Shown here in pieces: positions 1-64,000 of a stretch of 64,000 bases of DNA; position 1 is the first letter of the stretch, and each line of letters opens with the position of its first letter. The notes under the pieces were generated by a model. The model did not search any database and had not been told where the DNA came from. It worked only from the letters and a program-made list of their open reading frames with translations. Source of the stretch: Eubacterium limosum (GTDB lineage: Bacteria > Bacillota > Clostridia > Eubacteriales > Eubacteriaceae); contig NZ_CP019962.1 of assembly GCF_000807675.2 (NCBI RefSeq), positions 3,693,157-3,757,156 on the forward strand. Direction: 5' to 3'. The position numbers and the translations under genes are program-made.

Positions 1-266
1 CGCAGCAGGCCAACGCCAATAACAATGACAATGACACTGCCCGCCAGCAGCACAAGCTTCTGAACCCAGGGAAACTGTTCCATGAGCGCGCCGATGCCAA
101 AGAAGCAGGCCAGGGCCAGGGAGATGTCAAAGAAGATAACGATGAGTGCTGTAGCGGCAGCACGCCTGCGGCTCTGTGTGAGCGCAGTATTGATGACGAA
201 CAGATTTTGAAGGCCGATGGGCGCCACGTAGGCCAGGCCCATGGTAAGCCCTTGAAGAAAATGCAT
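1..266 (-). CDS. LysE/ArgO-family amino-acid exporter, C-terminus outside window
   Basis: Reading the minus strand from the ATG at 266, the protein begins MHFLQGLTMGLAYVAPIGLQN and continues with FVINTAL, then a long hydrophobic run. The early GPIGLQN/APIGLQN-type segment and helix spacing are those of the LysE/ArgO/RhtB superfamily, small inner-membrane exporters of basic or other amino acids. About 88 residues are visible, covering roughly the first two to three membrane helices. An AGGAGG ribosome binding site lies 5 to 6 bases upstream of the ATG. The rest of the gene runs off the left edge, so length and substrate cannot be judged. Confidence 0.8.
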   Translation of the reverse strand, partial: MHFLQGLTMGLAYVAPIGLQNLFVINTALTQSRRRAAATALIVIFFDISLALACFFGIGALMEQFPWVQKLVLLAGSVIVIVIGVGLL

Positions 267-334
267 AAAGACCTCCTGATACCAACTAAAATAAGAATGT
301 TATGTTATAATTATACGCATTATAAGCGGCTGTG

Positions 335-584
335 TATACAGCCAAAGCAATAAAAGTTACCCAACCCAGAAACTCATCGAGGAGATGCGACGCGGTTTTG
401 ACAGCCTTTAATTCAAAGCCCGCAAGGCAGGAAGGTTAAACAGGACACTCCTCCCATGTCAAATCAGGACAGAGGCAAGATGTTTAAAAACTCCGAGGGC
501 CTTACAGGAGTAGGCATTCCGCGCTTGTCCTCAGAACGACACTAGCGGCCGTCCAGCCTTAACAAAATCCGGACGGCTTTTTTC
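335..584 (+). ncRNA. Possible structured RNA ending in an intrinsic terminator
   Basis: The 514 bases between the exporter and the next gene contain no convincing reading frame. On the plus strand the segment folds well: GAGGCAAG (472-479) can pair with CTTGTCCTC (524-532), enclosing a GCCT/AGGC hairpin (499-515), and it ends with a strong terminator. This could be a small RNA or a leader acting on the DUF1659/DUF2922 genes. I looked for T-box, SRP, 6S and lysine-riboswitch landmarks and found none that fit well. The 5' end is a guess. Confidence 0.3.
547..584 (+). terminator. Intrinsic terminator
   Basis: GCCGTCC (548-554) pairs perfectly with GGACGGC (571-577) and is followed by six T residues. 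It ends whatever is transcribed from the left on the plus strand and lies 200 bases before the next gene. Confidence 0.7.
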
Positions 585-780
585 ACGTCTATGGACAGCC
601 CGGTGACACGCGGCGGTTTTCTTCCTATTAGAATAAATATAAATGCGTAAATAGTAAATAACTTAAGGGATGTATCGGCATGCGACAAATCCGACAAACC
701 CGCCACTGCCAGCTGTCCATAGGCAGTGGGAGCAAACAGGTGATATACTAAAGCCATCAAAACGAAAGGAGATCCCCTCG

Positions 781-1014
781 ATGGCCTATGAAAGACAGAA
801 GCTAAAAAACGAGCTTAAGATTAATCTGAACTATGGAGAGATTAACGGAAAGATCAAGAAAAAGCTCAAGACCTTCAGCGGTCTGAGTACCGATGAAGCC
901 ATTGCCACACCCGAGGCAGTGGTGCGTACCGCCAAAGCCCTGGGCACTCTGATGGACCCCATCATCAGCGATATTACCAATGTGATGTATTACGATAATA
1001 TTGAAACCGCCTGA
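781..1014 (+). CDS. DUF1659 domain protein
   Basis: A 77-residue protein starting at the ATG at 781, with GAAAGGAG nine bases upstream. An upstream in-frame start at 670 has no ribosome site and is rejected. Sequence features typical of DUF1659 are the charged N-terminus, KTFSGLSTDEAIAT in the middle and a C-terminal half describing an alternating helix/strand pattern. This small Firmicute family has no known function but commonly sits beside a DUF2922 gene, as it does here. A TATACT -10 box at 744-749 may drive the pair. Soluble, no signal peptide. Confidence 0.65.
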   Translation: MAYERQKLKNELKINLNYGEINGKIKKKLKTFSGLSTDEAIATPEAVVRTAKALGTLMDPIISDITNVMYYDNIETA

Positions 1015-1055
1015 CCCGGTGTTAAGATTAAATAAAAAACAAGAAAGGAGAAAAA

Positions 1056-1289
1056 ATGGAAACTGTCACCACAAAAAGCCTGGATCTGGAATTTCTGTTA
1101 GAAAACGGTGATACAGATACCCTGAGCCTGCCCGACTATCTGGACGGCCTCACCCATGAGCAGATCACCGCAGCGGCCGACATCGTCATCGCACAGAATA
1201 TTTTCCACCCCGGCGGCTTTGCCTACCAGAAGCTCAAGAGCTACGAATACGTTGATAAAACTGTCCGAAAGACTGAGCTGGAAGTCTGA
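1056..1289 (+). CDS. DUF2922 domain protein
   Basis: A 77-residue protein with ATG at 1056 behind AGAAAGGAG (1042-1050). It shows the DUF2922 pattern: a first strand (KSLDLEFLLENGDTDTLSL), a central helix with AADIVIAQNIF, and a C-terminal KTVRKTELEV strand. It lies 41 bases after the DUF1659 gene, and the two are very likely co-transcribed. Function unknown; the family is small, cytosolic and almost confined to Firmicutes. The following hairpin at 1303 closes the unit. Confidence 0.7.
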   Translation: METVTTKSLDLEFLLENGDTDTLSLPDYLDGLTHEQITAAADIVIAQNIFHPGGFAYQKLKSYEYVDKTVRKTELEV

Positions 1290-1302
1290 CGGAAAATCTA
1301 CG

Positions 1303-1332
1303 GGGCACAGCACATTTTTGCGCTGTGCTCCC
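1303..1332 (+). terminator. Hairpin of the recurrent GCACAGC terminator family
   Basis: GCACAGC (1305-1311) pairs with GCTGTGC (1322-1328), with the shared ACATTTTTGC loop. The T-run after it is poor (CCCTTATC), so termination may be weak. Other members lie near 4779, 9566, 19456, 24177, 35646, 41416 and 49718. Confidence 0.55.
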
Positions 1333-1374
1333 TTATCATGATTACGCCCTCTTACCGAAATTTTCAGGATATTG

Positions 1375-1403
1375 TTGAAATAGAAACAAAAGTTTAATAT
1401 AAT
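1375..1403 (+). promoter_or_regulatory. Sigma-A promoter of the MarR gene
   Basis: TTGAAA (1375-1380) and TATAAT (1398-1403) are separated by 17 bases. The start codon of the regulator is 34 bases downstream. Confidence 0.75.
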
Positions 1404-1436
1404 AGAGTGAATAACAGAGAAATGGGAGGACAGGCC

Positions 1437-1910
1437 GTGAACAAACAGGAACAGGTGCTGGTGGGCTTCAGGGAACTGATGGACAAGATGACCTGGCTCA
1501 ATAAATCTAAGATGGAGGTCGCACTTAAGGGCTATAAGCCTTCCGAGGTGCATTTCATCGAATATATTGGGAGGAATGCCGATGCCAACGTGACAAGGCT
1601 CGCCGAATCTTTTTACATGACCCGGGGCGCCATCAGCAAGATTTCCCGAAAGCTCATGGAAAAGGGTGTGATCGAAAGCTATCAGAAGCCGGATAATAAA
1701 AAGGAAATCTACTTCAGGCTGACGGAAAAGGGCAGAGAGGTTTACGCTGTCCATGAAGCCCTGCACCGTGAATTTCAGGAACGGGACAAGACCGTTTTTG
1801 AAACCATCACTGAGGAGCAGCTCAATGACATGCTCAGCTTTATGGAACGATATGCCGGCCATCTGGATGCAGAGATCGAAAAGCTGGATACCGGGCGCAA
1901 AGAAAAATAG
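1437..1910 (+). CDS. MarR family transcriptional regulator
   Basis: A 157-residue winged-helix regulator. I take GTG at 1437 as the start because GGGAGGA lies seven bases before it; an ATG 30 bases further up lacks a ribosome site. The core reads VTRLAESFYMTRGAISKISRKLMEKGVIESYQ (recognition helix around TRGAISKISRKL), followed by the wing KKEIYFRLTEKGREVY. MarR proteins are dimeric repressors released by small ligands. The next gene, an MFS exporter, has its own promoter carrying a 9-bp inverted repeat, so the regulator probably controls that exporter. The ligand is unknown. Confidence 0.9.
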   Translation: MNKQEQVLVGFRELMDKMTWLNKSKMEVALKGYKPSEVHFIEYIGRNADANVTRLAESFYMTRGAISKISRKLMEKGVIESYQKPDNKKEIYFRLTEKGREVYAVHEALHREFQERDKTVFETITEEQLNDMLSFMERYAGHLDAEIEKLDTGRKEK

Positions 1911-1981
1911 TTTAACTCCTTAAAAAGCACAGGCAGTCTGGCGCCAACGCGGTAGGTTGCATTTTTATTGCCTGTATTTTG

Positions 1982-2022
1982 TTGACAAGGAAACATAATG
2001 ATGGTATGATAAATATGTTTCC
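1982..2022 (+). promoter_or_regulatory. MFS promoter with overlapping inverted-repeat operator
   Basis: TTGACA (1982-1987), 17 bases, TATGAT (2005-2010). A perfect 9-bp inverted repeat, GGAAACATA (1989-1997) and TATGTTTCC (2014-2022), begins in the spacer and ends after the -10 box. This is the position expected for a repressor site, most simply that of the MarR protein encoded just upstream. Confidence 0.7.
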
Positions 2023-2083
2023 AAGGAATCAAAAATGAAATACCACTGCAATGGAAGATGTCTTTAAAGGAGAATAAATAACA

Positions 2084-3352
2084 ATGAACAGAAAATCAAT
2101 CTTTCACAAGGATTTTATACTGGTCGCCGTTGGCCAGATCATATCGCTTTTTGGCAATCAGATTCTGAGGTATGCTCTGCCGCTCTATCTGCTCAACGAA
2201 ACTGGCTCATCAGCTCTGTTTGGAACCGTCCTGGCCTGTTCTTTTATCCCCATGATTCTACTCTTTCCCATCGGGGGAATCATTGCCGACCGGGTTAATA
2301 AAAAGAACATCATGGTGGCGCTGGATTTCGGTACCGCTGTGCTGACGATGCTGTTTTGCCTTCTGGTTGGGAAGGTCAGCATCGTACCGCTTATGGCTGT
2401 AACAATGATTGTCCTGTACGGCATACAGGGCGCTTACCAGCCCGCGGTTCAGTCCTGTGTACCGGATCTGGTAGCGGCAGATCACATCATGCAGGGGAAC
2501 TCAGTGGTCGATCTAATCAGCTCTCTGGCGAGCATGGCCGGGCCTGTCATTGGCGGTATCCTGTTTTCTGTGGTGGGGCTCACGCCCATTCTGTATGTGA
2601 GTATCGGCTGTTTTCTCGCGTCAGCGGTTATGGAAACATTTATCCACATGCCCTTTAAGCGGATACAGAGCCGGGAAAACATTATCTCCATAGGTATCAG
2701 TGATCTTCGGGAGAGCTTCGGCTTTATTTTCAATGAGCGGCCGATCCTGTGGAAGATGCCGCTGGTGTTTGCGTGCGTCAATCTGCTTTTGACAACCCTG
2801 GTTTTAATTGCAGCCCCGGTTTTGATCACCCAGCGCCTGGGGTTTGAGCCGGCCATCGCAAACCGCCTTTATGGGTTTGCCCAGGGCATCATGGCAGGTG
2901 GCAGTGTGCTTGGCGGGCTGCTCGCGGGAATTCTCGCAAAGCGGCTGAAACCAGGCTCCATGCCGTTTCTTTTGTCTGGGTGCGCTCTGTCTGTCGGTGT
3001 GGTGGGCGTGGCGCTCCAGGTATTAAGCGGCATGGCTGTCTATACGGTTCTGGTTGCCGGGTCCAGCCTGCTGCTGATCTTTTCGACCTTGTTTACCGTC
3101 CAACTTATGACCTGTCTGCAGATGCTCACTCCCAGGGAATTGACCGGGAAGGTAGTCTCCTGTGTATTGTGTGTCTGCATGTGCACTAATCCTGTGGGGC
3201 AGTTTATTTACGGCATTGTTTTCGAACATATTGGAAACAGCGCTTACTTGCCATTCTACGCGGCGGCGCTCATCATGCTGGGGGTTACGCTATTTACGCA
3301 CCGTATTTTCGATGAGATCGAACCTCTCATGGCGGGGCAGGCAGAGTCGTGA
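2084..3352 (+). CDS. MFS transporter (drug/metabolite exporter type)
   Basis: A 422-residue integral membrane protein with about 12 hydrophobic helices. The loop between helices 2 and 3 has the MFS motif A form, GGIIADRVNKK (residues 64-74). Overall it resembles the EntS/macrolide-efflux branch of MFS proteins found in Firmicutes. ATG at 2084 follows AAAGGAG with an 11-base spacer. It is preceded by a MarR regulator and a promoter with an apparent operator, so it is probably an inducible efflux pump. The substrate cannot be read from the sequence. A shorter conserved C-terminus is normal for this branch. Confidence 0.88.
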   Translation: MNRKSIFHKDFILVAVGQIISLFGNQILRYALPLYLLNETGSSALFGTVLACSFIPMILLFPIGGIIADRVNKKNIMVALDFGTAVLTMLFCLLVGKVSIVPLMAVTMIVLYGIQGAYQPAVQSCVPDLVAADHIMQGNSVVDLISSLASMAGPVIGGILFSVVGLTPILYVSIGCFLASAVMETFIHMPFKRIQSRENIISIGISDLRESFGFIFNERPILWKMPLVFACVNLLLTTLVLIAAPVLITQRLGFEPAIANRLYGFAQGIMAGGSVLGGLLAGILAKRLKPGSMPFLLSGCALSVGVVGVALQVLSGMAVYTVLVAGSSLLLIFSTLFTVQLMTCLQMLTPRELTGKVVSCVLCVCMCTNPVGQFIYGIVFEHIGNSAYLPFYAAALIMLGVTLFTHRIFDEIEPLMAGQAES

Positions 3353-3468
3353 TGCAAATCTGTGCCTGTGGGCTGCCACCTCAGGTTGCGGATATGCAAT
3401 CAGCAGCTGGTAGACGGCCGGGGCGCTTTCGGTTAAAATAAGAAGAAAAAAGATGGAGGTGTCTAAAC

Positions 3469-4011
3469 ATGGGCTTTAGCGATAATTTAAGGCAGATCCG
3501 GAGGGAGCAGCGCCTCTCCCAGGAGGAGCTGGCAGAACGGTTGAAAGTCAGCCGCCAGACTGTATCGAAATGGGAGCAGGGAAATGGCTATCCTGAGGTC
3601 GAGAAGCTCCTTTTGCTGTCAGAGGTGTTATCGGTCTCTCTGGACCGTCTGATGGGCGGGAATACAGGTGCCGGTGAAGAGGAATGCGCCAGCATCAAAG
3701 GCAGCGATCAGGCCCGGCGGATTTTAATCGCCTCTTTTGATGGAAAATCAATTGTGAACTGCTACCGTGTGCAGGCATCACCTCGGTTCAGGACAAGGAA
3801 GGATGAGGCTAAGTACGCTTTGTTCGGCGTGGACAGCAGCTCTTTTTGGGGAGAAAATACTACTGTGCTGGGCTGGTATCGGGATGAAGAGGCCCTTGAG
3901 CAGGAAATTTTGGAAATTCAAAAGGCCCTGGCTGGTGGCTGCGCCGCTTATACCCTCAAGTATGCGGTTAAAGTAAAGCGGCACTGGGGTAAAATAAAGA
4001 TTGTGGAGTAG
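3469..4011 (+). CDS. XRE-type helix-turn-helix protein
   Basis: A 180-residue protein. Residues 5 to 60 form a clear XRE/Cro HTH (QRLSQEELAERLKVSRQTVSKWEQG), the form used by many Firmicute stand-alone regulators. The remaining 110 residues (from about 75) are an uncharacterised domain rich in aromatic residues, perhaps ligand sensing. ATG at 3469 follows GGAGGTG with good spacing. No partner gene is obvious: the neighbours are an MFS exporter and an acetyltransferase, each on its own signals. Target unknown. Confidence 0.85.
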   Translation: MGFSDNLRQIRREQRLSQEELAERLKVSRQTVSKWEQGNGYPEVEKLLLLSEVLSVSLDRLMGGNTGAGEEECASIKGSDQARRILIASFDGKSIVNCYRVQASPRFRTRKDEAKYALFGVDSSSFWGENTTVLGWYRDEEALEQEILEIQKALAGGCAAYTLKYAVKVKRHWGKIKIVE

Positions 4012-4059
4012 CGGCATCTGTGTTATGCTTGAAGCAACTGAAAAGAGAGGTGGTATTTC

Positions 4060-4107
4060 TTGAAACGCTGCATTGTAATGACTGGAATAGCGTGCAAATC
4101 ATTTTAA
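4060..4107 (+). CDS. Possible 15-codon leader peptide before the Vat-like gene
   Basis: A TTG at 4060 follows GAGAGGTGG with suitable spacing and opens a 15-residue frame, LKRCIVMTGIACKSF, that ends 17 bases before the start of the acetyltransferase. Short translated leaders control some antibiotic-resistance genes by attenuation. This one is supported only by its position and ribosome site and could be chance. Confidence 0.2.
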   Translation: MKRCIVMTGIACKSF

Positions 4108-4124
4108 CATAACAGGAGGATAAA

Positions 4125-4754
4125 ATGACTATTCCAGAGAAAAAGATCTATCCCCGTACGGGTGACAGACAAACGATCTATTTAAAGAATGTTATCACCA
4201 ACCCCAACATAACGGTTGGCGATTATACCATGTATAATGACTTTACCGGAGACCCCGCATTGTTTGAGAAAAACAATGTTTTATACCAGTACCCTGTAAA
4301 CCACGACCGGCTGCTGATCGGGAAATTTTGTTCCATCGCCTGCGGCGCGCGTTTTCTGTTTAACAGCGCCAACCACACCATGCGCTCGCTCTCAACCTAT
4401 CCTTTCCCGCTTTTCTTTGAGGAGTGGGGCCTCGACCCAGGAGACGTGGCAGCGTCCTGGGACAATAAAGGAGACATCGTCATCGGCAATGATGTCTGGA
4501 TCGGCTATGAGGCGGTCATACTGGCCGGCGTGACCATTGGTGACGGGGCAGTCATCGGCACCCGGGCGGTGGTCACAAAAGATGTTTCGCCTTACACCAT
4601 CGTGGGCGGGGTGCCCGCCCGGCCCATTAAAAAGCGTTTTTCTGACAAGACCATTACCGATCTGCTTGAAATAAGGTGGTGGAACTGGCCAAGGGAAAAA
4701 ATCGCCCGGAATCTCGCCGCCATACAAAAGGGCTGTACCGGACAGCTGAAATAA
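4125..4754 (+). CDS. Vat-like (XAT family) O-acetyltransferase
   Basis: A 209-residue left-handed beta-helix acyltransferase. It shows hexapeptide repeats ([45 protein letters not shown]) and the NSANHTM segment holding the likely catalytic His84, plus the family C-terminus [12 protein letters not shown]. It aligns by eye along its length with streptogramin A acetyltransferases (VatA/VatD) and xenobiotic acetyltransferases, which use acetyl-CoA to inactivate a hydroxyl group on the drug. Chromosomal relatives often have unknown substrates, so resistance is not proven. ATG at 4125 follows AGGAGG. A terminator lies 25 bases after the stop. Confidence 0.85.
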
Positions 4755-4778
4755 AATTTATAGAATGATCAAAACAGA

Positions 4779-4814
4779 GGCATGGCACATTTTTGCGCCG
4801 TGCCTCTCGTTTTA
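4779..4814 (+). terminator. Intrinsic terminator, recurrent hairpin family
   Basis: GGCATGGC (4779-4786) pairs with GCCGTGCC (4797-4804) with one G-T pair, loop ACATTTTTGC-like, then TCTCGTTTT. Same family as at 1303. Confidence 0.7.
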
Positions 4815-4858
4815 TGTTATACTAAAGCCATACTTACTGAACCGGAGGAAATCAGAAT

Positions 4859-5491
4859 ATGTCCACCCTGTTTCTTCACGGGCTCGGCCAGAACGAACTG
4901 AGCTGGGACCCGCTGCTTTACTATTTATCGGCTGGTGCCGGGAAAATCATGTGCCCGGATTTATCCACCTTCCTGGAAGGCGAAGAGCGTACCTACACCG
5001 GCCTGTACCACAGCCTTGTGGAATACTGCGGCCACTGCCCGGATAAGATAAGCCTGTGCGGCCTTTCGCTGGGCGCTGTTTTGGCCCTGAACTACGCCAT
5101 CGACTATCCCGAGAATGTGAGCACCCTGGTGCTCATCGCAGGACAGGATAAAATGCCCGGGAATTTGCTGAAGCTGCAAAACTGGTTTTTCCGCCTCATG
5201 CCAAAACACTCCTTTGAGAGCACCGGTTTTAGTAAAAATGATTTTATCACGCTGACCAGCTCCATGGCAGACCTGGATTTCAGCGGAAAGCTGGGAAAGG
5301 TCGCATGCCCGGCACTGGTGCTCTGCGGTGCCCGGGACAAAGCGAATAAAAAGGCCGCGGTCCGGCTTGCGCAGGGGATAAAAGGCGCGAGGCTCCAGTT
5401 CATCAAAAATGCCGGGCATGAGGTCAATACCGACGCGCCGGAACAACTGGCAGACTGCCTCAATGATTTCTATGAAGGCCTGGGAAGCTAA
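4859..5491 (+). CDS. Alpha/beta hydrolase
   Basis: A 210-residue soluble enzyme with the alpha/beta hydrolase plan. FLHGLGQNELSW near the N-terminus forms the oxyanion region, GLSLG places the nucleophile at Ser70, CGARDKAN near residue 160 is the likely Asp position, and NAGHEVN near the C-terminus supplies the His. It is short, with a minimal cap domain. Substrate unknown; esterase or thioesterase activity is the usual outcome. ATG at 4859 follows GGAGGAA. The gene stands 39 bases before a glutamine-amidotransferase-like gene on the same strand and may be co-transcribed with it. Confidence 0.83.
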   Translation: MSTLFLHGLGQNELSWDPLLYYLSAGAGKIMCPDLSTFLEGEERTYTGLYHSLVEYCGHCPDKISLCGLSLGAVLALNYAIDYPENVSTLVLIAGQDKMPGNLLKLQNWFFRLMPKHSFESTGFSKNDFITLTSSMADLDFSGKLGKVACPALVLCGARDKANKKAAVRLAQGIKGARLQFIKNAGHEVNTDAPEQLADCLNDFYEGLGS

Positions 5492-5530
5492 GGCGCCGGG
5501 CAGGTTCGTTTTCTATTATGGAGGAAAAGA

Positions 5531-6148
5531 ATGAAAAAAATGCTGCTTGTCTCAATGTTCCAGAACGTTGAGCATTTATTAAAGCGTGTGGAGCCTGGGC
5601 TCAAAAATAAAACCGTCACCTACATTCCAACCGCCAGCCGGGTGGAACCTCTGGGATTCTTTGTGAAAATTGGGCGTTGGCGCCTGAAAAAGCTTGGAAT
5701 GCTGGTGGATGAGCTTGAAATTTCCACTGCGTCCTATGAAACCATAAAAGGCAAATTAGAAAAAAATGACTGTATATACATCACTGGCGGCAATACCTTT
5801 TTTCTGCTTCAGGAATTGAGAAGGACAGGCGCAGACAAGCTGCTGGTTCAGGCAGTAAACAGCGGAAAGCTGTATATTGGGGAATCGGCCGGCGCCATTG
5901 TGGCCGCGCCGGACATAGGATACTCCGCCATCATGGATAAGGTGGAAAAGGCCCCGGATTTAAAGGATTATACTGGCCTGAACCTGATTGATTTTTATGT
6001 GCTGCCCCACGCTCAGAACCGGGAGTTTAAAAAAAGTGTCGAAAAGATCGTGGCGGATTATGGCAAGGCATTGGATTTAAAGGTAATCAACGACCGCCAG
6101 ACTGTCTTTGTCGAGGGCGAGCGGGTTCAGATATTAGGAGGACGCTGA
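5531..6148 (+). CDS. Peptidase E-like (S51) protein
   Basis: A 205-residue protein with a type-1 glutamine amidotransferase-like fold. YITGGNTFFLLQEL (residues 83-96) and YIGESAGAIVAAPDIGY (115-131) are the signatures of the S51 family (aspartyl dipeptidase/cyanophycinase group), with Ser119 in the GESAG elbow as nucleophile; a PHAQNREF segment near residue 160 could provide the His. The family cleaves N-terminal Asp-X dipeptides or cyanophycin; which applies here is unknown. ATG at 5531 follows GGAGGAA. A CGGC-domain gene starts 21 bases after it. Confidence 0.82.
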   Translation: MKKMLLVSMFQNVEHLLKRVEPGLKNKTVTYIPTASRVEPLGFFVKIGRWRLKKLGMLVDELEISTASYETIKGKLEKNDCIYITGGNTFFLLQELRRTGADKLLVQAVNSGKLYIGESAGAIVAAPDIGYSAIMDKVEKAPDLKDYTGLNLIDFYVLPHAQNREFKKSVEKIVADYGKALDLKVINDRQTVFVEGERVQILGGR

Positions 6149-6169
6149 GAGGTGAAAGGAGAACACACG

Positions 6170-6505
6170 ATGAAATTAGGTATTATCCGATGCATGCAGA
6201 CAGAAGATTTCTGTCCGGGAACCATGGATTTTAAAGTGATTAAGGAAAGAAAAGGCGCCTTTGAAAGTGTAACAGAGGATATTGAGCTTATCGGCTTTAC
6301 CAGCTGTGGTGGGTGCCCTGGAAAGAAAGCCGTTCTCAGGGCAAGAGAGCTTGTGAAAAGAGGGGCGGACACCATCGCCTTTGCCTCCTGTATCCAAAAC
6401 GGAAACCCTATTGGTTATCCATGTCCATTCGCCAGGAAAATGAAGGATATTGTCCAGAAAGACCTGAAGGATGAAAAAATTCGCTTTATTGATTATACGC
6501 ATTGA
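6170..6505 (+). CDS. CGGC domain protein
   Basis: A 111-residue protein named for its FTSCGGCPGKK motif (Cys46 and Cys49), with further cysteines at residues 8 and 15 and in ASCIQNG and YPCPF. The CGGC family is thought to bind a metal through these cysteines; no reaction is established. I use ATG at 6170, with AAAGGAG eight bases upstream, rather than the GTG at 6152. Common in anaerobic Clostridia and archaea. It may share a transcript with the two genes before it. Confidence 0.8.
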   Translation: MKLGIIRCMQTEDFCPGTMDFKVIKERKGAFESVTEDIELIGFTSCGGCPGKKAVLRARELVKRGADTIAFASCIQNGNPIGYPCPFARKMKDIVQKDLKDEKIRFIDYTH

Positions 6506-6571
6506 GAAATGCAAAAAAAACAACTGGAAATTTTTTGAGAAACTCATACAAAAACGGAGGCAGTATTCAGT

Positions 6572-7024
6572 ATGCTGACATACAGAAAAGCCGGTATTAA
6601 GGATGTTTTTTTGCTGATAAGTCTTTATAACTCAGCATTTTACGAAGATTATATTCATTATGGCAAATGTCCTGGCTATGGAAAATCTAAAAAAGAAATG
6701 GAAACATCAATTTCAACCTTTTCTAAATATATTATAAGCTGTCAAAGCACGCCTGTAGGTGTTATTTCTTTTAAAAATCAAGGGGATGGTTCATATTATT
6801 TAGGTTGTCTTTGTGTTATACCGCCCTATCAAAAAAAAGGAATTGGTACACATGCTTTTCAGTATATGCTATCCTTATGTTCTGATTGGAAACGGATCAC
6901 TCTGATTACGCCTGTTGATAAAAAAGAAAATCTAAACTTCTACACCCAAAAATGTGGTTTTAAAAAAGGAAATAAAAGAATGGATCAAGAGATCGAAGTC
7001 GTTGAGTTTTTTGTGAAACGTTAA
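6572..7024 (+). CDS. GNAT family N-acetyltransferase
   Basis: A 150-residue GNAT protein. The acetyl-CoA binding motif A is visible as LCVIPPYQKKGIGTHAFQ (about residues 87-104), followed by a C-terminal YTQKCGFKKGNKR segment typical of the fold. ATG at 6572 lies 9 to 10 bases after ACGGAGG. Base composition from here to about 8170 is clearly richer in A+T than the flanking genes, which suggests acquisition from another source. Substrate unknown. Confidence 0.85.
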   Translation: MLTYRKAGIKDVFLLISLYNSAFYEDYIHYGKCPGYGKSKKEMETSISTFSKYIISCQSTPVGVISFKNQGDGSYYLGCLCVIPPYQKKGIGTHAFQYMLSLCSDWKRITLITPVDKKENLNFYTQKCGFKKGNKRMDQEIEVVEFFVKR

Positions 7025-7217
7025 ACTTAGAGCTAATAGTCGTGTTAATGGAACAAAGATTATTTTAATCTGTCCGGAGGAATTAATGTTTATAGAAGAA
7101 TTCTGACATTCTGTGATACATACGAGGCGATGTGAAATGAAAATAATAATTGTCCAATTCAATCATGGAGAGAAAAAGCACTGACTCTCCGTTTGTCACT
7201 AAACAAGGAGGGTATCC

Positions 7218-8168
7218 ATGGAAATTTTAAGTTTTAAAAAGGAACACATCAAAGAGGCAATGGCAATTGCTCTGGAAAATTATTATGAAGAGCAAAAATC
7301 TGTAAAAGAATTACCACGAATAAATGAGATTCCCGATTTACGGATTTTTTCGGAGAATGGATTAGGAGTCTCAGCATTTGAAGATTATAAAATGATCGGG
7401 TTTTTATGCTGTTACAGCCCATGGGATCATGCTTTCGGATCAACCGCAAAAGGTACTTTTTCACCAATCTACGCTCATGGTGCAGTATCTGAAAAAAGAA
7501 AACTGATCTATTAGAAATTATATCAAGCGGCTGCAGAAAAATGGATAGAGCACCAAATTACTTACCATGCAATTGCAATGTATGCACACGATAAACAAGC
7601 GTTACATGCATTTAGTATGTACGGATTTGGTATTCGGTGCGTTGATGCAATAAGAGCAATAAGTAATAATATTGAAAGTCTGCCACAGAAAAAACTTACA
7701 TTAAAAGAATTATCGATAGAAGAAATGATGGAAATTAAGGAGATGTATGAACTGCTGTCCGAGCATTTAGGAAAGAGTCCATGCTTTTTATATACAGGAG
7801 AACGGAGTTTTTCAAGATGGATTACAGAAAAAATAAAAAGTAAAAGTTCAAAAGTGTATGTTGCGAAAATTGATCAGAAGCCCGTTTCGTTTATTGCTGT
7901 CAGTAACACTGGCGAGAATTTTGTTACAGAAGTAGAAGGAATGAAAAATATCTGCGCAGCGTTCTGCCTGTCAGAATATCGTGGAAAGGGCATTTTTCAG
8001 AACCTGTTAAATTATGTGATAAGACAGTTAAATCAGCAGGGGGTACGATACTTAGGGGTTGATTTTGAAAGCTTTAATCCCACGGCAAGTGGTGTGTGGA
8101 ATAAATATTTTACTCCATATACAAATAGCATTGTTCGCAGAATTGACGAATACGTGTTAAATAAATAA
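7218..8168 (+). pseudogene. Double GNAT-type acetyltransferase interrupted by an in-frame TAG
   Basis: One continuous frame of 317 codons starting at the ATG behind AAGGAGGG (before 7218) is broken by a single TAG at 7512-7514. The first part (98 residues) and the part after the stop (KLYQAAAEKWIEHQITY onwards) are in the same frame and together look like a full-length GNAT protein: the C-terminal half has the CLSEYRGKGIFQNLLNYV acetyl-CoA loop. The downstream piece could restart at the ATG at 7578 but no good ribosome site precedes it. The simplest reading is a nonsense mutation; amber read-through (for example by pyrrolysine) is possible but has no support inside this window. Confidence 0.75.
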
Positions 8169-8264
8169 GCTGTCTGGAGGAGTCATTGGGCGATATTTTA
8201 GTAATATATCGTTTGGATTTGTTATATTGTAATCGTACAAGTCAAGATTGGAGGTGCGCGGCAA

Positions 8265-8939
8265 ATGAATTTCCGCTACGGCACAGAAGCAACCGATTAT
8301 CTGAAGCAAAAGGATAAAAAACTGGGTGAAGTCATTGAGAAAATTGGTATAATTGAGCGCGCCGCAGATACGGATTTGTTCGCATCGGTTGTTCACCATA
8401 TTGTTGGCCAGCAGATTTCAACAAAGGCTCAGGCGACGATATGGCAGCGGATTAACGACACTTTCGGTGTGCTAAACGCTGACGTCATTTTAGGCGCAGG
8501 CATCGACAGGCTGCAGGGCTTTGGCATAACCTTCCGCAAAGCGGAGTATATTACCGACTTTGCAGAAAAGGTTAAGACCGGCGCCTTTGATCTGGAGGGA
8601 ATCTGGGATAAATCCGACGAGGAGGCCATCGCCAGCCTTGTGTCCTTAAAGGGCATTGGCGTATGGACAGCAGAAATGATTTTACTTTTCTGTATGGAGC
8701 GTCAAGATGTTTTCAGCTATGACGATCTGGCCATCAGGCGCGGCCTGCGGATGGTGTACCATCACCGGGAGATTGACAGGGAACGTTTTGAGCGGTACCG
8801 CAGGCGCTACAGTCCCTATTGCAGTGTCGCGAGCCTGTACCTTTGGGCCGTAGCAGGCGGCGCGGTTCCCGAGATGAAAGATTATGCGCCAAAGAGAAAG
8901 CCTGTTAAAAAGAAAAAGGCTTGTAAAGCCGCAGAATGA
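8265..8939 (+). CDS. DNA-3-methyladenine glycosylase (AlkA-type, HhH-GPD)
   Basis: A 224-residue base-excision glycosylase. It carries the helix-hairpin-helix LVSLKGIGVWTAEMILLF (residues 125-142) and the GPD catalytic segment with Asp154 in SYDDLAIRRG. Residues HIVGQQISTKAQATIW correspond to the conserved helix before the pocket. The enzyme removes alkylated purines such as 3-methyladenine from DNA. ATG at 8265 follows GGAGGTG. It is 21 bases upstream of an O6-alkylguanine transferase gene, a natural two-gene alkylation-repair operon. The C-terminus is a lysine-rich tail, beyond the usual domain. Confidence 0.88.
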   Translation: MNFRYGTEATDYLKQKDKKLGEVIEKIGIIERAADTDLFASVVHHIVGQQISTKAQATIWQRINDTFGVLNADVILGAGIDRLQGFGITFRKAEYITDFAEKVKTGAFDLEGIWDKSDEEAIASLVSLKGIGVWTAEMILLFCMERQDVFSYDDLAIRRGLRMVYHHREIDRERFERYRRRYSPYCSVASLYLWAVAGGAVPEMKDYAPKRKPVKKKKACKAAE

Positions 8940-8960
8940 TTGAAAGCAGGAGGATAAAAA

Positions 8961-9506
8961 ATGTCAGATGTAAGGATTTATACTTGTCAATACGCTTCGC
9001 CCCTGGGCGGGATTACAATGGCCAGCGACGGCTCAGCGCTGACGGGGCTTTGGTTTGACGGACAGAAATACTTTGGGGATACGCTGCCAGAGCAATACGA
9101 AGCGGGGGAACTGCCTGTCTTTGATGCGGCAAAAAAATGGCTGGATATTTATTTTCAGGGGAAGTCACCTGATTTTACACCGCCGCTGCTGCTTGATGCC
9201 AGCCCCTTTCGCAGGGCAGTATGGGAAATACTGCTTACGATTCCTTTTGGGGAAACTATGACTTACGGGGAAATCTCGGATAAAATCGCAAAGCAAAGGG
9301 GCGCTGCCAGAATGTCCGCGCAGGCGGTCGGGGGCGCTGTGGGACACAATCCGATTTCCATTATTGTGCCCTGCCACAGGGTAGTGGGAACGAGCGGCAG
9401 CCTGACAGGCTACGCGGGAGGCATTGATAAAAAAGTAAAGCTGCTTACACTGGAAAAAGCAGAGATGTCGGGCTTTTTTATTCCTAAAAAGGGAACGGCG
9501 CTGTAA
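8961..9506 (+). CDS. ogt: Methylated-DNA--protein-cysteine methyltransferase
   Basis: A 181-residue suicide repair protein that takes the methyl group from O6-methylguanine onto a cysteine. The active-site PCHRVVG places the acceptor at Cys138; the DNA-binding HTH lies before it (FGETMTYGEISDKIA...). The N-terminal ribonuclease-like domain is of usual size, so this is the Ogt/MGMT form without an Ada regulatory domain. ATG at 8961 follows AGGAGG. Co-transcribed with the AlkA-type glycosylase upstream. A terminator closes the unit at 9566. Confidence 0.92.
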   Translation: MSDVRIYTCQYASPLGGITMASDGSALTGLWFDGQKYFGDTLPEQYEAGELPVFDAAKKWLDIYFQGKSPDFTPPLLLDASPFRRAVWEILLTIPFGETMTYGEISDKIAKQRGAARMSAQAVGGAVGHNPISIIVPCHRVVGTSGSLTGYAGGIDKKVKLLTLEKAEMSGFFIPKKGTAL

Positions 9507-9565
9507 ACCAGAAAATTAGGGCTGCAATAATCGAATAGGGCGGAATAAAAACCTGTTATAAACTG

Positions 9566-9596
9566 AGCACAGCACAATTTTGCGCTGTGCTTTTTC
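9566..9596 (+). terminator. Intrinsic terminator, recurrent hairpin family
   Basis: AGCACAGC (9566-9573) pairs with GCTGTGCT (9584-9591), followed by a T-run. Ends the alkylation-repair operon. Confidence 0.8.
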
Positions 9597-9670
9597 AGTC
9601 TTCAGTTACAACGTGCCTTCGGAGATAAAATGTGATATAATTGTTATAAATTCAATAGAGGAGGATAAAA

Positions 9671-11728
9671 ATGCACCGTATGAAAAAGTATTTGCCTTTT
9701 ATGATTGGCGGCGTTGTGTTGTTGGTGGTATTGATCGGTCTGGTTGTCTGGAGTAACCGGCAGACACCGGAAAGGGTATTGAACCGGTATGTCCAATATG
9801 TCAATGAAGGCCGCTATGAGGCGGTGTATGACAAACTGTTATCCGATAAAGCCAAGGGCTACGCAGACCGGCAGACCTTTATTGACCAGTACAAAAATAT
9901 TTACGGCGGCATTGAGGCGCGCAATATAAAAATAAGCAATATCGTAAAAAGCGATGAGAGCACAGATAATTACACCTATCTCAAATATGATTATGAGATG
10001 GACACCGTCGCGGGCCATTATAAGGGCGGAACCAGTGCGCGCATCACCAAAAAAACAAACGGCTGGACCATCGAATGGAATGAGGGGATGATTCTTCCCA
10101 GCTTTTCAAAGTGGCAGACGGTTTCTGTGGTGCCGACCACAGCGGAACGCGGCAGCATTTATGACCGCAATGGAAATCTCCTGGCGGGAAAAGGGCAGGT
10201 TCTGGAGGTTGGCATTGTTCCTGGGAAGCTGAATGCTGAGACGAAGGACGCAGACTTTCAGTCTATGGCGGCTCTGCTTGACATAAAAACAGAGGATATC
10301 CAGTCAAAGCTTTCCCAGGGCTGGGTGACCGATGATGTGCGTGTGCCTATCGCCACCATTGATCTGTCAGACACGGCGCTCGAAGCACAGCTTTTGGGCA
10401 TTGCCGGCATCTATACGGATACAACCGAGGTGCGGACTTATCCGTATGGTGAAAAGGCCTCTCAGCTGACCGGCTATGTACAAAGTATATCCCCTGAGGT
10501 GCTGGAGGACCGCAAGGAGAAAGGATACACGGAGAGCTCTGTCATTGGAAAGACAGGCCTGGAGGCCGCCTATGAAAGCCGGCTCCGCGGGAAGGACGGA
10601 TGTAAGATTGTGGTTGACCAGGGCGTTGATAATTATCAGGATGAAGCGGGGAACTGGATTCAAAGGCCCAGAATATGGACAGTGGTCGAGGACCCGGCCG
10701 AAAAGGGAGAGGATATCACTGTAACCATTGACGCTTCACTCCAGACCAAAATTTATGATCAGTTTGCATCAGATAGAAGCAGCTCTGTAGCCATAAACCC
10801 CAAAACTGGAGAGGTGCTGGCACTTGTCAGTACGCCTTCCTTTGACGCCAATACTTTCATCAGCGGATTCTCCGAGGAGGCGTGGAACGCGCTGAGCTCG
10901 GATCCCTCCATGCCACTTCAAAACCGCTTTGAGTCCGCCTACACACCGGGCTCATCCTTTAAACCACTGACCGCGGGGGTAGGCATGACAAGCGGGAAGC
11001 TTGACCCCAATGCGGACTTTGGCCCAAGCGGTAGCAGCTGGCAGAAAGACCCATCCTGGGGAGACTTGTTGATCACGACCCTCCAGGGATATGACGGGCC
11101 GGCTAATCTTGAAAACGCGCTGGTCTACTCAGACAATATTTATTTTGCCAAGGCAGCACTGCAGATGGGTGGTGCAGCTTTTAAAAATGGATTGGAAAAA
11201 TCTGGCTTTGGTCAGGAACTGGACTTCCCGCTGCCACTGGCCAAGTCTCAGATTTCCAATTCCGGTAATTTCGCGGATGAAGGACAGCTTGCTCAGAGCG
11301 GTTATGGTCAGGGGGAGATTCTGGTCAATCCAGTACACATGGCCTCAGTCTATTCGGCCTTTGTCAATGATGGCAGTATGATTAAACCCGTGTTAGAATA
11401 CAGTGAAACCCCGCAGTTCTGGTATCCGGACGCTTTCTCTAAGGAGGCCGCCGACACCATACGCAACGATCTGATCCAGGTCATTGAAAATCCGGCCGGC
11501 ACTGCCCATGAAGCCCATTTGGATGGTGTGACCCTGGCAGGTAAAACGGGTACAGCGGAAATCAAAGCCTCACAGGAGGATACGAGCGGCACTGAGCTTG
11601 GTTGGTTCAACGCTTTTATTGCGGATTCGGACAGTCCAGAGCAGCTTTTGGTAGTAAGCATGGTCGAGGATGTCAAGGACCGTGGCGGAAGCCATTACCT
11701 TGTACCAAAGGTGCGCAGCATATTCTGA
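9671..11728 (+). CDS. Penicillin-binding protein, MecA/PBP2a-type class B transpeptidase
   Basis: A 685-residue bitopic membrane protein. Residues 5 to 27 form the single membrane anchor, followed by an NTF2-like MecA N-terminal domain (about 30-140), a PBP dimerisation domain starting near PTTAERGSIYDRNG, and the transpeptidase domain with SxxK at Ser428-Lys431, SDN at 487-489 and KTGT at 625-628. It cross-links peptidoglycan outside the membrane. The MecA_N domain is found in intrinsic PBPs of many Firmicutes, so it does not by itself mean beta-lactam resistance. ATG at 9671 follows AGGAGG. A perfect terminator follows, so the gene is monocistronic. Confidence 0.92.
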   Translation: MHRMKKYLPFMIGGVVLLVVLIGLVVWSNRQTPERVLNRYVQYVNEGRYEAVYDKLLSDKAKGYADRQTFIDQYKNIYGGIEARNIKISNIVKSDESTDNYTYLKYDYEMDTVAGHYKGGTSARITKKTNGWTIEWNEGMILPSFSKWQTVSVVPTTAERGSIYDRNGNLLAGKGQVLEVGIVPGKLNAETKDADFQSMAALLDIKTEDIQSKLSQGWVTDDVRVPIATIDLSDTALEAQLLGIAGIYTDTTEVRTYPYGEKASQLTGYVQSISPEVLEDRKEKGYTESSVIGKTGLEAAYESRLRGKDGCKIVVDQGVDNYQDEAGNWIQRPRIWTVVEDPAEKGEDITVTIDASLQTKIYDQFASDRSSSVAINPKTGEVLALVSTPSFDANTFISGFSEEAWNALSSDPSMPLQNRFESAYTPGSSFKPLTAGVGMTSGKLDPNADFGPSGSSWQKDPSWGDLLITTLQGYDGPANLENALVYSDNIYFAKAALQMGGAAFKNGLEKSGFGQELDFPLPLAKSQISNSGNFADEGQLAQSGYGQGEILVNPVHMASVYSAFVNDGSMIKPVLEYSETPQFWYPDAFSKEAADTIRNDLIQVIENPAGTAHEAHLDGVTLAGKTGTAEIKASQEDTSGTELGWFNAFIADSDSPEQLLVVSMVEDVKDRGGSHYLVPKVRSIF

Positions 11729-11736
11729 CCCATTAG

Positions 11737-11781
11737 AAGCCTGATAAACAGAGGAATAGCCTGTTTATCAGGCTTGTTTTA
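11737..11781 (+). terminator. Strong intrinsic terminator
   Basis: AAGCCTGATAAACAG (11737-11751) pairs perfectly with CTGTTTATCAGGCTT (11761-11775), then GTTTT. Ends the PBP gene. Confidence 0.92.
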
Positions 11782-11832
11782 TGCTATACTTACCTTAGTC
11801 AAAAAGTCGAATAAAGCAGGGAGGCTGCAAAA

Positions 11833-12252
11833 ATGATGAGAAACCCAGAACAGACAGTCGGCAATATGGCGGATAAAGCCAGTATGGCTCTGATCAGCTA
11901 TATTGACGGGGAGGGGTATCCGGTCACAAGGGCCATGCTGAAGCCCAGAGAGCGGGAGGGGATAAAAACTTTCTGGTTTACCACCAATACCTCCTCCAAT
12001 AAGGTAAAGCATTTCCGTCAAAACCCTAAGGCGAGTATCTATTTCGTCGACAGGTGTTATTTCCGTGGAGCTAGCCTGAGCGGAACCGTCGAGGTTTTAG
12101 AGACGCCCGAGGCCAAGGAGCGGATCTGGCGGGACGGTGATACCATGTATTACAGTAAGGGCGTTACGGACCCTGACTACTGTGTGTTGAAATTCACAGC
12201 CACGAAAGGCAGCTATTACAGTAATTTTAATTCAGAAGATTTTGAAGTGTAA
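11833..12252 (+). CDS. Pyridoxamine 5'-phosphate oxidase-like flavin protein
   Basis: A 139-residue split-barrel protein. The order ASMALISYIDGEGYPVTRAM, FWFTTNTSSNKVKHFRQNPKASIYFV and GASLSGTVEVLE is that of the general-stress-protein-26 branch of the PNPOx-like family, which binds FMN or F420 in a dimer interface. The true PNPOx substrate residues are not evident, so a reductase or stress role is more likely than vitamin B6 synthesis. ATG at 11833 (or the next codon) follows GGGAGG. The methyltransferase gene after it starts 39 bases downstream. Confidence 0.82.
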   Translation: MMRNPEQTVGNMADKASMALISYIDGEGYPVTRAMLKPREREGIKTFWFTTNTSSNKVKHFRQNPKASIYFVDRCYFRGASLSGTVEVLETPEAKERIWRDGDTMYYSKGVTDPDYCVLKFTATKGSYYSNFNSEDFEV

Positions 12253-12291
12253 AGGACATGCGGTTTACAGGCATGAGAGAACAGGCGGGAC

Positions 12292-13080
12292 ATGATTAAA
12301 AAAGCAGAGATCGACAACGGACGCGGCTTTGACTGGAGGCGTACCTCGCAGGATTACGCTAAATACCGGGACATCTACCCCCACGAGTTTTATCAGAAAA
12401 TCCTGGACATGGGCGCGTGCGTCAAAGGCCAGCGTGTGCTGGATATGGGCACTGGCACCGGCGTGCTGCCCCGCAATTTATATCCATACGGCGCAGCTTT
12501 TACAGGTGTTGATATTTCGGAAAACCAGATTCAGCAGGCCATCCTCCTGGCAGGGGAGCAGCGGGCAGAGATTGACTTTTTCTGTATGCCTGCCGAGGAA
12601 ATGGATTTTCCAGACTTAAGTTTTGATGTGGTCACCGCGTGTCAGTGCTTCACCTACTTTGACCATGAAGCCCTCGCGCCCAGACTGTCTAAAATACTCT
12701 GCCCCCAGGGGCGCGTGATTGTCCTGTACATGGCCTGGCTCCCTTTTGAAGACCCCGTTGCGGGGCAGAGCGAGGCTCTTGTTTTAAAGTATAATCCTGA
12801 ATGGACCGGCTGCGGAGAAAAAAGACACCCCATTGCCATACCCAAAATCTACAGCCAGTATTTTACCATTGAAAACCAGGAGGTTTTTGACTTAAGGGTG
12901 CCTTTTAGCCGGGAGAGCTGGAACGGGCGGATGAAAGCCTGCCGAGGGATCGAGGCGTCTCTGCCCGAGGAGGCGATCGCCGCCTTTGATGCGGAACACC
13001 GACGTCTTTTGGCCACGGCCGCGCCAGAGAAATTTAAGGTCCTGCACTACGCTGCCATAAGCGTCCTGAGGAAACGATAA
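12292..13080 (+). CDS. Class I SAM-dependent methyltransferase
   Basis: A 262-residue Rossmann methyltransferase. Motif I reads RVLDMGTGTGVLPRNL (about residues 48-63), motif II FTGVDISENQI, and the post-I acidic residue and FDVVTACQCFTYFD motif IV follow in the expected order. This UbiE/TAM-like type acts on small molecules; the acceptor is unknown. ATG at 12292 follows the weak ACAGGCGGG site. Possibly in one transcript with the flavin protein upstream. Confidence 0.85.
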   Translation: MIKKAEIDNGRGFDWRRTSQDYAKYRDIYPHEFYQKILDMGACVKGQRVLDMGTGTGVLPRNLYPYGAAFTGVDISENQIQQAILLAGEQRAEIDFFCMPAEEMDFPDLSFDVVTACQCFTYFDHEALAPRLSKILCPQGRVIVLYMAWLPFEDPVAGQSEALVLKYNPEWTGCGEKRHPIAIPKIYSQYFTIENQEVFDLRVPFSRESWNGRMKACRGIEASLPEEAIAAFDAEHRRLLATAAPEKFKVLHYAAISVLRKR

Positions 13081-13141
13081 GCACAGACACTCCCATTATT
13101 TCTCTATTTAAAAATATAATGAAAGGTCAGACAAGGGAATC

Positions 13142-14086
13142 ATGGAAAAAAAGAAAACAATCAAAGGCTGCCTGTGCGCCATTTTCTGTGAGATACTATT
13201 TGGGCTGAGCTATTTATTTACCAAGCATGCCACCACGTCGGTGAGTCCGCTCACTCTGCTGAGCTGGCGCTTTGCCATCGCTTTTCTGGTCATCAATCTG
13301 TGTGTGGCTGTGGGAGTGGTTAAGATCAGCCTGAGAGGAAAGCGGCTGCTGCCTTTATTTTGGATTGCCATTTTCCAGCCGGTGATCTATTTTGTAGGTG
13401 AGACCGTGGGCATCAACCTGACCACCGCCTCGGAAAGCGGCGCAGTCCTCTCTGTCATACCGGCAGCGACCCTGGTGGCAGGGGGATTGATTCTAAAGGA
13501 AAAGCCCACAAAGCTGCAGGCAGCGGGAGTGTGCGTCACCATGGCCGGGGTGATGGTCTGTGTCCTCTCCAAGGGGATGGAGGCCTCCTTTAACCCGCTG
13601 GGGTATCTTATGTTGCTCATGGCTGTGATTTCCTACAGCCTGTATTCTGTTTTCTCTGAAAAAGCGGTTTCCTTTTCCAGCGCGGAAAAAACCTATGTGA
13701 TGATCGCCTTCGGCGCCGTCGCTTTTACGGCTGCCGCCCTTGTCCAGAACCTGAGAACCGGCACACTGCCGGAATTTTTATCCGCGCCTTTTACGAATCC
13801 CGCTCTTTTAACCGCGGTTTTGTATCAGGGCATTGGCTGCTCAATCCTGGCTTTTTTACTTTACAATCTGGCGATCGCTACGATTAGTACCAACCGCTCA
13901 GCGTCCTTTGTGGGCATATCCACCGTGGTTTCCATTCTGGCGGGCGTGTTTTTCCTGAAGGAACAATTTTCCACGCTTCAGGCGGCAGGAGCTTTCTTTG
14001 TCATCGGCGGTGTCTATCTGGCGAATCTGACATGCAAAAGCAAGCCTGTCCGGCCTAACAGAAGGGGCGCAAAAAAAGCTGAGTGA
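13142..14086 (+). CDS. EamA/DMT family transporter
   Basis: A 314-residue membrane protein of about ten helices in two EamA repeats (roughly residues 8-142 and 155-300). GCLCAIFCEILFGLSYLFTKHAT begins the first repeat and LMLLMAVISYSLYSVFSEKAV the second, with EamA-type ends (GVCVTMAGVMV; GAFFVIGGVYLA). The drug/metabolite transporter superfamily moves amino acids, nucleotides and other metabolites; the substrate is not evident. The C-terminus is a basic cytosolic tail. ATG at 13142 follows AAAGG. A TIGR04076 gene follows 35 bases after. Confidence 0.88.
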   Translation: MEKKKTIKGCLCAIFCEILFGLSYLFTKHATTSVSPLTLLSWRFAIAFLVINLCVAVGVVKISLRGKRLLPLFWIAIFQPVIYFVGETVGINLTTASESGAVLSVIPAATLVAGGLILKEKPTKLQAAGVCVTMAGVMVCVLSKGMEASFNPLGYLMLLMAVISYSLYSVFSEKAVSFSSAEKTYVMIAFGAVAFTAAALVQNLRTGTLPEFLSAPFTNPALLTAVLYQGIGCSILAFLLYNLAIATISTNRSASFVGISTVVSILAGVFFLKEQFSTLQAAGAFFVIGGVYLANLTCKSKPVRPNRRGAKKAE

Positions 14087-14121
14087 ACAACTGTATTCTA
14101 AAATTAAAGGAGGAAATCATC

Positions 14122-14466
14122 ATGAAAAAAGTAAAGATCACTGTTCTCAGAACAATGCTGAATCAGGATCTGGCAGAGGAGTACGGGGTAGAGGGCCTTA
14201 CCGCCTGTCCCATGCTCAGGGAGGGACAGACCTTTTATGCCGACTACGCAAAGCCTGAGGGGTTTTGTGATGAGGCCTGGAAAGCGATCTACCAGTACGC
14301 CTTTGCTCTGGCCCACGGCGCGGATAAAGAGCTGTTTTATTACGGCGACTGGATCAAAAAACCCGGCGTAGCCATCTGCAGCTGTAATGACGGGCTGCGG
14401 CCGGTTATTTTCAAGCTGGAAGCCACTGACGAGGAGGGGCACATCAACTATACGCCGGTGCGTTAA
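14122..14466 (+). CDS. TIGR04076 family protein
   Basis: A 114-residue protein starting at the ATG at 14122, with AAAGGAGG upstream; the in-frame start at 14083 overlaps the preceding gene and lacks a ribosome site. Family features are the N-terminal KKVKITVLRTMLNQDLAEEY, the CPMLREGQTFY segment and the C-terminal CSCNDGLRPVIFKLEA. These small proteins occur in anaerobes and have no established function. The last 52 codons and the following 40 bases have been duplicated in tandem directly downstream, leaving this copy intact. Confidence 0.8.
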   Translation: MKKVKITVLRTMLNQDLAEEYGVEGLTACPMLREGQTFYADYAKPEGFCDEAWKAIYQYAFALAHGADKELFYYGDWIKKPGVAICSCNDGLRPVIFKLEATDEEGHINYTPVR

Positions 14467-14702
14467 TATGAGTCTTTAGAAAAACAGATGTACTCTCCTG
14501 CTTCAGGCCCACGGCGCGGATAAAGAGCTGTTTTATTACGGCGACTGGATCAAAAAACCCGGCGTAGCCATCTGCAGCTGTAATGACGGGCTGCGGCCGG
14601 TTATTTTCAAGCTGGAAGCCACTGACGAGGAGGGGCACATCAACTATACGCCGGTGCGTTAATATGAGTCTTTAGAAAAACAGATGTACTCTCCTGCTTC
14701 AG
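14311..14702 (+). repeat. Perfect tandem duplication of 196 bp
   Basis: Bases 14311-14506 are repeated at 14507-14702. By eye the two copies are identical. The unit begins inside the TIGR04076 gene (GCCCACGGCG) and ends after its stop in CTCCTGCTTCAG. The lack of any difference implies a recent event or an assembly artefact. Confidence 0.92.
14507..14662 (+). pseudogene. Duplicated C-terminal fragment of the TIGR04076 gene
   Basis: Encodes AHGADKELFYYGDW through to EEGHINYTPVR and the stop, identical to residues 64-114 of the intact gene. There is no start codon with a ribosome site, because the duplicated unit lacks the 5' part of the gene, so it is not expected to be translated. Confidence 0.88.
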
Positions 14703-14912
14703 GCTCGCAGCCCGAGACTGTGCCTTTTATCCAGATAAGAAAAAGGGTCCAGGCGCTGTGGATAACGACCAGGAATCGTGCCGCGCTATCGGTACAGCCG
14801 GACACTGGTGAGATAAAACATCAACTTTAGAGAAGAGGATACTGTTATGAGAGGGAATGCCCGCAGCTCTCTTTTTTTCTTCCTTAGGTAAAAGGCTTTG
14901 TCTCTCAGGTTT
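14703..14912 (+). ncRNA. Structured repeat element, copy 1
   Basis: About 210 bases that match the segment at 19239-19450 at roughly three quarters of positions. Shared features in order: a GTGCC/GGCGC stem holding TTTTATCCAGATAAGA; a GTGG...CCGC stem around CGA/TCG; GATA/TATC arms; the hairpin CCGG-ACA-CTGG; a GAGAG...CTCTC hairpin around GGGAATGCCCGCAG with a T-run; and CTTAGGTAAAAGGCTT. Arms change in a compensatory way between the copies. It looks like a riboswitch or small RNA, or part of a mobile element; I could not name the family. A terminator follows at 14924. Confidence 0.55.
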
Positions 14913-14923
14913 TTGCCACATTG

Positions 14924-14951
14924 AAGCAGGAGCATTCTCCTGCTTTTTTAT
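14924..14951 (+). terminator. Intrinsic terminator
   Basis: AAGCAGGAG (14924-14932), loop CATT, CTCCTGCTT (14937-14945), then T-rich. It closes the structured element just before the promoter at 14978. Confidence 0.85.
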
Positions 14952-14977
14952 TTTGTCCAGAAAATCCGGCGAAAATA

Positions 14978-15028
14978 TTGACAAGTACACTTGGCGGTGA
15001 TATGATAATAGTGCCAATAAAACTTGGC
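14978..15028 (+). promoter_or_regulatory. Promoter of the DUF6442/HTH pair with repeated ACTTGGC boxes
   Basis: TTGACA (14978-14983), 17 bases, TATGAT (15001-15006). ACTTGGC occurs at 14989-14995 inside the spacer and again at 15022-15028, the second copy forming GCCAA/TTGGC arms (15013-15028). These are plausible sites for the HTH protein of the operon to repress itself. Confidence 0.65.
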
Positions 15029-15050
15029 AGAAAGATGGAGGATGAGCATT

Positions 15051-15362
15051 ATGGATAAAGAAGAAATTTTAGCTAAAAGCCGTCAGGAAAAAAAGGATGA
15101 GGGCATGACTGAGGCTGAAAACAGAGGACGCAGAATTGGGGTAATGGCATTTTCCGCTATTTTTATCTTTATTGTGCTGTTTAACCTGTTCAATGGCCAG
15201 CCAAATTATGCACCCATGGCCATGTTCTGGGCCTTCCTTTCAGCAGAGGCCTATCCTAAATACCGTTTTACAAAACAAAAGGCTTATCTTGTCACAACCA
15301 TCGCGGGCGGGGTGGCGTCTCTGGCATCACTCGCAAGCTTTGTACTGTCTGTACTGGGGTAA
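15051..15362 (+). CDS. DUF6442-like membrane protein
   Basis: A 103-residue protein starting at the ATG at 15051, with ATGGAGGATG just upstream. The N-terminus is cytosolic and charged (KEEILAKSRQEKKDEGMTEAENRGRR), followed by three predicted helices from about residue 31 to the end. It resembles the small DUF6442 proteins that are encoded directly before a short XRE regulator, exactly as here (six bases to the next start). The pair may work as a membrane sensor or target with its regulator, but the function is not known. Confidence 0.7.
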   Translation: MDKEEILAKSRQEKKDEGMTEAENRGRRIGVMAFSAIFIFIVLFNLFNGQPNYAPMAMFWAFLSAEAYPKYRFTKQKAYLVTTIAGGVASLASLASFVLSVLG

Positions 15363-15368
15363 AGGGTC

Positions 15369-15575
15369 TTGAACGAGGAATTAATTCTAAAAAACCGCTT
15401 AAAGGAAATCCGAAAGGAAAAGAAACTGTCCCAGTCCGCTCTGGCCGAGCTGGTTGGTGTCTCCCGCAACACCATCAGCTCCATCGAGACGGGCCAGTTT
15501 AACCCAACGGCAAAATTAGCGTTAATTTTGTGCATTGCCCTGGACAAGAAATTCGAGGAGCTGTTTTATTTTTAG
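15369..15575 (+). CDS. Small XRE transcriptional regulator
   Basis: A 68-residue single-domain HTH protein, LKNRLKEIRKEKKLSQSALAELVGVSRNTISSIETGQFNP, of the YgzD/YozG type found with small membrane proteins. The start is TTG at 15369, six bases after the previous stop, consistent with translational coupling. It probably represses its own operon through the ACTTGGC boxes at the promoter. No effector domain is present. Confidence 0.88.
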   Translation: MNEELILKNRLKEIRKEKKLSQSALAELVGVSRNTISSIETGQFNPTAKLALILCIALDKKFEELFYF

Positions 15576-15591
15576 ATTTGTGTGCGTTTGT

Positions 15592-16371
15592 TTACTTTAC
15601 CGCAGTCACCTTGATCCTGCGAAAGGTCTCAAAGCAGGTGCCGTCAGCCTGCTGTGTTTTGAGAAGCATGGCTTGAACAGCCTTCGATCTGAAGTCGGAC
15701 TTGTAGGTTTCGGGGAGAGCGTCCATAAAAGGAACAAGGGTTGGCTGGTCCAGCCAGCGGATCATCTCATCAGCATCCGAAAAGAAACGATCTGCCTTTT
15801 CTTCCAGCACCACAAACTCAGAAAAGCCGGCGCTTCGGACTTTATCTTCATAATCCTGCCTTGACGGCATGTGCCAGGGCCATATAAATTCTTGAAAACA
15901 GGCGTTGTAAGGTTCTGCTTTCATTAGCTCACGAATGACCTCAAAAAAGTGGGAGCAGGTGCCGTCACCTGCGAAATTCCATGAAATCAAGCCACCTGGC
16001 TTCAAAGCAGCCAGGGCATTTTTCAGAAGCAGGTCATGGTCTTTGACCCAGTGCAGTGCAGCGTTGGAAAAAATGACATCAAAGACATCCGAGAAATCCA
16101 TGCTGTTGATGTCCTCCTGACGAAAGCTCAGATTGTCCCGTGCGTGTTTTCTGGCAGCGTCAATCATTCCCTGTGACGCGTCAATGCCCAGAACTGCACC
16201 GTCCGGCACCAGTGACGCCAGCTTTTCTGTTAACGCTCCGTCGCCGCAGCCCAGATCCAGAATGGATTCACAACCCCTGAGCCTGAGCCCGGATATCAGC
16301 CGGCTGCCCCATTCCTTCTGATGTCTGGAAGCCCGCGCATACCTTTCTCCGTTAAATTCAAAAGTTCTCAA
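15592..16371 (-). CDS. Class I SAM methyltransferase, trans-aconitate methyltransferase-like
   Basis: About 259 residues. I place the start at TTG 16371, seven codons inside the longest frame, because AGGAGG lies eight bases before it and relatives begin with the sequence RTFEFNGERYARAS that follows. Motif I is ILDLGCGDGALTEKL, motif II VLGIDASQGMI, and FDVIFSNAALHWVKDH is typical of the Tam-like group, which methylates small carboxylates. The true substrate is unknown. The gene converges on the XRE gene, with only 16 bases between stops. Confidence 0.85.
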   Translation of the reverse strand: MRTFEFNGERYARASRHQKEWGSRLISGLRLRGCESILDLGCGDGALTEKLASLVPDGAVLGIDASQGMIDAARKHARDNLSFRQEDINSMDFSDVFDVIFSNAALHWVKDHDLLLKNALAALKPGGLISWNFAGDGTCSHFFEVIRELMKAEPYNACFQEFIWPWHMPSRQDYEDKVRSAGFSEFVVLEEKADRFFSDADEMIRWLDQPTLVPFMDALPETYKSDFRSKAVQAMLLKTQQADGTCFETFRRIKVTAVK

Positions 16372-16591
16372 TGATATGAACCTCCTGTCCATAGAGTAAC
16401 CCTATTATAATTCAGAACAGACCTGAAAGCAATGCGCTGTCCCGGTACCAGCGCGAGGACTTGAAGCAGTTTCGGAAATTTCGCAGTTTACGCCAAAAAA
16501 GATTGCCTGTTCTAATCAAGATATGTTAAAATAAAAGCACATTACTTAAAGAGAAAATTATCATACTTGAATTAAAATAAAGGGGATCGTC

Positions 16592-16657
16592 ATGCAGGGA
16601 AGTGCTTACATCTTTTTGTTCCCACTGCACACCGGGCATAATCGAATAAAACACTAA
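16592..16657 (+). CDS. Possible 21-codon small gene
   Basis: ATG at 16592 follows AAAGGGG with eight bases between, encodes MQGSAYIFLFPLHTGHNRIKH and is followed 20 bases later by a strong terminator. TTGCCT and TAAAAT about 18 bases apart lie upstream. The unit could be a leader peptide or a chance frame; the rest of the 380-base gap holds nothing else I recognise. Confidence 0.3.
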   Translation: MQGSAYIFLFPLHTGHNRIKH

Positions 16658-16676
16658 AGGGACACTTGCTGTCACC

Positions 16677-16719
16677 CAAAAAGGAACTGAAGGCTGATCG
16701 CCAGCGGTTCCTTTTTTAT
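16677..16719 (+). terminator. Intrinsic terminator
   Basis: AAGGAAC at 16681-16687 pairs with GTTCCTT at 16707-16713, with an inner GGC/GCC pair, followed by a T-run. It closes the small unit upstream of the DUF6431 gene. Confidence 0.8.
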
Positions 16720-16754
16720 TGTGAAAAACTTAACATCCCACCGGGAGCAGTAGA

Positions 16755-17342
16755 ATGCTGATCTCAAAGGGAAAACTGGAGCTGGTGGAGGAGACCCTGA
16801 AGGAGGATGGAAGAACCCCACTGAACTGTTATAAATTCATTTACGATGAAATGCCCCGATGCCCGGACTGCGGCGCTCCCATGCACGAAAGAGACCGTTT
16901 AAGCGGTAAAGACAGACGGAACTTTACCGGTATGGACGGCACCCTCAGCAAGGTCGAAATACGCCGTGTCGTTTGTGATGATAAAGCCTGCTACAACCAT
17001 AACCACCCTAAACGCAACCTTCCAGACATACTGGTGCCTTACGGCCGTTACGACGCCGAAGTGCACCAGGCGGTCGCCGACGGCAGCAACGAGGTGCCCT
17101 GTTCACCGAGCACGATAAAACGGATGCTTAAAAAAATAGCAGACCAGCTCATGATGCTTTTGTGGGCTCTCACTCAGATGGGAATTCATCTGTCCATTTG
17201 TAAAGAGGAGTGTAAAGCCATGGATTTATGGCCTATTCTAAGAAACGCTGTGGCTGGATTTGACCGCTGGTATCTCCGGGCACTCAAAATGACCGTTAAC
17301 CGTTTTGGCGCTTTGTACTGGAAATGCAACGACACGGGCTGA
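16755..17342 (+). CDS. DUF6431 domain protein, zinc-ribbon and HTH
   Basis: A 195-residue protein. The N-terminal half contains RCPDCGAPMHERDRLSGKDRR and CDDKACYNHNHPKRNLPDILVPYGRYD, a cysteine/histidine-rich zinc-binding arrangement like those at the start of transposase-related proteins. The second half includes CSPSTIKRMLKKIADQL, an HTH-like helix pair. As I recall the family (DUF6431), members are scattered in multiple copies in clostridial genomes and are suspected mobile-element accessories; no catalytic residues are evident. It opens a short run of phage-like genes. Confidence 0.65.
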   Translation: MLISKGKLELVEETLKEDGRTPLNCYKFIYDEMPRCPDCGAPMHERDRLSGKDRRNFTGMDGTLSKVEIRRVVCDDKACYNHNHPKRNLPDILVPYGRYDAEVHQAVADGSNEVPCSPSTIKRMLKKIADQLMMLLWALTQMGIHLSICKEECKAMDLWPILRNAVAGFDRWYLRALKMTVNRFGALYWKCNDTG

Positions 17343-17412
17343 GTCTGCGTGCTAAGATGTCTGTATCATCCTAAAAGCGATGAAATTTTTAAATCAAACT
17401 GGAGGTACAGTG

Positions 17413-18252
17413 ATGAAAGACAACAGAGAGCGCCCGGGAAACACCCGCGGCCTTGTTCATGGTGCAAAAAATCAGGAAATAACGGAAAATACGGCGCAGA
17501 CAGACATGGAATGCGCCAATGTGGTGGTCACCCTGTGCGGCGAGCAGCCTGTGGTATCAAGCCGCCGGGTAGCCGTGGATTTTGGCAAGGAGCACAAAAG
17601 TGTGCTGCGGCGTATTGCCCAGCTTAACCGGGAGACCACAGCGCAGAATTGCGCCGGTCTTTTTATCCCCTGGTCCTACGCCGACGCGGCGGGCAGAAAG
17701 CGAAAGGCTTATCAGATCACCCGGGATGGCTTCACCCTGCTCATCATGAGCTTTACCGGCTCCCGGGCGCTGGAATGGAAGATCCGCTATATGCAGGCCT
17801 TTAACCAGATGGAGGAAAAGCTGCGAAACCAGGCGCCAGCGCTGCCCGAGGGCGACGCCCTTATGGCCATGGCGGTACTGGAGGCAAGAGACATCATCAA
17901 AAACCTGAAGCCTGAAGCCGACTATGCCAGAAAAGTACTCGACAATAAAGGCCTGACACCCATTACCGGTATCGCCAAGGATTACGGTATGACCGCCGAG
18001 TTTATGAACCGACTCCTGCACAGCCTGGGCGTACAGTACCGCATCGGCAAGCGCTGGTATCTTTACTCGGACTACCAGGCCGACGGCTACGCGGCTACCA
18101 AGACCGACACCATTTATAAAAAGGATGGCACCGCCAAGGTGGTGGAGAGCCTGCAGTGGACACCGAAAGGCCGGCGTTTCCTGTACGATCTGCTTGCAGA
18201 AAACAACCTGTATCCTGTACTGGAGCGTGGACAGCATGAATCTGCTCGCTGA
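17413..18252 (+). CDS. Rha-family phage regulatory protein
   Basis: A 279-residue protein with ATG at 17413 behind GGAGG. Residues about 35-135 form the Rha (pRha) domain: VSSRRVAVDFGKEHKSVLRRI, then YQITRDGFTLLIMSFTGSRALEWKIRYMQAFNQME. The C-terminal 120 residues (GLTPITGIAKDYGMTAEFMNRLLHSLGVQYRIGKRWYLY) match the phage antirepressor KilAC type. Such proteins modulate phage lysis-lysogeny. Neighbours are small overlapping genes and an XRE repressor, with no head or tail genes, so this is a prophage remnant or small element. Confidence 0.85.
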   Translation: MKDNRERPGNTRGLVHGAKNQEITENTAQTDMECANVVVTLCGEQPVVSSRRVAVDFGKEHKSVLRRIAQLNRETTAQNCAGLFIPWSYADAAGRKRKAYQITRDGFTLLIMSFTGSRALEWKIRYMQAFNQMEEKLRNQAPALPEGDALMAMAVLEARDIIKNLKPEADYARKVLDNKGLTPITGIAKDYGMTAEFMNRLLHSLGVQYRIGKRWYLYSDYQADGYAATKTDTIYKKDGTAKVVESLQWTPKGRRFLYDLLAENNLYPVLERGQHESAR

Positions 18253-18793
18253 ATTTCTCGCCTTTTTTGCCTGGCTCAGCCGCCATCCCAAAAGAGGGCT
18301 GGAATACAAGGGTTTCTGGATTTATCTGCTGTACCAGAACAACCAGAGCGCTGTCAGAGATCCAGACGGCGACTGGCACTGGCCCGTATGGTTTGAGGTG
18401 GATAATCCCGGGCTCAAGGCCTTTCTGAATATTGAGGACCGGCGGCAGGTCGCCTACTACAGAAGCCGGCTGATCCGGGATGATCGTATCGACTACCGGA
18501 AGGCCGGCGGCATTTATCAATATGCCTTAAAGCCCTTTGACCGCAGAACAATCCAGACCACCATCTGTCTGGAGGACCACACCAGTCTGCGGGTATGGAC
18601 GGCGGCAGGGAATAACGGCGGGAAGCCCGCTAAGTCCGGGAATCCCTGCGGATTCTGGATTCCCCCGGCCCTCACCGAGGAGGAGCGCAGAGAACTGGCC
18701 CTGAAATACCCAAATGATATTCAGCGTTTCTGGGCAGAACAGGCTTTAAGAGAACAGAAAGCAAGAGAGGAGGAAGCCAAATGGGCTTACTGA
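18236..18793 (+). CDS. Hypothetical phage-type protein
   Basis: A 185-residue protein with ATG at 18236, overlapping the end of the Rha gene by 17 bases. The sequence is rich in Trp and Tyr (GFWIYLLYQNNQSAVRDPDGDWHWPVWFE) with DNA-binding-like helical segments in the middle. It shows no motif I can place in a family. Its tight coupling with the genes either side implies one operon. It could be a replication or regulatory protein; I make no firm call. Confidence 0.6.
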   Translation: MNLLAEFLAFFAWLSRHPKRGLEYKGFWIYLLYQNNQSAVRDPDGDWHWPVWFEVDNPGLKAFLNIEDRRQVAYYRSRLIRDDRIDYRKAGGIYQYALKPFDRRTIQTTICLEDHTSLRVWTAAGNNGGKPAKSGNPCGFWIPPALTEEERRELALKYPNDIQRFWAEQALREQKAREEEAKWAY

Positions 18794-19002
18794 AAGATAC
18801 TTACGCGGATCTTTACGGCGAACGCTTCGACACCAACCCCGCCTACACCGAGTATGACTGCATGGCCGAGGGTGCCCTGCACATCAGCCTGATGGCACGC
18901 ACCCTTTCCGAGGCCGAGGATGCCTTTGCCGATATCCTGGGGCATGCCGAGGACAATGTACCGGGTCTTAAGCTCAGGCTCCAGTGGGTAGACGAACAAT
19001 GA
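18781..19002 (+). CDS. Small hypothetical protein of the phage-like operon
   Basis: A 73-residue acidic protein, MGLLKDTYADLYGERFDTNP onwards, with ATG at 18781 behind GAGAGGAGG and a 13-base overlap with the previous gene. Its stop overlaps the start of the XRE gene (ATGA). No family was recognised. Its size, acidity and place resemble small phage early proteins. Confidence 0.55.
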   Translation: MGLLKDTYADLYGERFDTNPAYTEYDCMAEGALHISLMARTLSEAEDAFADILGHAEDNVPGLKLRLQWVDEQ

Positions 19003-19238
19003 GCATTGAGCTTGCCCGCTGGGTACGCGACAATCGAAACGCCAGAGGCCTTACCCAGCCTCAGCTGGCAGAAGCTGTGGGCGTAAGCGATAAAACAATC
19101 TTCAGGGCTGAGCGGGGCGATCCCCTCAGCGCTTACACTCTCGATCAGCTTGTCCGATATTTTGGTAAGCCCCTGCCAGAAGAGCCTCCAAGCTTTATCG
19201 GCCACTTCTCCCTGATCCTTTACCGTCAATATCTGTAA
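18999..19238 (+). CDS. XRE-family regulator of the phage-like operon
   Basis: A 79-residue HTH protein: RDNRNARGLTQPQLAEAVGVSDKTIFRAERG is a clear XRE motif. ATG at 18999 overlaps the previous stop in ATGA, so translation is coupled. The protein ends in a short tail (FIGHFSLILYRQYL) that may reflect a truncation, since the structured repeat begins immediately afterwards. It could be a phage repressor remnant. Confidence 0.75.
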   Translation: MSIELARWVRDNRNARGLTQPQLAEAVGVSDKTIFRAERGDPLSAYTLDQLVRYFGKPLPEEPPSFIGHFSLILYRQYL

Positions 19239-19450
19239 CGCACAGCCCGGGACTGCGCCTTTTATCCAGATAAGAAAAAAGGTCCAGGCGCTGTGGTAAA
19301 CGATCCGGAATCGTGCCACTTTACCGGAACAGCCGGACACTGGCGAGATCAAGGGTCAACATTCATGAATAAGATACATGCGAGGGGAAGTGCCCGCAGG
19401 ACGCTTTTTTCTTCCTTAGGTAAAAGGCTTCGTCTCTCAGTTTTTTGATA
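19239..19450 (+). ncRNA. Structured repeat element, copy 2
   Basis: Matches the element at 14703-14912. Here the second stem is GGTAAA/TTTACC (19298-19329 region), where copy 1 has GATA/TATC, and the last hairpin is GCG/CGC instead of GAGAG/CTCTC. These paired changes support a folded RNA under selection. It begins directly after the XRE stop and is followed by a terminator at 19456. Identity unknown. Confidence 0.55.
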
Positions 19451-19455
19451 CGCTG

Positions 19456-19488
19456 GGGCACAGCACATTTCTGCGCTGTGCTCTTTTT
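19456..19488 (+). terminator. Intrinsic terminator, recurrent hairpin family
   Basis: GCACAGC (19458-19464) pairs with GCTGTGC (19475-19481), followed by TCTTTTT. Closes the phage-like region and structured element. Confidence 0.8.
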
Positions 19489-19569
19489 AAAAAAAGTTTT
19501 CTTAAATTAAATCCTCATGGCCTGTTCAAACGTTATATAATACAAGGGGACGCCCGGAGGAGGAAAAAC

Positions 19570-20097
19570 TTGACGCGTGAAGATATTTTACTGAGAAAAA
19601 TTGAAAATGGAGACCGGCAGGCACTGGATAAGCTGATTAATGACTATTATCCGGATATTTTCCGGTATTGCCTCTGGCACACCAGGGACAAAACCGCCGC
19701 TGAGGACGCTACCCAGGAAACCTTTCTGAAAGTGGTGCGTTTTTGGGATGCCTACCGGCACCAGGGGCATTTCAGAGCCTGGCTCTACAAAATAGCCGCC
19801 AATGTGTGCCGCGACGCGTGGCGCAAATCCAATGAAGAGCCTCTGCCGGAAAACCTCACCTATGATGAAGCCGGCTTTGGCCTCGCGGAATCGGACGCGG
19901 ATTTTATCCGTATAGTGGAGTATCTGCCGGATGAAGTCCGTGAACTGGTGCTCCTGCGCTTTGCTCAGGACCTTACCCTGCGGGAGATCGCGGAGGTCAC
20001 CGGGCTGCCAATGCGCACCATACAGTCACGCCTGCGGGCAGCCCTGAAAAAAATTAAAAAACAGCTGCTAAAAGGAGAGCTATGCCATGAATCATAA
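19570..20097 (+). CDS. ECF-type RNA polymerase sigma factor
   Basis: A 175-residue sigma-70 family factor with only regions 2 and 4. Region 2 reads YYPDIFRYCLWHTRDKTAAEDATQETFLKVVRFWDAY and region 4 LPDEVRELVLLRFAQDLTLREIAEVTGLPMRTIQSRLRAALKKIK. TTG at 19570 follows GGAGGAGG and is the best start. TATAAT at 19536-19541 may be its basal promoter. It is coupled to a membrane protein (11-base overlap) and then to an ABC transporter, so it probably directs transcription of this cassette in response to an envelope signal. Confidence 0.9.
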   Translation: MTREDILLRKIENGDRQALDKLINDYYPDIFRYCLWHTRDKTAAEDATQETFLKVVRFWDAYRHQGHFRAWLYKIAANVCRDAWRKSNEEPLPENLTYDEAGFGLAESDADFIRIVEYLPDEVRELVLLRFAQDLTLREIAEVTGLPMRTIQSRLRAALKKIKKQLLKGELCHES

Positions 20098-20842
20098 ATT
20101 AGAAAAGAAAATGAGGAGTACCTTAAAAGCGCCGGTTCCGGTATCTGAGGAACATCTGGAAGCGACAAAGGAGGCTGCATACAGGCTTTATACCGGCCGC
20201 AGGCAGCGGCAGAAAATATCCTTTCCCGCGTTCCTGTTTGCGCAGGTACGTTTCTGCGGCGTTTGGGTCTGGCTTCTGCAGGGCGGCGTCTTGTTTGCCC
20301 TCTTTCTGGTTTTAAACAGCATTCTCGGCGGTGATTTAAACGCCATAAAGCCACATCACCTGCCAGAGGTGCTCAGCCTGTGCGCAGTGCTGATCGCAGC
20401 TACAAGCCTGCCGGGCATCAGCCGCTCTTTCAGATACCGGATGGTTGAGATGGAGGCAGCAACGCGTTTATCCCTGCCCGGCCTCATCCTGTGCCGGCTG
20501 CTCATCCTGGGACTGGCGGACTTTTTCATTCTGGCCATTACCTTTGCCGCAGCCATCTGGCAGACCAGCCTGAGCGGGCTGGACACTGCAGTGTATCTGC
20601 TGCTGCCTTTTTTATCCGCCTGCCTTGGCAGCCTCCTGATTATCCGGCATGCGCCCGGAGAGCGCCTGCTGTTCCTTGGCACTTTGTTCTGCGGCGTACT
20701 TTTTCTGGCTTTGTGGCTGGCCGGAAGCCTGAAACCAGGCATCTATCAGCAGACCGGGGCGCTGGCTGTGCTCGCGATCCTCTGCGGCGCGGCTGTTTTA
20801 ATACAGTGCCGGAAGCTCATCAGAGATTATAACATTGAATAG
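20087..20842 (+). CDS. Membrane protein, possible anti-sigma partner
   Basis: A 251-residue protein with a cytosolic N-terminal segment of about 45 residues and some six hydrophobic helices after it. The gene starts inside the end of the sigma factor gene, which is the usual place of an anti-sigma factor. No zinc-anti-sigma (HxxxCxxC) motif is visible, and the membrane part resembles an ABC-2 type partner more than a typical anti-sigma. A role either as signal receptor or as a subunit of the following transporter is possible. Confidence 0.6.
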   Translation: MNHKLEKKMRSTLKAPVPVSEEHLEATKEAAYRLYTGRRQRQKISFPAFLFAQVRFCGVWVWLLQGGVLFALFLVLNSILGGDLNAIKPHHLPEVLSLCAVLIAATSLPGISRSFRYRMVEMEAATRLSLPGLILCRLLILGLADFFILAITFAAAIWQTSLSGLDTAVYLLLPFLSACLGSLLIIRHAPGERLLFLGTLFCGVLFLALWLAGSLKPGIYQQTGALAVLAILCGAAVLIQCRKLIRDYNIE

Positions 20843-20853
20843 GAAGTGAAACG

Positions 20854-21741
20854 ATGGAACTTAAAATCAACCGATTGACTAAACGATATAAGGATAAGCT
20901 GGCCGTGGACGGTGTCAGCCTGAAGTTAACGCCGGGTATCTGGGGGCTTCTGGGTGCCAACGGTGCGGGAAAAACCACCATGATGCGCATGGTGGCAGGC
21001 ATTTTAAAGCCGACCTCCGGCGGTGTGTTTTACGATGGTCTAAGCATTGACGACCTGGGGGAGAGCTACCGGGATATCTTCGGGTATCTGCCCCAGACCT
21101 TTGGCTTTTATCCTGAATTTACAGTAAAAAATTATCTGGAATATATGAGCGCTTTGAAGGGGATTGGCAAAAAGGACGCTTCCCGGAAAATCGAGAGCCT
21201 GCTCCAGGTGCTTGCGCTGAGCGATGTGAAAAACAAAAAGATCCGCAGGCTGTCCGGCGGCATGCAGCGCAGAGTAGGAATTGCCCAGGCCCTGCTCAAT
21301 GATCCTGAAATTTTGATTCTGGATGAACCCACCAGCGGCCTGGACCCGGGCGAGCGGGTGCGTTTCCGAAATATACTGGCCGAGTTTGCCCAGGAGAGAA
21401 TCGTCCTTATTTCCACCCATATTGTATCCGACGTAGAAAACATTGCCACCCGAAACGCTGTCATGAAAGAGGGACGGATTATTGCGGCAGGCAGCACCGA
21501 TGAGCTGGTGGCTGCCATGAAGGGCCGCGTATGGCGTACCGAGGTGCCTGAAAGCGATCTGTTTAAATGCGAACGCCTTGTCCGTGTCGCCAATATCCGG
21601 AGCGAATCCGGAGGGCGGGCCTCGCTTCGTTATCTGGCCGAAAACCCGGTACTGCCGGGCTCAGCGCCGGAAACGCCGCGTCTCGAGGACTTATACCTCT
21701 GGCTTTTCCCGGAAGATTCAGGAACAGAGGAGGTGCAGTGA
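20854..21741 (+). CDS. ABC transporter ATP-binding protein
   Basis: A 295-residue ATPase. Walker A is GANGAGKTT (residues 34-42), the Q-loop is in YLPQTFGFYP, the signature is LSGGMQRRVGIAQAL, Walker B is ILILDEPTSGLD, and the switch His lies in STHIVSDVE. It resembles ATPases of ABC-2 exporters (bacitracin/lantibiotic immunity or unknown-peptide type). It energises the two permeases that follow, whose first start codon overlaps its stop (TGATG). Likely acts at the cytosolic face of the membrane. Confidence 0.92.
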   Translation: MELKINRLTKRYKDKLAVDGVSLKLTPGIWGLLGANGAGKTTMMRMVAGILKPTSGGVFYDGLSIDDLGESYRDIFGYLPQTFGFYPEFTVKNYLEYMSALKGIGKKDASRKIESLLQVLALSDVKNKKIRRLSGGMQRRVGIAQALLNDPEILILDEPTSGLDPGERVRFRNILAEFAQERIVLISTHIVSDVENIATRNAVMKEGRIIAAGSTDELVAAMKGRVWRTEVPESDLFKCERLVRVANIRSESGGRASLRYLAENPVLPGSAPETPRLEDLYLWLFPEDSGTEEVQ

Positions 21742-22946
21742 TGTTTAACGTACTCTGTATGGAATTTAAACGCCTTTTCAAAAGCCGTATGGTATGGATA
21801 CTATGCGCCGCGTCTCTGGTGATTGCTCTGCTGCTTTGCGTGATGGTGGTGGACAACGTAAGCTACGGCCGCCGGGATGACCCAGACGCCAAAATCGGCC
21901 TGGAGGCAGTCGCAGCGGTCAAGGAAGCCTACAGCCCTCTTTATGGGGCGGTTACACCTGAAAAGCTGGAGTCCGCCTTTGAAACCTATATCAATACATC
22001 AAATGCTTATGAGGAAAAAATGCCGGCCTCGGTTTATAAAGAAAAAATAGCGCCAATTCAGCCGGCCCTCAACTGGATTTTCAGCGCCTTTGACGATTCT
22101 GAAATCACAAGCGCCGACCAGGTGGGAGGTTTCTACGCCCAGCGATTCCACAATATTGAAAACCAGCTGGCGGATAAATACGCCAACGCGCCACAGGCAA
22201 AGCAGGCGGCACTGGAACTTAACAGCAGGGTAGAAACCCCTTTCAATTATGCCTACGGCTATGGGGATACCAGTCCGGATATCATTGTTTTGCTGCTCCT
22301 GGTTCTTGGGCTGTTCTGCACCGCCATGGCCGCGCCGGTTTTTGCCGCGGACTACCACAGCCGGGCCGATGATATCCAGCGCTGTACCCGCTACGGCAGG
22401 GGCAAGCTGAGCGCCGCGCGGTCATTGGCGGTGCTTATCCTGGTTTTGGCCATAGCAGTCGCCAGCATGGGCGTTTATATGATTATTTTAAACAGCATTT
22501 TTGGCTGGGAGGGGCTTTCATCCTCCCTTCAGACCGCCTTTGCGGCCTGGGGTATCGCCCCCATGAACGTGGGCGATATGATGCGTATGACTTTTTTTGC
22601 CGGTATTCTCACCCTGCTGGCCACAGCTTCCTGCAGCCTGTTTGTGTCCTCCCGGTGCAAATCGCCCACAACAGCGCTCATCGTCAGCTTCTGCGTCAGC
22701 CTCCTGCCTGTTTTTCTGGGGTTCGCGGGCATTAAGGCAAGCTGGCTGTACGCGCTGCTGCCCTCAGGCGGAACGGCCATAGAGAACAGCTTTTACTACG
22801 CTCTGACACTCAACAGCCTTGAGTTCCTTCACCTTGGGAGCTTTACCCTATGGCTGCCCTACGCTTATATTCTTTTTGCTGCAGTGGAGATCCCGCTGTT
22901 TATCCTGCTGACCATACTGTCCCACAAGGGACGGCAGGTCGCCTGA
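21741..22946 (+). CDS. ABC-2 type permease, first of a tandem pair
   Basis: A 401-residue membrane protein starting at the ATG at 21741, behind GAGGAGG. One N-terminal helix (about residues 17-37) is followed by a roughly 150-residue extracytosolic domain and five to six C-terminal helices. It is clearly homologous to the next protein: both share YAYGYGD, GWEGL, LTLLATASC, VSSRC, TLWLPYAY and VEIPLF. Together with the ATPase they would form a heterodimeric exporter. Substrate unknown. Confidence 0.85.
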   Translation: MFNVLCMEFKRLFKSRMVWILCAASLVIALLLCVMVVDNVSYGRRDDPDAKIGLEAVAAVKEAYSPLYGAVTPEKLESAFETYINTSNAYEEKMPASVYKEKIAPIQPALNWIFSAFDDSEITSADQVGGFYAQRFHNIENQLADKYANAPQAKQAALELNSRVETPFNYAYGYGDTSPDIIVLLLLVLGLFCTAMAAPVFAADYHSRADDIQRCTRYGRGKLSAARSLAVLILVLAIAVASMGVYMIILNSIFGWEGLSSSLQTAFAAWGIAPMNVGDMMRMTFFAGILTLLATASCSLFVSSRCKSPTTALIVSFCVSLLPVFLGFAGIKASWLYALLPSGGTAIENSFYYALTLNSLEFLHLGSFTLWLPYAYILFAAVEIPLFILLTILSHKGRQVA

Positions 22947-22966
22947 GCGGTGAAAGGGGAGCGGCC

Positions 22967-24175
22967 ATGATAAAAGTCTTTTTACACGAATTTAAACGGC
23001 TGTGCCTGAACCGTACGGTTCAGGTGCTGTCGGCCCTTTCAGTCGTGTTTGCTGTCCTGCTGGTGTATGTGGTCATATCAAACACTGATTATGGCGTTTA
23101 TGGCAGCCGGGCATATCGAAGCGGCCTGGATGCCATCGCCCACGCAAAAACGGTCTACAAACCGTCATATGGCTTCGTTACGCCGGAAAAACTGGCGGCA
23201 TCCCTTAAAGTCTATCAGGATACTGCAGTAGATTACCCGGAGGGCCAGATACCGGACGCTGTAAGAGAAAAGAAAACAGCGCCTCTGTCTCCTGTGCTCC
23301 GGCTGCTGCTGTATACTTACGATACCCTTGATGTATCTGTTGAAACGGCTGCGGATTTTTACAAGCAGCGTGAAACAATCATTGAAAAGTCCGTTGATGA
23401 GCAGTACCCCGATTCACCCGCGGTCCAGGATAACGTAAAAAACATTAACCAAAGGGTTAGAACCCCGTTTTATTACGCCTATGGTTATGGCGACAGCGAT
23501 GGGCCGGAATTTCTGGTTTTTCTTCTGTTTGTGCTGGTCTTTTTCTGTGCGGTCATTGCCGCACCGGTCTTTTCAGAGGATTACAGCAGCCGGGCCGACG
23601 ATATTCAGCGCTGCTGCCGCTATGGAAGGCAACAGCTTGGAACCGCCCGAATATTAGCAGTATATACCCTGGTTCTTTTGCTGGTAATGGTCTGTACCGG
23701 AATTTATCTGGTTTCACTGAATACGCTATTTGGCTGGGAGGGGTTAAAGGCATCCCTTCAGACCCGCTATTTCACAACCGCAATCACACCAATGACGATC
23801 GGCGGCGTTATGGGTGCCACAGTGCTGTCGGGCATTCTTACCTTACTGGCTACGGCATCCTGCGCCGTATTTGTATCCTCAAGATGCAGATCACCAGTGG
23901 CCGCCTTGGCGGGAAGTGTAATGATCGCGCTGCTGCCCGCTTTTCTCTCTTTTCTCCATATTTTGGAGGGAGGGCTGGCTTCGCTGCTGCCTTCTGGTGG
24001 TATCATCTCTGGCAATGGCTTTTATCAGACACTGTCTCAAAACAGCCTGGAATTTTTAAACGGTGGCGCATTTACCCTGTGGCTGCCTTACGCCTATGTC
24101 CTTTTTGCTGCGGTGGAGATCCCGCTTTTCAGCGTGCTGACAGTCTGGTCCTACAAAAAACAAGAGGTTTACTAA
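22967..24175 (+). CDS. ABC-2 type permease, second of a tandem pair
   Basis: A 402-residue paralogue of the preceding permease with the same layout: an N-terminal helix, a long outside loop (about residues 40-180), then the C-terminal helices. ATG at 22967 follows GGGGAG. The pair arose by gene duplication and has diverged, so the complex is probably heteromeric. A terminator directly after the stop ends the sigma factor-ABC operon. Confidence 0.85.
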   Translation: MIKVFLHEFKRLCLNRTVQVLSALSVVFAVLLVYVVISNTDYGVYGSRAYRSGLDAIAHAKTVYKPSYGFVTPEKLAASLKVYQDTAVDYPEGQIPDAVREKKTAPLSPVLRLLLYTYDTLDVSVETAADFYKQRETIIEKSVDEQYPDSPAVQDNVKNINQRVRTPFYYAYGYGDSDGPEFLVFLLFVLVFFCAVIAAPVFSEDYSSRADDIQRCCRYGRQQLGTARILAVYTLVLLLVMVCTGIYLVSLNTLFGWEGLKASLQTRYFTTAITPMTIGGVMGATVLSGILTLLATASCAVFVSSRCRSPVAALAGSVMIALLPAFLSFLHILEGGLASLLPSGGIISGNGFYQTLSQNSLEFLNGGAFTLWLPYAYVLFAAVEIPLFSVLTVWSYKKQEVY

Positions 24176-24176
24176 A

Positions 24177-24206
24177 AAAGCACGGCGCATTTTTGCGCCG
24201 TGCTTT
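24177..24206. terminator. Bidirectional terminator, recurrent hairpin family
   Basis: AAAGCACGGCGCA (24177-24189) pairs perfectly with TGCGCCGTGCTTT (24194-24206), loop TTTT. A/T tracts on both flanks allow use by the ABC operon and the convergent YjbQ gene. Confidence 0.85.
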
Positions 24207-24208
24207 GC

Positions 24209-24625
24209 CTATTCGCCAATAATTTTAATGAGCGCATGCTTATCGCGCTTGCCGTCAAACTCAAAATAAAAGATCTGTTCCCAGGTTCCAAAATCCAGAC
24301 GGCCATCTGTGACCGCTACGACCACTTCGCGGCCCATGACGGTCCGCTTGAGATGCGCGTCAGCGTTATCCTCAAAACCGTTGTGGTGATACTGGCTGTA
24401 GGGCTTTTCTGGAGCCAGTTTTTCGAGCCATACCTCATAATCGTGGTGCAGGCCGCTCTCGTCATCATTGATGAACACACTGGCGGTGATGTTCATGGCG
24501 TTGACCAGCACCAGGCCCTCACGGATTCCACTGTCGGCCAGTGCTGCCTCGACATCCGGTGTAATATTGACAAGACCTCTGCGGGTCGGCAGGTTAAAAT
24601 GCAGTTCTTTTCGATAAGATTTCAT
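24209..24625 (-). CDS. YjbQ family (secondary thiamine-phosphate synthase-like) protein
   Basis: A 138-residue protein. I start at the ATG at 24625, directly after ATAGGAGG. Conserved family blocks are present: [68 protein letters not shown] and [18 protein letters not shown]. YjbQ/UPF0047 proteins form trimers and show weak thiamine-phosphate synthase activity in vitro; the real role is unsettled. It lies 20 bases downstream of the S24 repressor gene and may share its transcript. Confidence 0.88.
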
Positions 24626-24645
24626 AAATCCTCCTATAAATAAAA

Positions 24646-25326
24646 TTAATAACATTCAAAGAAGCGCTCATAGACGCGTTTCTGGTAAACAACGGAACCA
24701 ATGACCTGAACATTATCCTTATTAAGGTCATAAATCTCCACTTCAAAGGCAGGATTGTGGGGCTGAAGAATAACCTGATTTTTTCGGAAAGAGACCTTCC
24801 GGATCTTGAGGTCCGACTCGCCCACATGCAGCGCGGTCAGATCACCGGATTTTAAAAAGGTGTTGAGCTTGACCACCACATAATCGTTTTTCATCAGTGT
24901 GGGTTCCATGCTGGCGTCTGTGATCTCCATGGCAAAGACCGGGCCCCATTTTGCCAGCTGGTCGCTGGGCAGCGTGAGGGTGTGGATTGTTTTCTCGTTG
25001 GAAAAAACCGGCAGCTGATATTTGATACTCCCGAAAACCGAAAGTGTCACCTCCGCTCCAAAGGCCTGAGTGTCGCTAAGTACCTCGCGCTCATACATAG
25101 AGACCGGACGGCCCATCAACCACAGGGGGCTGACATCAAAGTACGCTGCCATCTCCCGGATGGTGGTAATTTTTGGAGCCATCTCACCCCGGGTATAACG
25201 TGAAATACTTGGGGGAGAAAGGTTGAACTTCCGTGACATCGAATAGGTGGTTTCATTGAAATTCGTCATCAGGTATTTTAGACGCTGGCCAAAGACCTGT
25301 TTATCGACGGTATGTTTTTTATCCAT
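24646..25326 (-). CDS. XRE/S24 LexA-like repressor
   Basis: A 226-residue repressor with an N-terminal HTH ([36 protein letters not shown], about residues 25-60) and a C-terminal S24 peptidase domain with nucleophile Ser139 ([11 protein letters not shown]) and lysine candidates in SDLKIRKV. The usual Ala-Gly or Cys-Gly cleavage site is not evident in the linker, so self-cleavage is doubtful. I start at the ATG at 25326 behind GGAGGTG. It is divergent from a tiny gene with a strong promoter and has a dyad TGTAT-ATC-ATACA over its own -10 box, suggesting control of both. Confidence 0.88.
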
Positions 25327-25342
25327 TGTACACCTCCGCTTT

Positions 25343-25376
25343 TGTATATCATACACCAAACAAGTGCAAAACACAA
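25343..25376 (-). promoter_or_regulatory. Promoter and operator of the S24 repressor
   Basis: On the minus strand TTGTGT (25371-25376), 17 bases, TATGAT (25348-25353). The dyad TGTAT-ATC-ATACA (25343-25355) covers the -10 box. The layout is that of an autoregulated repressor. Confidence 0.6.
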
Positions 25377-25466
25377 TATTAAAGCAGGTATCTTCTGCAT
25401 ATATTACGTAACACAACCTTATAGAGTGGTCTCTCTTAAAGCCTGGGTGTATTTTTCTGAATACAA

Positions 25467-25495
25467 TTGATTTTTCTGAGTTCAGGGTATATAAT
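25467..25495 (+). promoter_or_regulatory. Strong sigma-A promoter of a tiny gene
   Basis: TTGATT (25467-25472), 17 bases, TATAAT (25490-25495). Transcription would run rightward into the 27-codon frame at 25546 and stop at the terminator at 25647. Confidence 0.75.
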
Positions 25496-25545
25496 ACAAG
25501 TACAAATTCGTTTACAAAAACTAAAGAATCGAGGGTGGAAAAATA

Positions 25546-25629
25546 GTGTTAAAAAACCTGATTGAGTCGATATACTGGCGCCTGTTCTATGTGAAAATGC
25601 GGAATAATTATTCCCACCAGGACCAGTAG
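25546..25629 (+). CDS. 27-residue small protein
   Basis: GTG at 25546 lies eight bases after GAGGGTGG and encodes a 27-residue peptide, VLKNLIESIYWRLFYVKMRN then NYSHQDQ. The first 19 residues would form an amphipathic helix with aromatic and basic faces, which could bind a membrane. The frame sits alone between a strong promoter and a perfect terminator, so it is the only evident product of this 180-base unit. It is divergent from the S24 repressor. I do not recognise the peptide; a toxin-like, signalling or leader role is open. Confidence 0.55.
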   Translation: MLKNLIESIYWRLFYVKMRNNYSHQDQ

Positions 25630-25646
25630 ATCCGTAAACGAAACAA

Positions 25647-25676
25647 AAACGGCCGGAGTTGTCCGGTCGTTTTTAC
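25647..25676 (+). terminator. Intrinsic terminator of the tiny gene
   Basis: ACGGCCGGA (25649-25657), loop GTTG, TCCGGTCGT (25662-25670), then TTTT. It also lies head-on to the end of the DUF1835 gene. Confidence 0.88.
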
Positions 25677-25681
25677 GTTGT

Positions 25682-26551
25682 TCAGTCTTTTCGCCGCATG
25701 ACCCCGCTATATGGGTTTTCATCCTTTGACGGAGCAACCTCCTCAAGATCCCCGGCGTCAGCCATGGCCTGCAGCCGCATGAACAGCCATTGCGCGCTCA
25801 CACCCTTGACGCGGAGCAGGGTTCTGCCGATGGCAACAGCGGTTAAAAAGTCACCGTCGGGTATATTTGCCCGGAGGACAGCGTCATAGAAATCTTCGCG
25901 CACACTCATAACGCGGCCGTTTACCACCGCGCGCAAAGGGGCGTTTTCTTTGACGAGCTGTTCCCACAGCGCCGCGCAGGCTTCTTGCTGGATGGGGTTG
26001 ACCGGCTCCTCAAGCTGCGCAAGTATCCCGAAGTCCTCGGGAAAAACCTCGCCTGTACTCAGATATTGGCGTGCTTTTCCTTCAAATACAGTCTTTCGGG
26101 AGACAAAGACTGCGGATAAAGGAACCGGGCTCTCCCTGAAAAAGTGACAGATGAAAAGAAAACCACAAACCTCGGCCGGATCATTTTCTGACAGCCAGAC
26201 GCGGATAGGCTCAAGGGTTTCTCTGGTTTTTTCCAGCCGGTCAAGGGTTTTGCGGTTCAGCCCCGCAATTTCCTCAGCCACGCCGGGCGAATCGCCGTAC
26301 AGGGTTTTCAGCACAGAAAGCCGGGTACCCTCTCTTGTTTCAGCGTTGTCGAGCGCCCCGATGTCCAGAGACTGCCACAGGGGCGCCACGTCCTCGGGGC
26401 TGCCGTCCATGGAAAGGCCGGGCCAGTGGGTGGGGATGGTATAGCCACTGCGCCGCAGCATAGATGTGTCTTTTATCTCTTGTCCATGTTTCATAGACTT
26501 TGCATAGCTCAGGCACCCAGCCGAGCTGTTTCCGAAAATAAGCTCAATCAC
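25682..26551 (-). CDS. DUF1835 domain protein
   Basis: A 289-residue soluble protein that begins MIELIFGNSSAGCLSYAKSM, the typical N-terminus of the DUF1835 family, followed by a region resembling DUF3658 in the C-terminal half (VREDFYDAVLRANIPDGDFLTAVAIGRTL). The family is widespread in Firmicutes and has no known activity. Its start codon overlaps the stop of the omega-amidase gene by four bases, so the two genes are translationally coupled. Confidence 0.78.
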   Translation of the reverse strand: MIELIFGNSSAGCLSYAKSMKHGQEIKDTSMLRRSGYTIPTHWPGLSMDGSPEDVAPLWQSLDIGALDNAETREGTRLSVLKTLYGDSPGVAEEIAGLNRKTLDRLEKTRETLEPIRVWLSENDPAEVCGFLFICHFFRESPVPLSAVFVSRKTVFEGKARQYLSTGEVFPEDFGILAQLEEPVNPIQQEACAALWEQLVKENAPLRAVVNGRVMSVREDFYDAVLRANIPDGDFLTAVAIGRTLLRVKGVSAQWLFMRLQAMADAGDLEEVAPSKDENPYSGVMRRKD

Positions 26552-27372
26552 TTTATTTCTTCCACTCTGTACAAATCTGTTCTTCTGGCTGACAGGATGG
26601 GCAGCTCCTCCCGGACTGTGTCAACGACACGAGTGTCGATTTCGACCGAGACCGTTCCGGGTTTTTCATCAAGACCGGCGATTTTATCGCCCCAGGGATC
26701 AATCACGCAGGAATGTCCCCAGGCTGCGTATTTGGCGTTTTCATCCCGGGCAGAGGAGCAGGCCGCGATATAGAACTGGTTATCCACAGCGCGGGAGCGC
26801 AGTGCCAGTTCCCAGTGGGCCGGCCCGGTGGTCATGTTAAAGGCGGCTGGCAGCACTGCCAGCTTTGCCCCGTGTTCTGCCATAATGCGAAACTGTTCAG
26901 GGAACCGGATGTCAAAACAAACCGCCACGCCCACAGGGCCAAAGGGGGTCTCTACAACGGTGATGGAATCACCAGGAGTTAATACATGTGACTCTTTAAA
27001 GGAGATGCCATTTTTGACGTCAACATCAAAAAGATGAACCTTTCGGTGCCGTCCAAGCAGGCTGCCATCCGGACCGAATACGAAACAAGAGTTATAGATA
27101 TGCCCGTTCTCCACCTCGGGGATGGAGCCGGCAAACAGAGTGATTCCCAGCGCACCGGCCAGGGCGGACATACGGGTATTGGCAGGCCCGTCCGCAGGCT
27201 CGGCCGCGGTCAGGAAATCACTTCCGGCATAGGGGCATACATACATTTCTGGCAGCAGCACCATCTCGGCTCCATCCTCCACAGCGGCACGAACCATTTT
27301 TTCAGCAGTGTTCATATTTGTTTCCTTATCCGCTGTCAGCGGCATCTGACAGCAGGCAAATTTTATTTTCAT
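26548..27372 (-). CDS. Carbon-nitrogen hydrolase, omega-amidase (Nit2) type
   Basis: A 274-residue nitrilase-superfamily enzyme with the Glu-Lys-Cys triad at Glu42 (LLPEMYVCPY), Lys111 (GRHRKVHLFD) and Cys152 (VAVCFDIRFPEQ). The sequence around the Cys and the HLFDVDV segment fit omega-amidase, which hydrolyses alpha-ketoglutaramate and alpha-ketosuccinamate. ATG at 27372 is preceded by GGAGG on the minus strand. First gene of a two-gene operon with the DUF1835 protein. Confidence 0.88.
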   Translation of the reverse strand: MKIKFACCQMPLTADKETNMNTAEKMVRAAVEDGAEMVLLPEMYVCPYAGSDFLTAAEPADGPANTRMSALAGALGITLFAGSIPEVENGHIYNSCFVFGPDGSLLGRHRKVHLFDVDVKNGISFKESHVLTPGDSITVVETPFGPVGVAVCFDIRFPEQFRIMAEHGAKLAVLPAAFNMTTGPAHWELALRSRAVDNQFYIAACSSARDENAKYAAWGHSCVIDPWGDKIAGLDEKPGTVSVEIDTRVVDTVREELPILSARRTDLYRVEEIK

Positions 27373-27510
27373 GGGAACCTCCGGTTTTTCGCCGTAATTT
27401 GCGGTTTCTTTTTATTATAACTGAAAAGACTGAAAGAAGTTTTTAATTACCTGGGGAAAACTTCAATTAATTGTAACCCTTTCCTAATTTAAATAGTTCT
27501 AAAGAAAACT

Positions 27511-27539
27511 TTGATAAATTCTTGAAGATTTGTTATAAT
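27511..27539 (+). promoter_or_regulatory. Sigma-A promoter of the kinase/activase genes
   Basis: TTGATA (27511-27516), 17 bases, TATAAT (27534-27539), 61 bases before the kinase start. Confidence 0.75.
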
Positions 27540-27600
27540 AGTGGTCGTTTAAGAAGTGCTATATAATAAATAAGAAGAAATTTGATTTTGAGGTTAAGGT

Positions 27601-29148
27601 TTGGAGAAGGAATTAGTTTTAACCATTGATTGTGGCACCCAGGGCGTTCGGGCCATTGTATTTGACAAAACAGGCCGGGCGCTGGCGAAAACCGAGAAAA
27701 GGTTTGAGGGATACTACTCTAAGAAGCCGCATTACGTGGAGGCGCCGCCGGCCATGTTCTGGGACGATCTGGCTTCGGTTACCCTGGAGATGAAAAGCCG
27801 CTATCCTGAATACATTGCGGCGCTTTCGGGTATGAATATCGCGGTGCAGCGCGATATCGCCACCATTGTGGACGAGAAAGGCGAGGGACTGCGGGATTTT
27901 ATCAGCTGGATGGACCGGCGGACGCTGGAAAAACCATTGACGATTCCTCAGCCTTACCGTTTTGCCTTCTGGATAGCTGGCAAAAAAGCCTTTACTGAGA
28001 GCTTTAATACAGGCACGCACGCGCACTGGATCAAGGTGCATGAGCCGGAGCTTTGGAGTACTGCGGATAAATACATTTTTCTTTCGACTTACCTGATCAA
28101 TAAACTGACCGGCCAGATGGTGGACGCGACCTCCAATATCGCGGGCCACTTTCCCTTTGATTTCAAGCATAAGAAATGGTGCGGTCCTTACGAAATCAAG
28201 CGCCAGATCATCCAGATTGAGCGCGAAAAGCTTTGTGACCTGGTGGATTCCTGCCAGGTCATCGGTGTCATTACACCCGAGGCTGCCAAAAAAACAGGGC
28301 TCCCAGAAGGGCTGCCCCTCGTAGGTTCCGGCACCGATAAGGGTTGTGAGACCATTGGTGTGGGCTGTGTGAACGAGGGCTGCGCCAGCGTATCTCTTGG
28401 CACCCAGGCTACTGTGGAGACGACCTCCAAGCGTTATTACGAACTGGTTCCCTTTTATCCGCCTTTCCCCGGGGTGGACCCAGAGGCCTATAACCCTGAA
28501 ATCACCGTTTACCACGGTTTCTGGATGATCAACTGGTTTATCGAAACATTTGCCAGTAAGGAGCGGGAAGACTGCGAAAAGCGGGGTAAGAATCTGCTCG
28601 ATTTTCTGAATGAGCAGCTGCTTACTGTGCCTGCGGGGGCTGGCGGCCTGGTGCTTCAGCCCTACTGGGGTCAGGAATCTTTTAAGCCTGAGGCAAAGGG
28701 TTCAATTATCGGCTTCAGCGAACGCCACACAAAATACCATATTTACAGAAGCATCATCGAAGGACTGGCCTTCGCGCTCCTGGAAGGCCTTGAAACCATT
28801 GAAAAGAAATCCGGCGTACGGGTGGAAACTATCGGCCTGTCCGGTGGCGGCTCCCGCAGCGACAATATCGCCCAGATCATGGCCAACGTCTTTGGCCGGG
28901 AGGTTTACAGGGTTCAGACCTATGAGACAACCGGGCTCGGCGGCGCTATGGCTACCTATGTGGGATTAGGCGTTTACCCGAACCTCGAGGCAGCCGGAGC
29001 GGAGATGGTGCGAAAATCACGCCGTTTCCTGCCAGATTCCGAAGAAAACAAGCTTTACGCAGATTTATACCGCAAGGTGTACAAAAGAGCGTATAAGCGC
29101 TATAAACCGCTCTATAAACGGCTGGGAAAAATCGAGAGCGCGCAATAA
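27601..29148 (+). CDS. FGGY-family carbohydrate kinase
   Basis: A 515-residue kinase of the FGGY/ASKHA group. The first phosphate loop is LTIDCGTQGVRAIVFDKTG (residues 7-25), the SWMDRR segment (about 101-106) lies at the sugar site, and the adenosine motif is IGLSGGGSRSDNIAQIMANVFG (about 417-438). The substrate is not a clear match to glycerol or xylulose kinases. Start is TTG at 27601, with only a weak site upstream. The gene is followed after 53 bases by a giant dehydratase activase, a pairing I take as one operon; a link to acyl-CoA or sugar-acid catabolism is inference only. Confidence 0.85.
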   Translation: MEKELVLTIDCGTQGVRAIVFDKTGRALAKTEKRFEGYYSKKPHYVEAPPAMFWDDLASVTLEMKSRYPEYIAALSGMNIAVQRDIATIVDEKGEGLRDFISWMDRRTLEKPLTIPQPYRFAFWIAGKKAFTESFNTGTHAHWIKVHEPELWSTADKYIFLSTYLINKLTGQMVDATSNIAGHFPFDFKHKKWCGPYEIKRQIIQIEREKLCDLVDSCQVIGVITPEAAKKTGLPEGLPLVGSGTDKGCETIGVGCVNEGCASVSLGTQATVETTSKRYYELVPFYPPFPGVDPEAYNPEITVYHGFWMINWFIETFASKEREDCEKRGKNLLDFLNEQLLTVPAGAGGLVLQPYWGQESFKPEAKGSIIGFSERHTKYHIYRSIIEGLAFALLEGLETIEKKSGVRVETIGLSGGGSRSDNIAQIMANVFGREVYRVQTYETTGLGGAMATYVGLGVYPNLEAAGAEMVRKSRRFLPDSEENKLYADLYRKVYKRAYKRYKPLYKRLGKIESAQ

Positions 29149-29201
29149 TAAGCAAGCATTACAAATAATGATTGATGATTAATAAAAATGAGGCATAATA
29201 C

Positions 29202-32200
29202 ATGAACAAAACTTACAAAATGGGCCTGGACGTAGGCTCAACCACCATTAAGGTGGTGGTAATGGACGAGAACGACACGATTATCTACAAAGAATACCGA
29301 AGGCATCTGTCCAATATCAAGCTGATCATGGCAGAGCTTTTAAAGGAAACCTTTGAAAAGGTGGGCGACATTACGACCAGGGTCTGTGTGACGGGCTCCG
29401 GCGGGCTGATGATTTCAAAATGGCTGGACATTCCCTTTATTCAGGAGGTGGTGGCCGGGACCGTCGCGGTTGAAAGGCTGATTCCCGAAACGAACTGTGC
29501 CATTGAGCTGGGTGGTGAGGATGCCAAGATCACCTTCTTTGAGGGCAATATCGAGCAGCGGATGAATGGCACCTGCGCTGGGGGAACCGGGGCTTTTATT
29601 GACCAGATGGCAACCCTGTTAAAAACGGATGCCACCGGCCTCAATGAACTGGCGAAAACCCACCAGACCATTTATCCCATCGCTTCACGCTGCGGGGTAT
29701 TTTCCAAAACTGATATACAGCCTCTGCTCAATGAGGGGGCAGCCAAGGAGGACATCGCGGCCTCCATTTTTCAGGCAGTGGTCAACCAGACCATCAGCGG
29801 CCTGGCCTGCGGACACCCCATCCGGGGAAATGTCGCCTTTCTGGGCGGCCCGCTTTACTTCCTGTCTGAGCTCAGACAGCGTTTTATTGAGACCCTGAAG
29901 CTGTCGCCAGAGCAGGTGATCTTCCCGGAAGGCTCCAACCTTTTTGTGGCTGTGGGCTCTGCTTACTCCTCCGATAAATACGGCACACTGCCGCTCTCCG
30001 AGCTGGTCAGACGGGTGCAGAACACTGACGGGGCGGGTGACAGCGAGGTCAATCGTCTCGACCCTCTCTTTAAAAACCAGGATGAGCTGGACAGCTTCCT
30101 CTCACGTCACCAAAAGGACCGTGTGGAGCGGGGAAACCTTGAAGCCTATACCGGCGCGTGCTTTCTGGGCATCGATGTCGGTTCTACCACCACTAAGGCC
30201 GTACTCATTGGCCGTGAGGGTGAGCTTCTGTATCACTACTATGGCAGCAACGAGGGCAGCCCCCTGGGTCAGGCCATCAAGATTGTGGAGGATGTTTATA
30301 ACAAGCTGCCCGACGACGCATTCATTGGGAAATCCGCAGTCACCGGCTACGGTGAGGGGCTGATTAAGACAGCCCTCAAAGTAGATATCGGCGAAATTGA
30401 AACTATCGCTCACTATAAGGGCGCCAAATATTTCATGCCAAAGGTCGACTTTATCCTGGACATCGGCGGACAGGATATGAAATGTATGAAGATCCGGAAT
30501 GGTACCATTGACAGCATCATTCTCAATGAAGCCTGCTCATCAGGCTGCGGCTCTTTCCTTGAAACCTTTGCCAAGTCCCTGAACCTGAGCATGGAGGCCT
30601 TTGTGTCTCAGGCGCTCCTAGCCGAAAAGCCAGTAGATCTGGGCACACGTTGTACGGTTTTCATGAATTCCAAGGTAAAGCAGGCCCAGAAAGAAGGGGC
30701 CGAGGTTGGAGAAATCTCCGCCGGCTTATCCTATTCGGTCATCAAGAACGCCCTGCAAAAGGTTATCAAGGTGCATAATCCCAAGGATCTGGGAGAGAAT
30801 ATCATTGTCCAGGGCGGTACCTTCAACAATAACGCAGTGCTGCGTGCCTTTGAGAAAATTACCGATAAGGACGTGGTGCGGCCCGACATCGCCGGGCTGA
30901 TGGGTGCCTTCGGGGTGGCGCTGATCGCCCGGGAAAACTATACCGAGGGGGACAGGAGCACGCTTCTGGATCTGGACAGGCTTTACAGCTTTGAGGTTGA
31001 AGTCAGCCACCGAAGGTGCGGCGGATGCAGCAACAACTGCTTGCTCACCATCAACCGTTTTAATGACGGCAGCCGGCACATTACCGGCAACCGCTGCGAG
31101 ATTGGGGCGGGCGAGGGGCGTAAAAACAAGGATCTGCCCAACCTGTATCAGTATAAATACAAGCGTGTTTTCGATTACCAGCCGCTGCCCACCAACCAGG
31201 CGTCCCGCGGTGTGATTGGCATCCCGCGTGTGCTCAACCAGTATGAGAACTATCCCTTCTGGTTTATTTTCCTGACCAGCCTCGGCTACCGGGTCGAGCT
31301 GTCTGAGGAATCCAACCGTAAGGTTTATGAAAAGGGCATGGCCAGCATACCATCCGAATCGGTCTGCTATCCCGCTAAGCTGGTGCACGGCCATATCCAG
31401 GATCTGATCGACCGGGGGATCAAAACCATTTTTTATCCCTGCATCCCTTATGAGGAACGGGAATTTGAAAAAGTGGACAACTGGTATAACTGCCCCATTG
31501 TCATGTCCTATCCAGAAACCATCAAGCACAATATGGAATCTCTGAGGGAAAACGACGTGACCTTCCTGAATCCTTTCATCGCGCTGGATGACCACAAACG
31601 GCTGGAGGGACGGCTCATCGAAATCTTTGGCGAACTGGGTATTCCAAAGGAAGAGATCAGCGTCGCCCTCAAGCTGGCCCTGGGCGAAAAGGACCGCTTC
31701 CGAGATGACATGCGCGCAAAGGGCGAGGAAACCATTGAATGGCTGAAGGCGAACAATAAAAAAGGCATCGTGCTGGCCGGACGGCCGTACCATATCGACC
31801 CTGAGATCAACCACGGGCTCGACAACATCATCACCGGACTTGGCATGGCGGTACTCACCGAGGATTGCATTGCCCATCTGGTCACAGACATCGACGAAGA
31901 AAACTTCCGGGTGCTTGACCAGTGGAAATACCACAGCCGCCTTTACAAGGCAGCAGAAGTTGTCGCCCGATATGATTTTCTGGAGCTGGTACAGCTGACC
32001 TCCTTTGGCTGCGGCCTGGACGCGGTCACCTCTGAACAGACTCAGGAAATCCTGGAAAGCAAGGGCAACATCTATACCCTCATCAAAATTGACGAGGTCA
32101 ACAACCTGGGCGCGGTCCGTATCCGGATGCGCTCGCTGAAGGCTGCCATGGAGGAACGTGAAAAGAACCACGTCAAGCTCCCGTGTGAAGAACTGCCTGA

Positions 32201-33431
32201 AAAGGTGGTGTTTACTAAGGAAATGCGCAAACGCCACACGCTGCTGGCGCCCCAGATGTCGCCGATTCACTTCGAGTTTATCGCGGACGCCATGGCCACC
32301 AGCGGCTATAATGTCGAGGTGCTGCCGAGCGTAGATGAGAAGGCTGTGGATGAAGGGCTGACCTATGTCAACAATGACGCCTGCTATCCGACCATCATCA
32401 CCACTGGTCAGATCATGGCGGCGCTGAAATCCGGCAAATATGATCTGGACAACGTGTCTGTGCTCATGACTCAGACCGGCGGCCCCTGCCGCGCGTCCAA
32501 CTATGTGGGCTTTATCCGCAAGGCGCTGAGGGAAGCGGGCATGGAGCAGGTGCCGGTTATCTCTCTGAACCTGGTGGGCCTGGAGGACAATCCGGGCTTT
32601 AAGATCACGCCGGGCCTGGCCAACCGAGCCATGATCGGCATGGTCTACGGCGACCTGTTCCAGCGTGTGCTTTACGCCACCAAGCCCTATGAGCAGGTGC
32701 CCGGCTCCGCTATGGCCCTGTATAATAAGTGGAAGGAGCGGGTCAAGATTGATATCCGCAAGCCGAAATGGTCGGTCTTTAAGCGCAATGTCACTCAGAT
32801 TGTCGAGGACTTTGACTGCCTGCCGAGAATTGAGAAAAAAATCCCCAAGGTCGCCATTGTCGGGGAAATTCTGGTCAAGTACCATCCGACCGCCAACAAC
32901 AACCTCATCGAGGTGCTGGAGAACGAGGGGGCCGAGGTGGTGGTGCCGGATCTCATCGACTTCTTCCTGTACTGCTGTTATAACTCGATTTACAAGTATG
33001 ACGAGCTGTCCGGCAGCAAATCGGGCAAGACTGCGGGCGTCGCTGGGATTAAGGTGTTGGAAATGTACCGTAAAAATATGAAAAAAGCCCTGGATAAGAG
33101 CCGTCATTTCCACGCGCCTTCTACCATTTATAAAAAAGCGGAGAAAGCCAAGGAGCTCATCGCGCTGGGGAACCAGGGCGGGGAGGGCTGGTTCCTGACC
33201 GCTGAAATGATGGAGCTCATCGAGTCGGGCGTTGAAAATATCGTCTGTGTCCAGCCCTTTGCCTGCCTGCCGAACCACGTTATGGGCAAGGGGATGATCA
33301 AGCCGATCCGCAAGCGTTATCCGAAGGCCAATATCGCTCCCATTGATTATGACCCCGGCGCTTCCGAGGTTAATCAGATCAACCGGATCAAGCTGATGAT
33401 GGAAACCGCCAATAAAAATCTTGGAATCTGA
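29202..33431 (+). CDS. Giant 2-hydroxyacyl-CoA dehydratase activase-related protein
   Basis: A 1409-residue fusion. Residues about 1-265 and 320-590 are two BadF/HgdC-type ATPase domains ([38 protein letters not shown]), with Cys125 in [10 protein letters not shown] and Cys445/Cys449 in [12 protein letters not shown] as likely [4Fe-4S] ligands. The remaining 800 residues carry a DUF2229/CoA-dehydratase-related region with conserved Cys ([51 protein letters not shown]). HgdC-type activases pass one electron to a dehydratase with ATP. In this fused family the partner is unknown. No dehydratase genes lie nearby. Confidence 0.88.
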
Positions 33432-33458
33432 CAGGGGGCGAAAAAACCCTTGAAAGCT

Positions 33459-33508
33459 AAGAAAAACCTGATGTTCAGAGGCATTCTGTTCACAGGTTTT
33501 TCTTTTTA
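33459..33508 (+). terminator. Intrinsic terminator
   Basis: AGAAAAACCTG near 33460-33470 pairs with CAGGTTTTTCT (33493-33503) across a 22-base loop, followed by TTTTT. Ends the kinase/activase transcript. Confidence 0.75.
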
Positions 33509-33560
33509 TTTATCTCAGTTCACAAATTAAAATCTGCAAACGATATTGCAAAATTTGGCC

Positions 33561-33589
33561 TTGCAACTTGGGATCGATAACTCTATAAT
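33561..33589 (+). promoter_or_regulatory. Sigma-A promoter of a short transcript
   Basis: TTGCAA (33561-33566), 17 bases, TATAAT (33584-33589). A strong terminator lies only about 65 bases after the expected start site, ahead of the glycosyltransferase gene. Confidence 0.65.
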
Positions 33590-33595
33590 AATAAA

Positions 33596-33688
33596 TATCA
33601 CATATAATCCTTTTTCCTTTAGAATTACTCCCCTTTTTCTATAGGAAACCGAGCGGAAACCTTAACGGGTTTCCGCTTTTCTTTTTTT
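33596..33688 (+). ncRNA. Candidate small RNA or attenuated leader of about 90 nt
   Basis: Transcription from the promoter at 33561 would give about 90 nt ending at AGCGGAAACC (33652-33661) / GGGTTTCCGCT (33667-33677) plus a long T-run. The body is pyrimidine-rich with ACTCCCC, able to pair with ribosome binding sites. Either a small RNA or a leader controlling the glycosyltransferase downstream. Confidence 0.4.
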
Positions 33689-33747
33689 GTTTTCCGGCAA
33701 CGTCTGAGGGTAAACTTTAAATGAGACATAAAATTAAAGAGGAAAGC

Positions 33748-35645
33748 ATGAAAGAACAAAACAAAACACGGATTAAAAAGACAATTTTTATACTCACGAT
33801 GGCTGCCATGACCATCTATTTCGGCTGGCGGATCCTTTTTACACTGCCCTTCCGGTTTGGCCCGCTGGCCTCAGTCATTGGCATTATCCTGCTTATCACA
33901 GAGCTTACGGGCGCAGTGGAAACCTTCGAGCTGTACCGGAACTATTCCCGGTCCGCTCTGTCAGAGCTCCCGGTGATCCGGCTGCGGATTACCCGGAGGT
34001 GGACGTTTTCATCGCCACTCATAATGAGTCGGCAGAGCTCCTTTATAAAACCGTCAACGCCTGCAAATATATGGTGTATCCGGACAAAAACAGAGTCCAT
34101 ATCTATCTCTGTGACGACTCTGACCGCCCAGAGATTGCTGCGCTCGCTGAGCAGATGGACACCGGCTATTTTGGCCTTCGTGAAAATCAGCATGCAAAAG
34201 CCGGAAATCTCAACAACGCGATCTTTAAAACCCATTCCCCCCTCATCGCCACATTTGACGCGGATATGATTCCCACCCACGATTTTCTCATGAGAACCGT
34301 GCCGTACTTCTTCCTGGATAACGGCCCCGTCGGCTTTATCCAGTCACCCCAGAGCTTTTACAACGCCGACCTTTTCCAGTACAACCTGTATTCTAAGGAA
34401 AAGCTGCCCAACGAGCAGGATTATTTTTTCAAGGAGGTCAATGTCAACCGAAACTACGCCAACGCGCCTATTTACGCAGGGTCAAATACCCTTATTTCAC
34501 GCCAGGCTGTCACAGAGGTTGGCGGAATTGCCACGGACAGTATCACCGAGGACTTTGCCACCGGTATCCGCATCCAGGCTGCCGGGTACCGGTGCTATGC
34601 CATTCCGACAGTCCTGGCCCACGGGCTGGCACCGGCCACCCTGCGGGATCTTATCGGCCAGCGCAGGCGGTGGGGAAGAGGGTGCATCCAGACCCTCCGC
34701 CAATCCTGCTGGCTCAGGCATATGGGTCTGCCTCTCAGAACACGCTTCAGCTATTACAGCTCTTTTTTATACTGGTGGACTTTTTTCAGACGTTTTGTCT
34801 ATATTTCTGCCCCGATCCTTTTCACCCTTTTTCAGGTCGTTATCGTGGACTGTACAGTGCCTGAGCTTCTGATCTTTTCAATACCTGCCTATCTGCTCTA
34901 CGGTCTGTCCCTGCGTTTTCTTTCCGGCAGTATGCGCAGCACAAGGTGGAGCAATATTATCGACACCGCTCTGTTTCCATACCTGATGTTTCCCATTATC
35001 CTGGAAACCCTGGGCATACGTGAAAAGAAGTTCTCTGTCACCCGTAAGGACGCAGTGACTGACTCACGCAATTTTACTCTGGCGCTCCCGCACCTGTTCT
35101 TTATTCTGCTGTCTGCCTTTGCCATCTACCAGTGCTACACGGTCTGGATGCCTGCCAGCTTTGTGGCAGCTCTGGTGGTCATGTGCTGGCTGATCCTCAA
35201 CACCTTTATCCTTATCATGGCCGTATTTTTCATTTTAGGGCGGAAAAACAGCCGGAAAAACGTGCGTTTTAGCGCGAATATACCTGTCGTAGTAAAGACG
35301 CCTTATGGACGTTTTTCGGGCCACACCCTTGATATCTCCGAAAGGGGCATGGGAATAGCGCTCGATGACGGGAGAATACTGGATCAAAGTCTGCCGCTGG
35401 AAGTTCTTGTCTGGACAGAACGCTATCGTGCCAGTATGGATGCCCGGATGGCCCGTGTGGCTGAAAACGAAGAGGGCGCGCTGAAGTACGGGATCGCCTT
35501 TACCAGTATGGATGCAGAGAACAAAAGCCAGTATTTTCAGATTGTCTACGACCGTGAGCCGGATTTTCCGACCCGGCTTGTGAAAAGCTCGGGGCTCAGG
35601 GATCTGGGCCGAAATATCCAAAAAAGACTCCGTCGCAGGCGGTAG
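33748..35645 (+). pseudogene. BcsA-like glycosyltransferase with PilZ domain, frameshifted
   Basis: ATG at 33748 (after AAAGAGGAAAG) gives two N-terminal helices and the start of the family sequence up to YSRSALSELP near 33970. From about 33972 the protein continues in the frame one base back as DYPEVDVFIATHNE and runs to 35645. Together about 632 residues: GT2 domain with LCDDSD, FDADM, ITED and the QRRRW motif, six or so helices, then a PilZ domain (RKNSRKNVRF ... DISERGMGI) that binds cyclic di-GMP. It would polymerise an exopolysaccharide through the membrane. A one-base deletion around 33970-33985 explains the break. Sequence error is possible. Confidence 0.8.
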
Positions 35646-35679
35646 GGAAGCACAGCACAATTTTGCGCCGTGCCTTCCA
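35646..35679 (+). terminator. Hairpin of the recurrent terminator family
   Basis: GGAAGCAC (35646-35653) pairs with GTGCCTTCC (35671-35679 region) around the shared ACAATTTTGCG loop, one A-C mismatch in the stem. Ends the glycosyltransferase gene. Confidence 0.65.
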
Positions 35680-35681
35680 GG

Positions 35682-35713
35682 CAAAAAAATAAACCCATCT
35701 TTAAAAGACAGGT
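35682..35713 (-). terminator. Intrinsic terminator of the YozE-like gene
   Basis: Read on the minus strand, AACC-TG-TCTTT and AAAGA-TG-GGTT arms (within 35691-35713) are followed by a T-run (35683-35690). Lies just after the stop of the YozE-like gene. Confidence 0.75.
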
Positions 35714-35723
35714 TCTCTTTGGT

Positions 35724-35945
35724 TTAGTTATCACCCTTTATAAAGAGTGCGTAGGCGTCGCTCATCACCTTCAGTGCTTCCTCGCTGGCGCCCTGGCTTT
35801 CAATATAGCTGATAAAATCATCGGCTGAGCCGTCGTCCGGAAAGCCTTTATCCTCGGCCACATCCTTTGCCAGGTCACCAAAATAAGACGCGTCGCCTGA
35901 GTACCTGGCACAAAGCCACTCTTTAAACAATACTTTTTCACCCAT
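35724..35945 (-). CDS. YozE-like SAM-fold protein
   Basis: A 73-residue protein. The start is ATG at 35945, with AGGGGG upstream; a TTG two codons earlier is too near that site. The sequence FKEWLCARYSGDASYFGDLAKDVAEDKGFPDDGSADDFISYIES has the YozE_SAM_like pattern: Phe/Trp at the start, an FGDLA core and a helical C-terminus. The fold binds other proteins or nucleic acid in some families; its function in Firmicutes is unknown. Stands alone with its own terminator. Confidence 0.8.
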   Translation of the reverse strand: MGEKVLFKEWLCARYSGDASYFGDLAKDVAEDKGFPDDGSADDFISYIESQGASEEALKVMSDAYALFIKGDN

Positions 35946-36020
35946 TTTCAAGCCCCCTTTTTTTCTTTATTATAACATATCTGTAAACGACTTGCTTGAA
36001 AAATTCTTTTTATTAAGGGT

Positions 36021-36059
36021 AAAAAAATGAAGAATCCACAACCGAAAGTTCTGGATTCT
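36021..36059 (-). terminator. Intrinsic terminator of the NhaC gene
   Basis: AGAATCCA (36031-36038) pairs with TGGATTCT (36052-36059); on the minus strand the T-run lies at 36021-36027. Directly after the antiporter stop. Confidence 0.85.
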
Positions 36060-36081
36060 CCACAAAATCAAATGGTCTGCT

Positions 36082-37647
36082 TTAAGCTTCCGGCTCGGCA
36101 GTCACTTCTGTTCTTTCCAGTTTTCTGCTGGAGAGACGGTGAAGCACGAACAGGGTAACGCCCAGCAGGATAATGCCGGTGCCGAGTGTCAGGGCGATGT
36201 TGCCGTACGAGAATCCAGCGACAATGTAGCCGAAAAAGCAGCACGCCGCTACCAGGCAGGCGTAAGGCATCTGGGTGGCCACATGCTTGATATGGTCACA
36301 GCCCGCCCCGGTAGAAGACAGGATGGTGGTGTCGGAGATCGGTGAGCAGTGGTCTCCGAAAACAGAGCCTGCCAGCGTTGCGGACAGGGTAACAACCATC
36401 AGCTCCGGCGCGGATGCCTGACAGATGAACACAACGATTGGGATAAAGATCCCGAAGGTTCCCCAGGCAGTACCGATCGAGAAGGACAGGCCGGCAGCTA
36501 CCAGGAATACAATGGCTGGAATCAGGCCCATCGGCAGGTTGCTGGCTTCTACAAGCTGGCCAACGTAAATGCCTGTACCCAGGTAATCCTGGCATAAGGA
36601 ACCGATGGTCCATGCCAGAGTCAGGATAATGTATGCCGGAACCATGCTCTTAACGCCTTCGCCGATGCCGCCCATGAATTCCTTAAAGGTCACAAGCTTT
36701 CTCGGGATAAACAGCAGGAAGGTTACAACAAGCGCCCAGAAGCCGCCCAGTACCAGAGCCGCAGAGGCGTCGCAGTTTCCAAAGGCTTCACCGATGGTCA
36801 GGCCTTCGCCTGCCCAGTAGCCGCCGTTCCACAGCATGGAAATGATTGAGAACACAATCAGCGCGCCGATGGGGATGATCAGATCCCAGACAGTCCCTTT
36901 ATCAGAAACCTCCTGATTGCTTTCAAGGTCATCGCTCACAGCGCCAAGATCGCCTTTTTTCTCAGCCTTGTACTCTTCTTTAGCCATCGGTCCGAATTCC
37001 AGGTTAGTTGCGGCCAGCGCCAGTACCATAATAATGGATAAAATAGCGTAAAGATTGTATGGGATGGTCGCGAAGAAAGCCTGCAATTCATTGGTGAAGG
37101 CACCGGTTTCGTACAGGGTTGACCCGACAGCCGCCGCCCAGCTTGAGATCGGGGCAATGATACAGACCGGCGCCGCGGTGGCGTCGATGATATAGGCCAG
37201 CTTTGCACGGGATACATTGTACTTGTCTGTGACGGGTTTCATAACGGTACCGACCGTTAAGCAGTTGAAATAGTCATCAATGAAAATCAGCATTCCCAGA
37301 AAGCTGGTAGCCAGCTGTGCGCTTCTCTTGCTTTTCAGCTTGGTTGAAGCCCAGTTACCGTAGGCCCTTGAGCCCCCGGCCATAGTGACCACATAAACCA
37401 GCGCCCCCAGCAGGGCCAAAAAGAGAATGATGTTAAACTTGCCAGGCGAACCAACGGTCTCAGCAGTAACGCCGAAGGCTACGCTGCTCATCTCAATGAT
37501 GCCGCCGCCTGTGTTTAACGCGTAGATAAGTCCCCCTGAAAGTATTCCGATTAACAACGATGAAATAACTTCTTTGGTGCATAACGCCAGAACGATCGCA
37601 ATGATCGGTGGTAACAGCGATAAGAAACCAACATCGATTGTTTCCAT
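36082..37647 (-). CDS. NhaC-type Na+/H+ antiporter
   Basis: A 521-residue membrane protein of 11 to 13 helices. Characteristic blocks are FLSLLPPIIAIVLALCTKEV at the start, FIDDYFNCLTVGTVMKPVTDKYNVSRAKLAYIIDATAAPVCIIAPISSWA in the middle and GTAWGTFGIFIPIVV with FGDHCSPISDTTILSSTGAGCDHIKHV towards the end, all typical of the NhaC superfamily (IT). It exchanges sodium for protons or carries dicarboxylate- or amino-acid-linked sodium exchange. ATG at 37647 follows AGGAGGAG. Monocistronic. In a sodium-dependent acetogen it would help sodium homeostasis (inference). Confidence 0.9.
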   Translation of the reverse strand: METIDVGFLSLLPPIIAIVLALCTKEVISSLLIGILSGGLIYALNTGGGIIEMSSVAFGVTAETVGSPGKFNIILFLALLGALVYVVTMAGGSRAYGNWASTKLKSKRSAQLATSFLGMLIFIDDYFNCLTVGTVMKPVTDKYNVSRAKLAYIIDATAAPVCIIAPISSWAAAVGSTLYETGAFTNELQAFFATIPYNLYAILSIIMVLALAATNLEFGPMAKEEYKAEKKGDLGAVSDDLESNQEVSDKGTVWDLIIPIGALIVFSIISMLWNGGYWAGEGLTIGEAFGNCDASAALVLGGFWALVVTFLLFIPRKLVTFKEFMGGIGEGVKSMVPAYIILTLAWTIGSLCQDYLGTGIYVGQLVEASNLPMGLIPAIVFLVAAGLSFSIGTAWGTFGIFIPIVVFICQASAPELMVVTLSATLAGSVFGDHCSPISDTTILSSTGAGCDHIKHVATQMPYACLVAACCFFGYIVAGFSYGNIALTLGTGIILLGVTLFVLHRLSSRKLERTEVTAEPEA

Positions 37648-37899
37648 AAATACTCCTCCTTATTTTTTTATATTTGCTTCCACAAACAAGCCAATTTTAA
37701 CACAAAATTAATGCAAATTAAAGGAAATATATAGAATAAGGTCTTTTGAACCTCAAAAAATTTTTTCAATCAATAAAGCCACGCCTGTTACAAACATAAA
37801 AATGCCCTGAAAAGCATAATAACGGATTTACTTTTACCCCCTTAACTGTTTTTTTATGCTACAATAGTATCTATCTGAAAATAAAAGGCAGGAATTACC

Positions 37900-39621
37900 A
37901 TGAAGCTGATCTTAACCAAAATCAAAGAACATCTGGGACTGTTTCTCACCGCCATCTTTTTCTTGACGGTCGAGTCCCTCAGCGACCTTCTCCAGCCTAC
38001 GCTCATGTCCCATATTGTCGACGACGGTGTGAAAAACCAGGACGTGGGCACAGTGCTCTATTTTGGGGGCATTATGCTGGGGGTAGCCTTTATAGGGGCG
38101 GCGGGCGCAGTGATCCGAAACAATCTTTCCGTCCGCACTTCCCAGCAGATTGGAAAGGAGCTCCGCTCAGAGCTATACCAGAAAATCCAGTCCTTTTCCT
38201 TTGAAAATATCGACCGATTTCACCCTGCCTCGCTGATCACCCGCATCACCAACGACGTCACCCAGATCCAGAATTTTATCAATGGGACCATGCGTATTCT
38301 GGTCAAGGCGCCCATTACCTGTATCGGCGCCATTATCCTCATTGTAACCCAGACGCCGAGACAGATCCCTATGATTGTGGTTATCCTGGTCATCTCGACT
38401 CTGCTCATCGCCGGGAATATGCGCTTTGGCTACCCGAGATTTGTCCGTCTTCAGCGCAGGCTGGACCGCCTGAACAGCGTAAGCCGCGAATTTTTGACCT
38501 CCATAAGGGTCGTCAAGGCCTTTGGGCGAGAGGATTATGAGACCGGCCGTTTTAGCACTGCCGCTGAGGAGCTGGCAGCGTCTGGCATTTCAGCCACCCG
38601 GGTGACCGCGGTGTTTGGGCCGATGATTAACCTGACGGTCAACATTGGAATTGTGGTGCTGCTGTGGCTGGGCGGCACCGGAGGACAGCAGGATGTGGGA
38701 AAGCTTATGGCCTCAGTTAATTACATGACTCAGGTGCTCTTTGCCCTGTCCATGGTTTCCAATATCCTCAACACAATGGTGAGGGCTACGGCCTCGGCCG
38801 AGCGTGTGCAGGAGGTTCTTTCTGAAAAGCCCGCCATGCGCGAACCGGAAATGCCCATAGCCGAAAGGCCTGATGGCAGCGTGGCCTTTGAGAATGTTTC
38901 TTTCTCCTATATTCACTCACCTGAAAAGTCGCTGGACAATGTATCCTTCAGTCTTGAAAGCGGCCAGGTACTGGGTATCATCGGGGCAACAGGCTCCGGC
39001 AAATCCACTCTGGTCAGCCTGATTCCAAGATTTTACGACGTCATCGGAGGGCGGGTGCTCGTGGGGGGAAGGGATGTGCGAAACCAGAAAACCTCCGAGC
39101 TTCGCGAAGCCATCGGCATGGTCCCCCAAAAGTCATTGCTGTTCTCCGGCACTATTCGGGATAACCTGAAGTGGGGAGATCCTGACGCTGACGATAGGGC
39201 ACTCGATGCCGTAGCGCATGCGGCCTGTGCCGATGAATTTATAAACAGCTTCTCCAAGGGTTACGACACGGTTTTGGGGCAGGGCGGTGTAAACCTGTCC
39301 GGCGGGCAGAAGCAGCGGCTCTCCATCGCCAGAGCGCTGATCCGCCATCCCGCCATACTGGTGATGGACGACAGTACCAGCGCCCTTGACGCCACCACCG
39401 AGGCGGTTGTTATGAACCGTATCCAGGAATACGCCAGAGGAACCACGGTGATCCTCATCAGCCAGCGCATCGCCTCGGTCATGCGGGCGGATAAAATCCT
39501 CTGCATGGATGAGGGGCGCGTCTCCGGGCTCGGCCCCCATGAAGCACTTATGGCGGAAAGCCCGGTCTACCGTGAAATCTATAAATCCCAGATAGGAGAT
39601 GATGAACATGCCAGCCGCTGA
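37900..39621 (+). CDS. Heterodimeric ABC exporter subunit A (degenerate Walker B)
   Basis: A 573-residue ABC exporter half: six membrane helices (about residues 12-290), then the ATPase with Walker A GATGSGKST (near 363), LSGGQ (467) and Walker B ILVMDDSTSALD. The catalytic Glu after Walker B is replaced by Asp, as in the inactive-site subunit of heterodimeric exporters such as TM287 or BmrC. The partner gene starts before this one ends. The pair probably exports drugs or lipids. ATG at 37900 lies after AAGGCAGGAA. Confidence 0.9.
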   Translation: MKLILTKIKEHLGLFLTAIFFLTVESLSDLLQPTLMSHIVDDGVKNQDVGTVLYFGGIMLGVAFIGAAGAVIRNNLSVRTSQQIGKELRSELYQKIQSFSFENIDRFHPASLITRITNDVTQIQNFINGTMRILVKAPITCIGAIILIVTQTPRQIPMIVVILVISTLLIAGNMRFGYPRFVRLQRRLDRLNSVSREFLTSIRVVKAFGREDYETGRFSTAAEELAASGISATRVTAVFGPMINLTVNIGIVVLLWLGGTGGQQDVGKLMASVNYMTQVLFALSMVSNILNTMVRATASAERVQEVLSEKPAMREPEMPIAERPDGSVAFENVSFSYIHSPEKSLDNVSFSLESGQVLGIIGATGSGKSTLVSLIPRFYDVIGGRVLVGGRDVRNQKTSELREAIGMVPQKSLLFSGTIRDNLKWGDPDADDRALDAVAHAACADEFINSFSKGYDTVLGQGGVNLSGGQKQRLSIARALIRHPAILVMDDSTSALDATTEAVVMNRIQEYARGTTVILISQRIASVMRADKILCMDEGRVSGLGPHEALMAESPVYREIYKSQIGDDEHASR

Positions 39622-41416
39622 TCCCGCAGGACTGCCCCCAGTCAAACGCTCTCCCGGCAAACACAGGATGGCTGAGGTGGTCAAGCCTAAAAACATGAAA
39701 GGGACACTGTCCAGGCTCTGGAGCCTGACCAAAGGCCACCGTCAGGGCCTGTGGCTGGTTTTTACCCTGTCGGGGCTGGCTTCACTGTCTGCCATGCTGA
39801 CACCTCTGCTGATCGGAAAGATCATTGACAGCATCAACAACGGCCACCTGTCCGTCATGCTCCTCGCTTTTCTGCTCCTGGCCTACATCGGTGACTGGGC
39901 TGTCCGTTTTGCCCAGAACTACATCATGGCCTCAGTATCCCAGCGCATGATCTGTTATATCCGCAAAGCACTGTTCGACGTGATGAAGGACCTGCCGCTG
40001 GCCTTCTTTGACCGAAGCCCTCACGGTGATCTCATGAGCCGCCTGACCAACGATATCGACAATATCAGCTCCACCATCTCAGATTCGCTGGCGCAGCTCA
40101 TGATGCTGGTCTTTACTTTTGCGGGAGTCCTCGGTATTATGCTCGCCCTCAATGTGTGGCTGACACTGGCCGCCCTGGCGGTGGTGCCTCTGGTCTTTTT
40201 ACTGACCCGCACCGTCACCCGCGTTACCCGCAGGCTGTTTAAAAAGCAGCAGGCAGCTCTGGGCCGTCTGGATGGAGAAATTGAGGAGACCATCTCGGGG
40301 CTCACTCTGGTTAAGGCCTACGGCAGAGAGGAGGCGGTCATCGAGGAATTTGAGAAAAATAACGCGGCGCTCTGCGATGTTGGCACCAAGGCACAGGTGT
40401 GGTCCGGCTATCTCATGCCGCTCATGAATGTGATTAAAAACCTCAGCTTTATATCGGTCTCCATTGCCAGCGGTGTCATGGCTGCCAGAGGAATGGTGAG
40501 CATCGGGACCATCTCGAGCTTTCTGCTCTACTCAAGACAGTTTACACGCCCCCTCAACGATATCGCGAGCATCTATAACGTCTTTCAGACCGCTGTGGCC
40601 GGCGCCGAACGGATTTTTGAAATTTTTGATGAGATCCCGGAACCTCCTGATATTCCAGACGCACTGCCCATTGTCAGTCCAAAAGGCGACGTGGCCTTTG
40701 AACATGTCTGTTTCGGTTATGATCCAGACATCCCCATCCTTAAGGATGTAAGCTTTAAAGCCAGCGCCGGAACCCGCATGGCGGTCGTCGGCGCGACTGG
40801 AGCCGGGAAAACCACGATCATCAGTCTCCTGACACGTTTCTATGATGTCACAGATGGACAGATTCTTCTGGACGGCCATGACCTCAGGGATTACCGACTG
40901 GAGGACCTGAGGCGCTGCTTCGGCGTTGTACTTCAGGATACAGCGCTGTTTCATATGAGTATTCTTGAAAATATCCGGTATGGGCGGGAGGATGCAGAGG
41001 ACAGCGCTGTTATCGAAGCAGCCAGAGCCGCAGGCGCCCACGGTTTTATCAGCCGCCTGCCTGAGGGCTATCAGACCCTTATCACCGACGGCGGCGGAAG
41101 CCTGAGCCAGGGTGAGCGCCAGCTCATCACCATTGCCCGCGCGATTCTGGCCGACGCGCCCATCCTCATCCTCGATGAGGCCACCAGCTCTGTCGACACC
41201 CGGACTGAAAGCCGGAGACAGAAAGCCATGCTGCGGCTTACCGAGGGCCGAACCTCCTTCATCATCGCGCACCGACTGTCCACGATCCGGGACGCCAACC
41301 AGATTCTCCTGCTGGAAAATGGCCATGTCGCCGAGATGGGGAGCCATCAGGAGCTCATGGCCCTGGGCGGCATTTACAGCCGCATGTATAAAACCCAGCT
41401 TGGCATTGATGATTGA
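39608..41416 (+). CDS. Heterodimeric ABC exporter subunit B
   Basis: A 602-residue exporter half with six helices, Walker A GATGAGKTT (near 397), signature LSQGE in place of LSGGQ (near 499) and a canonical Walker B ILILDEATSSVD. The changed signature faces the degenerate site made with subunit A, matching the asymmetry of TM288/BmrD. Three ATG codons are in frame (39599, 39602, 39608); ATAGGAG is best spaced for 39608. It overlaps the end of subunit A by 14 bases, so translation is coupled. A bidirectional terminator follows. Confidence 0.9.
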   Translation: MPAADPAGLPPVKRSPGKHRMAEVVKPKNMKGTLSRLWSLTKGHRQGLWLVFTLSGLASLSAMLTPLLIGKIIDSINNGHLSVMLLAFLLLAYIGDWAVRFAQNYIMASVSQRMICYIRKALFDVMKDLPLAFFDRSPHGDLMSRLTNDIDNISSTISDSLAQLMMLVFTFAGVLGIMLALNVWLTLAALAVVPLVFLLTRTVTRVTRRLFKKQQAALGRLDGEIEETISGLTLVKAYGREEAVIEEFEKNNAALCDVGTKAQVWSGYLMPLMNVIKNLSFISVSIASGVMAARGMVSIGTISSFLLYSRQFTRPLNDIASIYNVFQTAVAGAERIFEIFDEIPEPPDIPDALPIVSPKGDVAFEHVCFGYDPDIPILKDVSFKASAGTRMAVVGATGAGKTTIISLLTRFYDVTDGQILLDGHDLRDYRLEDLRRCFGVVLQDTALFHMSILENIRYGREDAEDSAVIEAARAAGAHGFISRLPEGYQTLITDGGGSLSQGERQLITIARAILADAPILILDEATSSVDTRTESRRQKAMLRLTEGRTSFIIAHRLSTIRDANQILLLENGHVAEMGSHQELMALGGIYSRMYKTQLGIDD

Positions 41417-41452
41417 AAAAGCACAGCGCAAAAATGCGCTGTGCTTTTTTTA
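41416..41452. terminator. Bidirectional terminator, recurrent hairpin family
   Basis: AAAAAGCACAGCGCA (41416-41430) pairs perfectly with TGCGCTGTGCTTTTT (41435-41449), loop AAAA. Serves the ABC exporter and the convergent regulator gene; the last A of the exporter stop is part of the stem. Confidence 0.88.
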
Positions 41453-41455
41453 CTT

Positions 41456-44010
41456 TTATTTTATGATACCCAGCTCCCGTGCTTTCAGCACTGCATCCAG
41501 AGCGTTATTTACCTCCAGCTTTTTGTAGGCAAGGGAAGTGTGGCTTTTGATGGTTGGAAGCGCCAGACCTGTGATTCGGGCGATATCGGCGTTTCTATAG
41601 CCCTGGGACAACAGCTCGAGCATATACTTCTGCTGTCTGGAAAGTTTAATATTTTTTGGGGAGGTGGCTGGCCTGGAAAGCAATCCTCTGTGCGTCTTGG
41701 ACTGGCTGTAGGCAGCCAGAATATGCTCCTGGACAAAAGCGCGCGTCAGGCGGCCTTCGTAGCTTTCTTTTTCTACCCTGGTCATCAGTCGTTTAAGGAC
41801 AGGGAGGACTGCGGCGCCTTCGTCAGCAACCACTCGGATAAAGCGGTAGGGCTGAAGAACGGACAGCGCCTTTTCCAGCAAATCTGCAGCCTCTTCATGG
41901 CTTCCCTGCTGCCATTTTAGAACGGACAGCAGAGTACCTGCTTCGGCAGCATCCAGAGGACGGTTCAAATTTTCACCGTAGTCCAGAAGAAGGCTTAACA
42001 GTCTGTGGGCTTCCTCTGCATTTTCCAAAATAATATGAGCGCGCGCTGTTGTGAAGTGCTGGTAGACCCGAAACAACTCAATGTGACTGGTCTCAACGAC
42101 AAAATAGTGATCAAGCCATTCCCGTGCCGATGGTGCATCGCCATCCATAAGCATCAGACGCGTCTGGTAGGCCGCCAGGTTTGGCAGAAAAAATTGTGCC
42201 TCCCGATCCACCAGCAGCGTCAGCTCACGCGATGCAGTTTCGGCCTCCTGAAACCTTCCAAGCTGCCATAGGATACGGTGCCAGAGAAGCGTCACGCAGA
42301 TACGCCCCTCAATTTTACTTTCCTCAGACATATGGGCTGTGGTCACCTTAAGCTGCTCCAGTGCCTCGCTCAGCTGGCTGCGCTCATACATGAAACAGGC
42401 CTCAATCCCGGGACGAATATACAGCCACTCCTCCCCCAGAAGAGGGGCAAAGGTTTTATCGATTTTATCCAGGATGCCCGGGTCAGCGGACAGCTCCGAA
42501 TAGTCAAGATTACTTCGGTGCATGTAAGGCAGATTGTGAGTAAAGGATGCGATGGAGGTGGCCAGCCCCCCAGGCGTATATTTTTGGACAAACCGGCTGA
42601 AAAGACTGAAACGGCGCACCTTGGTCCGCATACTCACCCGATGATCTACGCTGTAGGCCAGAATCGCGTATTCCACAAATTTGGTGTCTGCCTTTGCGAT
42701 GGCCGGCAGCTTTCTTATAATGGCATCCATATGACGGCCATATTCCTCATAGCAGCTGGTCAGGTAGTAGTACCATGCGCTCAGGACATGGAGTGCCGGG
42801 AATTCACGGTAAGCCCTTTCAGGGATCGGTTTTACAAAAAAAGCGCGCAGAAAATCTGCATACTCGGCCACCACGCCGCGGTTATTTTCAAAGAGAAATA
42901 GATACAGATAGCTGTCAATGCCTTTATAATCACCGCTGTCCATCCAGAATCGCAGCGCCCGGGAATAGTCGCGACGGTCTCTGTAATACATTGCCGCTGT
43001 TTTATACAGGGAAGTAGCATTAATACCGCTTTTAAGCAGCCGTTCCCTTAGAAAATCCTGAAAAAGATGGTGGAAACGGTAAGTATTTCCATGAAGCAGG
43101 CTTAAAAAAGAGTTGGTGCGGCTCAAATAAGACATGACTTCCGCAGCGTCCGCGCGGCCGGTCATTGCCTCGGCAAGCTCGGGATCAAATTCATTGACGA
43201 CGGCTGTTTTTAGACAAAATTCCCGCAGCTCAGGCTCCCATTTGTCCCAGAGCTGGGTTTCAAAATACCAGGCAAAATCCTGTCCGCCCTTTCCCGGACG
43301 GACTTCACCCGATTTTGCCATGGCGTTGACACCGATAGCCCATCCATCTGTCGCATCGAGCACAAAGGCAGACTGCTCCTGTGTGATGGGAAAGCCCAGG
43401 CGTTCAAAATAGCTCAGTATCTCATCTCTGGAAAATCGAAGCTGTTCGGGAGTGATAATGCCGGTGTTCTCATTCGAAACCAGCGAGGTAAAGGCTTCCG
43501 GCAGATTGTGGCGGGAGAGCAGAAGGACGACAAAACCTTTAGGCAGCCGCCTGAGCAGAAAAGGAAGGGATTTTAAGACTTCCGCGTTGGTGATCAGGTG
43601 CATATCGTCCAGGACGAGCGCATACTGGCCATTATCCGGCAGCATTTCAGATATGAGACGCACCGTGTGCTCCACCGGCGAGGCTGAGAAGGCAGGGCTT
43701 ACCAATACTCTGTACATGGCCTCGTTTTCAGGCTGCAATGAAAAAAGCCCTGTGGCCAGCTGTTTATAAAATATCGGCGGCGTGTTGTCATAGGGATCAA
43801 GACCAATCCAGACAGGTTTCCGCTTTGAAGCGTTGAGCCATAAAAGCGCAGAGACGGTTTTCCACTTCCAGCCGGAGCCCCGATGTAAATAAATCGCCCC
43901 GCTTCCGCCCTGCGCAAGGCGGTCAGCAGTCTGCCGCGCGGTGCGCATACCTCGGGGAGCAGGTTGGGTTCAAACTTATCATTCAGAAAATTCAATGTCG
44001 TATTATTCAT
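41456..44010 (-). pseudogene. MalT-type LuxR regulator, frameshifted at the Walker A lysine
   Basis: ATG at 44010 (after AAAAGGAA) gives MNNTTLNFLNDKFEPNLLPE to IYIGAPAGSGK, the start of a STAND ATPase. The frame then shifts: TVSALLWLNASKRKPVWIGLD and the rest run in the frame beginning at about 43948. The full protein (about 850 residues) has an NTPase domain, long TPR-like helical repeats and a C-terminal LuxR HTH (LSRQQKYMLELLSQGYRNADIARITGLALPTIKSHTSLAYKKL). One missing A in the AAAA run at 43858-43861 explains the break. It is divergent from the secreted-protein/sulfatase operon and probably activated it. Confidence 0.8.
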
Positions 44011-44198
44011 AGGTATTTCCTTTTAAGGTCATTTTATCAAATTTTATCATAATCGTTTAAAATTATCCATGTTTAATTGTAAGAGCTTCCGATTTTAATA
44101 AAAAAGAAAAATTTTCCAAAACCTCATACCGGATGATTTAAGAAAGCTTTGCAATCCGATATAATGAATTATCAATTTATTCCTAAGGAGATGAGAAC

Positions 44199-47100
44199 AT
44201 GCGGTATCGTAAAGCTTTAAAAATTTTCACACTGCTGTTCGCTGCAATGTGGACCCTATCGGCGGTTTCTCCGGTTTTTGCAGAGCCGGAAAACAACGAG
44301 ATTACAGGAGGCCCGGTCACTGATTATATCGTCACCAAAATTGCGGATGAGAGCATTGAAATTATCGACGGCTGGGTTGTTTCCGGACTTTATTACGCTG
44401 CGGATAAAACCGGCGTCAATTTCTTTTCGACCATGGGCGATCTCCTGACTTTCCCCTCCGGAAAGGACACCTCCCAGATTCTGAAGCTGTGCCAGGAGAT
44501 GAAGGGTGAGTTGGACGCCCTACAGGAAGAGATGGATGCCATCAGCGATAAACTCGATGTTCTGGTTGGCGGGCTGGAAAAGCTGATCAATGAGAACATC
44601 TGGTATAATAACCGGCGGGAATACTCAGAAATCATGAGCAAGTATGAGAGCGCCTACACCGATTATACCAATTATCTGGACGCCTCCCAGAAGTATACGA
44701 AAGCCCTGGAGGATGGGGATGCCGAGACAATGGACAGTGAAATGCATAAGATGAACGGGTATCTCGTCAACTTTACGGAAAATTTCGACCCCACCAAGAC
44801 TGGCGATCCCATCAGCTTTAAGAGCGATCTGCGCAGAATGGCGATGTATGCCTGCCGCTATTATCCCTCCTATGACCGGAGCAAACCCAACCCTGTGCTG
44901 AGCCCTACCAACAGTATCACTCTGTTGGATAACGCCAAACGCGTCACAGATCAGACCGTCGCCTTTGAGCACCAGCAGTGTGATATTCTGCTTCAGCAGA
45001 TGGATGAATGTATCCAGCCTTTTATCTATATGTCCATGGTCAACCATATCTGGGTAGAATACAATGTCTCCGCCAATGTGGACACCAACACACTGGACAA
45101 GCTCATGACTGAGCAGGAGACCGTCATCAATGAGACGGTTCAGTCCATCAATGATATTTCCTCCCAGGGAAAAACCTATACCGACCGGCTGATGCGCTCT
45201 TATGACGCAGAGATTGATCTGCCGCTGCGCTATGAAACCTCCAGCATCGAGCACATGAAAGGCAAGGGCCTCTGGCCAAATCTTTACTACCGGCCTCATG
45301 ACATTGTTCGAAGCGCCTCCTGGACAAAGCCGGAAATGCCCGCCTATCAGATGAAAGCCCTGGGTGCTGCTTCCCCTTTTGTACTCCTAAAAGAGGGGAA
45401 TGCGTTTGATTATCTGACTCACGATGCCCTGTTTAAGCTAGACCAGGAGTATGTCCACCACGCAAGCGGCGGAAAGGTCGACCATTTTGAGTACAGCACT
45501 GTGAGCCAGGATTTTCTTAACTTAGAGTACTCTGCCGATTATAATTATACGGGTATCAGTCAGGCCAGCTCCTTGAGATATCTTTTGAATACGCCGGCTT
45601 ACCGATTGTCAGGACAGTCCAGTATTGTGGACTATCTGGTAAACTATGGCGGCATCAAGGCTGAGCATCTGCCCCAGGGTGTTGATTACGCAGTAATCAA
45701 CAAATGGGATTCTGCAGCGGATCACACCTCCATTGAAGGCGGCGTGAAGGTAAACGGCAGCTGGTGCTGCACATACTACTACATTGATGGACTCACCGGC
45801 TATCGGCTGGACGACAGCGATTCAAAAATTAATAAGCGGGTCAAAAGTATGGTGGCAAGCGAGGAACATTTTAAAGAAGAACTGAGGGGTATCTCGCTTC
45901 TCTCCTTTATGATGGGAAGTTCACTTCCCCGTTATATGGCCAAAGCAGAATCGGCAAAGGGCACTGTTGTACGGTTATTCGATGAAAATGGCTATGACCT
46001 CAATGGTTCTTCCTTTGCTTCGCATCCTGTGACCCTGACGGTTGACTGTTCAGGTCTGGCTGAAAACGAGCGCGTGCAAAGTGTGGAGCTGCTCGATTCC
46101 AAGGGAAAGGTTCTTGATACACTGCTGACAGCTGATGCCTTCGAATATTTTAAAAAGAAGGACAATACCATCAAATTCAGCTTCACCGCGCCCTACCAGA
46201 ATTATACGGTGCGGGCTACCACCGGGAAAAAAACCGAGGAGACCACTCCCGTGATAAATGAGCGGGGCAGCATTGTGAAAATGGATGTCCAGAGCGGGCC
46301 AAAAGAAATCGTACCCACAGACATCTATACCTTTGAGGATCTGAAACGCGTTGCCAAAGCCGTGGCAGAAGAGCCCGAGACCTATGCACACGCTAACTTC
46401 ACCGTTATGAATGACATTGACGCGGACGGCGAGGAATGGGTGCTGCCCATCGGCACCGCAGTCAACGCCTACAATGGCACCTTTAACGGAAAAGGCCACA
46501 GCATCAGCGGTATGACCGCCGATGGCAATGGGCTTCAGGGACTTTTCGGACGCGTCGGGCCTCAGGGAGTAGTAAAGAACCTGAGAATTTTTGATACAGA
46601 TATCCGATCGGGCACCGCTTACGCCGGGGCTGTTGCCGCCATCAACGAGGGCCGCATTGAGTACTGCCAGGCCGGTGCAGGCCATCTTCTGACCGATAAC
46701 GCTGACGCGCCAGATCTGGATGATATGAATATCCACATTGAATCAGGCACTGCTGCCGGCGGTATTGCCGGAAAAAACAGCGGTGTAATCATCAACACAT
46801 CGTCGGCGGGCAGGGTATCCGCCCAGATTGCCGGCGGGCTGGCAGGAGAAAACAGTGGAGAAATACGCAACAGTTTTGGCACAGTCATAGCGGACATTGA
46901 GGGAATACTCTATACTGGCGGCATTGCCGGAAACAATGAGGGGACAATGCGCAATGTCTATTTTGGCGGCCATGCCAGTGGTGGCGCCGATGGGGCCATT
47001 GCCGGAAGAAATATTTCTGAAACCCTGGACGCCTGCTATTATGACAACAGCATGGATGACGCGAGCGGTGAAGGAAACGCCACAGCTCAGTCCGTTCCAG

Positions 47101-47702
47101 TAGGCGAGATGAAGACGGATACTTTTAAAGACCAGCTCAACAGCCGGGTAACAGAGGGCGCTTATTACTGGCACCGTGATGACAAGATCAACCTTGGGCT
47201 GCCATATATCAATCAGAACACTTACAGCTCCCGTATTTTGGAGGATCCGGCCACTGGTATCAGCCTGACCGGAGAACAGATCCACGCTGCGGCTGTGCTG
47301 ACCATCACACCGATTGAAGCCTCCTCGCCGGATTATCAGAGTTTGCTAGAGAAAAACAGCGGACTGCTCGGCCTGTACGATATCTCTCTGACCACGCCGA
47401 CAGGTGATGTGCCCTTTGAGGGGACACTGGACCTGGCATTCCCATTTACAGACAAAGAGACGGATAAAATCGGTATTCTTCACCAGTCCAGTGAAAATTC
47501 CGAGATATACACTGCAAAAATGGACTCAGACGGCCGGTATCATGTTGTGACAAATCATCTCTCACTCTTTGGCATTGTCAGTATAACCTCCGGCTCAGGC
47601 GCTCTACTGCCAGCTGCTTTGCTGACAGCTCTGGCTGCGGCGTTTACAGTGGTTTATCTGATACGACGAAAAAAGCTCGACAAACAGAGAAAAAGCCTTT
47701 AA
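44199..47702 (+). CDS. Large secreted surface protein with GLUG repeats
   Basis: A 1167-residue protein with a signal peptide (residues 1-29, KALKIFTLLFAAMWTLSAVSPVFA), a coiled-coil segment (CQEMKGELDALQEEMDAI..., about 95-135), a large middle region of no recognised family and GLUG-like repeats near 830-945 (GGIAGKNSGVIINTSSAGRV; GGLAGENSGEIRNSFGTV; GGIAGNNEGTMRNVYFGG). A C-terminal membrane helix (LPAALLTALAAAFTVVYLI) and RRKK tail anchor it. No sortase motif. ATG at 44199 follows AAGGAG. It is co-transcribed with an alkylsulfatase lipoprotein, so it may bind or present its substrate. Confidence 0.8.
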   Translation: MRYRKALKIFTLLFAAMWTLSAVSPVFAEPENNEITGGPVTDYIVTKIADESIEIIDGWVVSGLYYAADKTGVNFFSTMGDLLTFPSGKDTSQILKLCQEMKGELDALQEEMDAISDKLDVLVGGLEKLINENIWYNNRREYSEIMSKYESAYTDYTNYLDASQKYTKALEDGDAETMDSEMHKMNGYLVNFTENFDPTKTGDPISFKSDLRRMAMYACRYYPSYDRSKPNPVLSPTNSITLLDNAKRVTDQTVAFEHQQCDILLQQMDECIQPFIYMSMVNHIWVEYNVSANVDTNTLDKLMTEQETVINETVQSINDISSQGKTYTDRLMRSYDAEIDLPLRYETSSIEHMKGKGLWPNLYYRPHDIVRSASWTKPEMPAYQMKALGAASPFVLLKEGNAFDYLTHDALFKLDQEYVHHASGGKVDHFEYSTVSQDFLNLEYSADYNYTGISQASSLRYLLNTPAYRLSGQSSIVDYLVNYGGIKAEHLPQGVDYAVINKWDSAADHTSIEGGVKVNGSWCCTYYYIDGLTGYRLDDSDSKINKRVKSMVASEEHFKEELRGISLLSFMMGSSLPRYMAKAESAKGTVVRLFDENGYDLNGSSFASHPVTLTVDCSGLAENERVQSVELLDSKGKVLDTLLTADAFEYFKKKDNTIKFSFTAPYQNYTVRATTGKKTEETTPVINERGSIVKMDVQSGPKEIVPTDIYTFEDLKRVAKAVAEEPETYAHANFTVMNDIDADGEEWVLPIGTAVNAYNGTFNGKGHSISGMTADGNGLQGLFGRVGPQGVVKNLRIFDTDIRSGTAYAGAVAAINEGRIEYCQAGAGHLLTDNADAPDLDDMNIHIESGTAAGGIAGKNSGVIINTSSAGRVSAQIAGGLAGENSGEIRNSFGTVIADIEGILYTGGIAGNNEGTMRNVYFGGHASGGADGAIAGRNISETLDACYYDNSMDDASGEGNATAQSVPVGEMKTDTFKDQLNSRVTEGAYYWHRDDKINLGLPYINQNTYSSRILEDPATGISLTGEQIHAAAVLTITPIEASSPDYQSLLEKNSGLLGLYDISLTTPTGDVPFEGTLDLAFPFTDKETDKIGILHQSSENSEIYTAKMDSDGRYHVVTNHLSLFGIVSITSGSGALLPAALLTALAAAFTVVYLIRRKKLDKQRKSL

Positions 47703-47729
47703 AATATTAGAAAAATAGGAGGTAGCAAA

Positions 47730-49709
47730 GTGAAAAGATCAAAGCTATTCATATTCGTGGGACTTACGGCTGCGCTGTTTACATTTTCATCCTGTACAGG
47801 TGGAAAAACAGGGACGCCGCTTGATGCCTCAGCCAAGGAAGCCACCAAAACCACTCAGGATAAAAACAAAGAGGTCTACGCCCTGCTGGACTTCTCCGAC
47901 GAGCAGGAAAAATCCTTTGCCGAAAAAGGGCTCATCGCGGCGCCAGAGTCCCTTGAGCTCAAAGATGAAAAGGGCAAGGTGGTTTGGAGCCAGAAGGCCT
48001 ACAGCTTTGTGGAGAACGCGGACGCGCCCGCCACAGTCAACCCCAGTCTGTGGCGGAATACCCAGCTTAACCATTTATACGGCCTCTTTGAGGTGGCTGA
48101 CGGTATCTATCAGGTGCGGGGCTATGATATGACCAATATTACCTTTATCAAGGGCGATACAGGCTGGATTGTCTTCGACCCGCTCATGAGCACCGAGTGC
48201 TCCGCAGCGGCCATGCAGCTGGTCAACGAAAACCTGGGAGAACGACCCGTCACTGCTGTGGTCATGAGCCATCCTCATGTAGACCATTACGGCGGTATCA
48301 AGGGCATTATCAGTGAGGAGGAGGTTGCGTCCAGAAACATCCCCATCATTGTGCCCGAGGGCTTTGAGGAACACGCGGTCAGCGAAAACGTCTATGCCGG
48401 CAACGCTATGGGGCGGCGCGCGGGCTATCAGTACGGCACCATTCTGGATGACAGCGCCACTGGCTCCATGTCCATCGGTATCGGAATGGGGCAGTCCACC
48501 GGAACCATTTCGTACATTTCACCCAACGACACCATTAAACAGACCGGTGAAACCCGGACAGTGGACGGCGTGACCATGGAATTCCAGCTGACACCGGGAA
48601 CCGAAGCCCCTGTGGAAATGAACACCTGGTTTGCGGATAAAAAGGCGCTCTGGATCGCTGAAAACTGTACCGGAACCCTTCACAATCTCTACACCCTGCG
48701 CGGCGCCCAGATACGCGACGGCAACGCCTGGGCCGAGTATATCATGGAGGCGATGACCCGCTACGGAAAAGACGCGGAGGTGGTGTTCCAGTCTCACAAC
48801 TGGCCGCACTGGGGAAATGACGTGATCAACCGTTATCTGGAAAACACCGCGGCCATGTATAAGTTCATCAATGATCAAACCCTGATGTATATCAATCAGG
48901 GCTATACCTCCGATGAAATTTCCAACATGATCACACTGCCGGAGTCTCTGGAAAAAAACTGGTATACCCGCCAGTATTACGGCACGGTTGCCCATAACGC
49001 CAAAGCCGTCTACCAGAAATACATGGGCTGGTACGACGCCAATCCGGTAAACCTGAACCCGCTCACACCCAGCGACAGCGCTAAAAAATATGTCGAATAC
49101 ATGGGCGATACCGGCGAGGTGCTCAAAAAGGCAAGGGTCGATTTTGACAAGGGCGAATACCAATGGGTCGCTGAGATCACCAATGTACTGGTCTTTGCCG
49201 ATCCAGACAATCAGGAAGCCCGCTATCTGTGCGCTGACGCTCTGGAGCAGCTTGGCTATCAGGCGGAATCGGGCACCTGGCGCAACGCTTATCTGTCCGG
49301 CGCTAAAGAGCTGAGAGAGGGGACCATAACCGATACAGCCCTCAAAGCCAACAGCAGTGCAGACCTCAAAAAGTCCATGACGCCTGAGATGATGATGGAT
49401 TATATGGGAATCCTGACAGATTCCAACGCGGCGCAGGACGTCAACCTGAAAATCAACCTCAATTTCACCGATACCGATCCCTACCTGCTGCGTGTGGATT
49501 CTGGTGTGCTTCTGTACCAGAAAGGCGTACAGGCAGACGACGCAGACGCAACCCTGACACTGCCGAGGGTTGCCATGTTTACCATTCTGAATAAAGATGA
49601 AGCCAAACAGCAGGAGACCATCCGGATCGAGGGAGATCAGGATATCCTAAAAAAACTGACAGAGCACATGGTGACCTTTGAGTATTTTTTCAATATTGTC
49701 GAACCATAA
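47730..49709 (+). CDS. MBL-fold linear alkylsulfatase lipoprotein
   Basis: A 659-residue lipoprotein (lipobox LFTFSSC, Cys22) of the SdsA1/YjcS type. The metallo-beta-lactamase motif HPHVDH is at 181-186 with GGIKG following; the later ADKKALWIAEN, AVYQKYMGWYDANP and SCP2-like C-terminal region (about 560-659) are those of linear alkylsulfatases. These bind two zinc ions and hydrolyse alkyl sulfates such as dodecyl sulfate, releasing the alcohol and sulfate. GTG at 47730 follows AGGAGG. It lies 27 bases after the GLUG protein gene in the same operon and acts at the outer face of the membrane. Confidence 0.9.
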   Translation: MKRSKLFIFVGLTAALFTFSSCTGGKTGTPLDASAKEATKTTQDKNKEVYALLDFSDEQEKSFAEKGLIAAPESLELKDEKGKVVWSQKAYSFVENADAPATVNPSLWRNTQLNHLYGLFEVADGIYQVRGYDMTNITFIKGDTGWIVFDPLMSTECSAAAMQLVNENLGERPVTAVVMSHPHVDHYGGIKGIISEEEVASRNIPIIVPEGFEEHAVSENVYAGNAMGRRAGYQYGTILDDSATGSMSIGIGMGQSTGTISYISPNDTIKQTGETRTVDGVTMEFQLTPGTEAPVEMNTWFADKKALWIAENCTGTLHNLYTLRGAQIRDGNAWAEYIMEAMTRYGKDAEVVFQSHNWPHWGNDVINRYLENTAAMYKFINDQTLMYINQGYTSDEISNMITLPESLEKNWYTRQYYGTVAHNAKAVYQKYMGWYDANPVNLNPLTPSDSAKKYVEYMGDTGEVLKKARVDFDKGEYQWVAEITNVLVFADPDNQEARYLCADALEQLGYQAESGTWRNAYLSGAKELREGTITDTALKANSSADLKKSMTPEMMMDYMGILTDSNAAQDVNLKINLNFTDTDPYLLRVDSGVLLYQKGVQADDADATLTLPRVAMFTILNKDEAKQQETIRIEGDQDILKKLTEHMVTFEYFFNIVEP

Positions 49710-49717
49710 ACCGGACA

Positions 49718-49751
49718 AGGGCACAGCACATTTTTGCGCTGTGCTTTTTTG
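49718..49751 (+). terminator. Intrinsic terminator, recurrent hairpin family
   Basis: GCACAGC (49721-49727) pairs with GCTGTGC (49738-49744), then TTTTTT. Ends the sulfatase operon. Confidence 0.85.
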
Positions 49752-49759
49752 AATCCTTT

Positions 49760-49788
49760 TTGACTTTTATCCGTACTTATTGTAAGAT
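49760..49788 (+). promoter_or_regulatory. Promoter of the TIGR03960/TIGR03936 operon
   Basis: TTGACT (49760-49765), 17 bases, TAAGAT (49783-49788), 36 bases before the first start codon. Confidence 0.65.
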
Positions 49789-49824
49789 AGGAGGGCTAAC
49801 GAAATAAAAAACAAAGAGGAACCA

Positions 49825-51690
49825 ATGCATTACGATAAAGAATTAATCAATAAAAAGGTGCTGCCCCTGGTGACAAAGCCCATCACCTACCAGGGCAATG
49901 AGGTGGGAGCCGTCCATAAGGACCTCAAGGATACCACGATCCGGTACGCCTTTGCCTTTCCCGATACCTACGAGGTGGGAATGTCCCATCTGGGCATGAA
50001 AATACTGTACAGCCTGCTAAACGACCAAGAGGATATCTGGTGTGAACGGGTCTTTGCACCCTGGGTAGATATGGAGGAGCAGATGCGCAGCCGGGAGATC
50101 CCACTTTACGCGCTGGAATCCATGGACCCCATTTCAGCGTTTGATTTTGTGGGCTTTACCCTCCAGTACGAGATGAGCTACACTAATCTCATTAATATGC
50201 TGGAGCTTGGCGGCATCCCTCTGCTCTCAAAAGACCGCAGCGAGGATATGCCTTTTATTATGGCGGGCGGCCCCTGCGCCTACAATCCCGAGCCACTGGC
50301 CGATTTTGTGGATATTTTTGTCATCGGTGAGGCCGAGGAATCCATCCTTGAGCTCATGGACGCATACCGGCGCTTTAAGTCAGAGGGTGGTACAAGAGAA
50401 GATTATCTGAAAAAAGCAGCGGCCATCGAGGGGGTCTACGTCCCAGCCTTTTACGAAGCGGCTTATCATGAGGACGGCACCTTAAAGGCCTTCACACCGC
50501 TTATCGGAGAAGCGCCCCGCAAAATTCGCAAGCGTTTTATAAAAAACCTTGATAATGCCTACTATCCCAAAGCATATGTTGTGCCTTACACCGAAACCGT
50601 CCACGACCGGGTGAGCTATGAAATTTTCAGAGGCTGCGGCCGAGGCTGCCGTTTCTGCCAGGCGGGAATGATCTACCGCCCGATCCGCGAGAAAAGCCTG
50701 AACACCATCGAGGAGGGGATTAAGACCCTGCTTAAAACAACAGGTTATGAGGAAATTTCACTGGCGTCACTGAGCTCCGGTGACTATTCAAAAATTGAGA
50801 CCCTGATCGAGGATCTGGTTTTTGATTATGAAGACCAATGTATAGGTGTATCTCTGCCGTCGCTGCGCATCGACTCCCTGAGCATTGATATGCTGGAGCA
50901 GATTCAGAAAATAAGGAAAACCGGCATCACCCTTGCGCCGGAGGCCGGTACCCAGCGTATGCGGGATGTCATCAATAAAGGGGTGACCGAGGAAAATCTT
51001 TTAAGCACAGTGCGCACCGCCTTTGAACGCGGCTGGGGCCATATCAAACTTTATTTTATGATCGGCCTGCCCACAGAAACCGAAGCCGATATTGCCGGAA
51101 TCGCTGACCTGGGGCAAAAGGTTCTGGATGAATACTACGCTGTGCCGAGAGAAGAACGCAATAAAGCCGTGAAAATTGTGCTGAGCACCTCCTGTTTTGT
51201 ACCCAAGCCTTTTACCCCCTTCCAGTGGTTTGGACAAAATACCGGTGACCAGTTTATCGAAAAACAGAAAATGCTGAAATCCCTGATTAAAGACCGCAAA
51301 ATTTCCTACAACTGGCACGACGGCTCCCTGAGCTATCTGGAAGCCGTGTTTGCAAGGGGTGACCGCCGTTTGGGCAGGGTGCTCCTGAAAGCCCACGAGG
51401 CAGGCTGTAAGTTTGACGGCTGGCAGGAGCATTACGACCATCAAAAATGGCTCTCTGTTTTTGAGGAGGCCGGGGTCGATCCGGATTTCTATGCCCTGCG
51501 AAGCCGCAGCTTTGATGAACTGCTGCCCTGGGATTTTATTGACATCGGTGTGACAAAGGAATTCCTGCAAAAGGAATGGGAAAAATCAACAGAAGAGGCT
51601 CTGACGCCTTATTGCCGTGAGGGCTGTAGCAACTGCGGCGTCATGCAATTCAGTAAAGGATGGAAATGCCATGAGCACTATACGGTTTAA
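49825..51690 (+). CDS. TIGR03960 family B12-binding radical SAM protein
   Basis: A 621-residue radical SAM protein. An N-terminal cobalamin-binding-like domain (about 1-190) precedes the radical SAM core with CGRGCRFCQAG (Cys271, Cys275, Cys278, the [4Fe-4S] ligands) and GLPTETEADIAGIADL. The C-terminal region has a further cluster of cysteines (YCREGCSNCGVM). TIGR03960 proteins occur widely in Firmicutes together with the following DUF2344 protein; in some organisms the two are fused. Their reaction is not established, but they often lie beside ribonuclease G and rplU, a link to RNA or ribosome modification. ATG at 49825. Confidence 0.9.
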   Translation: MHYDKELINKKVLPLVTKPITYQGNEVGAVHKDLKDTTIRYAFAFPDTYEVGMSHLGMKILYSLLNDQEDIWCERVFAPWVDMEEQMRSREIPLYALESMDPISAFDFVGFTLQYEMSYTNLINMLELGGIPLLSKDRSEDMPFIMAGGPCAYNPEPLADFVDIFVIGEAEESILELMDAYRRFKSEGGTREDYLKKAAAIEGVYVPAFYEAAYHEDGTLKAFTPLIGEAPRKIRKRFIKNLDNAYYPKAYVVPYTETVHDRVSYEIFRGCGRGCRFCQAGMIYRPIREKSLNTIEEGIKTLLKTTGYEEISLASLSSGDYSKIETLIEDLVFDYEDQCIGVSLPSLRIDSLSIDMLEQIQKIRKTGITLAPEAGTQRMRDVINKGVTEENLLSTVRTAFERGWGHIKLYFMIGLPTETEADIAGIADLGQKVLDEYYAVPREERNKAVKIVLSTSCFVPKPFTPFQWFGQNTGDQFIEKQKMLKSLIKDRKISYNWHDGSLSYLEAVFARGDRRLGRVLLKAHEAGCKFDGWQEHYDHQKWLSVFEEAGVDPDFYALRSRSFDELLPWDFIDIGVTKEFLQKEWEKSTEEALTPYCREGCSNCGVMQFSKGWKCHEHYTV

Positions 51691-52345
51691 ATTCACACGC
51701 GGCGAGGAGCTGCGCTTTATTTCGCATTTAGATCAGCAGCGTCTGTTCCAGCGGGCCTTTCGCCGGGCCGGGCTCAATATTGCCCACTCAAACGGCTTTA
51801 ACCCACATCCTAAACTGTCCTTTGCCCTGGCCATGTCTGTCGGGCTCATGAGCGACAGCGAGTACGGTGATGTGGTGCTGACCCGCGATATTGATCTGAT
51901 GGAATTTACCAAAAGGCTGAACGCTGCACTGCCTGAGGGCCTGAAAGTGGTGGAGGCCAGAAGAATCCCCCAGGGAAAAACCTCTCTGAGCGCATCTTTA
52001 ACAGACAGCCGCTACCGGATTGATGTCGCGTTGGAAGACGGAATGGATGAGGCGTCTCTATCGGATATTTTAAATACCTACAAGTCCCTTGATGAGGTAA
52101 TACTTGAAAAAAGAAATAAAAAGGGGAAGCTGGTTCCCAAAAATATCCGGCCTTTTATCCAGGATATCCGGGTTCTTTCCATACAGGAAGGAAATGCCGA
52201 GCTTGAGCTCAGGCTTAAATACCTTGAGCAGCAGAGCGTAAAGCCCGAGCTGGTTCTGCAGACTGTTAACCAGTCCGTAAAACCCTGCTTTGTCATAGAC
52301 CCGACCATTGTCATGACCCGTGAAGCGCTGAACCTTAAATCCTGA
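51671..52345 (+). CDS. TIGR03936 (DUF2344) family protein
   Basis: A 224-residue protein starting at the ATG at 51671, inside the end of the radical SAM gene; AAAGGATGG lies before it. The N-terminus, IRFKFTRGEELRFISHLDQQRLFQRAFRRAGLNIAHSNGFNPHPKLSFALAMSVG, is the DUF2344 signature. It is the standard partner of TIGR03960 proteins and probably works with it on the same substrate. The ribonuclease G and rplU genes that usually follow are absent here; instead a hairpin and a long non-coding RNA follow. Confidence 0.9.
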   Translation: MSTIRFKFTRGEELRFISHLDQQRLFQRAFRRAGLNIAHSNGFNPHPKLSFALAMSVGLMSDSEYGDVVLTRDIDLMEFTKRLNAALPEGLKVVEARRIPQGKTSLSASLTDSRYRIDVALEDGMDEASLSDILNTYKSLDEVILEKRNKKGKLVPKNIRPFIQDIRVLSIQEGNAELELRLKYLEQQSVKPELVLQTVNQSVKPCFVIDPTIVMTREALNLKS

Positions 52346-52380
52346 TCGTATTTACAGAAACGTTTAAGCAATATCATAAG

Positions 52381-52413
52381 CTGCGGAACCCTTTAAAACA
52401 GAGGGTTCTGCAG
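52381..52413 (+). terminator. Hairpin after the TIGR03936 gene
   Basis: CTGCGGAACCCT (52381-52392) pairs with AGGGTTCTGCAG (52402-52413) with one mismatch. The T-run is weak, but the position between the operon and the next promoter fits a terminator. Confidence 0.6.
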
Positions 52414-52436
52414 TAATTTACCACTTTAATGTGCAC

Positions 52437-52502
52437 GTTTACAAAACTGTTACGTTTTGTTTACGAAAAAACCGTTTACAAAGGTTGAAATCGTGGTATA
52501 AT
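52437..52502 (+). promoter_or_regulatory. Promoter of long RNA A with TTTACA/GTTAC repeats
   Basis: TTTACA (52475-52480) and TATAAT (52497-52502), spacer 16. Upstream direct repeats: GTTTACA (52437-52443), GTTACG (52449-52454), GTTTACG (52459-52465). The promoter of long RNA B (59197-59252) has the same arrangement, so one regulator may bind both; an OmpR-type response regulator is encoded between them. Confidence 0.7.
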
Positions 52503-52508
52503 ATAGAC

Positions 52509-53159
52509 AAATCAAAGATCAAAGAAACATCAGTAATCTTTGAAAGGTCTTTAACAAGTGAATAGAAGCTCAGCTTTGGTAATGAAAATCAAAAAGGTGA
52601 TTATTGAAAATAGGCTGTATCAACACCTAAAAGAAGTAAACCCCAAAAGATTTTTATTAGAAGTATGAAAAAAAGGAAAACCAAAAATATCCATAATAAG
52701 ATGTTGATGCAATAAGTCAATAATCGGAACAAGATGTTAATGGTCGAATGGAATTTCAGAATTTAATAAACCCTAAGATAACAACAATCTAATGGTATCA
52801 CTTGCTGGCTTGAAAAGTACATAAGTAGAAAATCAGATAGGGCATAGCCTAAAGCTGGAGGAGTACACGACTTATAGCATATAGAGACTTAAGCGTCGAA
52901 GAATCCATGGAGTAGGTGATATTACATAAACGTGTTCCATATCAAAAAGGATTTTGAACGTGTAACCCAGTAAAGGACTGTAAGGATCGCAAGTTGAGGA
53001 ACTATTCAAAAAGATATAGAGATACTGAATGAAAAATTTGATATTTGGTTTAAAGATTCGAAAGGAGTGAGTCCAAAAGACATGCTAACTGAATCTGAAC
53101 GCTAAGACCGGTTTTACAGAAACGCCGAAACGAAGTAGAACTGGTCTTAGTTATTTTTT
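52509..53159 (+). ncRNA. Long structured non-coding RNA A (about 650 nt)
   Basis: Starts downstream of a strong promoter and ends at a terminator whose 12-bp stem is CTAAGACCGGTT (53102-53113) / AACTGGTCTTAG (53139-53150) followed by TTATTTTTT. It has no significant reading frame. It shares with the RNA at 59259 the 5' start (ATATAGAYAAATCAAAGATCAA), the loop AGCATATAGAG (52876-52886) inside the stem ACG-CTT/AAG-CGT, and the 3' block GGAGTGAGTCC ... GACATGCTAAC ... GAACGCTA. Stems differ between copies by compensatory changes. Size and complexity are those of OLE/ROOL/GOLLD-type RNAs; which, if any, is not decided. Confidence 0.8.
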
Positions 53160-53249
53160 GAAGCCAAACCTAATTTCTATGTGAAATTGGTGGGCTTTTT
53201 TTATTTTCATTCTTTTTTAAAAAATATTCCAAATAATTTAAAAAAATGC

Positions 53250-53308
53250 TTGACAAATCTATATGTAACAAATATAATTACAGTATAAACAGTAACAAAA
53301 AAAGTTAC
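53250..53308 (+). promoter_or_regulatory. Consensus promoter of the repeat-peptide gene with GTTAC sites
   Basis: TTGACA (53250-53255), 17 bases, TATAAT (53273-53278): a perfect sigma-A promoter. GTAAC at 53265-53269 (spacer), 53292-53296 and its inverse GTTAC at 53304-53308 form an inverted repeat just after the start site. The same pentamer occurs in the promoters of both long RNAs. Confidence 0.75.
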
Positions 53309-53365
53309 GAATTAATCAGAAAGACAATTACCGTAAAATTTAAAAAAGTTGAAGGAGTAAGAGAA

Positions 53366-53926
53366 ATGAGATCACAGGAAGAAAAATTGTATGCAAACCC
53401 GTTATTGGACGAAAACGCAGTAGACAAGGCACCAGGCGCCGGCTACCACAACCCGCTTCAGGAATCCAGAGAGTCCAGAAATGAAGAGGCTGTTCTGGCA
53501 AGCTGCAAATGCAAGAAGAATGACCCGAACGATATGGCGCCAGAAGCGCCAGCTGAAGAAAAAACTGTCAGTGAAGTGAAGGCTGAAATGTACGCAAACC
53601 CGTTATTGGACGAAAATGCAGTAGACAAAGCGCCAGGCGCCGGCTACCACAACCCGCTTCAGGAATCCAGAGAGTCCAGAAATGAAGAGGCTGTTCTGGC
53701 AAGCTGCAAATGCAAGAAGAATGACCCAAACGATATGGCGCCAGAAGCGCCAGCTGAAGAAAAAACTGTCAGTGAAGTGAAGGCTGAAATGTACGCCAAT
53801 CCGTTATTGGACGAAAACGCAGTAGACAAAGCACCAGGCGCCGGCTACCACAATCCGCTTCAGGAATCCAGAGAATCCAGAAATGAAGAGGCTGTTCTGG
53901 CAAGCTGTAAGTGCAAGAAAAATTAA
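53366..53926 (+). CDS. Three-repeat peptide with CKC motif (candidate multi-unit precursor)
   Basis: A 186-residue protein. ATG at 53366 follows GAAGGAG; longer frames upstream overlap the promoter. After an MRSQEEKL start it consists of three identical repeats: YANPLLDENAVDKAPGAGYH, NPLQESRESRNEEAVLASCK, then CKKN. Repeats 1 and 2 carry a 23-residue acidic linker (DPNDMAPEAPAEEKTVSEVK and AEM). There is no signal peptide and almost no hydrophobic stretch. Each repeat ends with Cys-Lys-Cys-Lys-Lys-Asn. DNA differences between repeats are all silent. Downstream lie an ABC exporter and two-component system. It could be a multi-copy peptide precursor or a metal/thiol protein; family not recognised. 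Confidence 0.7.
   Translation: MRSQEEKLYANPLLDENAVDKAPGAGYHNPLQESRESRNEEAVLASCKCKKNDPNDMAPEAPAEEKTVSEVKAEMYANPLLDENAVDKAPGAGYHNPLQESRESRNEEAVLASCKCKKNDPNDMAPEAPAEEKTVSEVKAEMYANPLLDENAVDKAPGAGYHNPLQESRESRNEEAVLASCKCKKN
53390..53923 (+). repeat. 201-bp tandem repeats in the peptide gene
   Basis: Units start at 53390, 53591 and 53792 (last one is 132 bp). Between units 1 and 2 I count 5 changes, and between 2 and 3 nine in the shared part, every one silent. Copies are therefore kept identical in protein by selection or recent exchange. Confidence 0.92.
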
Positions 53927-53933
53927 TCAGAAT

Positions 53934-53990
53934 AATCGAAAACGCCCAAAGCTATTTGAAAAAACAGTTTTGGGCGTTTTCGATTTTCAA
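53934..53990 (+). terminator. Strong intrinsic terminator after the peptide gene
   Basis: AATCGAAAACGCCCAAA (53934-53950) pairs perfectly over 17 bp with TTTGGGCGTTTTCGATT (53969-53985), then TTC. It separates the peptide gene from the transporter operon, allowing much higher expression of the peptide. Confidence 0.9.
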
Positions 53991-54066
53991 AATTCTTTGG
54001 CACTTTAGGATTTTTTAATAACTTTCCGTCTATACTAAGGGCATCACTTAAGAGAGAGGTGTCAAT

Positions 54067-56448
54067 TTGTTTTTCAAAATTTTCAAAAATGACCTGAGAA
54101 AAAAGAAAACCACCAATATTGTGCTGCTGGTTTTTATTGCTCTGGCCTCCATGCTGGCGGCAGGGAGCATGAACCTCATGTTCACAACAACCACAGCGCT
54201 GAATTATTTCTTTGAGACGGCCAAAATATCGGATGCTGGCTTCACCATAAGCTATCCAAAAGAAACAGAAGCGGCAATGACCGATAAAATACAGCAGTGG
54301 GCCGAAGACAGCCCAATCATTACAGATTATCAAAATGCCCGGGTGATCAGTATAAAGCCCGAGGAACTTATTTTTACCGGCGATGCCTCTGAAAAAGAAG
54401 TCTCCTCATCCACAATGCTTTATCTCCAGACCATTCCGGAGGACATGAATCTCGTCTTTAACGAGCAGGACACACGCTTTACGCTCAACCCCGGTGAGAT
54501 CGCCATTCCGGTATACTTGAAAAGCCAATGTGAACTGGAACTGGGCGACACCGTAAAGGTAAGGATTGGGAAAACGGAGAAAGATTTCCGCATCAGGGCC
54601 TTTACAAAGGACGCCGCCTGGGGAGCTTCCATGGTCGGTGTAAAAAGGCTCATGGTATCTGACAGCGATTTTGAGCTTCTGAGGCAATACTCAGAGGACA
54701 GCGGCCAAATGCAGGGAAGCCTGCTTTCTGTGCAGACCACCCCGGGGACCAGGGACACAGATCTTTTTACCAGCTACAGTGACGCAGGACTGCCGGATGT
54801 GGGCAACCTGACCAAAGAGCTGGTACGCGTAGCCTATATGGCTGTGGATGGCGTTGTGGCGGCTTTTCTGTTTCTGGTCTGTGTTTTTCTGATAGCCATT
54901 AGTTTTTTGATTTTACGTTTCACCATTGTCTCGGCAGTGGAGGACGATTATCGCGAAATCGGCGTCATGAAGGCCCTTGGCTTTAAAAACCACCAGATCA
55001 GGCGGCTGTACCTTTCAAAATACATTATTCTCTCTGCTACGGCGGGGCTGGCCGGTTTTCTGCTCAGTATTCCTTTTGTTCGCTATATGTCCAAAAGCAT
55101 CTCTGAATCTCTGATCATACCTCAAAATGGTTCAGGCATAATTATGGCAGCGCTCGGGGCTGCGCTGGTCATCGGCACAACCCTTCTGTTCTGTCTGATC
55201 TGTCTGAGGCGGCTTGCCAGAATCTCACCCATCGACGCTATCCGCCAGGGCAGTACAGGGGAACGCTTTAAACCTGTTGGGCGGAGTGTCCTGTACCGCA
55301 GAAAGAAAATGCCACCAGTGGTGTTTATGGCCGTAAACGATCTTCTGTCTCGTTTCAAGAGCTATACGGTACTGGCCATCACCTTTATGCTCTGCATCGC
55401 AGTGATGATTATTCCGCTCAATCTCCGGCATTTTATTACAGGCACAGAAATGATGACTTACCTTGGTATGAGTGGCGGTGACTTTTATGTCGCCGGCAGC
55501 AATACCTATATGGATACATCGGATATTGAGTCCATGCGCCAATCCATGGAAACGGAGCTTAGAAAGGATATCCCCGGGCTTGAGCTGCAGAGCGAGTATA
55601 TTTCCCCGGTTAAAATCAGTACAGACGATGAAAAAACAAAGGAAACCGTCAGCGAAACCATGATGGCCTGGCCCCTGGATCAGTATTCCTATACAAAGGG
55701 GACAGCGCCGAGGCTGGACAATGAGGTTGCCCTCACCGAAAGCATTGCAAAACGCTATGGCAAAACGGTTGGAAATACCATACGGATCACAACCGATGGA
55801 CAGGCGGAAAGGGATTTTATCATTACAGGCCTGTACAACAGCGGCATGAATCTTGGGAATGTGCTGCGCTTGGGGCCGGATAACACCCTCAAACAGGGTT
55901 ATAATGTGAACTTTGTGGGAAAGATGCCCACAGGGGACCACGAAACCATGGTCAATACCTTAAAGGAAAACCATAAGGATCTGAAAGTTATGAGTCCGGC
56001 CGACTACTCAGCCCAGTACAGCGGCGGCTTTGCAGACCAGCTCAACACCATTGTCCTGATCGTTCTGATGATCATCGCCCTCATTGTATTCCTGATCACC
56101 GCCCTGTTTATCCGCCTGAGGATTCTGGAACAAAAGCAGAGTATTGCCATCATGAGGAGCAGCGGCTTTTGTATCGCTCAGATTAAAACCGGACTGGCAC
56201 TTCAGGTATTTCTGGTGCTGGCGGCCTCAGCCGTTGTGGGAAGTATTCTTTCCGGCGTCTTTGGAGAACCGATGATGAACGGCCTGTTCAGCCTCTTTGG
56301 CGTTGGGGGACACATCAGCTTTAACGGAAACTTTTTTGAAATCTATATTCTTTGCCCGCTGTCGCTTTTAGTGGTGGTAATGACGGCTGTATTCACCGGC
56401 TGCGGCAAAATCAAACAGATCCATATCTGGGATATTACAGGAGAATAG
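54067..56448 (+). CDS. FtsX-like ABC permease, two-domain type
   Basis: A 793-residue permease with two FtsX-like units. N-terminal helix (about 15-35), an outside domain of some 200 residues, three helices around 255-375 (with VEDDYREIGVMKALGFKNHQIRRLYL coupling loop), a helix near 425-445, a second outside domain, and three helices at 650-785 (QKQSIAIMRSSGFCIAQIKTGL). TTG at 54067 follows GAGAGAGGTG. This is a MacB/BceAB-like arrangement for peptide efflux or resistance, coupled to the ATPase (stop and start one base apart) and two-component system. A probable role is export or sensing of the CKC peptide or of an antimicrobial. Confidence 0.85.
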   Translation: MFFKIFKNDLRKKKTTNIVLLVFIALASMLAAGSMNLMFTTTTALNYFFETAKISDAGFTISYPKETEAAMTDKIQQWAEDSPIITDYQNARVISIKPEELIFTGDASEKEVSSSTMLYLQTIPEDMNLVFNEQDTRFTLNPGEIAIPVYLKSQCELELGDTVKVRIGKTEKDFRIRAFTKDAAWGASMVGVKRLMVSDSDFELLRQYSEDSGQMQGSLLSVQTTPGTRDTDLFTSYSDAGLPDVGNLTKELVRVAYMAVDGVVAAFLFLVCVFLIAISFLILRFTIVSAVEDDYREIGVMKALGFKNHQIRRLYLSKYIILSATAGLAGFLLSIPFVRYMSKSISESLIIPQNGSGIIMAALGAALVIGTTLLFCLICLRRLARISPIDAIRQGSTGERFKPVGRSVLYRRKKMPPVVFMAVNDLLSRFKSYTVLAITFMLCIAVMIIPLNLRHFITGTEMMTYLGMSGGDFYVAGSNTYMDTSDIESMRQSMETELRKDIPGLELQSEYISPVKISTDDEKTKETVSETMMAWPLDQYSYTKGTAPRLDNEVALTESIAKRYGKTVGNTIRITTDGQAERDFIITGLYNSGMNLGNVLRLGPDNTLKQGYNVNFVGKMPTGDHETMVNTLKENHKDLKVMSPADYSAQYSGGFADQLNTIVLIVLMIIALIVFLITALFIRLRILEQKQSIAIMRSSGFCIAQIKTGLALQVFLVLAASAVVGSILSGVFGEPMMNGLFSLFGVGGHISFNGNFFEIYILCPLSLLVVVMTAVFTGCGKIKQIHIWDITGE

Positions 56449-56449
56449 C

Positions 56450-57205
56450 ATGAAAACATTACTTAAGGTAAAGGACCTCTGTAAAACTTATATTGTCAAT
56501 AAGCAGCAGAACAATGTGCTGCGCAACGTGAACATGAGCATTGGGGAAGGAGAGTATACCGCGGTGATGGGACCTTCCGGATCCGGGAAATCCACGCTGC
56601 TCTACACTGTAAGCGGCATGGACAGGCTCACAGCCGGAGAAATATTTTTCGACGGAAAAAGCCTGTCCGAAATGAAGGAGGAGGTCATGGCCTCTCTCAG
56701 ACTGACAGAGATGGGGTTTATCTTCCAGCAGATGTACCTTTTGAAAAATCTCTCTATTTATGATAATATCATCTTATCTGCCTATATGGCGAATAAGCGC
56801 AGCCGGTCCGAGATAAACACCGATGCTGACGCGCTTATGAAGCAGCTTGGTATCATGGAGCTGGCCGATAATGATATTTCTGAAACCTCAGGCGGCCAGC
56901 TTCAGCGGGCCTGTATCTGCCGCGCGCTCATCAACCGGCCAAAGATTCTCTTTGCCGATGAACCCACAGGGGCTCTGAACTCAAGAGCCGCTCAGGAGGT
57001 GATGAATGTGCTGGATCAGGTCAATGCCCAGGGAACCGCCCTCATGGTGGTCACCCACGATCCAGCTGTGGCTGCCCGGGCCGACCGGGTGTTTTATATA
57101 AGAGATGGGAATATCAATGGTGAATACGATCCGGCAAAGACAGCTAACGATCCCAGAGAAAGGGAACGCGGCCTGAACCAGTGGCTTATGGACATGGGGT
57201 GGTAA
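56450..57205 (+). CDS. ABC transporter ATP-binding protein (MacB/BceA type)
   Basis: A 251-residue ATPase. Walker A GPSGSGKST (41-49), Q-loop FIFQQMYLLKN, signature ETSGGQLQRACICRAL (LSGGQ replaced by TSGGQ), Walker B ILFADEPTGALN and switch His in VTHDPAVAARADRV. It is of the LolD/MacB class that pairs with FtsX-like permeases. The signature variant is common in the BceA group. ATG at 56450 is one base after the permease stop. Powers the preceding permease. Confidence 0.92.
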   Translation: MKTLLKVKDLCKTYIVNKQQNNVLRNVNMSIGEGEYTAVMGPSGSGKSTLLYTVSGMDRLTAGEIFFDGKSLSEMKEEVMASLRLTEMGFIFQQMYLLKNLSIYDNIILSAYMANKRSRSEINTDADALMKQLGIMELADNDISETSGGQLQRACICRALINRPKILFADEPTGALNSRAAQEVMNVLDQVNAQGTALMVVTHDPAVAARADRVFYIRDGNINGEYDPAKTANDPRERERGLNQWLMDMGW

Positions 57206-57229
57206 AATACGAAAAACAAAGGAGGGCGT

Positions 57230-57913
57230 ATGGCAAGGGATATTCTGCTCATTGAAGACGACAGGTCTCTGGGAGCTGTGATAAAAGACTTTTTGGAAAG
57301 AGAGGGCTATCTGGTACAGTGGTGCACCACCGGGGAGGAAGGTTTAACTTTTCTTGAGCACACAGCCGTAAAACTGGTGCTGCTGGACATTATGCTGCCA
57401 GACATCGACGGCTTTACTGTGTGCACGAAAATCCGGAGCACCCAGAGCCTGCCAGTGATCATTATCAGCGCCCGAAGCGGTGACGATGACCAGATTACAG
57501 GCCTTAACCTGGGCGCAGACGATTATATGGGCAAGCCCTTTTCCATCGGCCTGCTCCTGGCTAAAATAAAATCACAGCTCCGCCGCAGTTATGGGAAACA
57601 GGCGGAAACTCCTTTCTTGCGGGATAAAGACCTGGTGGTTGACACCGCATCACGCACCGTATGTCTGAATGAAACGCCCATCAGTCTGACGGTTAAGGAA
57701 TATGAGCTTCTGGTACTGCTTTTGGAAAACGCCGGCAAAACACTGCAGAAGGACTGGCTTTTTGACATGGTATGGGGCGTGGACTGCTTCAGTGAGCCTT
57801 CCACCTTAACCGTCCATATTGGCAAGCTCCGCGAAAAGATTGAGGCCGATCCCAAAAAGCCCAGGCGTATCAAAACAGTCTGGGGGGTAGGCTACCGCTA
57901 TGAGACGCTATAG
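57230..57913 (+). CDS. OmpR-family response regulator
   Basis: A 227-residue regulator. The receiver has Asp9/Asp11 region ILLIEDD, phosphoacceptor Asp53 (LVLLDIMLPDIDGF) and Lys102 (DYMGKPFS). The C-terminal winged helix reads PISLTVKEYELLVLLLENAGKTLQKDWLFDMVWG... RIKTVWGVGYRYE. Such regulators bind direct repeats ahead of target promoters; the TTTACA/GTTAC repeats at 52437, 53265 and 59197 are candidates. ATG at 57230 follows AGGAGG. The kinase gene overlaps its end by 14 bases. Confidence 0.93.
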   Translation: MARDILLIEDDRSLGAVIKDFLEREGYLVQWCTTGEEGLTFLEHTAVKLVLLDIMLPDIDGFTVCTKIRSTQSLPVIIISARSGDDDQITGLNLGADDYMGKPFSIGLLLAKIKSQLRRSYGKQAETPFLRDKDLVVDTASRTVCLNETPISLTVKEYELLVLLLENAGKTLQKDWLFDMVWGVDCFSEPSTLTVHIGKLREKIEADPKKPRRIKTVWGVGYRYETL

Positions 57914-59177
57914 GCTTCTGATCCTCACGCTGATTCTGGGCGGGATTGCCGCGGTTTTATTTTTGATCTCACAGACACAGCTTCATTTCGAGCAGAGCAG
58001 CCGTGAATATCTTGTAGAAATCAACCGTCTGACAAACGCTCTTTCCATGGACGATGACAGCGCCGGCGCGCTGCTCCCGCAGATGAAGCGGGTAAAAAAC
58101 TATGACTGGCTGCCAGCTGTGGCTGATGCGCAGGAAATATCGGCATTTTTCTCCGGTGCAGGCATGGTTAAGGATTACAAGGTCATGCCCATTTACCGCG
58201 GCGGCACTTTATCCGGCTATGCCCGGTTCGCCTACACGCCAGAACAGGACAGCCTTTACCTCCTTGTAAAGACTGCCGCCCTCTCCGTGGCACTGATCAC
58301 GCTGGCCGCTGTGGGTATGCTTATCTATGTGGAGCGGAAAATACTAAAGCCCTTTAACCGGGCTTCAAGGCTTCCTGAAGAGCTGGCAAAGGGAAAGCTG
58401 GGTGAAGGACTGAAAGAGGAAAAAAACCGGTATTTCGGCCGTTTTATCTGGGGACTAGACATGCTGCGTGAGGCTCTCAGCGATGAAAGGCAGAAGCGCC
58501 TGAGCCTTGAGCGTGACCGTAAAACCCTGGTGGCCTCCCTGTCTCACAATATCCGGACGCCACTGGCCGCTATCCGCCTTTATGCAGGCGCCCTTTACAC
58601 GCATTTATACCAGACACCCGAAAAACAGGAGGAGTGCGCCCACTTAATCGAGGACAAGGCTGTGCAGATCGAGGGATTGGTCAATGAGATTATCAAAAGC
58701 TCCTCGGAAGCCATCAGCGAAGTCCAGATCAATAACCGGGATTTCTATATTGCTGATTTCATGCGAGAGATCAGGAACAGCCTGACCGCCCAGCTGGAGC
58801 AGCGTCATATTCTTTTTACGATGAGCTGTGATGAGAACCGGCTGGTACATGGAGACCCCGACCGTCTGACAGAGGTGATCGGAAACATTGTGGAAAACGC
58901 TGTAAAATACGGGGACGGCGGCGCGATACAAATCCGGTGCGCACTCGAAGAAGGGCATGAGCTTATCCGTATCCAAAACACTGGAAGGCCTGTAGATGAA
59001 AGCGAGATGGCCAGCCTTTTTAACAGCTTCTGGAGAGGCGCCAATGCGAAGGGCCAGAGTGGAAACGGGCTGGGTCTTTATATCAGCAGATTGTACCTCA
59101 GGCAGATGGAAGGCGAGCTGTCAGCCGAGATTCTTGAAAACGGCATGGCCTTTATACTGGTTCTCAAGATTTCGTAG
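57900..59177 (+). CDS. Sensor histidine kinase
   Basis: A 425-residue membrane kinase. Two helices (about 5-25 and 120-145) enclose an extracytosolic domain of roughly 90 residues. The H-box is SLSHNIRTPLAAIRLY with His216, the N-box is VIGNIVENAVKYGDGG, and the G1/G2 boxes are IRIQNTGRPVDE and QSGNGLGLYISRLYL. ATG at 57900 overlaps the response regulator. Bce-type kinases with tiny sensor domains rely on the permease to detect peptides; this one has a longer sensor and might sense directly. Controls its own operon or the long RNAs by inference. Confidence 0.92.
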   Translation: MRRYRLLILTLILGGIAAVLFLISQTQLHFEQSSREYLVEINRLTNALSMDDDSAGALLPQMKRVKNYDWLPAVADAQEISAFFSGAGMVKDYKVMPIYRGGTLSGYARFAYTPEQDSLYLLVKTAALSVALITLAAVGMLIYVERKILKPFNRASRLPEELAKGKLGEGLKEEKNRYFGRFIWGLDMLREALSDERQKRLSLERDRKTLVASLSHNIRTPLAAIRLYAGALYTHLYQTPEKQEECAHLIEDKAVQIEGLVNEIIKSSSEAISEVQINNRDFYIADFMREIRNSLTAQLEQRHILFTMSCDENRLVHGDPDRLTEVIGNIVENAVKYGDGGAIQIRCALEEGHELIRIQNTGRPVDESEMASLFNSFWRGANAKGQSGNGLGLYISRLYLRQMEGELSAEILENGMAFILVLKIS

Positions 59178-59196
59178 AAATTAAACATTTCTTAAA

Positions 59197-59252
59197 TTTT
59201 ACAAATTAGTTACAAGAAAAACCTTTACATTTCTATGTAATCGTATTATAAT
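59197..59252 (+). promoter_or_regulatory. Promoter of long RNA B with TTTACA/GTTAC repeats
   Basis: TTTACA (59224-59229), 17 bases, TATAAT (59247-59252). Upstream repeats TTTACA (59198-59203) and GTTACA (59209-59214) have the same 12- and about 26-base spacing as at the RNA A promoter. Confidence 0.75.
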
Positions 59253-59258
59253 ATAGAT

Positions 59259-59836
59259 AAATCAAAGATCAAGATCAACAGAAGTTGAAAATGACAGATT
59301 TGGAAGGTCATTGAAAAGTAAATAAGTCCCAACGACCAAGGATTAAACTATAAAGAGCAACAGTGACTTACTCGGAAACAATAATTCATTATAAAACAGT
59401 AGGGCACGTTAATCATATATTTTGATCATAATTATTTAACACAAATTATCGTTAATGTTTCGGTTGAGTGAAGAATTGAAACGGATAATCGAAAGTAATT
59501 TAGTAGGTAACCTTAAAGAGTGTGAAGACAAATCTGAAGGACAATGAGTATTACATTTACAGCATATAGAGTCTTAAATGTGAAAGTTGTTGAGTAAGGC
59601 GTCTCGCAAAGATAAATAATAAAAGATAGACACAGGATGCACTGAAAAATACGAGTAGAGGATTACAATTGAATAGGGAATAAGGTTGGGATGGTGTTTA
59701 CTTAACAACAGAAGAAGATTTTGAAATTTGAAAATCAATTGAAGGGAGTGAGTCCGAAAGACATGCTAACCGAGATTGAACGCTAGAGCCGATTTGCCAG
59801 AAGTCATAAAGAGCAGATCGGTTCTAGTTATTTTTT
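59259..59836 (+). ncRNA. Long structured non-coding RNA B (about 580 nt)
   Basis: Paralogue of the RNA at 52509. It shares the 5' start, AGCATATAGAG (59561-59571) in the perfect stem ACATTT (59553-59558) / AAATGT (59576-59581), and the 3' block GGAGTGAGTCC ... GACATGCTAAC. It ends with a 15-bp stem CTAGAGCCGATTTGC (59783-59797) / GCAGATCGGTTCTAG (59813-59827) and TTATTTTTT. The shared elements are surrounded by sequence with little similarity, so the fold rather than the sequence is kept. No reading frame of note. No OapA-like gene is adjacent, which argues against OLE. Confidence 0.8.
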
Positions 59837-59925
59837 GTGCTTTCTTTTGGACTTAGGCGCTTGTCAAAAAAATTAATTTATGGTAAGGTTATCTCTGGAA
59901 TTTTTTAAATACAAAGGAGATTATC

Positions 59926-60174
59926 ATGCGATACGAATATACAACACAGGGCGTTTGCTCCCGCTCCATCAGCTTTGATGTGGAGGACGGCATTATCAGG
60001 AACCTTGAGTTTCTGGGCGGCTGTAATGGCAATGCCAAGGGCATCTCTGCTCTGGTCGAAGGCCAGAGGGTGGAGGATGTCATTCCAAAACTCAGCGGTA
60101 TCACCTGCGGATATAAAACCACATCCTGTCCGGACCAGCTGTCTGAGGCTCTAAAGGCGCTGGAGCAGGCATAA
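59926..60174 (+). CDS. TIGR03905 family TSCPD domain protein
   Basis: An 82-residue protein, MRYEYTTQGVCSRSISFDVE to SEALKALEQA, that contains CGYKTTSCPDQL near the C-terminus (the TSCPD motif) and Cys in GGCNGNAKG. The TSCPD domain also occurs at the end of class II ribonucleotide reductases, where it is thought to help thioredoxin or metal binding; the free-standing TIGR03905 form is typical of Clostridia and its role is unknown. ATG at 59926 follows AAGGAGA. Confidence 0.9.
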   Translation: MRYEYTTQGVCSRSISFDVEDGIIRNLEFLGGCNGNAKGISALVEGQRVEDVIPKLSGITCGYKTTSCPDQLSEALKALEQA

Positions 60175-60262
60175 ACATCCGTTAAAAGCAAGTAAAAATA
60201 TTGTATACAATCGTATAATCAGTGCACTTTTATTCATTTGAATCCGCCATCTGCTTAAATGC

Positions 60263-60291
60263 TTGAATTATTATGCATAATGCTGTATAAT
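60263..60291 (+). promoter_or_regulatory. Sigma-A promoter of the binding-protein gene
   Basis: TTGAAT (60263-60268), 17 bases, TATAAT (60286-60291), 34 bases before the start codon. Confidence 0.75.
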
Positions 60292-60325
60292 AAGACTTGA
60301 GTTTAAAATCATTAGGAGGAGAGAA

Positions 60326-61147
60326 ATGAAAATGAAGAAAAAACTAGTCGGCGTTTCTGTTGCGCTGATGCTCGTAGCTTCCCTGACACTGGCTGGCTGC
60401 GGCGGTAAAACAGCAGAAGATCCGCTGGCAGACGGTGTACTAAAAATCGGTACCAATGCAACCTATGTTCCCTTTGAATACCGGGATGAAAACAATGAAA
60501 TGGTTGGTTTTGATATTGATATGGGAAATGCGATTGCAGAGGAACTTGGTGTTAAAGCGGAATGGGTCGATACCGGATTTGACGGTATTTTCAATGGATT
60601 AACCTCAAACCAGTATGAAATGATCATCGCAGGGACCAGTATCACAGAAGAACGTCAGAAAACTTTCAATATGTCTTCACCTTATACTGCCAATGGTATT
60701 GTCATTGTATCCAGAAATGATGGCACACCAGCAAAAACCGCAGATGATTTGAAAGGGAAAAAAGTAGGTGTTCAGATTGAAACTACCTCTGACTATGCCG
60801 CTGAAAAAATGATTGAAAACGGCACTGACATGAACCTCAGCAAATTTGACGCGATGCTGGATGCTTTCACCGCGCTGGAAGGAAAGACCATTGATTATAT
60901 CTTAACTGATAAACCGGTTGGTCAGTTCTACACCAGCAAAAAACCAGATGTTTACAGCATTACTTCTGAAACGCTGTCCAATGAGCCCATTGGTATTACC
61001 ATGCGTAAAAACGACACCGAATTTGCTCAGAAAATCGAAGAAACACTTCAGAAACTGAGAGACAACGGTAAATTAGCTGAGCTGTCTCAGAAATGGTTCG
61101 GTGAAGATATTACAGAAAACATCAATACAGAATTGAAAGATTATTAA
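60326..61147 (+). CDS. Amino-acid ABC transporter substrate-binding lipoprotein
   Basis: A 273-residue family-3 solute-binding protein. Lipobox LTLAGC (Cys25) gives a membrane-anchored lipoprotein. The core, LKIGTNATYVPFEYRDENNEMVGFDIDMGNAIAEELG, and IAGTSITEERQKTFNMSSPY are the usual marks of polar amino-acid binders (glutamine, cystine or arginine type). ATG at 60326 follows AGGAGGAG. No permease or ATPase gene follows: the gene ends at its own terminator, so it either joins a transporter encoded elsewhere or is a stand-alone receptor. Confidence 0.92.
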   Translation: MKMKKKLVGVSVALMLVASLTLAGCGGKTAEDPLADGVLKIGTNATYVPFEYRDENNEMVGFDIDMGNAIAEELGVKAEWVDTGFDGIFNGLTSNQYEMIIAGTSITEERQKTFNMSSPYTANGIVIVSRNDGTPAKTADDLKGKKVGVQIETTSDYAAEKMIENGTDMNLSKFDAMLDAFTALEGKTIDYILTDKPVGQFYTSKKPDVYSITSETLSNEPIGITMRKNDTEFAQKIEETLQKLRDNGKLAELSQKWFGEDITENINTELKDY

Positions 61148-61175
61148 AAAAGGGCCTTCGGGCTCTTTTTTATTT
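61146..61175 (+). terminator. Intrinsic terminator
   Basis: AGGGCC, tetraloop TTCG, GGCTCT then TTTTTT, immediately after the stop codon of the binding protein. Confidence 0.85.
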
Positions 61176-61277
61176 TTCAGATTAATTTCTAAAGAATTCT
61201 GAAGAAATCTGAAATTATAAGTTTTTTCAGGAAAATTCTGATAGAATAGAGGCAAATGATAAGGAGAAGTAAATGAT

Positions 61278-61919
61278 ATGAAAGCAAAAAGAATTTTAAC
61301 CCTTGCCATTGCGGCACTCATGGTTTTCTCGTTGACAGCCTGTGTAAAAAAGAATAATACGACCCAGCCAGGCGATACGGCCGGTATGGAAGTAACAGCA
61401 GACCCATCAACCCCGGAGGGAACGGTAAAAATCGTATTTGACGCTCTTAAGGACAAAGATGCAAAAACCCTCAATGAAAACGTCAAGATAAGCCTTGGCA
61501 GCGAATTCGGCGCACTGAGCGGCCTGACTTCGAATGACAATCAGCTGCTCACCGACGCGCAGGACCCTGAATCCCAGGAGCTCCTCACAAATCTGACGGA
61601 AGACTTTTCCTATAAGATTCTTGACAGCCAGACTAACGGCGTTGAAGCAACTGTTAAGGTGCAGGTTACCAACCGTGACCTCTCCCAGGTCATCAATAAA
61701 CTGATTGGCGAAGAACCCTCTGAAGACCGTTTTTTAAACCTGGTAAAGGAGGCAAAGGGAAAAACCAATACCACTGAGCTTGAGCTCCCGGTCGTAAAGG
61801 AAAACGGAAAATGGATCGTAAAGCTTGATACAAACGCGGTTAACGCTGTTTTTGGCAACATCATGAGCGCAGATATCCTGAACGCCATCAAGGACAGCCT
61901 GAAAAATCAGCAGAACTAA
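61278..61919 (+). CDS. Putative lipoprotein (DUF4878/DUF5105-like)
   Basis: A 213-residue lipoprotein with signal ILTLAIAALMVFSLTAC (Cys22). The mature protein has an NTF2-like pattern: TPEGTVKIVFDALKDKDAKTLNENV at the start, and the strand ATVKVQVTNRDLSQVINKL and ELPVVKENGKWIVKLD near the end, as in DUF4878/DUF5105 proteins. Function unknown; probably an extracytosolic binding or scaffold domain. ATG at 61278 follows AAGGAGAAG. Closed by a perfect bidirectional hairpin. Confidence 0.75.
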   Translation: MKAKRILTLAIAALMVFSLTACVKKNNTTQPGDTAGMEVTADPSTPEGTVKIVFDALKDKDAKTLNENVKISLGSEFGALSGLTSNDNQLLTDAQDPESQELLTNLTEDFSYKILDSQTNGVEATVKVQVTNRDLSQVINKLIGEEPSEDRFLNLVKEAKGKTNTTELELPVVKENGKWIVKLDTNAVNAVFGNIMSADILNAIKDSLKNQQN

Positions 61920-61921
61920 AA

Positions 61922-61960
61922 AAAGCCGGTATCCCAAAGTTTATGGGATACCGGCTTTCT
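61922..61960. terminator. Bidirectional terminator
   Basis: AAAGCCGGTATCCCA (61922-61936) pairs perfectly with TGGGATACCGGCTTT (61944-61958), with A and T tracts on both sides. Serves the lipoprotein and the convergent AraC-type gene. Confidence 0.9.
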
Positions 61961-61973
61961 TATACCTGTCCGC

Positions 61974-62939
61974 TTATCGCCGCACTGGCCGGACATACTT
62001 ACAAAATTGTTCTGGATTAAAATATAAATAAATTATCCGGCCCGGAGAAGTGTCAAAGCGGTAGCCGGTATCCGTAAAATCAAATTCTGCCATTGCCCTT
62101 TCAATCTTTTCCTCTACCGTACGGTTTTCCTGCTCATAGTCAAAGGGGCCGTGCTCAAAAACAAGATACTCGGCCTCAGGGACATCCATCATGAGCATTT
62201 GCGGCGGAACCTCGCCTTGATAGTCAATAGGAAGCCGTACACCATAGCACTCCGTGCGGGGAAAACCCCAATCACAGAGTCTTCCTTCCGGGTCATTGAT
62301 GTACGCCATAATCTGGCCGCTGCCGCTGTTGGTCTCGCTCCCGCCGACATCATCCAACTTCCCCTTGATACTGTCGAGCAGACCGCAGATTGTTTCGCAG
62401 TCCTGTCCTGGAATGAGGCTTTGTTTTTGCCAGAAATCCCAATAGCCGTTGCTCTCATAGTTTTTAATGTGCAGAAATTTATGCGCGGGGATGGTTACAA
62501 AATAGATTTTAATATCTTCTGTGGATTTTATCATGCCAATCTCTCCAAATCCTAAAAAGTAGCGGTCAAAGGGGTTTATTTTTGTACGGAGAATGACGGG
62601 CCTGGGATTTTTCCGGTATTCGCTTGGCGTTACACCATAGGTTTTCTTAAAAGCCCTGGTAAAAGCCTCATGGGACGAAAAGCCATAATCGAAAGCAATA
62701 TCCAAAAGGCTTTTTTCGCTGTCCCGAACCTCCTTAAGCGCAAAAGCCAGCTTTCTGTGCCTCAGATAATCCCTAAAGGACATACCGGATATTTCTTTAA
62801 ATTTCCTTGTTGTATAAAACTCAGAATAGCCCAGATGTTGGGAAAGAAACCGCAGTGTCAGGGCTTCATCATTATAATTTTTAATGCATTTGTCAATTTC
62901 ATCAACAATGGTCTGAATCTGCTTTCGCCATTCATACAT
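61974..62939 (-). CDS. AraC-type regulator with GyrI-like effector domain
   Basis: A 321-residue protein starting at ATG 62939, eight bases after GAGGTGG (GTG at 62951 overlaps that site). Residues about 15-110 hold two AraC HTH motifs (ALTLRFLSQHLGYSEFYTTRKFKEISG; LLDIAFDYGFSSHEAFTRAFKKTYGVTPSEYRK). The C-terminal half (from about residue 130) is a GyrI/BacR-like ligand-binding domain. Such proteins sense small hydrophobic ligands and activate efflux or stress genes. Neighbouring genes give no clue to its target. Confidence 0.88.
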   Translation of the reverse strand: MYEWRKQIQTIVDEIDKCIKNYNDEALTLRFLSQHLGYSEFYTTRKFKEISGMSFRDYLRHRKLAFALKEVRDSEKSLLDIAFDYGFSSHEAFTRAFKKTYGVTPSEYRKNPRPVILRTKINPFDRYFLGFGEIGMIKSTEDIKIYFVTIPAHKFLHIKNYESNGYWDFWQKQSLIPGQDCETICGLLDSIKGKLDDVGGSETNSGSGQIMAYINDPEGRLCDWGFPRTECYGVRLPIDYQGEVPPQMLMMDVPEAEYLVFEHGPFDYEQENRTVEEKIERAMAEFDFTDTGYRFDTSPGRIIYLYFNPEQFCKYVRPVRR

Positions 62940-63037
62940 GTATCTGTCCACCTCGTTTCATCCGCTCTTTCTCTATTATAAAGAAATTGTACGTACGCCG
63001 CTTGATTTTACTTGCGGTCATTTTCCGACTCTGGTTT

Positions 63038-63727
63038 TCAGTGCTTTAGAAGCGCTGGAAGCTCCTCAAGGGTGTGTATTTCATAATCAGCGTGAATATC
63101 AAGAAGATTCTTCTCCCTGTCAGGGTTATACCAGCAGGTATCAATGCCGGCGTTTATACCGCCCTGGATGTCAGATGTTAAAGAGTCACCGACCACCAGC
63201 GCCTCGCCGGGATCATAGTCTGGAATACGGGCCGCGATATAGTCGAAAAAGTCCTTCTGGGGTTTTTGAGCGCCAGCGTCCTCAGAGACAAAGATGTCCG
63301 CCATGAGCCTGTCAAGCCCTGTAGCCGAAAGACGGCTGTACTGGGTGCTCGAGACGCCGTTGGTGACAATATAAAGCCTGAAATCCTTTTTTAAAGCCCT
63401 GCAGAGGTCATAGGCGCCGTCGATGAGAAAAGCGCCCCGTCCCAGGGCTGGCTGATAATCCGCCTCAAAAGCCATTCCGTCAATATCCAGTCCAAGCTCC
63501 AGAAACAAAAGCTGGAAACGGCTGGTGACCAGTGTGTCTTTGTCGATCAGGCCGTGCTCAAAATCCTTCCAGAGGCCGTGGTTAATGTCTGCGTAAAGAT
63601 CCAGAATCTCCCTTGTCGGGTGAATGCCGTATTTTCTGAAGGTCTGGTCCAGGGCCTGGGCCTCGGTCTTTTTAAAATCCATCAGAGTGCCGTCAGCGTC
63701 AAAGAGAAGCGTCGTGTATTTTTTCAT
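63038..63727 (-). CDS. YjjG-type HAD-superfamily nucleotidase
   Basis: A 229-residue haloacid dehalogenase-like phosphatase. Motif I is LLFDADGTLMDF (Asp10, Asp12), motif II IVTNGVS, motif III Lys in AQKPQKDFF and motif IV VVGDSLTSDIQGG. The cap and motif spacing fit YjjG noncanonical pyrimidine nucleotidases, which remove phosphate from modified dUMP/TMP-like nucleotides. ATG at 63727 follows AAAGGA on the minus strand. It starts three bases before the stop of the upstream membrane protein gene's end and is probably co-transcribed with it. Confidence 0.9.
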   Translation of the reverse strand: MKKYTTLLFDADGTLMDFKKTEAQALDQTFRKYGIHPTREILDLYADINHGLWKDFEHGLIDKDTLVTSRFQLLFLELGLDIDGMAFEADYQPALGRGAFLIDGAYDLCRALKKDFRLYIVTNGVSSTQYSRLSATGLDRLMADIFVSEDAGAQKPQKDFFDYIAARIPDYDPGEALVVGDSLTSDIQGGINAGIDTCWYNPDREKNLLDIHADYEIHTLEELPALLKH

Positions 63728-63729
63728 GT

Positions 63730-64000
63730 TCAGCGTGAATGTCCTTTCATAATCTGCCGCAGACGAAAATAATAAAAGAGGATCGCCCCGGCAAATAAAA
63801 CTGCAAAGCCAATGATAATATAGAGTGTCACTCTGTGCTGTACCAGAACGCTGTCCGAATAAATCATGGACAGAAAGATCGTGTTAAACAGATTGACAAA
63901 AAGCAGATCCGAAATGAGGATAATGGTGCGTGTCAGCAGGCGTATATGCTCCAGGGCGGATTGATTATAAATGTTCAGATCATCCTGTATATGCTTTGTG
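63730..64000 (-). CDS. Membrane protein, N-terminus outside window
   Basis: The frame ending in the TGA at 63730-63732 gives about 89 residues: THKHIQ-like start in the window, then ISDLLFVNLFNTIFLSMIY and VTLYIIIGFAVLFAGAILFYYF, two likely membrane helices, and a basic tail RLRQIMKGHSR. No family was recognised. Its stop lies two bases before the YjjG-type start, so the genes form an operon. Confidence 0.6.
   Translation of the reverse strand, partial: TKHIQDDLNIYNQSALEHIRLLTRTIILISDLLFVNLFNTIFLSMIYSDSVLVQHRVTLYIIIGFAVLFAGAILFYYFRLRQIMKGHSR

Follow-up and report, generated by a model that had tools for sequence, protein, structure and literature searches.

The stretch analysed here, referred to as the window, comprises 64,000 nucleotides of the Eubacterium limosum genome. 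Within it, a gene for a peptide with a threefold repeat, a permease, an ABC ATPase and two genes of a two-component system lie between two long predicted RNAs, RNA A and RNA B (Table 1). Both RNAs share a promoter of the type TTTACA-16/17-TATAAT, the first 14 nt AAATCAAAGATCAA, the internal motif AGCATATAGAG, a 3' block containing a frame of 8 codons (7 residues and the stop) and the terminator. Outside these blocks blastn found 76% identity over about 100 nt and otherwise only short matches at the 5' end. RNA A and RNA B are paralogues, and the preliminary description of a pair of long RNAs with these common parts and little similarity elsewhere was borne out. Transcription of both is predicted from promoter and terminator. 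Both fold better than dinucleotide shuffles of their own sequence (RNA A: z −5.2, 0 of 20 shuffles; RNA B: z −4.7, 0 of 100).

Table 1. Position of RNA A, RNA B, their parts and the neighbouring genes in the window
Feature	Position	Strand	Basis
Direct repeats GTTTACA/GTTACG/GTTTACG upstream of RNA A promoter	52437..52465	+	sequence; similar element in genus g3
RNA A promoter TTTACA-16-TATAAT	52475..52502	+	counterparts in other members
RNA A, about 651 nt	52509..53159	+	predicted from promoter, terminator, fold
Closing helix P1, 5' strand, RNA A	52509..52523	+	fold, permutation and shuffle tests
boxA-like GGTCTTTAACAA, RNA A	52546..52557	+	pattern match
Internal hairpin motif ACTTATAGCATATAGAGACTTAAG, RNA A	52870..52893	+	motif shared among members
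Closing helix P1, 3' strand, RNA A	53037..53051	+	fold, shuffle test
SD-like 15-mer GAAAGGAGTGAGTCC, RNA A	53060..53074	+	complementary to 16S 3' tail
Mini-ORF A, MLTESER + stop	53082..53105	+	frame comparison
Intrinsic terminator, RNA A	53102..53159	+	stop codon inside 5' arm; T-run end 53159
Threefold-repeat peptide gene (context, outside RNA family)	53366..53926	+	protein scan
FtsX/MacB-type permease (context)	54067..56448	+	protein scan
LolD-like ABC ATPase (context)	56450..57205	+	protein scan
OmpR-type response regulator (context)	57230..57913	+	protein scan
Sensor histidine kinase (context)	57900..59177	+	protein scan
Direct repeats upstream of RNA B promoter	59197..59214	+	sequence
RNA B promoter TTTACA-17-TATAAT	59224..59252	+	sequence
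RNA B, about 578 nt	59259..59836	+	predicted from promoter, terminator, fold
boxA GGTCATTGAAAA, RNA B	59306..59317	+	identical 12 bases in own rRNA spacer
Internal hairpin motif CATTTACAGCATATAGAGTCTTAAATG, RNA B	59554..59580	+	sequence
Closing helix P1, 3' strand, RNA B	59717..59731	+	fold, shuffle test
SD-like 15-mer GAAGGGAGTGAGTCC, RNA B	59741..59755	+	15-mer pattern, 16S-tail pairing
Mini-ORF B, MLTEIER + stop	59763..59786	+	frame comparison
Intrinsic terminator, RNA B	59783..59836	+	stop codon inside 5' arm

The pair had also been described as flanking one peptide/transporter/two-component cassette. A functional link to this cassette was rejected: at the same place in genome G001, from a close relative, the permease, the ATPase and both two-component genes are absent although both RNAs and the peptide gene are kept, a third copy is located away from the A/B locus in the own genome, and copies have neighbours in common where they are orthologous but not throughout the family. 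Upstream of the promoters lie direct repeats. Four genomes of genus g3 contain 13 occurrences of a similar element, ACAAACGTTTACA, every one of them upstream of a family RNA; the element therefore seems to be private to the family. Neither a CcpA-like operator nor a WalR/PhoP-type box was retained as the identity of these repeats.

Covariance searches with Rfam 15 gave no match at the gathering threshold in the window, and none of the nine matches found at E up to 5 in 52400–59900 falls inside RNA A or RNA B, which agrees with the earlier suggestion of a possible new RNA class. There were likewise no gathering matches in 15 loci of relatives and no matches at E ≤ 0.01 in 20 loci of the second order described below. 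Membership in the OLE, ROOL or GOLLD families was rejected for want of a covariance-model match, and tmRNA identity since ARAGORN finds no tmRNA in the window. A phage origin was rejected as well, RNA A matching none of 50,697 phage records. In L093, TRF detected nothing but short arrays. No paper was recognised as describing the RNA family in the literature searched, which comprised neither subscription journals nor supplements.

A mini-gene module at the 3' end

As read from the sequence, the conserved core of the family is a 3' module consisting of the SD-like GAAAGGGGUGAGUCC, a start codon, 4–9 further codons and a stop codon at the base of an intrinsic terminator. Of 40 genomes from the host's family, 25 contain the 3' 15-mer and none contains its reversed control pattern (0/40). 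The 15-mer occupies 44 places in those genomes, at one of which (L058) the rest of the module is missing. Relatives carry one to eight copies in differing settings, with several paralogues per genome that encode different peptides, and the module is present in two bacterial orders. The pattern was present in 33 of 67 genomes, including G017, G041 and G054, which proved on reading not to be members. L058 and L089, pattern matches without the module, were dropped before counting; L112, L113, L115 and L116 were rejected on reading, L114 was left out and L132 is a probable false match. From 40 fetched loci, L161–L165, L173, L193 and L195 were left out of the count of 82 members, as were L228 and duplicate loci from the 53-member count for the second order. 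In a set of 59 genomes, the matches were read in all but G583, G646, G654, G768, G780, G793 and G821.

The consensus 15-mer pairs with the 16S tail over 14 bp at −19.2 kcal/mol, a value reached by none of 2000 shuffles. Over 77 members the median of the SD pairing is −20.6, compared to −10.05 for the best start of the 42 window ORFs of at least 150 aa. In RNA A and RNA B the SD-like stretch lies 14 nt from the ATG, a distance too great for a plain SD; a hairpin that would shorten it is weak in both. Paralogues L120 and L133 carry AGGAGG-type SDs at normal spacing, and a GGYG-N4-CRCC hairpin lies over the SD in 44 of the 53 second-order members.

We compared the three frames for the position of the first stop codon. 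Among 49 members (set 1), related sequences in which starts had been chosen blind to stops and the stem position was set heuristically, the first stop coincided with the terminator base in 42 cases in frame 0 and in 1 and 9 cases in the other frames. The respective numbers for the 53 members of set 2 are 32, 6 and 11, where extraction, as for L160–L199, had required a stop within 10–11 codons. In 7 of 49 and 21 of 53 members, respectively, no frame-0 stop fell in the interval allowed on either side of the stem base as estimated. Most of the 82 compiled members encode 7 residues (75), the others 8 (three), 5 (two), 6 or 10 residues (one each); all three kinds of stop codon occur, and MTTEILD and MTTEEILD differ by insertion of a whole codon. 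In the second order the ORFs comprise 5–10 residues, 48 of 53 distinct members have their stop at a terminator stem according to an automatic check, and starts are ATG (30), GTG (17) or, in six members, non-standard (GTA 2, ACA 2, GTT 1, ACG 1). The anatomy of the module is well supported by these comparisons. It combines the features of short ORF (sORF) genes, a start and a stop conserved in frame and independence of neighbours, and we infer that the mini-ORF is translated.

Variable body, closing helix and boxA

The body preceding the constant module varies in length between zero and about 1 kb. In L222 and L225 there is no body and a −10 box stands only 16 nt ahead of the module, so an RNA of about 100 nt would suffice. 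The core of the internal motif, GCRTATMGAG, was found in 14 of 77 full-length members, and the listed part of the consensus fold of the bodies shows little pairing in one Acetobacterium group (acC).

A helix formed solely by the bases adjoining the 15-mer was dropped because its register varies from copy to copy, and a helix joining the 5' and 3' ends took its place. The strands of this closing helix coevolve (0 of 20,000 permutations with 23 representatives). The RNAs tested, few of which belong to the second order, form a structured class with a covarying helix beyond the terminator, and a conserved fold of this kind was what the preliminary description had made its proposal depend on. At most 2 of 200 shuffles were better in 39 of 50 members tested; at least 46 of 200 matched or beat the helix in L073, L077, L084 and the second copies of L080 and L081, among the same 50.

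The boxA of RNA B agrees in all 12 bases with that of the 16S-23S spacer in two own rRNA operons (L101, L102) out of four read. With a pattern composed after the members had been viewed, a boxA-like element was detected in 40 of 77 full-length members, 38 of which exceed 420 nt, at a shuffled rate of 1.9%. Its presence correlates with RNA length: the element occurs in 0/20 RNAs shorter than 330 nt, in 2/9 of 330–420 nt and in 38/48 longer ones, leaving 10 long RNAs without a match.

Proposed ribosome holding and alternative readings

The best explanation in our view, to which we assign an even chance, is that these are free-standing RNAs capturing ribosomes on a repeatedly translated mini-ORF. 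The essential part would be a hyper-strong Shine-Dalgarno sequence, an ORF of 5–10 residues and an intrinsic terminator starting at the stop codon; in the second order a small hairpin usually encloses the SD and would bring it nearer to the start codon. Pairing between the 16S tail and the SD would persist as the ribosome translates the 5–10 codons, stops and re-initiates (cf. mccA), whereby the RNA would hold a ribosome and yield a peptide of few residues that mostly has Glu or Asp around position 4. In the long copies of Eubacteriaceae, boxA as a NusB/S10 site may shield the long untranslated transcript from Rho and help the 5' and 3' ends to meet in the closing helix, as has been proposed for rRNA, and the helix would present the 3' module. 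The RNAs may serve to control the availability of ribosomes or to deliver a peptide.

Possible as well, if rather unlikely, is that the peptide itself is the product, an fMet-x-x-Glu peptide of 5–10 residues acting inside the cell or as a signal, with the body as a regulated leader. Glu or Asp occupies positions 3–5 in 81 of 89 distinct peptides (exactly position 4 in 66; 0 of 2000 within-peptide shuffles) and persists where its position shifts (MTELNQKR, MLNAEFQ), codon 4 varies silently between GAG and GAA (pN/pS 0.04), and the peptides of paralogues in one genome differ. However, no other residue is conserved, five distinct peptides are devoid of Glu/Asp, no neighbour constant throughout the family would serve as exporter, protease or modifying enzyme, and the overall pN/pS is only 0.71 (56 distinct seven-residue ORFs), which gives a role at the peptide level weak support. 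The bias at positions 3–5 suggests that the peptide may matter besides the holding of ribosomes. We consider it improbable that the variable body acts in trans by pairing with mRNAs in the manner of RNAIII while the mini-ORF sets stability or timing: free-standing units, the seemingly private upstream element and large clade-specific bodies are consistent with such a regulator, but the module also occurs without a body (L222, L225) and the bodies differ strongly among paralogues and genera. RNAIII is a dual-function RNA and resembles the family in being free-standing with a small ORF, whereas the ORF of 5–10 codons here lies at the extreme 3' end.

A leader-peptide attenuator, in which a ribosome translating the mini-ORF interferes with the terminator so that the following gene is switched on, would account for a stop codon within or next to the terminator's 5' arm, the same-strand gene close downstream of L109 and L122, and the downstream gene shared within orthologous groups (one family accounts for 11 contexts, another for 8). 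Downstream genes nevertheless differ across the family, the nearest one is encoded on the other strand at 8 of 15 loci of paralogues and at further loci, and the gene after RNA A has its own predicted promoter. With no consistent same-strand downstream gene across the family, we rejected this reading for most copies and regard it as very unlikely. Equally unlikely is a large ornate RNA that acts by its fold alone, as a cage or scaffold, with the mini-ORF as a by-product. OLE, ROOL and GOLLD are structured RNAs of several hundred nt with unknown function (PMC12286853, partial text). Size, closing helix and the better-than-shuffled fold correspond to this description, but the earlier comparison with them overlooks the core of the family, a constant mini-ORF module whose body is absent or highly variable; neither segment has an Rfam match, and the frame is conserved.

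Among known systems, mccA is close to the reading as ribosome-capturing RNAs. According to the available part of PMC6495379, ORFs of 2–8 codons are translated reiteratively (nrec of 71 for mccA), which was shown in vitro for the 7-codon mccA mRNA; there too, a 7-codon ORF with a strong SD is followed by a terminator just 3', and its length is conserved but not its peptide sequence. The structured body, closing helix, boxA and several paralogues per genome distinguish the present family. A very short ORF with a strong SD, as in MccA precursor genes, is present; the C-terminal Asn typical of MccA occurs in only 6 of 89 distinct peptides and no MccB-like adenylating enzyme was found among eight window proteins scanned, and microcin C identity was rejected. 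Leaders of rRNA operons combine boxA with a leader-trailer helix (PMC10250234, in the portion available). The family shares with them a boxA near the 5' end and a helix in which the two distant ends of a long untranslated RNA pair; in contrast, no rRNA lies inside, the 5' strand of P1 precedes boxA, and the RNAs end in SD, mini-ORF and intrinsic terminator. Genome-wide screens for ncRNAs have yielded sORF and uORF candidate classes (PMC11109978, PMC6429828, both in extract) with conserved start and stop, SD and terminator, the sORFs likewise lacking a fixed downstream gene. No large closed RNA carrying an ORF of 5–10 codons at its 3' end is described in those extracts, and the main text of PMC11109978 names neither Eubacterium nor Acetobacterium.

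As a tentative extension, somewhat doubtful as a whole, the family might represent a Clostridia-wide class of ribosome-holding RNAs. Equipped with a dedicated promoter element and a near-complete complement of the 16S tail, each would keep one ribosome on an endlessly re-read gene and adjust the pool of free ribosomes; in acetogens this device would form part of a transcript resembling rRNA, with boxA and a helix of the leader-trailer type. As far as the accessible text of the papers goes, published data include start sites mapped in E. limosum ATCC 8486 (PMC5651825) as well as start sites, RNA and ribosome profiles of A. woodii (PMC8407422), and the prediction may therefore be checkable without new cultures. 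For further members, the SD 15-mer followed by 5–10 codons whose stop lies at the base of the terminator provides a search rule. If the reading as ribosome-capturing RNAs is true, reiterative translation of mini-ORFs would no longer be confined to one antibiotic operon but would characterise a large RNA class, and rRNA-style boxA and end-joining would be in use outside rRNA. Bacteria would then possess an RNA-based way to take ribosomes out of the pool, from which protein hibernation factors also withdraw them.

RNA A, RNA B and their genomic setting

RNA A and RNA B are real units lying exactly where the preliminary description placed them, and comparison of the two sequences bore out its matching promoters, 5' starts, internal and 3' blocks and terminators. 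Common to both are the type of promoter, 14 nt at the 5' end, the internal motif AGCATATAGAG, the 3' block and the terminator architecture, with little similarity outside these blocks. Each RNA folds better than its own shuffles. The proposed Rfam covariance search assigned neither RNA to a family at gathering or permissive thresholds. Likewise no family was found for 15 loci of relatives at the gathering threshold or for 20 loci (E<=0.01) from the order of Clostridium aminobutyricum, which we call the second order because its genomes differ from the 67 of the order of E. limosum. The RNAs were correctly described as unusual.

Location of the features discussed
Feature	Position
RNA A	52509-53159
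RNA B	59259-59836
Third copy in the E. limosum genome	C1:46320-46426
Peptide gene of the cassette	53366-53926
Promoter region of the peptide gene	53249-53312
Reduced cassette of genome G001	L010 2100-3668
22-nt repeats of an Acetobacterium RNA	L093 3081-3136

The suggested tie between the RNA pair and the cassette did not hold. The cassette is incidental, since at the same place genome G001 keeps both RNAs and the peptide gene yet is devoid of the permease, ATPase and two-component genes. What is left of the kinase 3' end beside its RNA B promoter suggests that these genes were deleted rather than absent from the outset. The peptide gene consists of three near-identical units (YANPLLDENAVDKAPGAGYHNPLQESRESRNEEAVLASCKCKKN), matches nothing in NCBIfam and has just two Pfam hits, both below threshold; it is likely the repeat precursor of a peptide. 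Several GTAAC/GTTAC repeats overlap or trail the promoter of this gene (TTGACA-17-TATAAT) and may be where the response regulator of the cassette binds.

The E. limosum genome holds three copies; a fourth, weak match was the opposite strand of the third. Here and in the genome of locus L126 the third copy is divergent from one gene, whose start we take to resemble the diadenylate cyclase CdaA. Short copies in two MAGs (L073, L084) lie downstream of one gene type, its product presumably resembling elongation factor G. Some neighbors recur within orthologous groups: upstream, a DUF2344-type gene (12 contexts); downstream, two families (11 and 8 contexts). Among the loci compared from both orders no neighbor constant across the whole family was found. 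Downstream, the closest gene frequently runs convergently, as at 8 of 15 loci in one set and at further loci.

A search of the order of E. limosum returned the pattern in 33 of 67 genomes, three of which (G017, G041, G054) failed on reading. The family of C. aminobutyricum gave 30 of 197 genomes (one locus, L228, was not a member) and its order 59 of 393 by match, including seven genomes counted by pattern alone; we read twenty additional loci. We apply the names Eubacteriaceae and Anaerovoracaceae to these genome groups partly as an assumption. A class-level sample yielded 12 of 391 genomes, seven in the family of E. limosum; four of the five weak matches outside it were read and all four rejected. 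When 84,980 species were scanned with a pattern additionally demanding ATG and, at codon 4, GA, 32 stretches were retrieved, from Acetobacterium species, Eubacterium callanderi, E. barkeri, E. aggregans, C. aminobutyricum and several MAGs, plus one non-member (L089). Genomes of the related genus g3, probably Acetobacterium judging from identical sequences at named loci, carry 1-8 R2 matches each, one genome having none. Four g3 genomes, with 21 family matches in the positional list, contain 13 exact occurrences of the element ACAAACGTTTACA; all 13 lie upstream of family RNAs, making a dedicated regulator likely.

The 3' module and its mini-ORF

Conservation is strongest in GAARGGRGTGAGTCC ahead of the terminator, present in 25 of 40 host-family genomes (reversed control pattern: 0/40); one (L058) of 44 places with it was without the rest of the module. 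The 15-mer is followed by a start codon and a frame of 5-10 codons, with the stop within or adjoining the 5' arm of the terminator, encoding MLTESER in RNA A and MLTEIER in RNA B. For 49 members of a first set, with the ATG chosen blind to stops, reading in frame 0 put the first stop at the terminator base in 42, and reading in the other frames did so in 1 and 9; the 53 second-order members gave 32 against 6 and 11, all counts resting on a heuristic stem position and on kindred sequences, hence not independent events. In 82 compiled members, 32 of them extracted conditional on a stop, the mini-ORF encodes 7 residues in 75 cases, 8 in three, 5 in two, and 6 and 10 in one each, ending in TGA (34), TAG (27) or TAA (21). 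The 53 distinct second-order members, likewise extracted conditional on a stop, have lengths of 5-10 and start with ATG (30), GTG (17) or other codons (GTA 2, ACA 2, GTT 1, ACG 1); these six non-standard starts count against strict start-codon conservation. An automatic check placed a terminator stem at the stop in 48 of the 53. One paralogue pair, MTTEILD and MTTEEILD, differs by insertion of one whole codon, and paralogues L120 (MTIVFES) and L133 (MIGVIQN) have an AGGAGG-type Shine-Dalgarno (SD) sequence with ordinary spacing. The comparative evidence argues that the mini-ORF is translated.

The consensus 15-mer forms 14 bp with the 3' tail of the E. limosum 16S rRNA at -19.2 kcal/mol, a value reached by 0/2000 shuffles; RNA A and RNA B reach -17.1 and -16.8 kcal/mol. 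The median for 77 full-length members is -20.6, with 76 reaching -12, compared with -10.05 (strongest -17.0) for 42 ORFs of the window with 150 aa or more, each represented by the best among several starts. The SD core is separated from the ATG by a long spacing of 14 nt in RNA A and RNA B. A GGYG-N4-CRCC hairpin spans the SD in 44/53 second-order members, is weaker in A and B, and would shorten the distance to the start codon. At four loci (L257, L258, L261, L269) an SD-hairpin-like motif (e.g. GAAGGGAATGAGTCCACCA) is present in two copies, of which the upstream one has no clear ORF.

The body of the RNAs

The RNA 5' end (AAUCAAAGAUC) base-pairs with the segment immediately ahead of the SD. 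For 23 representatives the summed energy of matched 5' and 3' partners lay below all 20,000 partner permutations, and in 39 of 50 members at most 2 of 200 shuffles did better; for L073, L077 and L084, and for the second copy in E. barkeri and in E. aggregans, the pairing was no better than at least 46 of 200. Across 74 members several positions change pair type on both strands, the count being restricted to cells that pair in the predicted duplex. Conserved folding is not confined to the terminators: this closing helix coevolves.

A boxA-like element lies 3' of the 5' strand of the helix. It is found in 0/20 RNAs below 330 nt, 2/9 of 330-420 nt and 38/48 longer ones, with a pattern drawn up after members were seen and matching shuffled sequences at 1.9%; this is as expected if boxA shields long untranslated RNA from Rho. 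In RNA B its 12 bases (GGTCATTGAAAA) recur unchanged in the 16S-23S spacer of L101 and of L102, two of the four E. limosum rRNA operons read. According to PMC10250234, boxA is both required and sufficient for the antitermination complex of rRNA, and the leader-trailer helix is indispensable for forming 30S subunits.

Outside these elements the body shows poor conservation; in one Acetobacterium group the listed part of a consensus fold contained little pairing. L222 and L225 have no body, their -10 box lying 16 nt ahead of the module. A hairpin loop GCRTATMGAG occurs in the bodies of L098 (twice) and 13 other members and is possibly a protein-binding module. Short 22-nt repeats within the approximately 1-kb body of L093 may explain its growth.

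A possible role in ribosome capture

Judged by sequence variation the peptides are poorly conserved, with a pN/pS of 0.71 over codons 2-7 and 0.04 at codon 4 (56 distinct seven-residue ORFs). Glu or Asp occupies positions 3-5 in 81 of 89 distinct peptides, against an average of 51.8 in within-peptide shuffles (0/2000 reach 81), and this Glu preference keeps alive the alternative that the peptide itself is the product. Roles as an antisense RNA, an attenuator or a pure scaffold are less likely. With an ORF of only a few codons, an extreme SD, a peptide that varies and a terminator that follows at once, the RNAs resemble the microcin C mRNA mccA in design. In PMC6495379, one ribosome repeatedly translates the 7-codon mccA mRNA (nrec 71), lengthening to 11 and 15 codons lowers nrec to 30 and 6, and earlier work is cited for repeated translation of 2-8-codon ORFs. 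Because the anatomy fits this design, we propose ribosome capture: the mini-ORF would be reiteratively translated, capturing the ribosome, and long copies would have added rRNA-style aids to synthesis and folding.

Our literature search recognized no description of this RNA family, and the sections consulted of two genome-wide ncRNA screens (PMC11109978, PMC6429828) describe only uORF and sORF categories. Production of the RNAs, their occupancy by ribosomes and any consequence for the cell are our inferences. The family may join two known kinds of RNA, the mini-ORF mRNA and the structured free-standing RNA, and possibly represents a new class.
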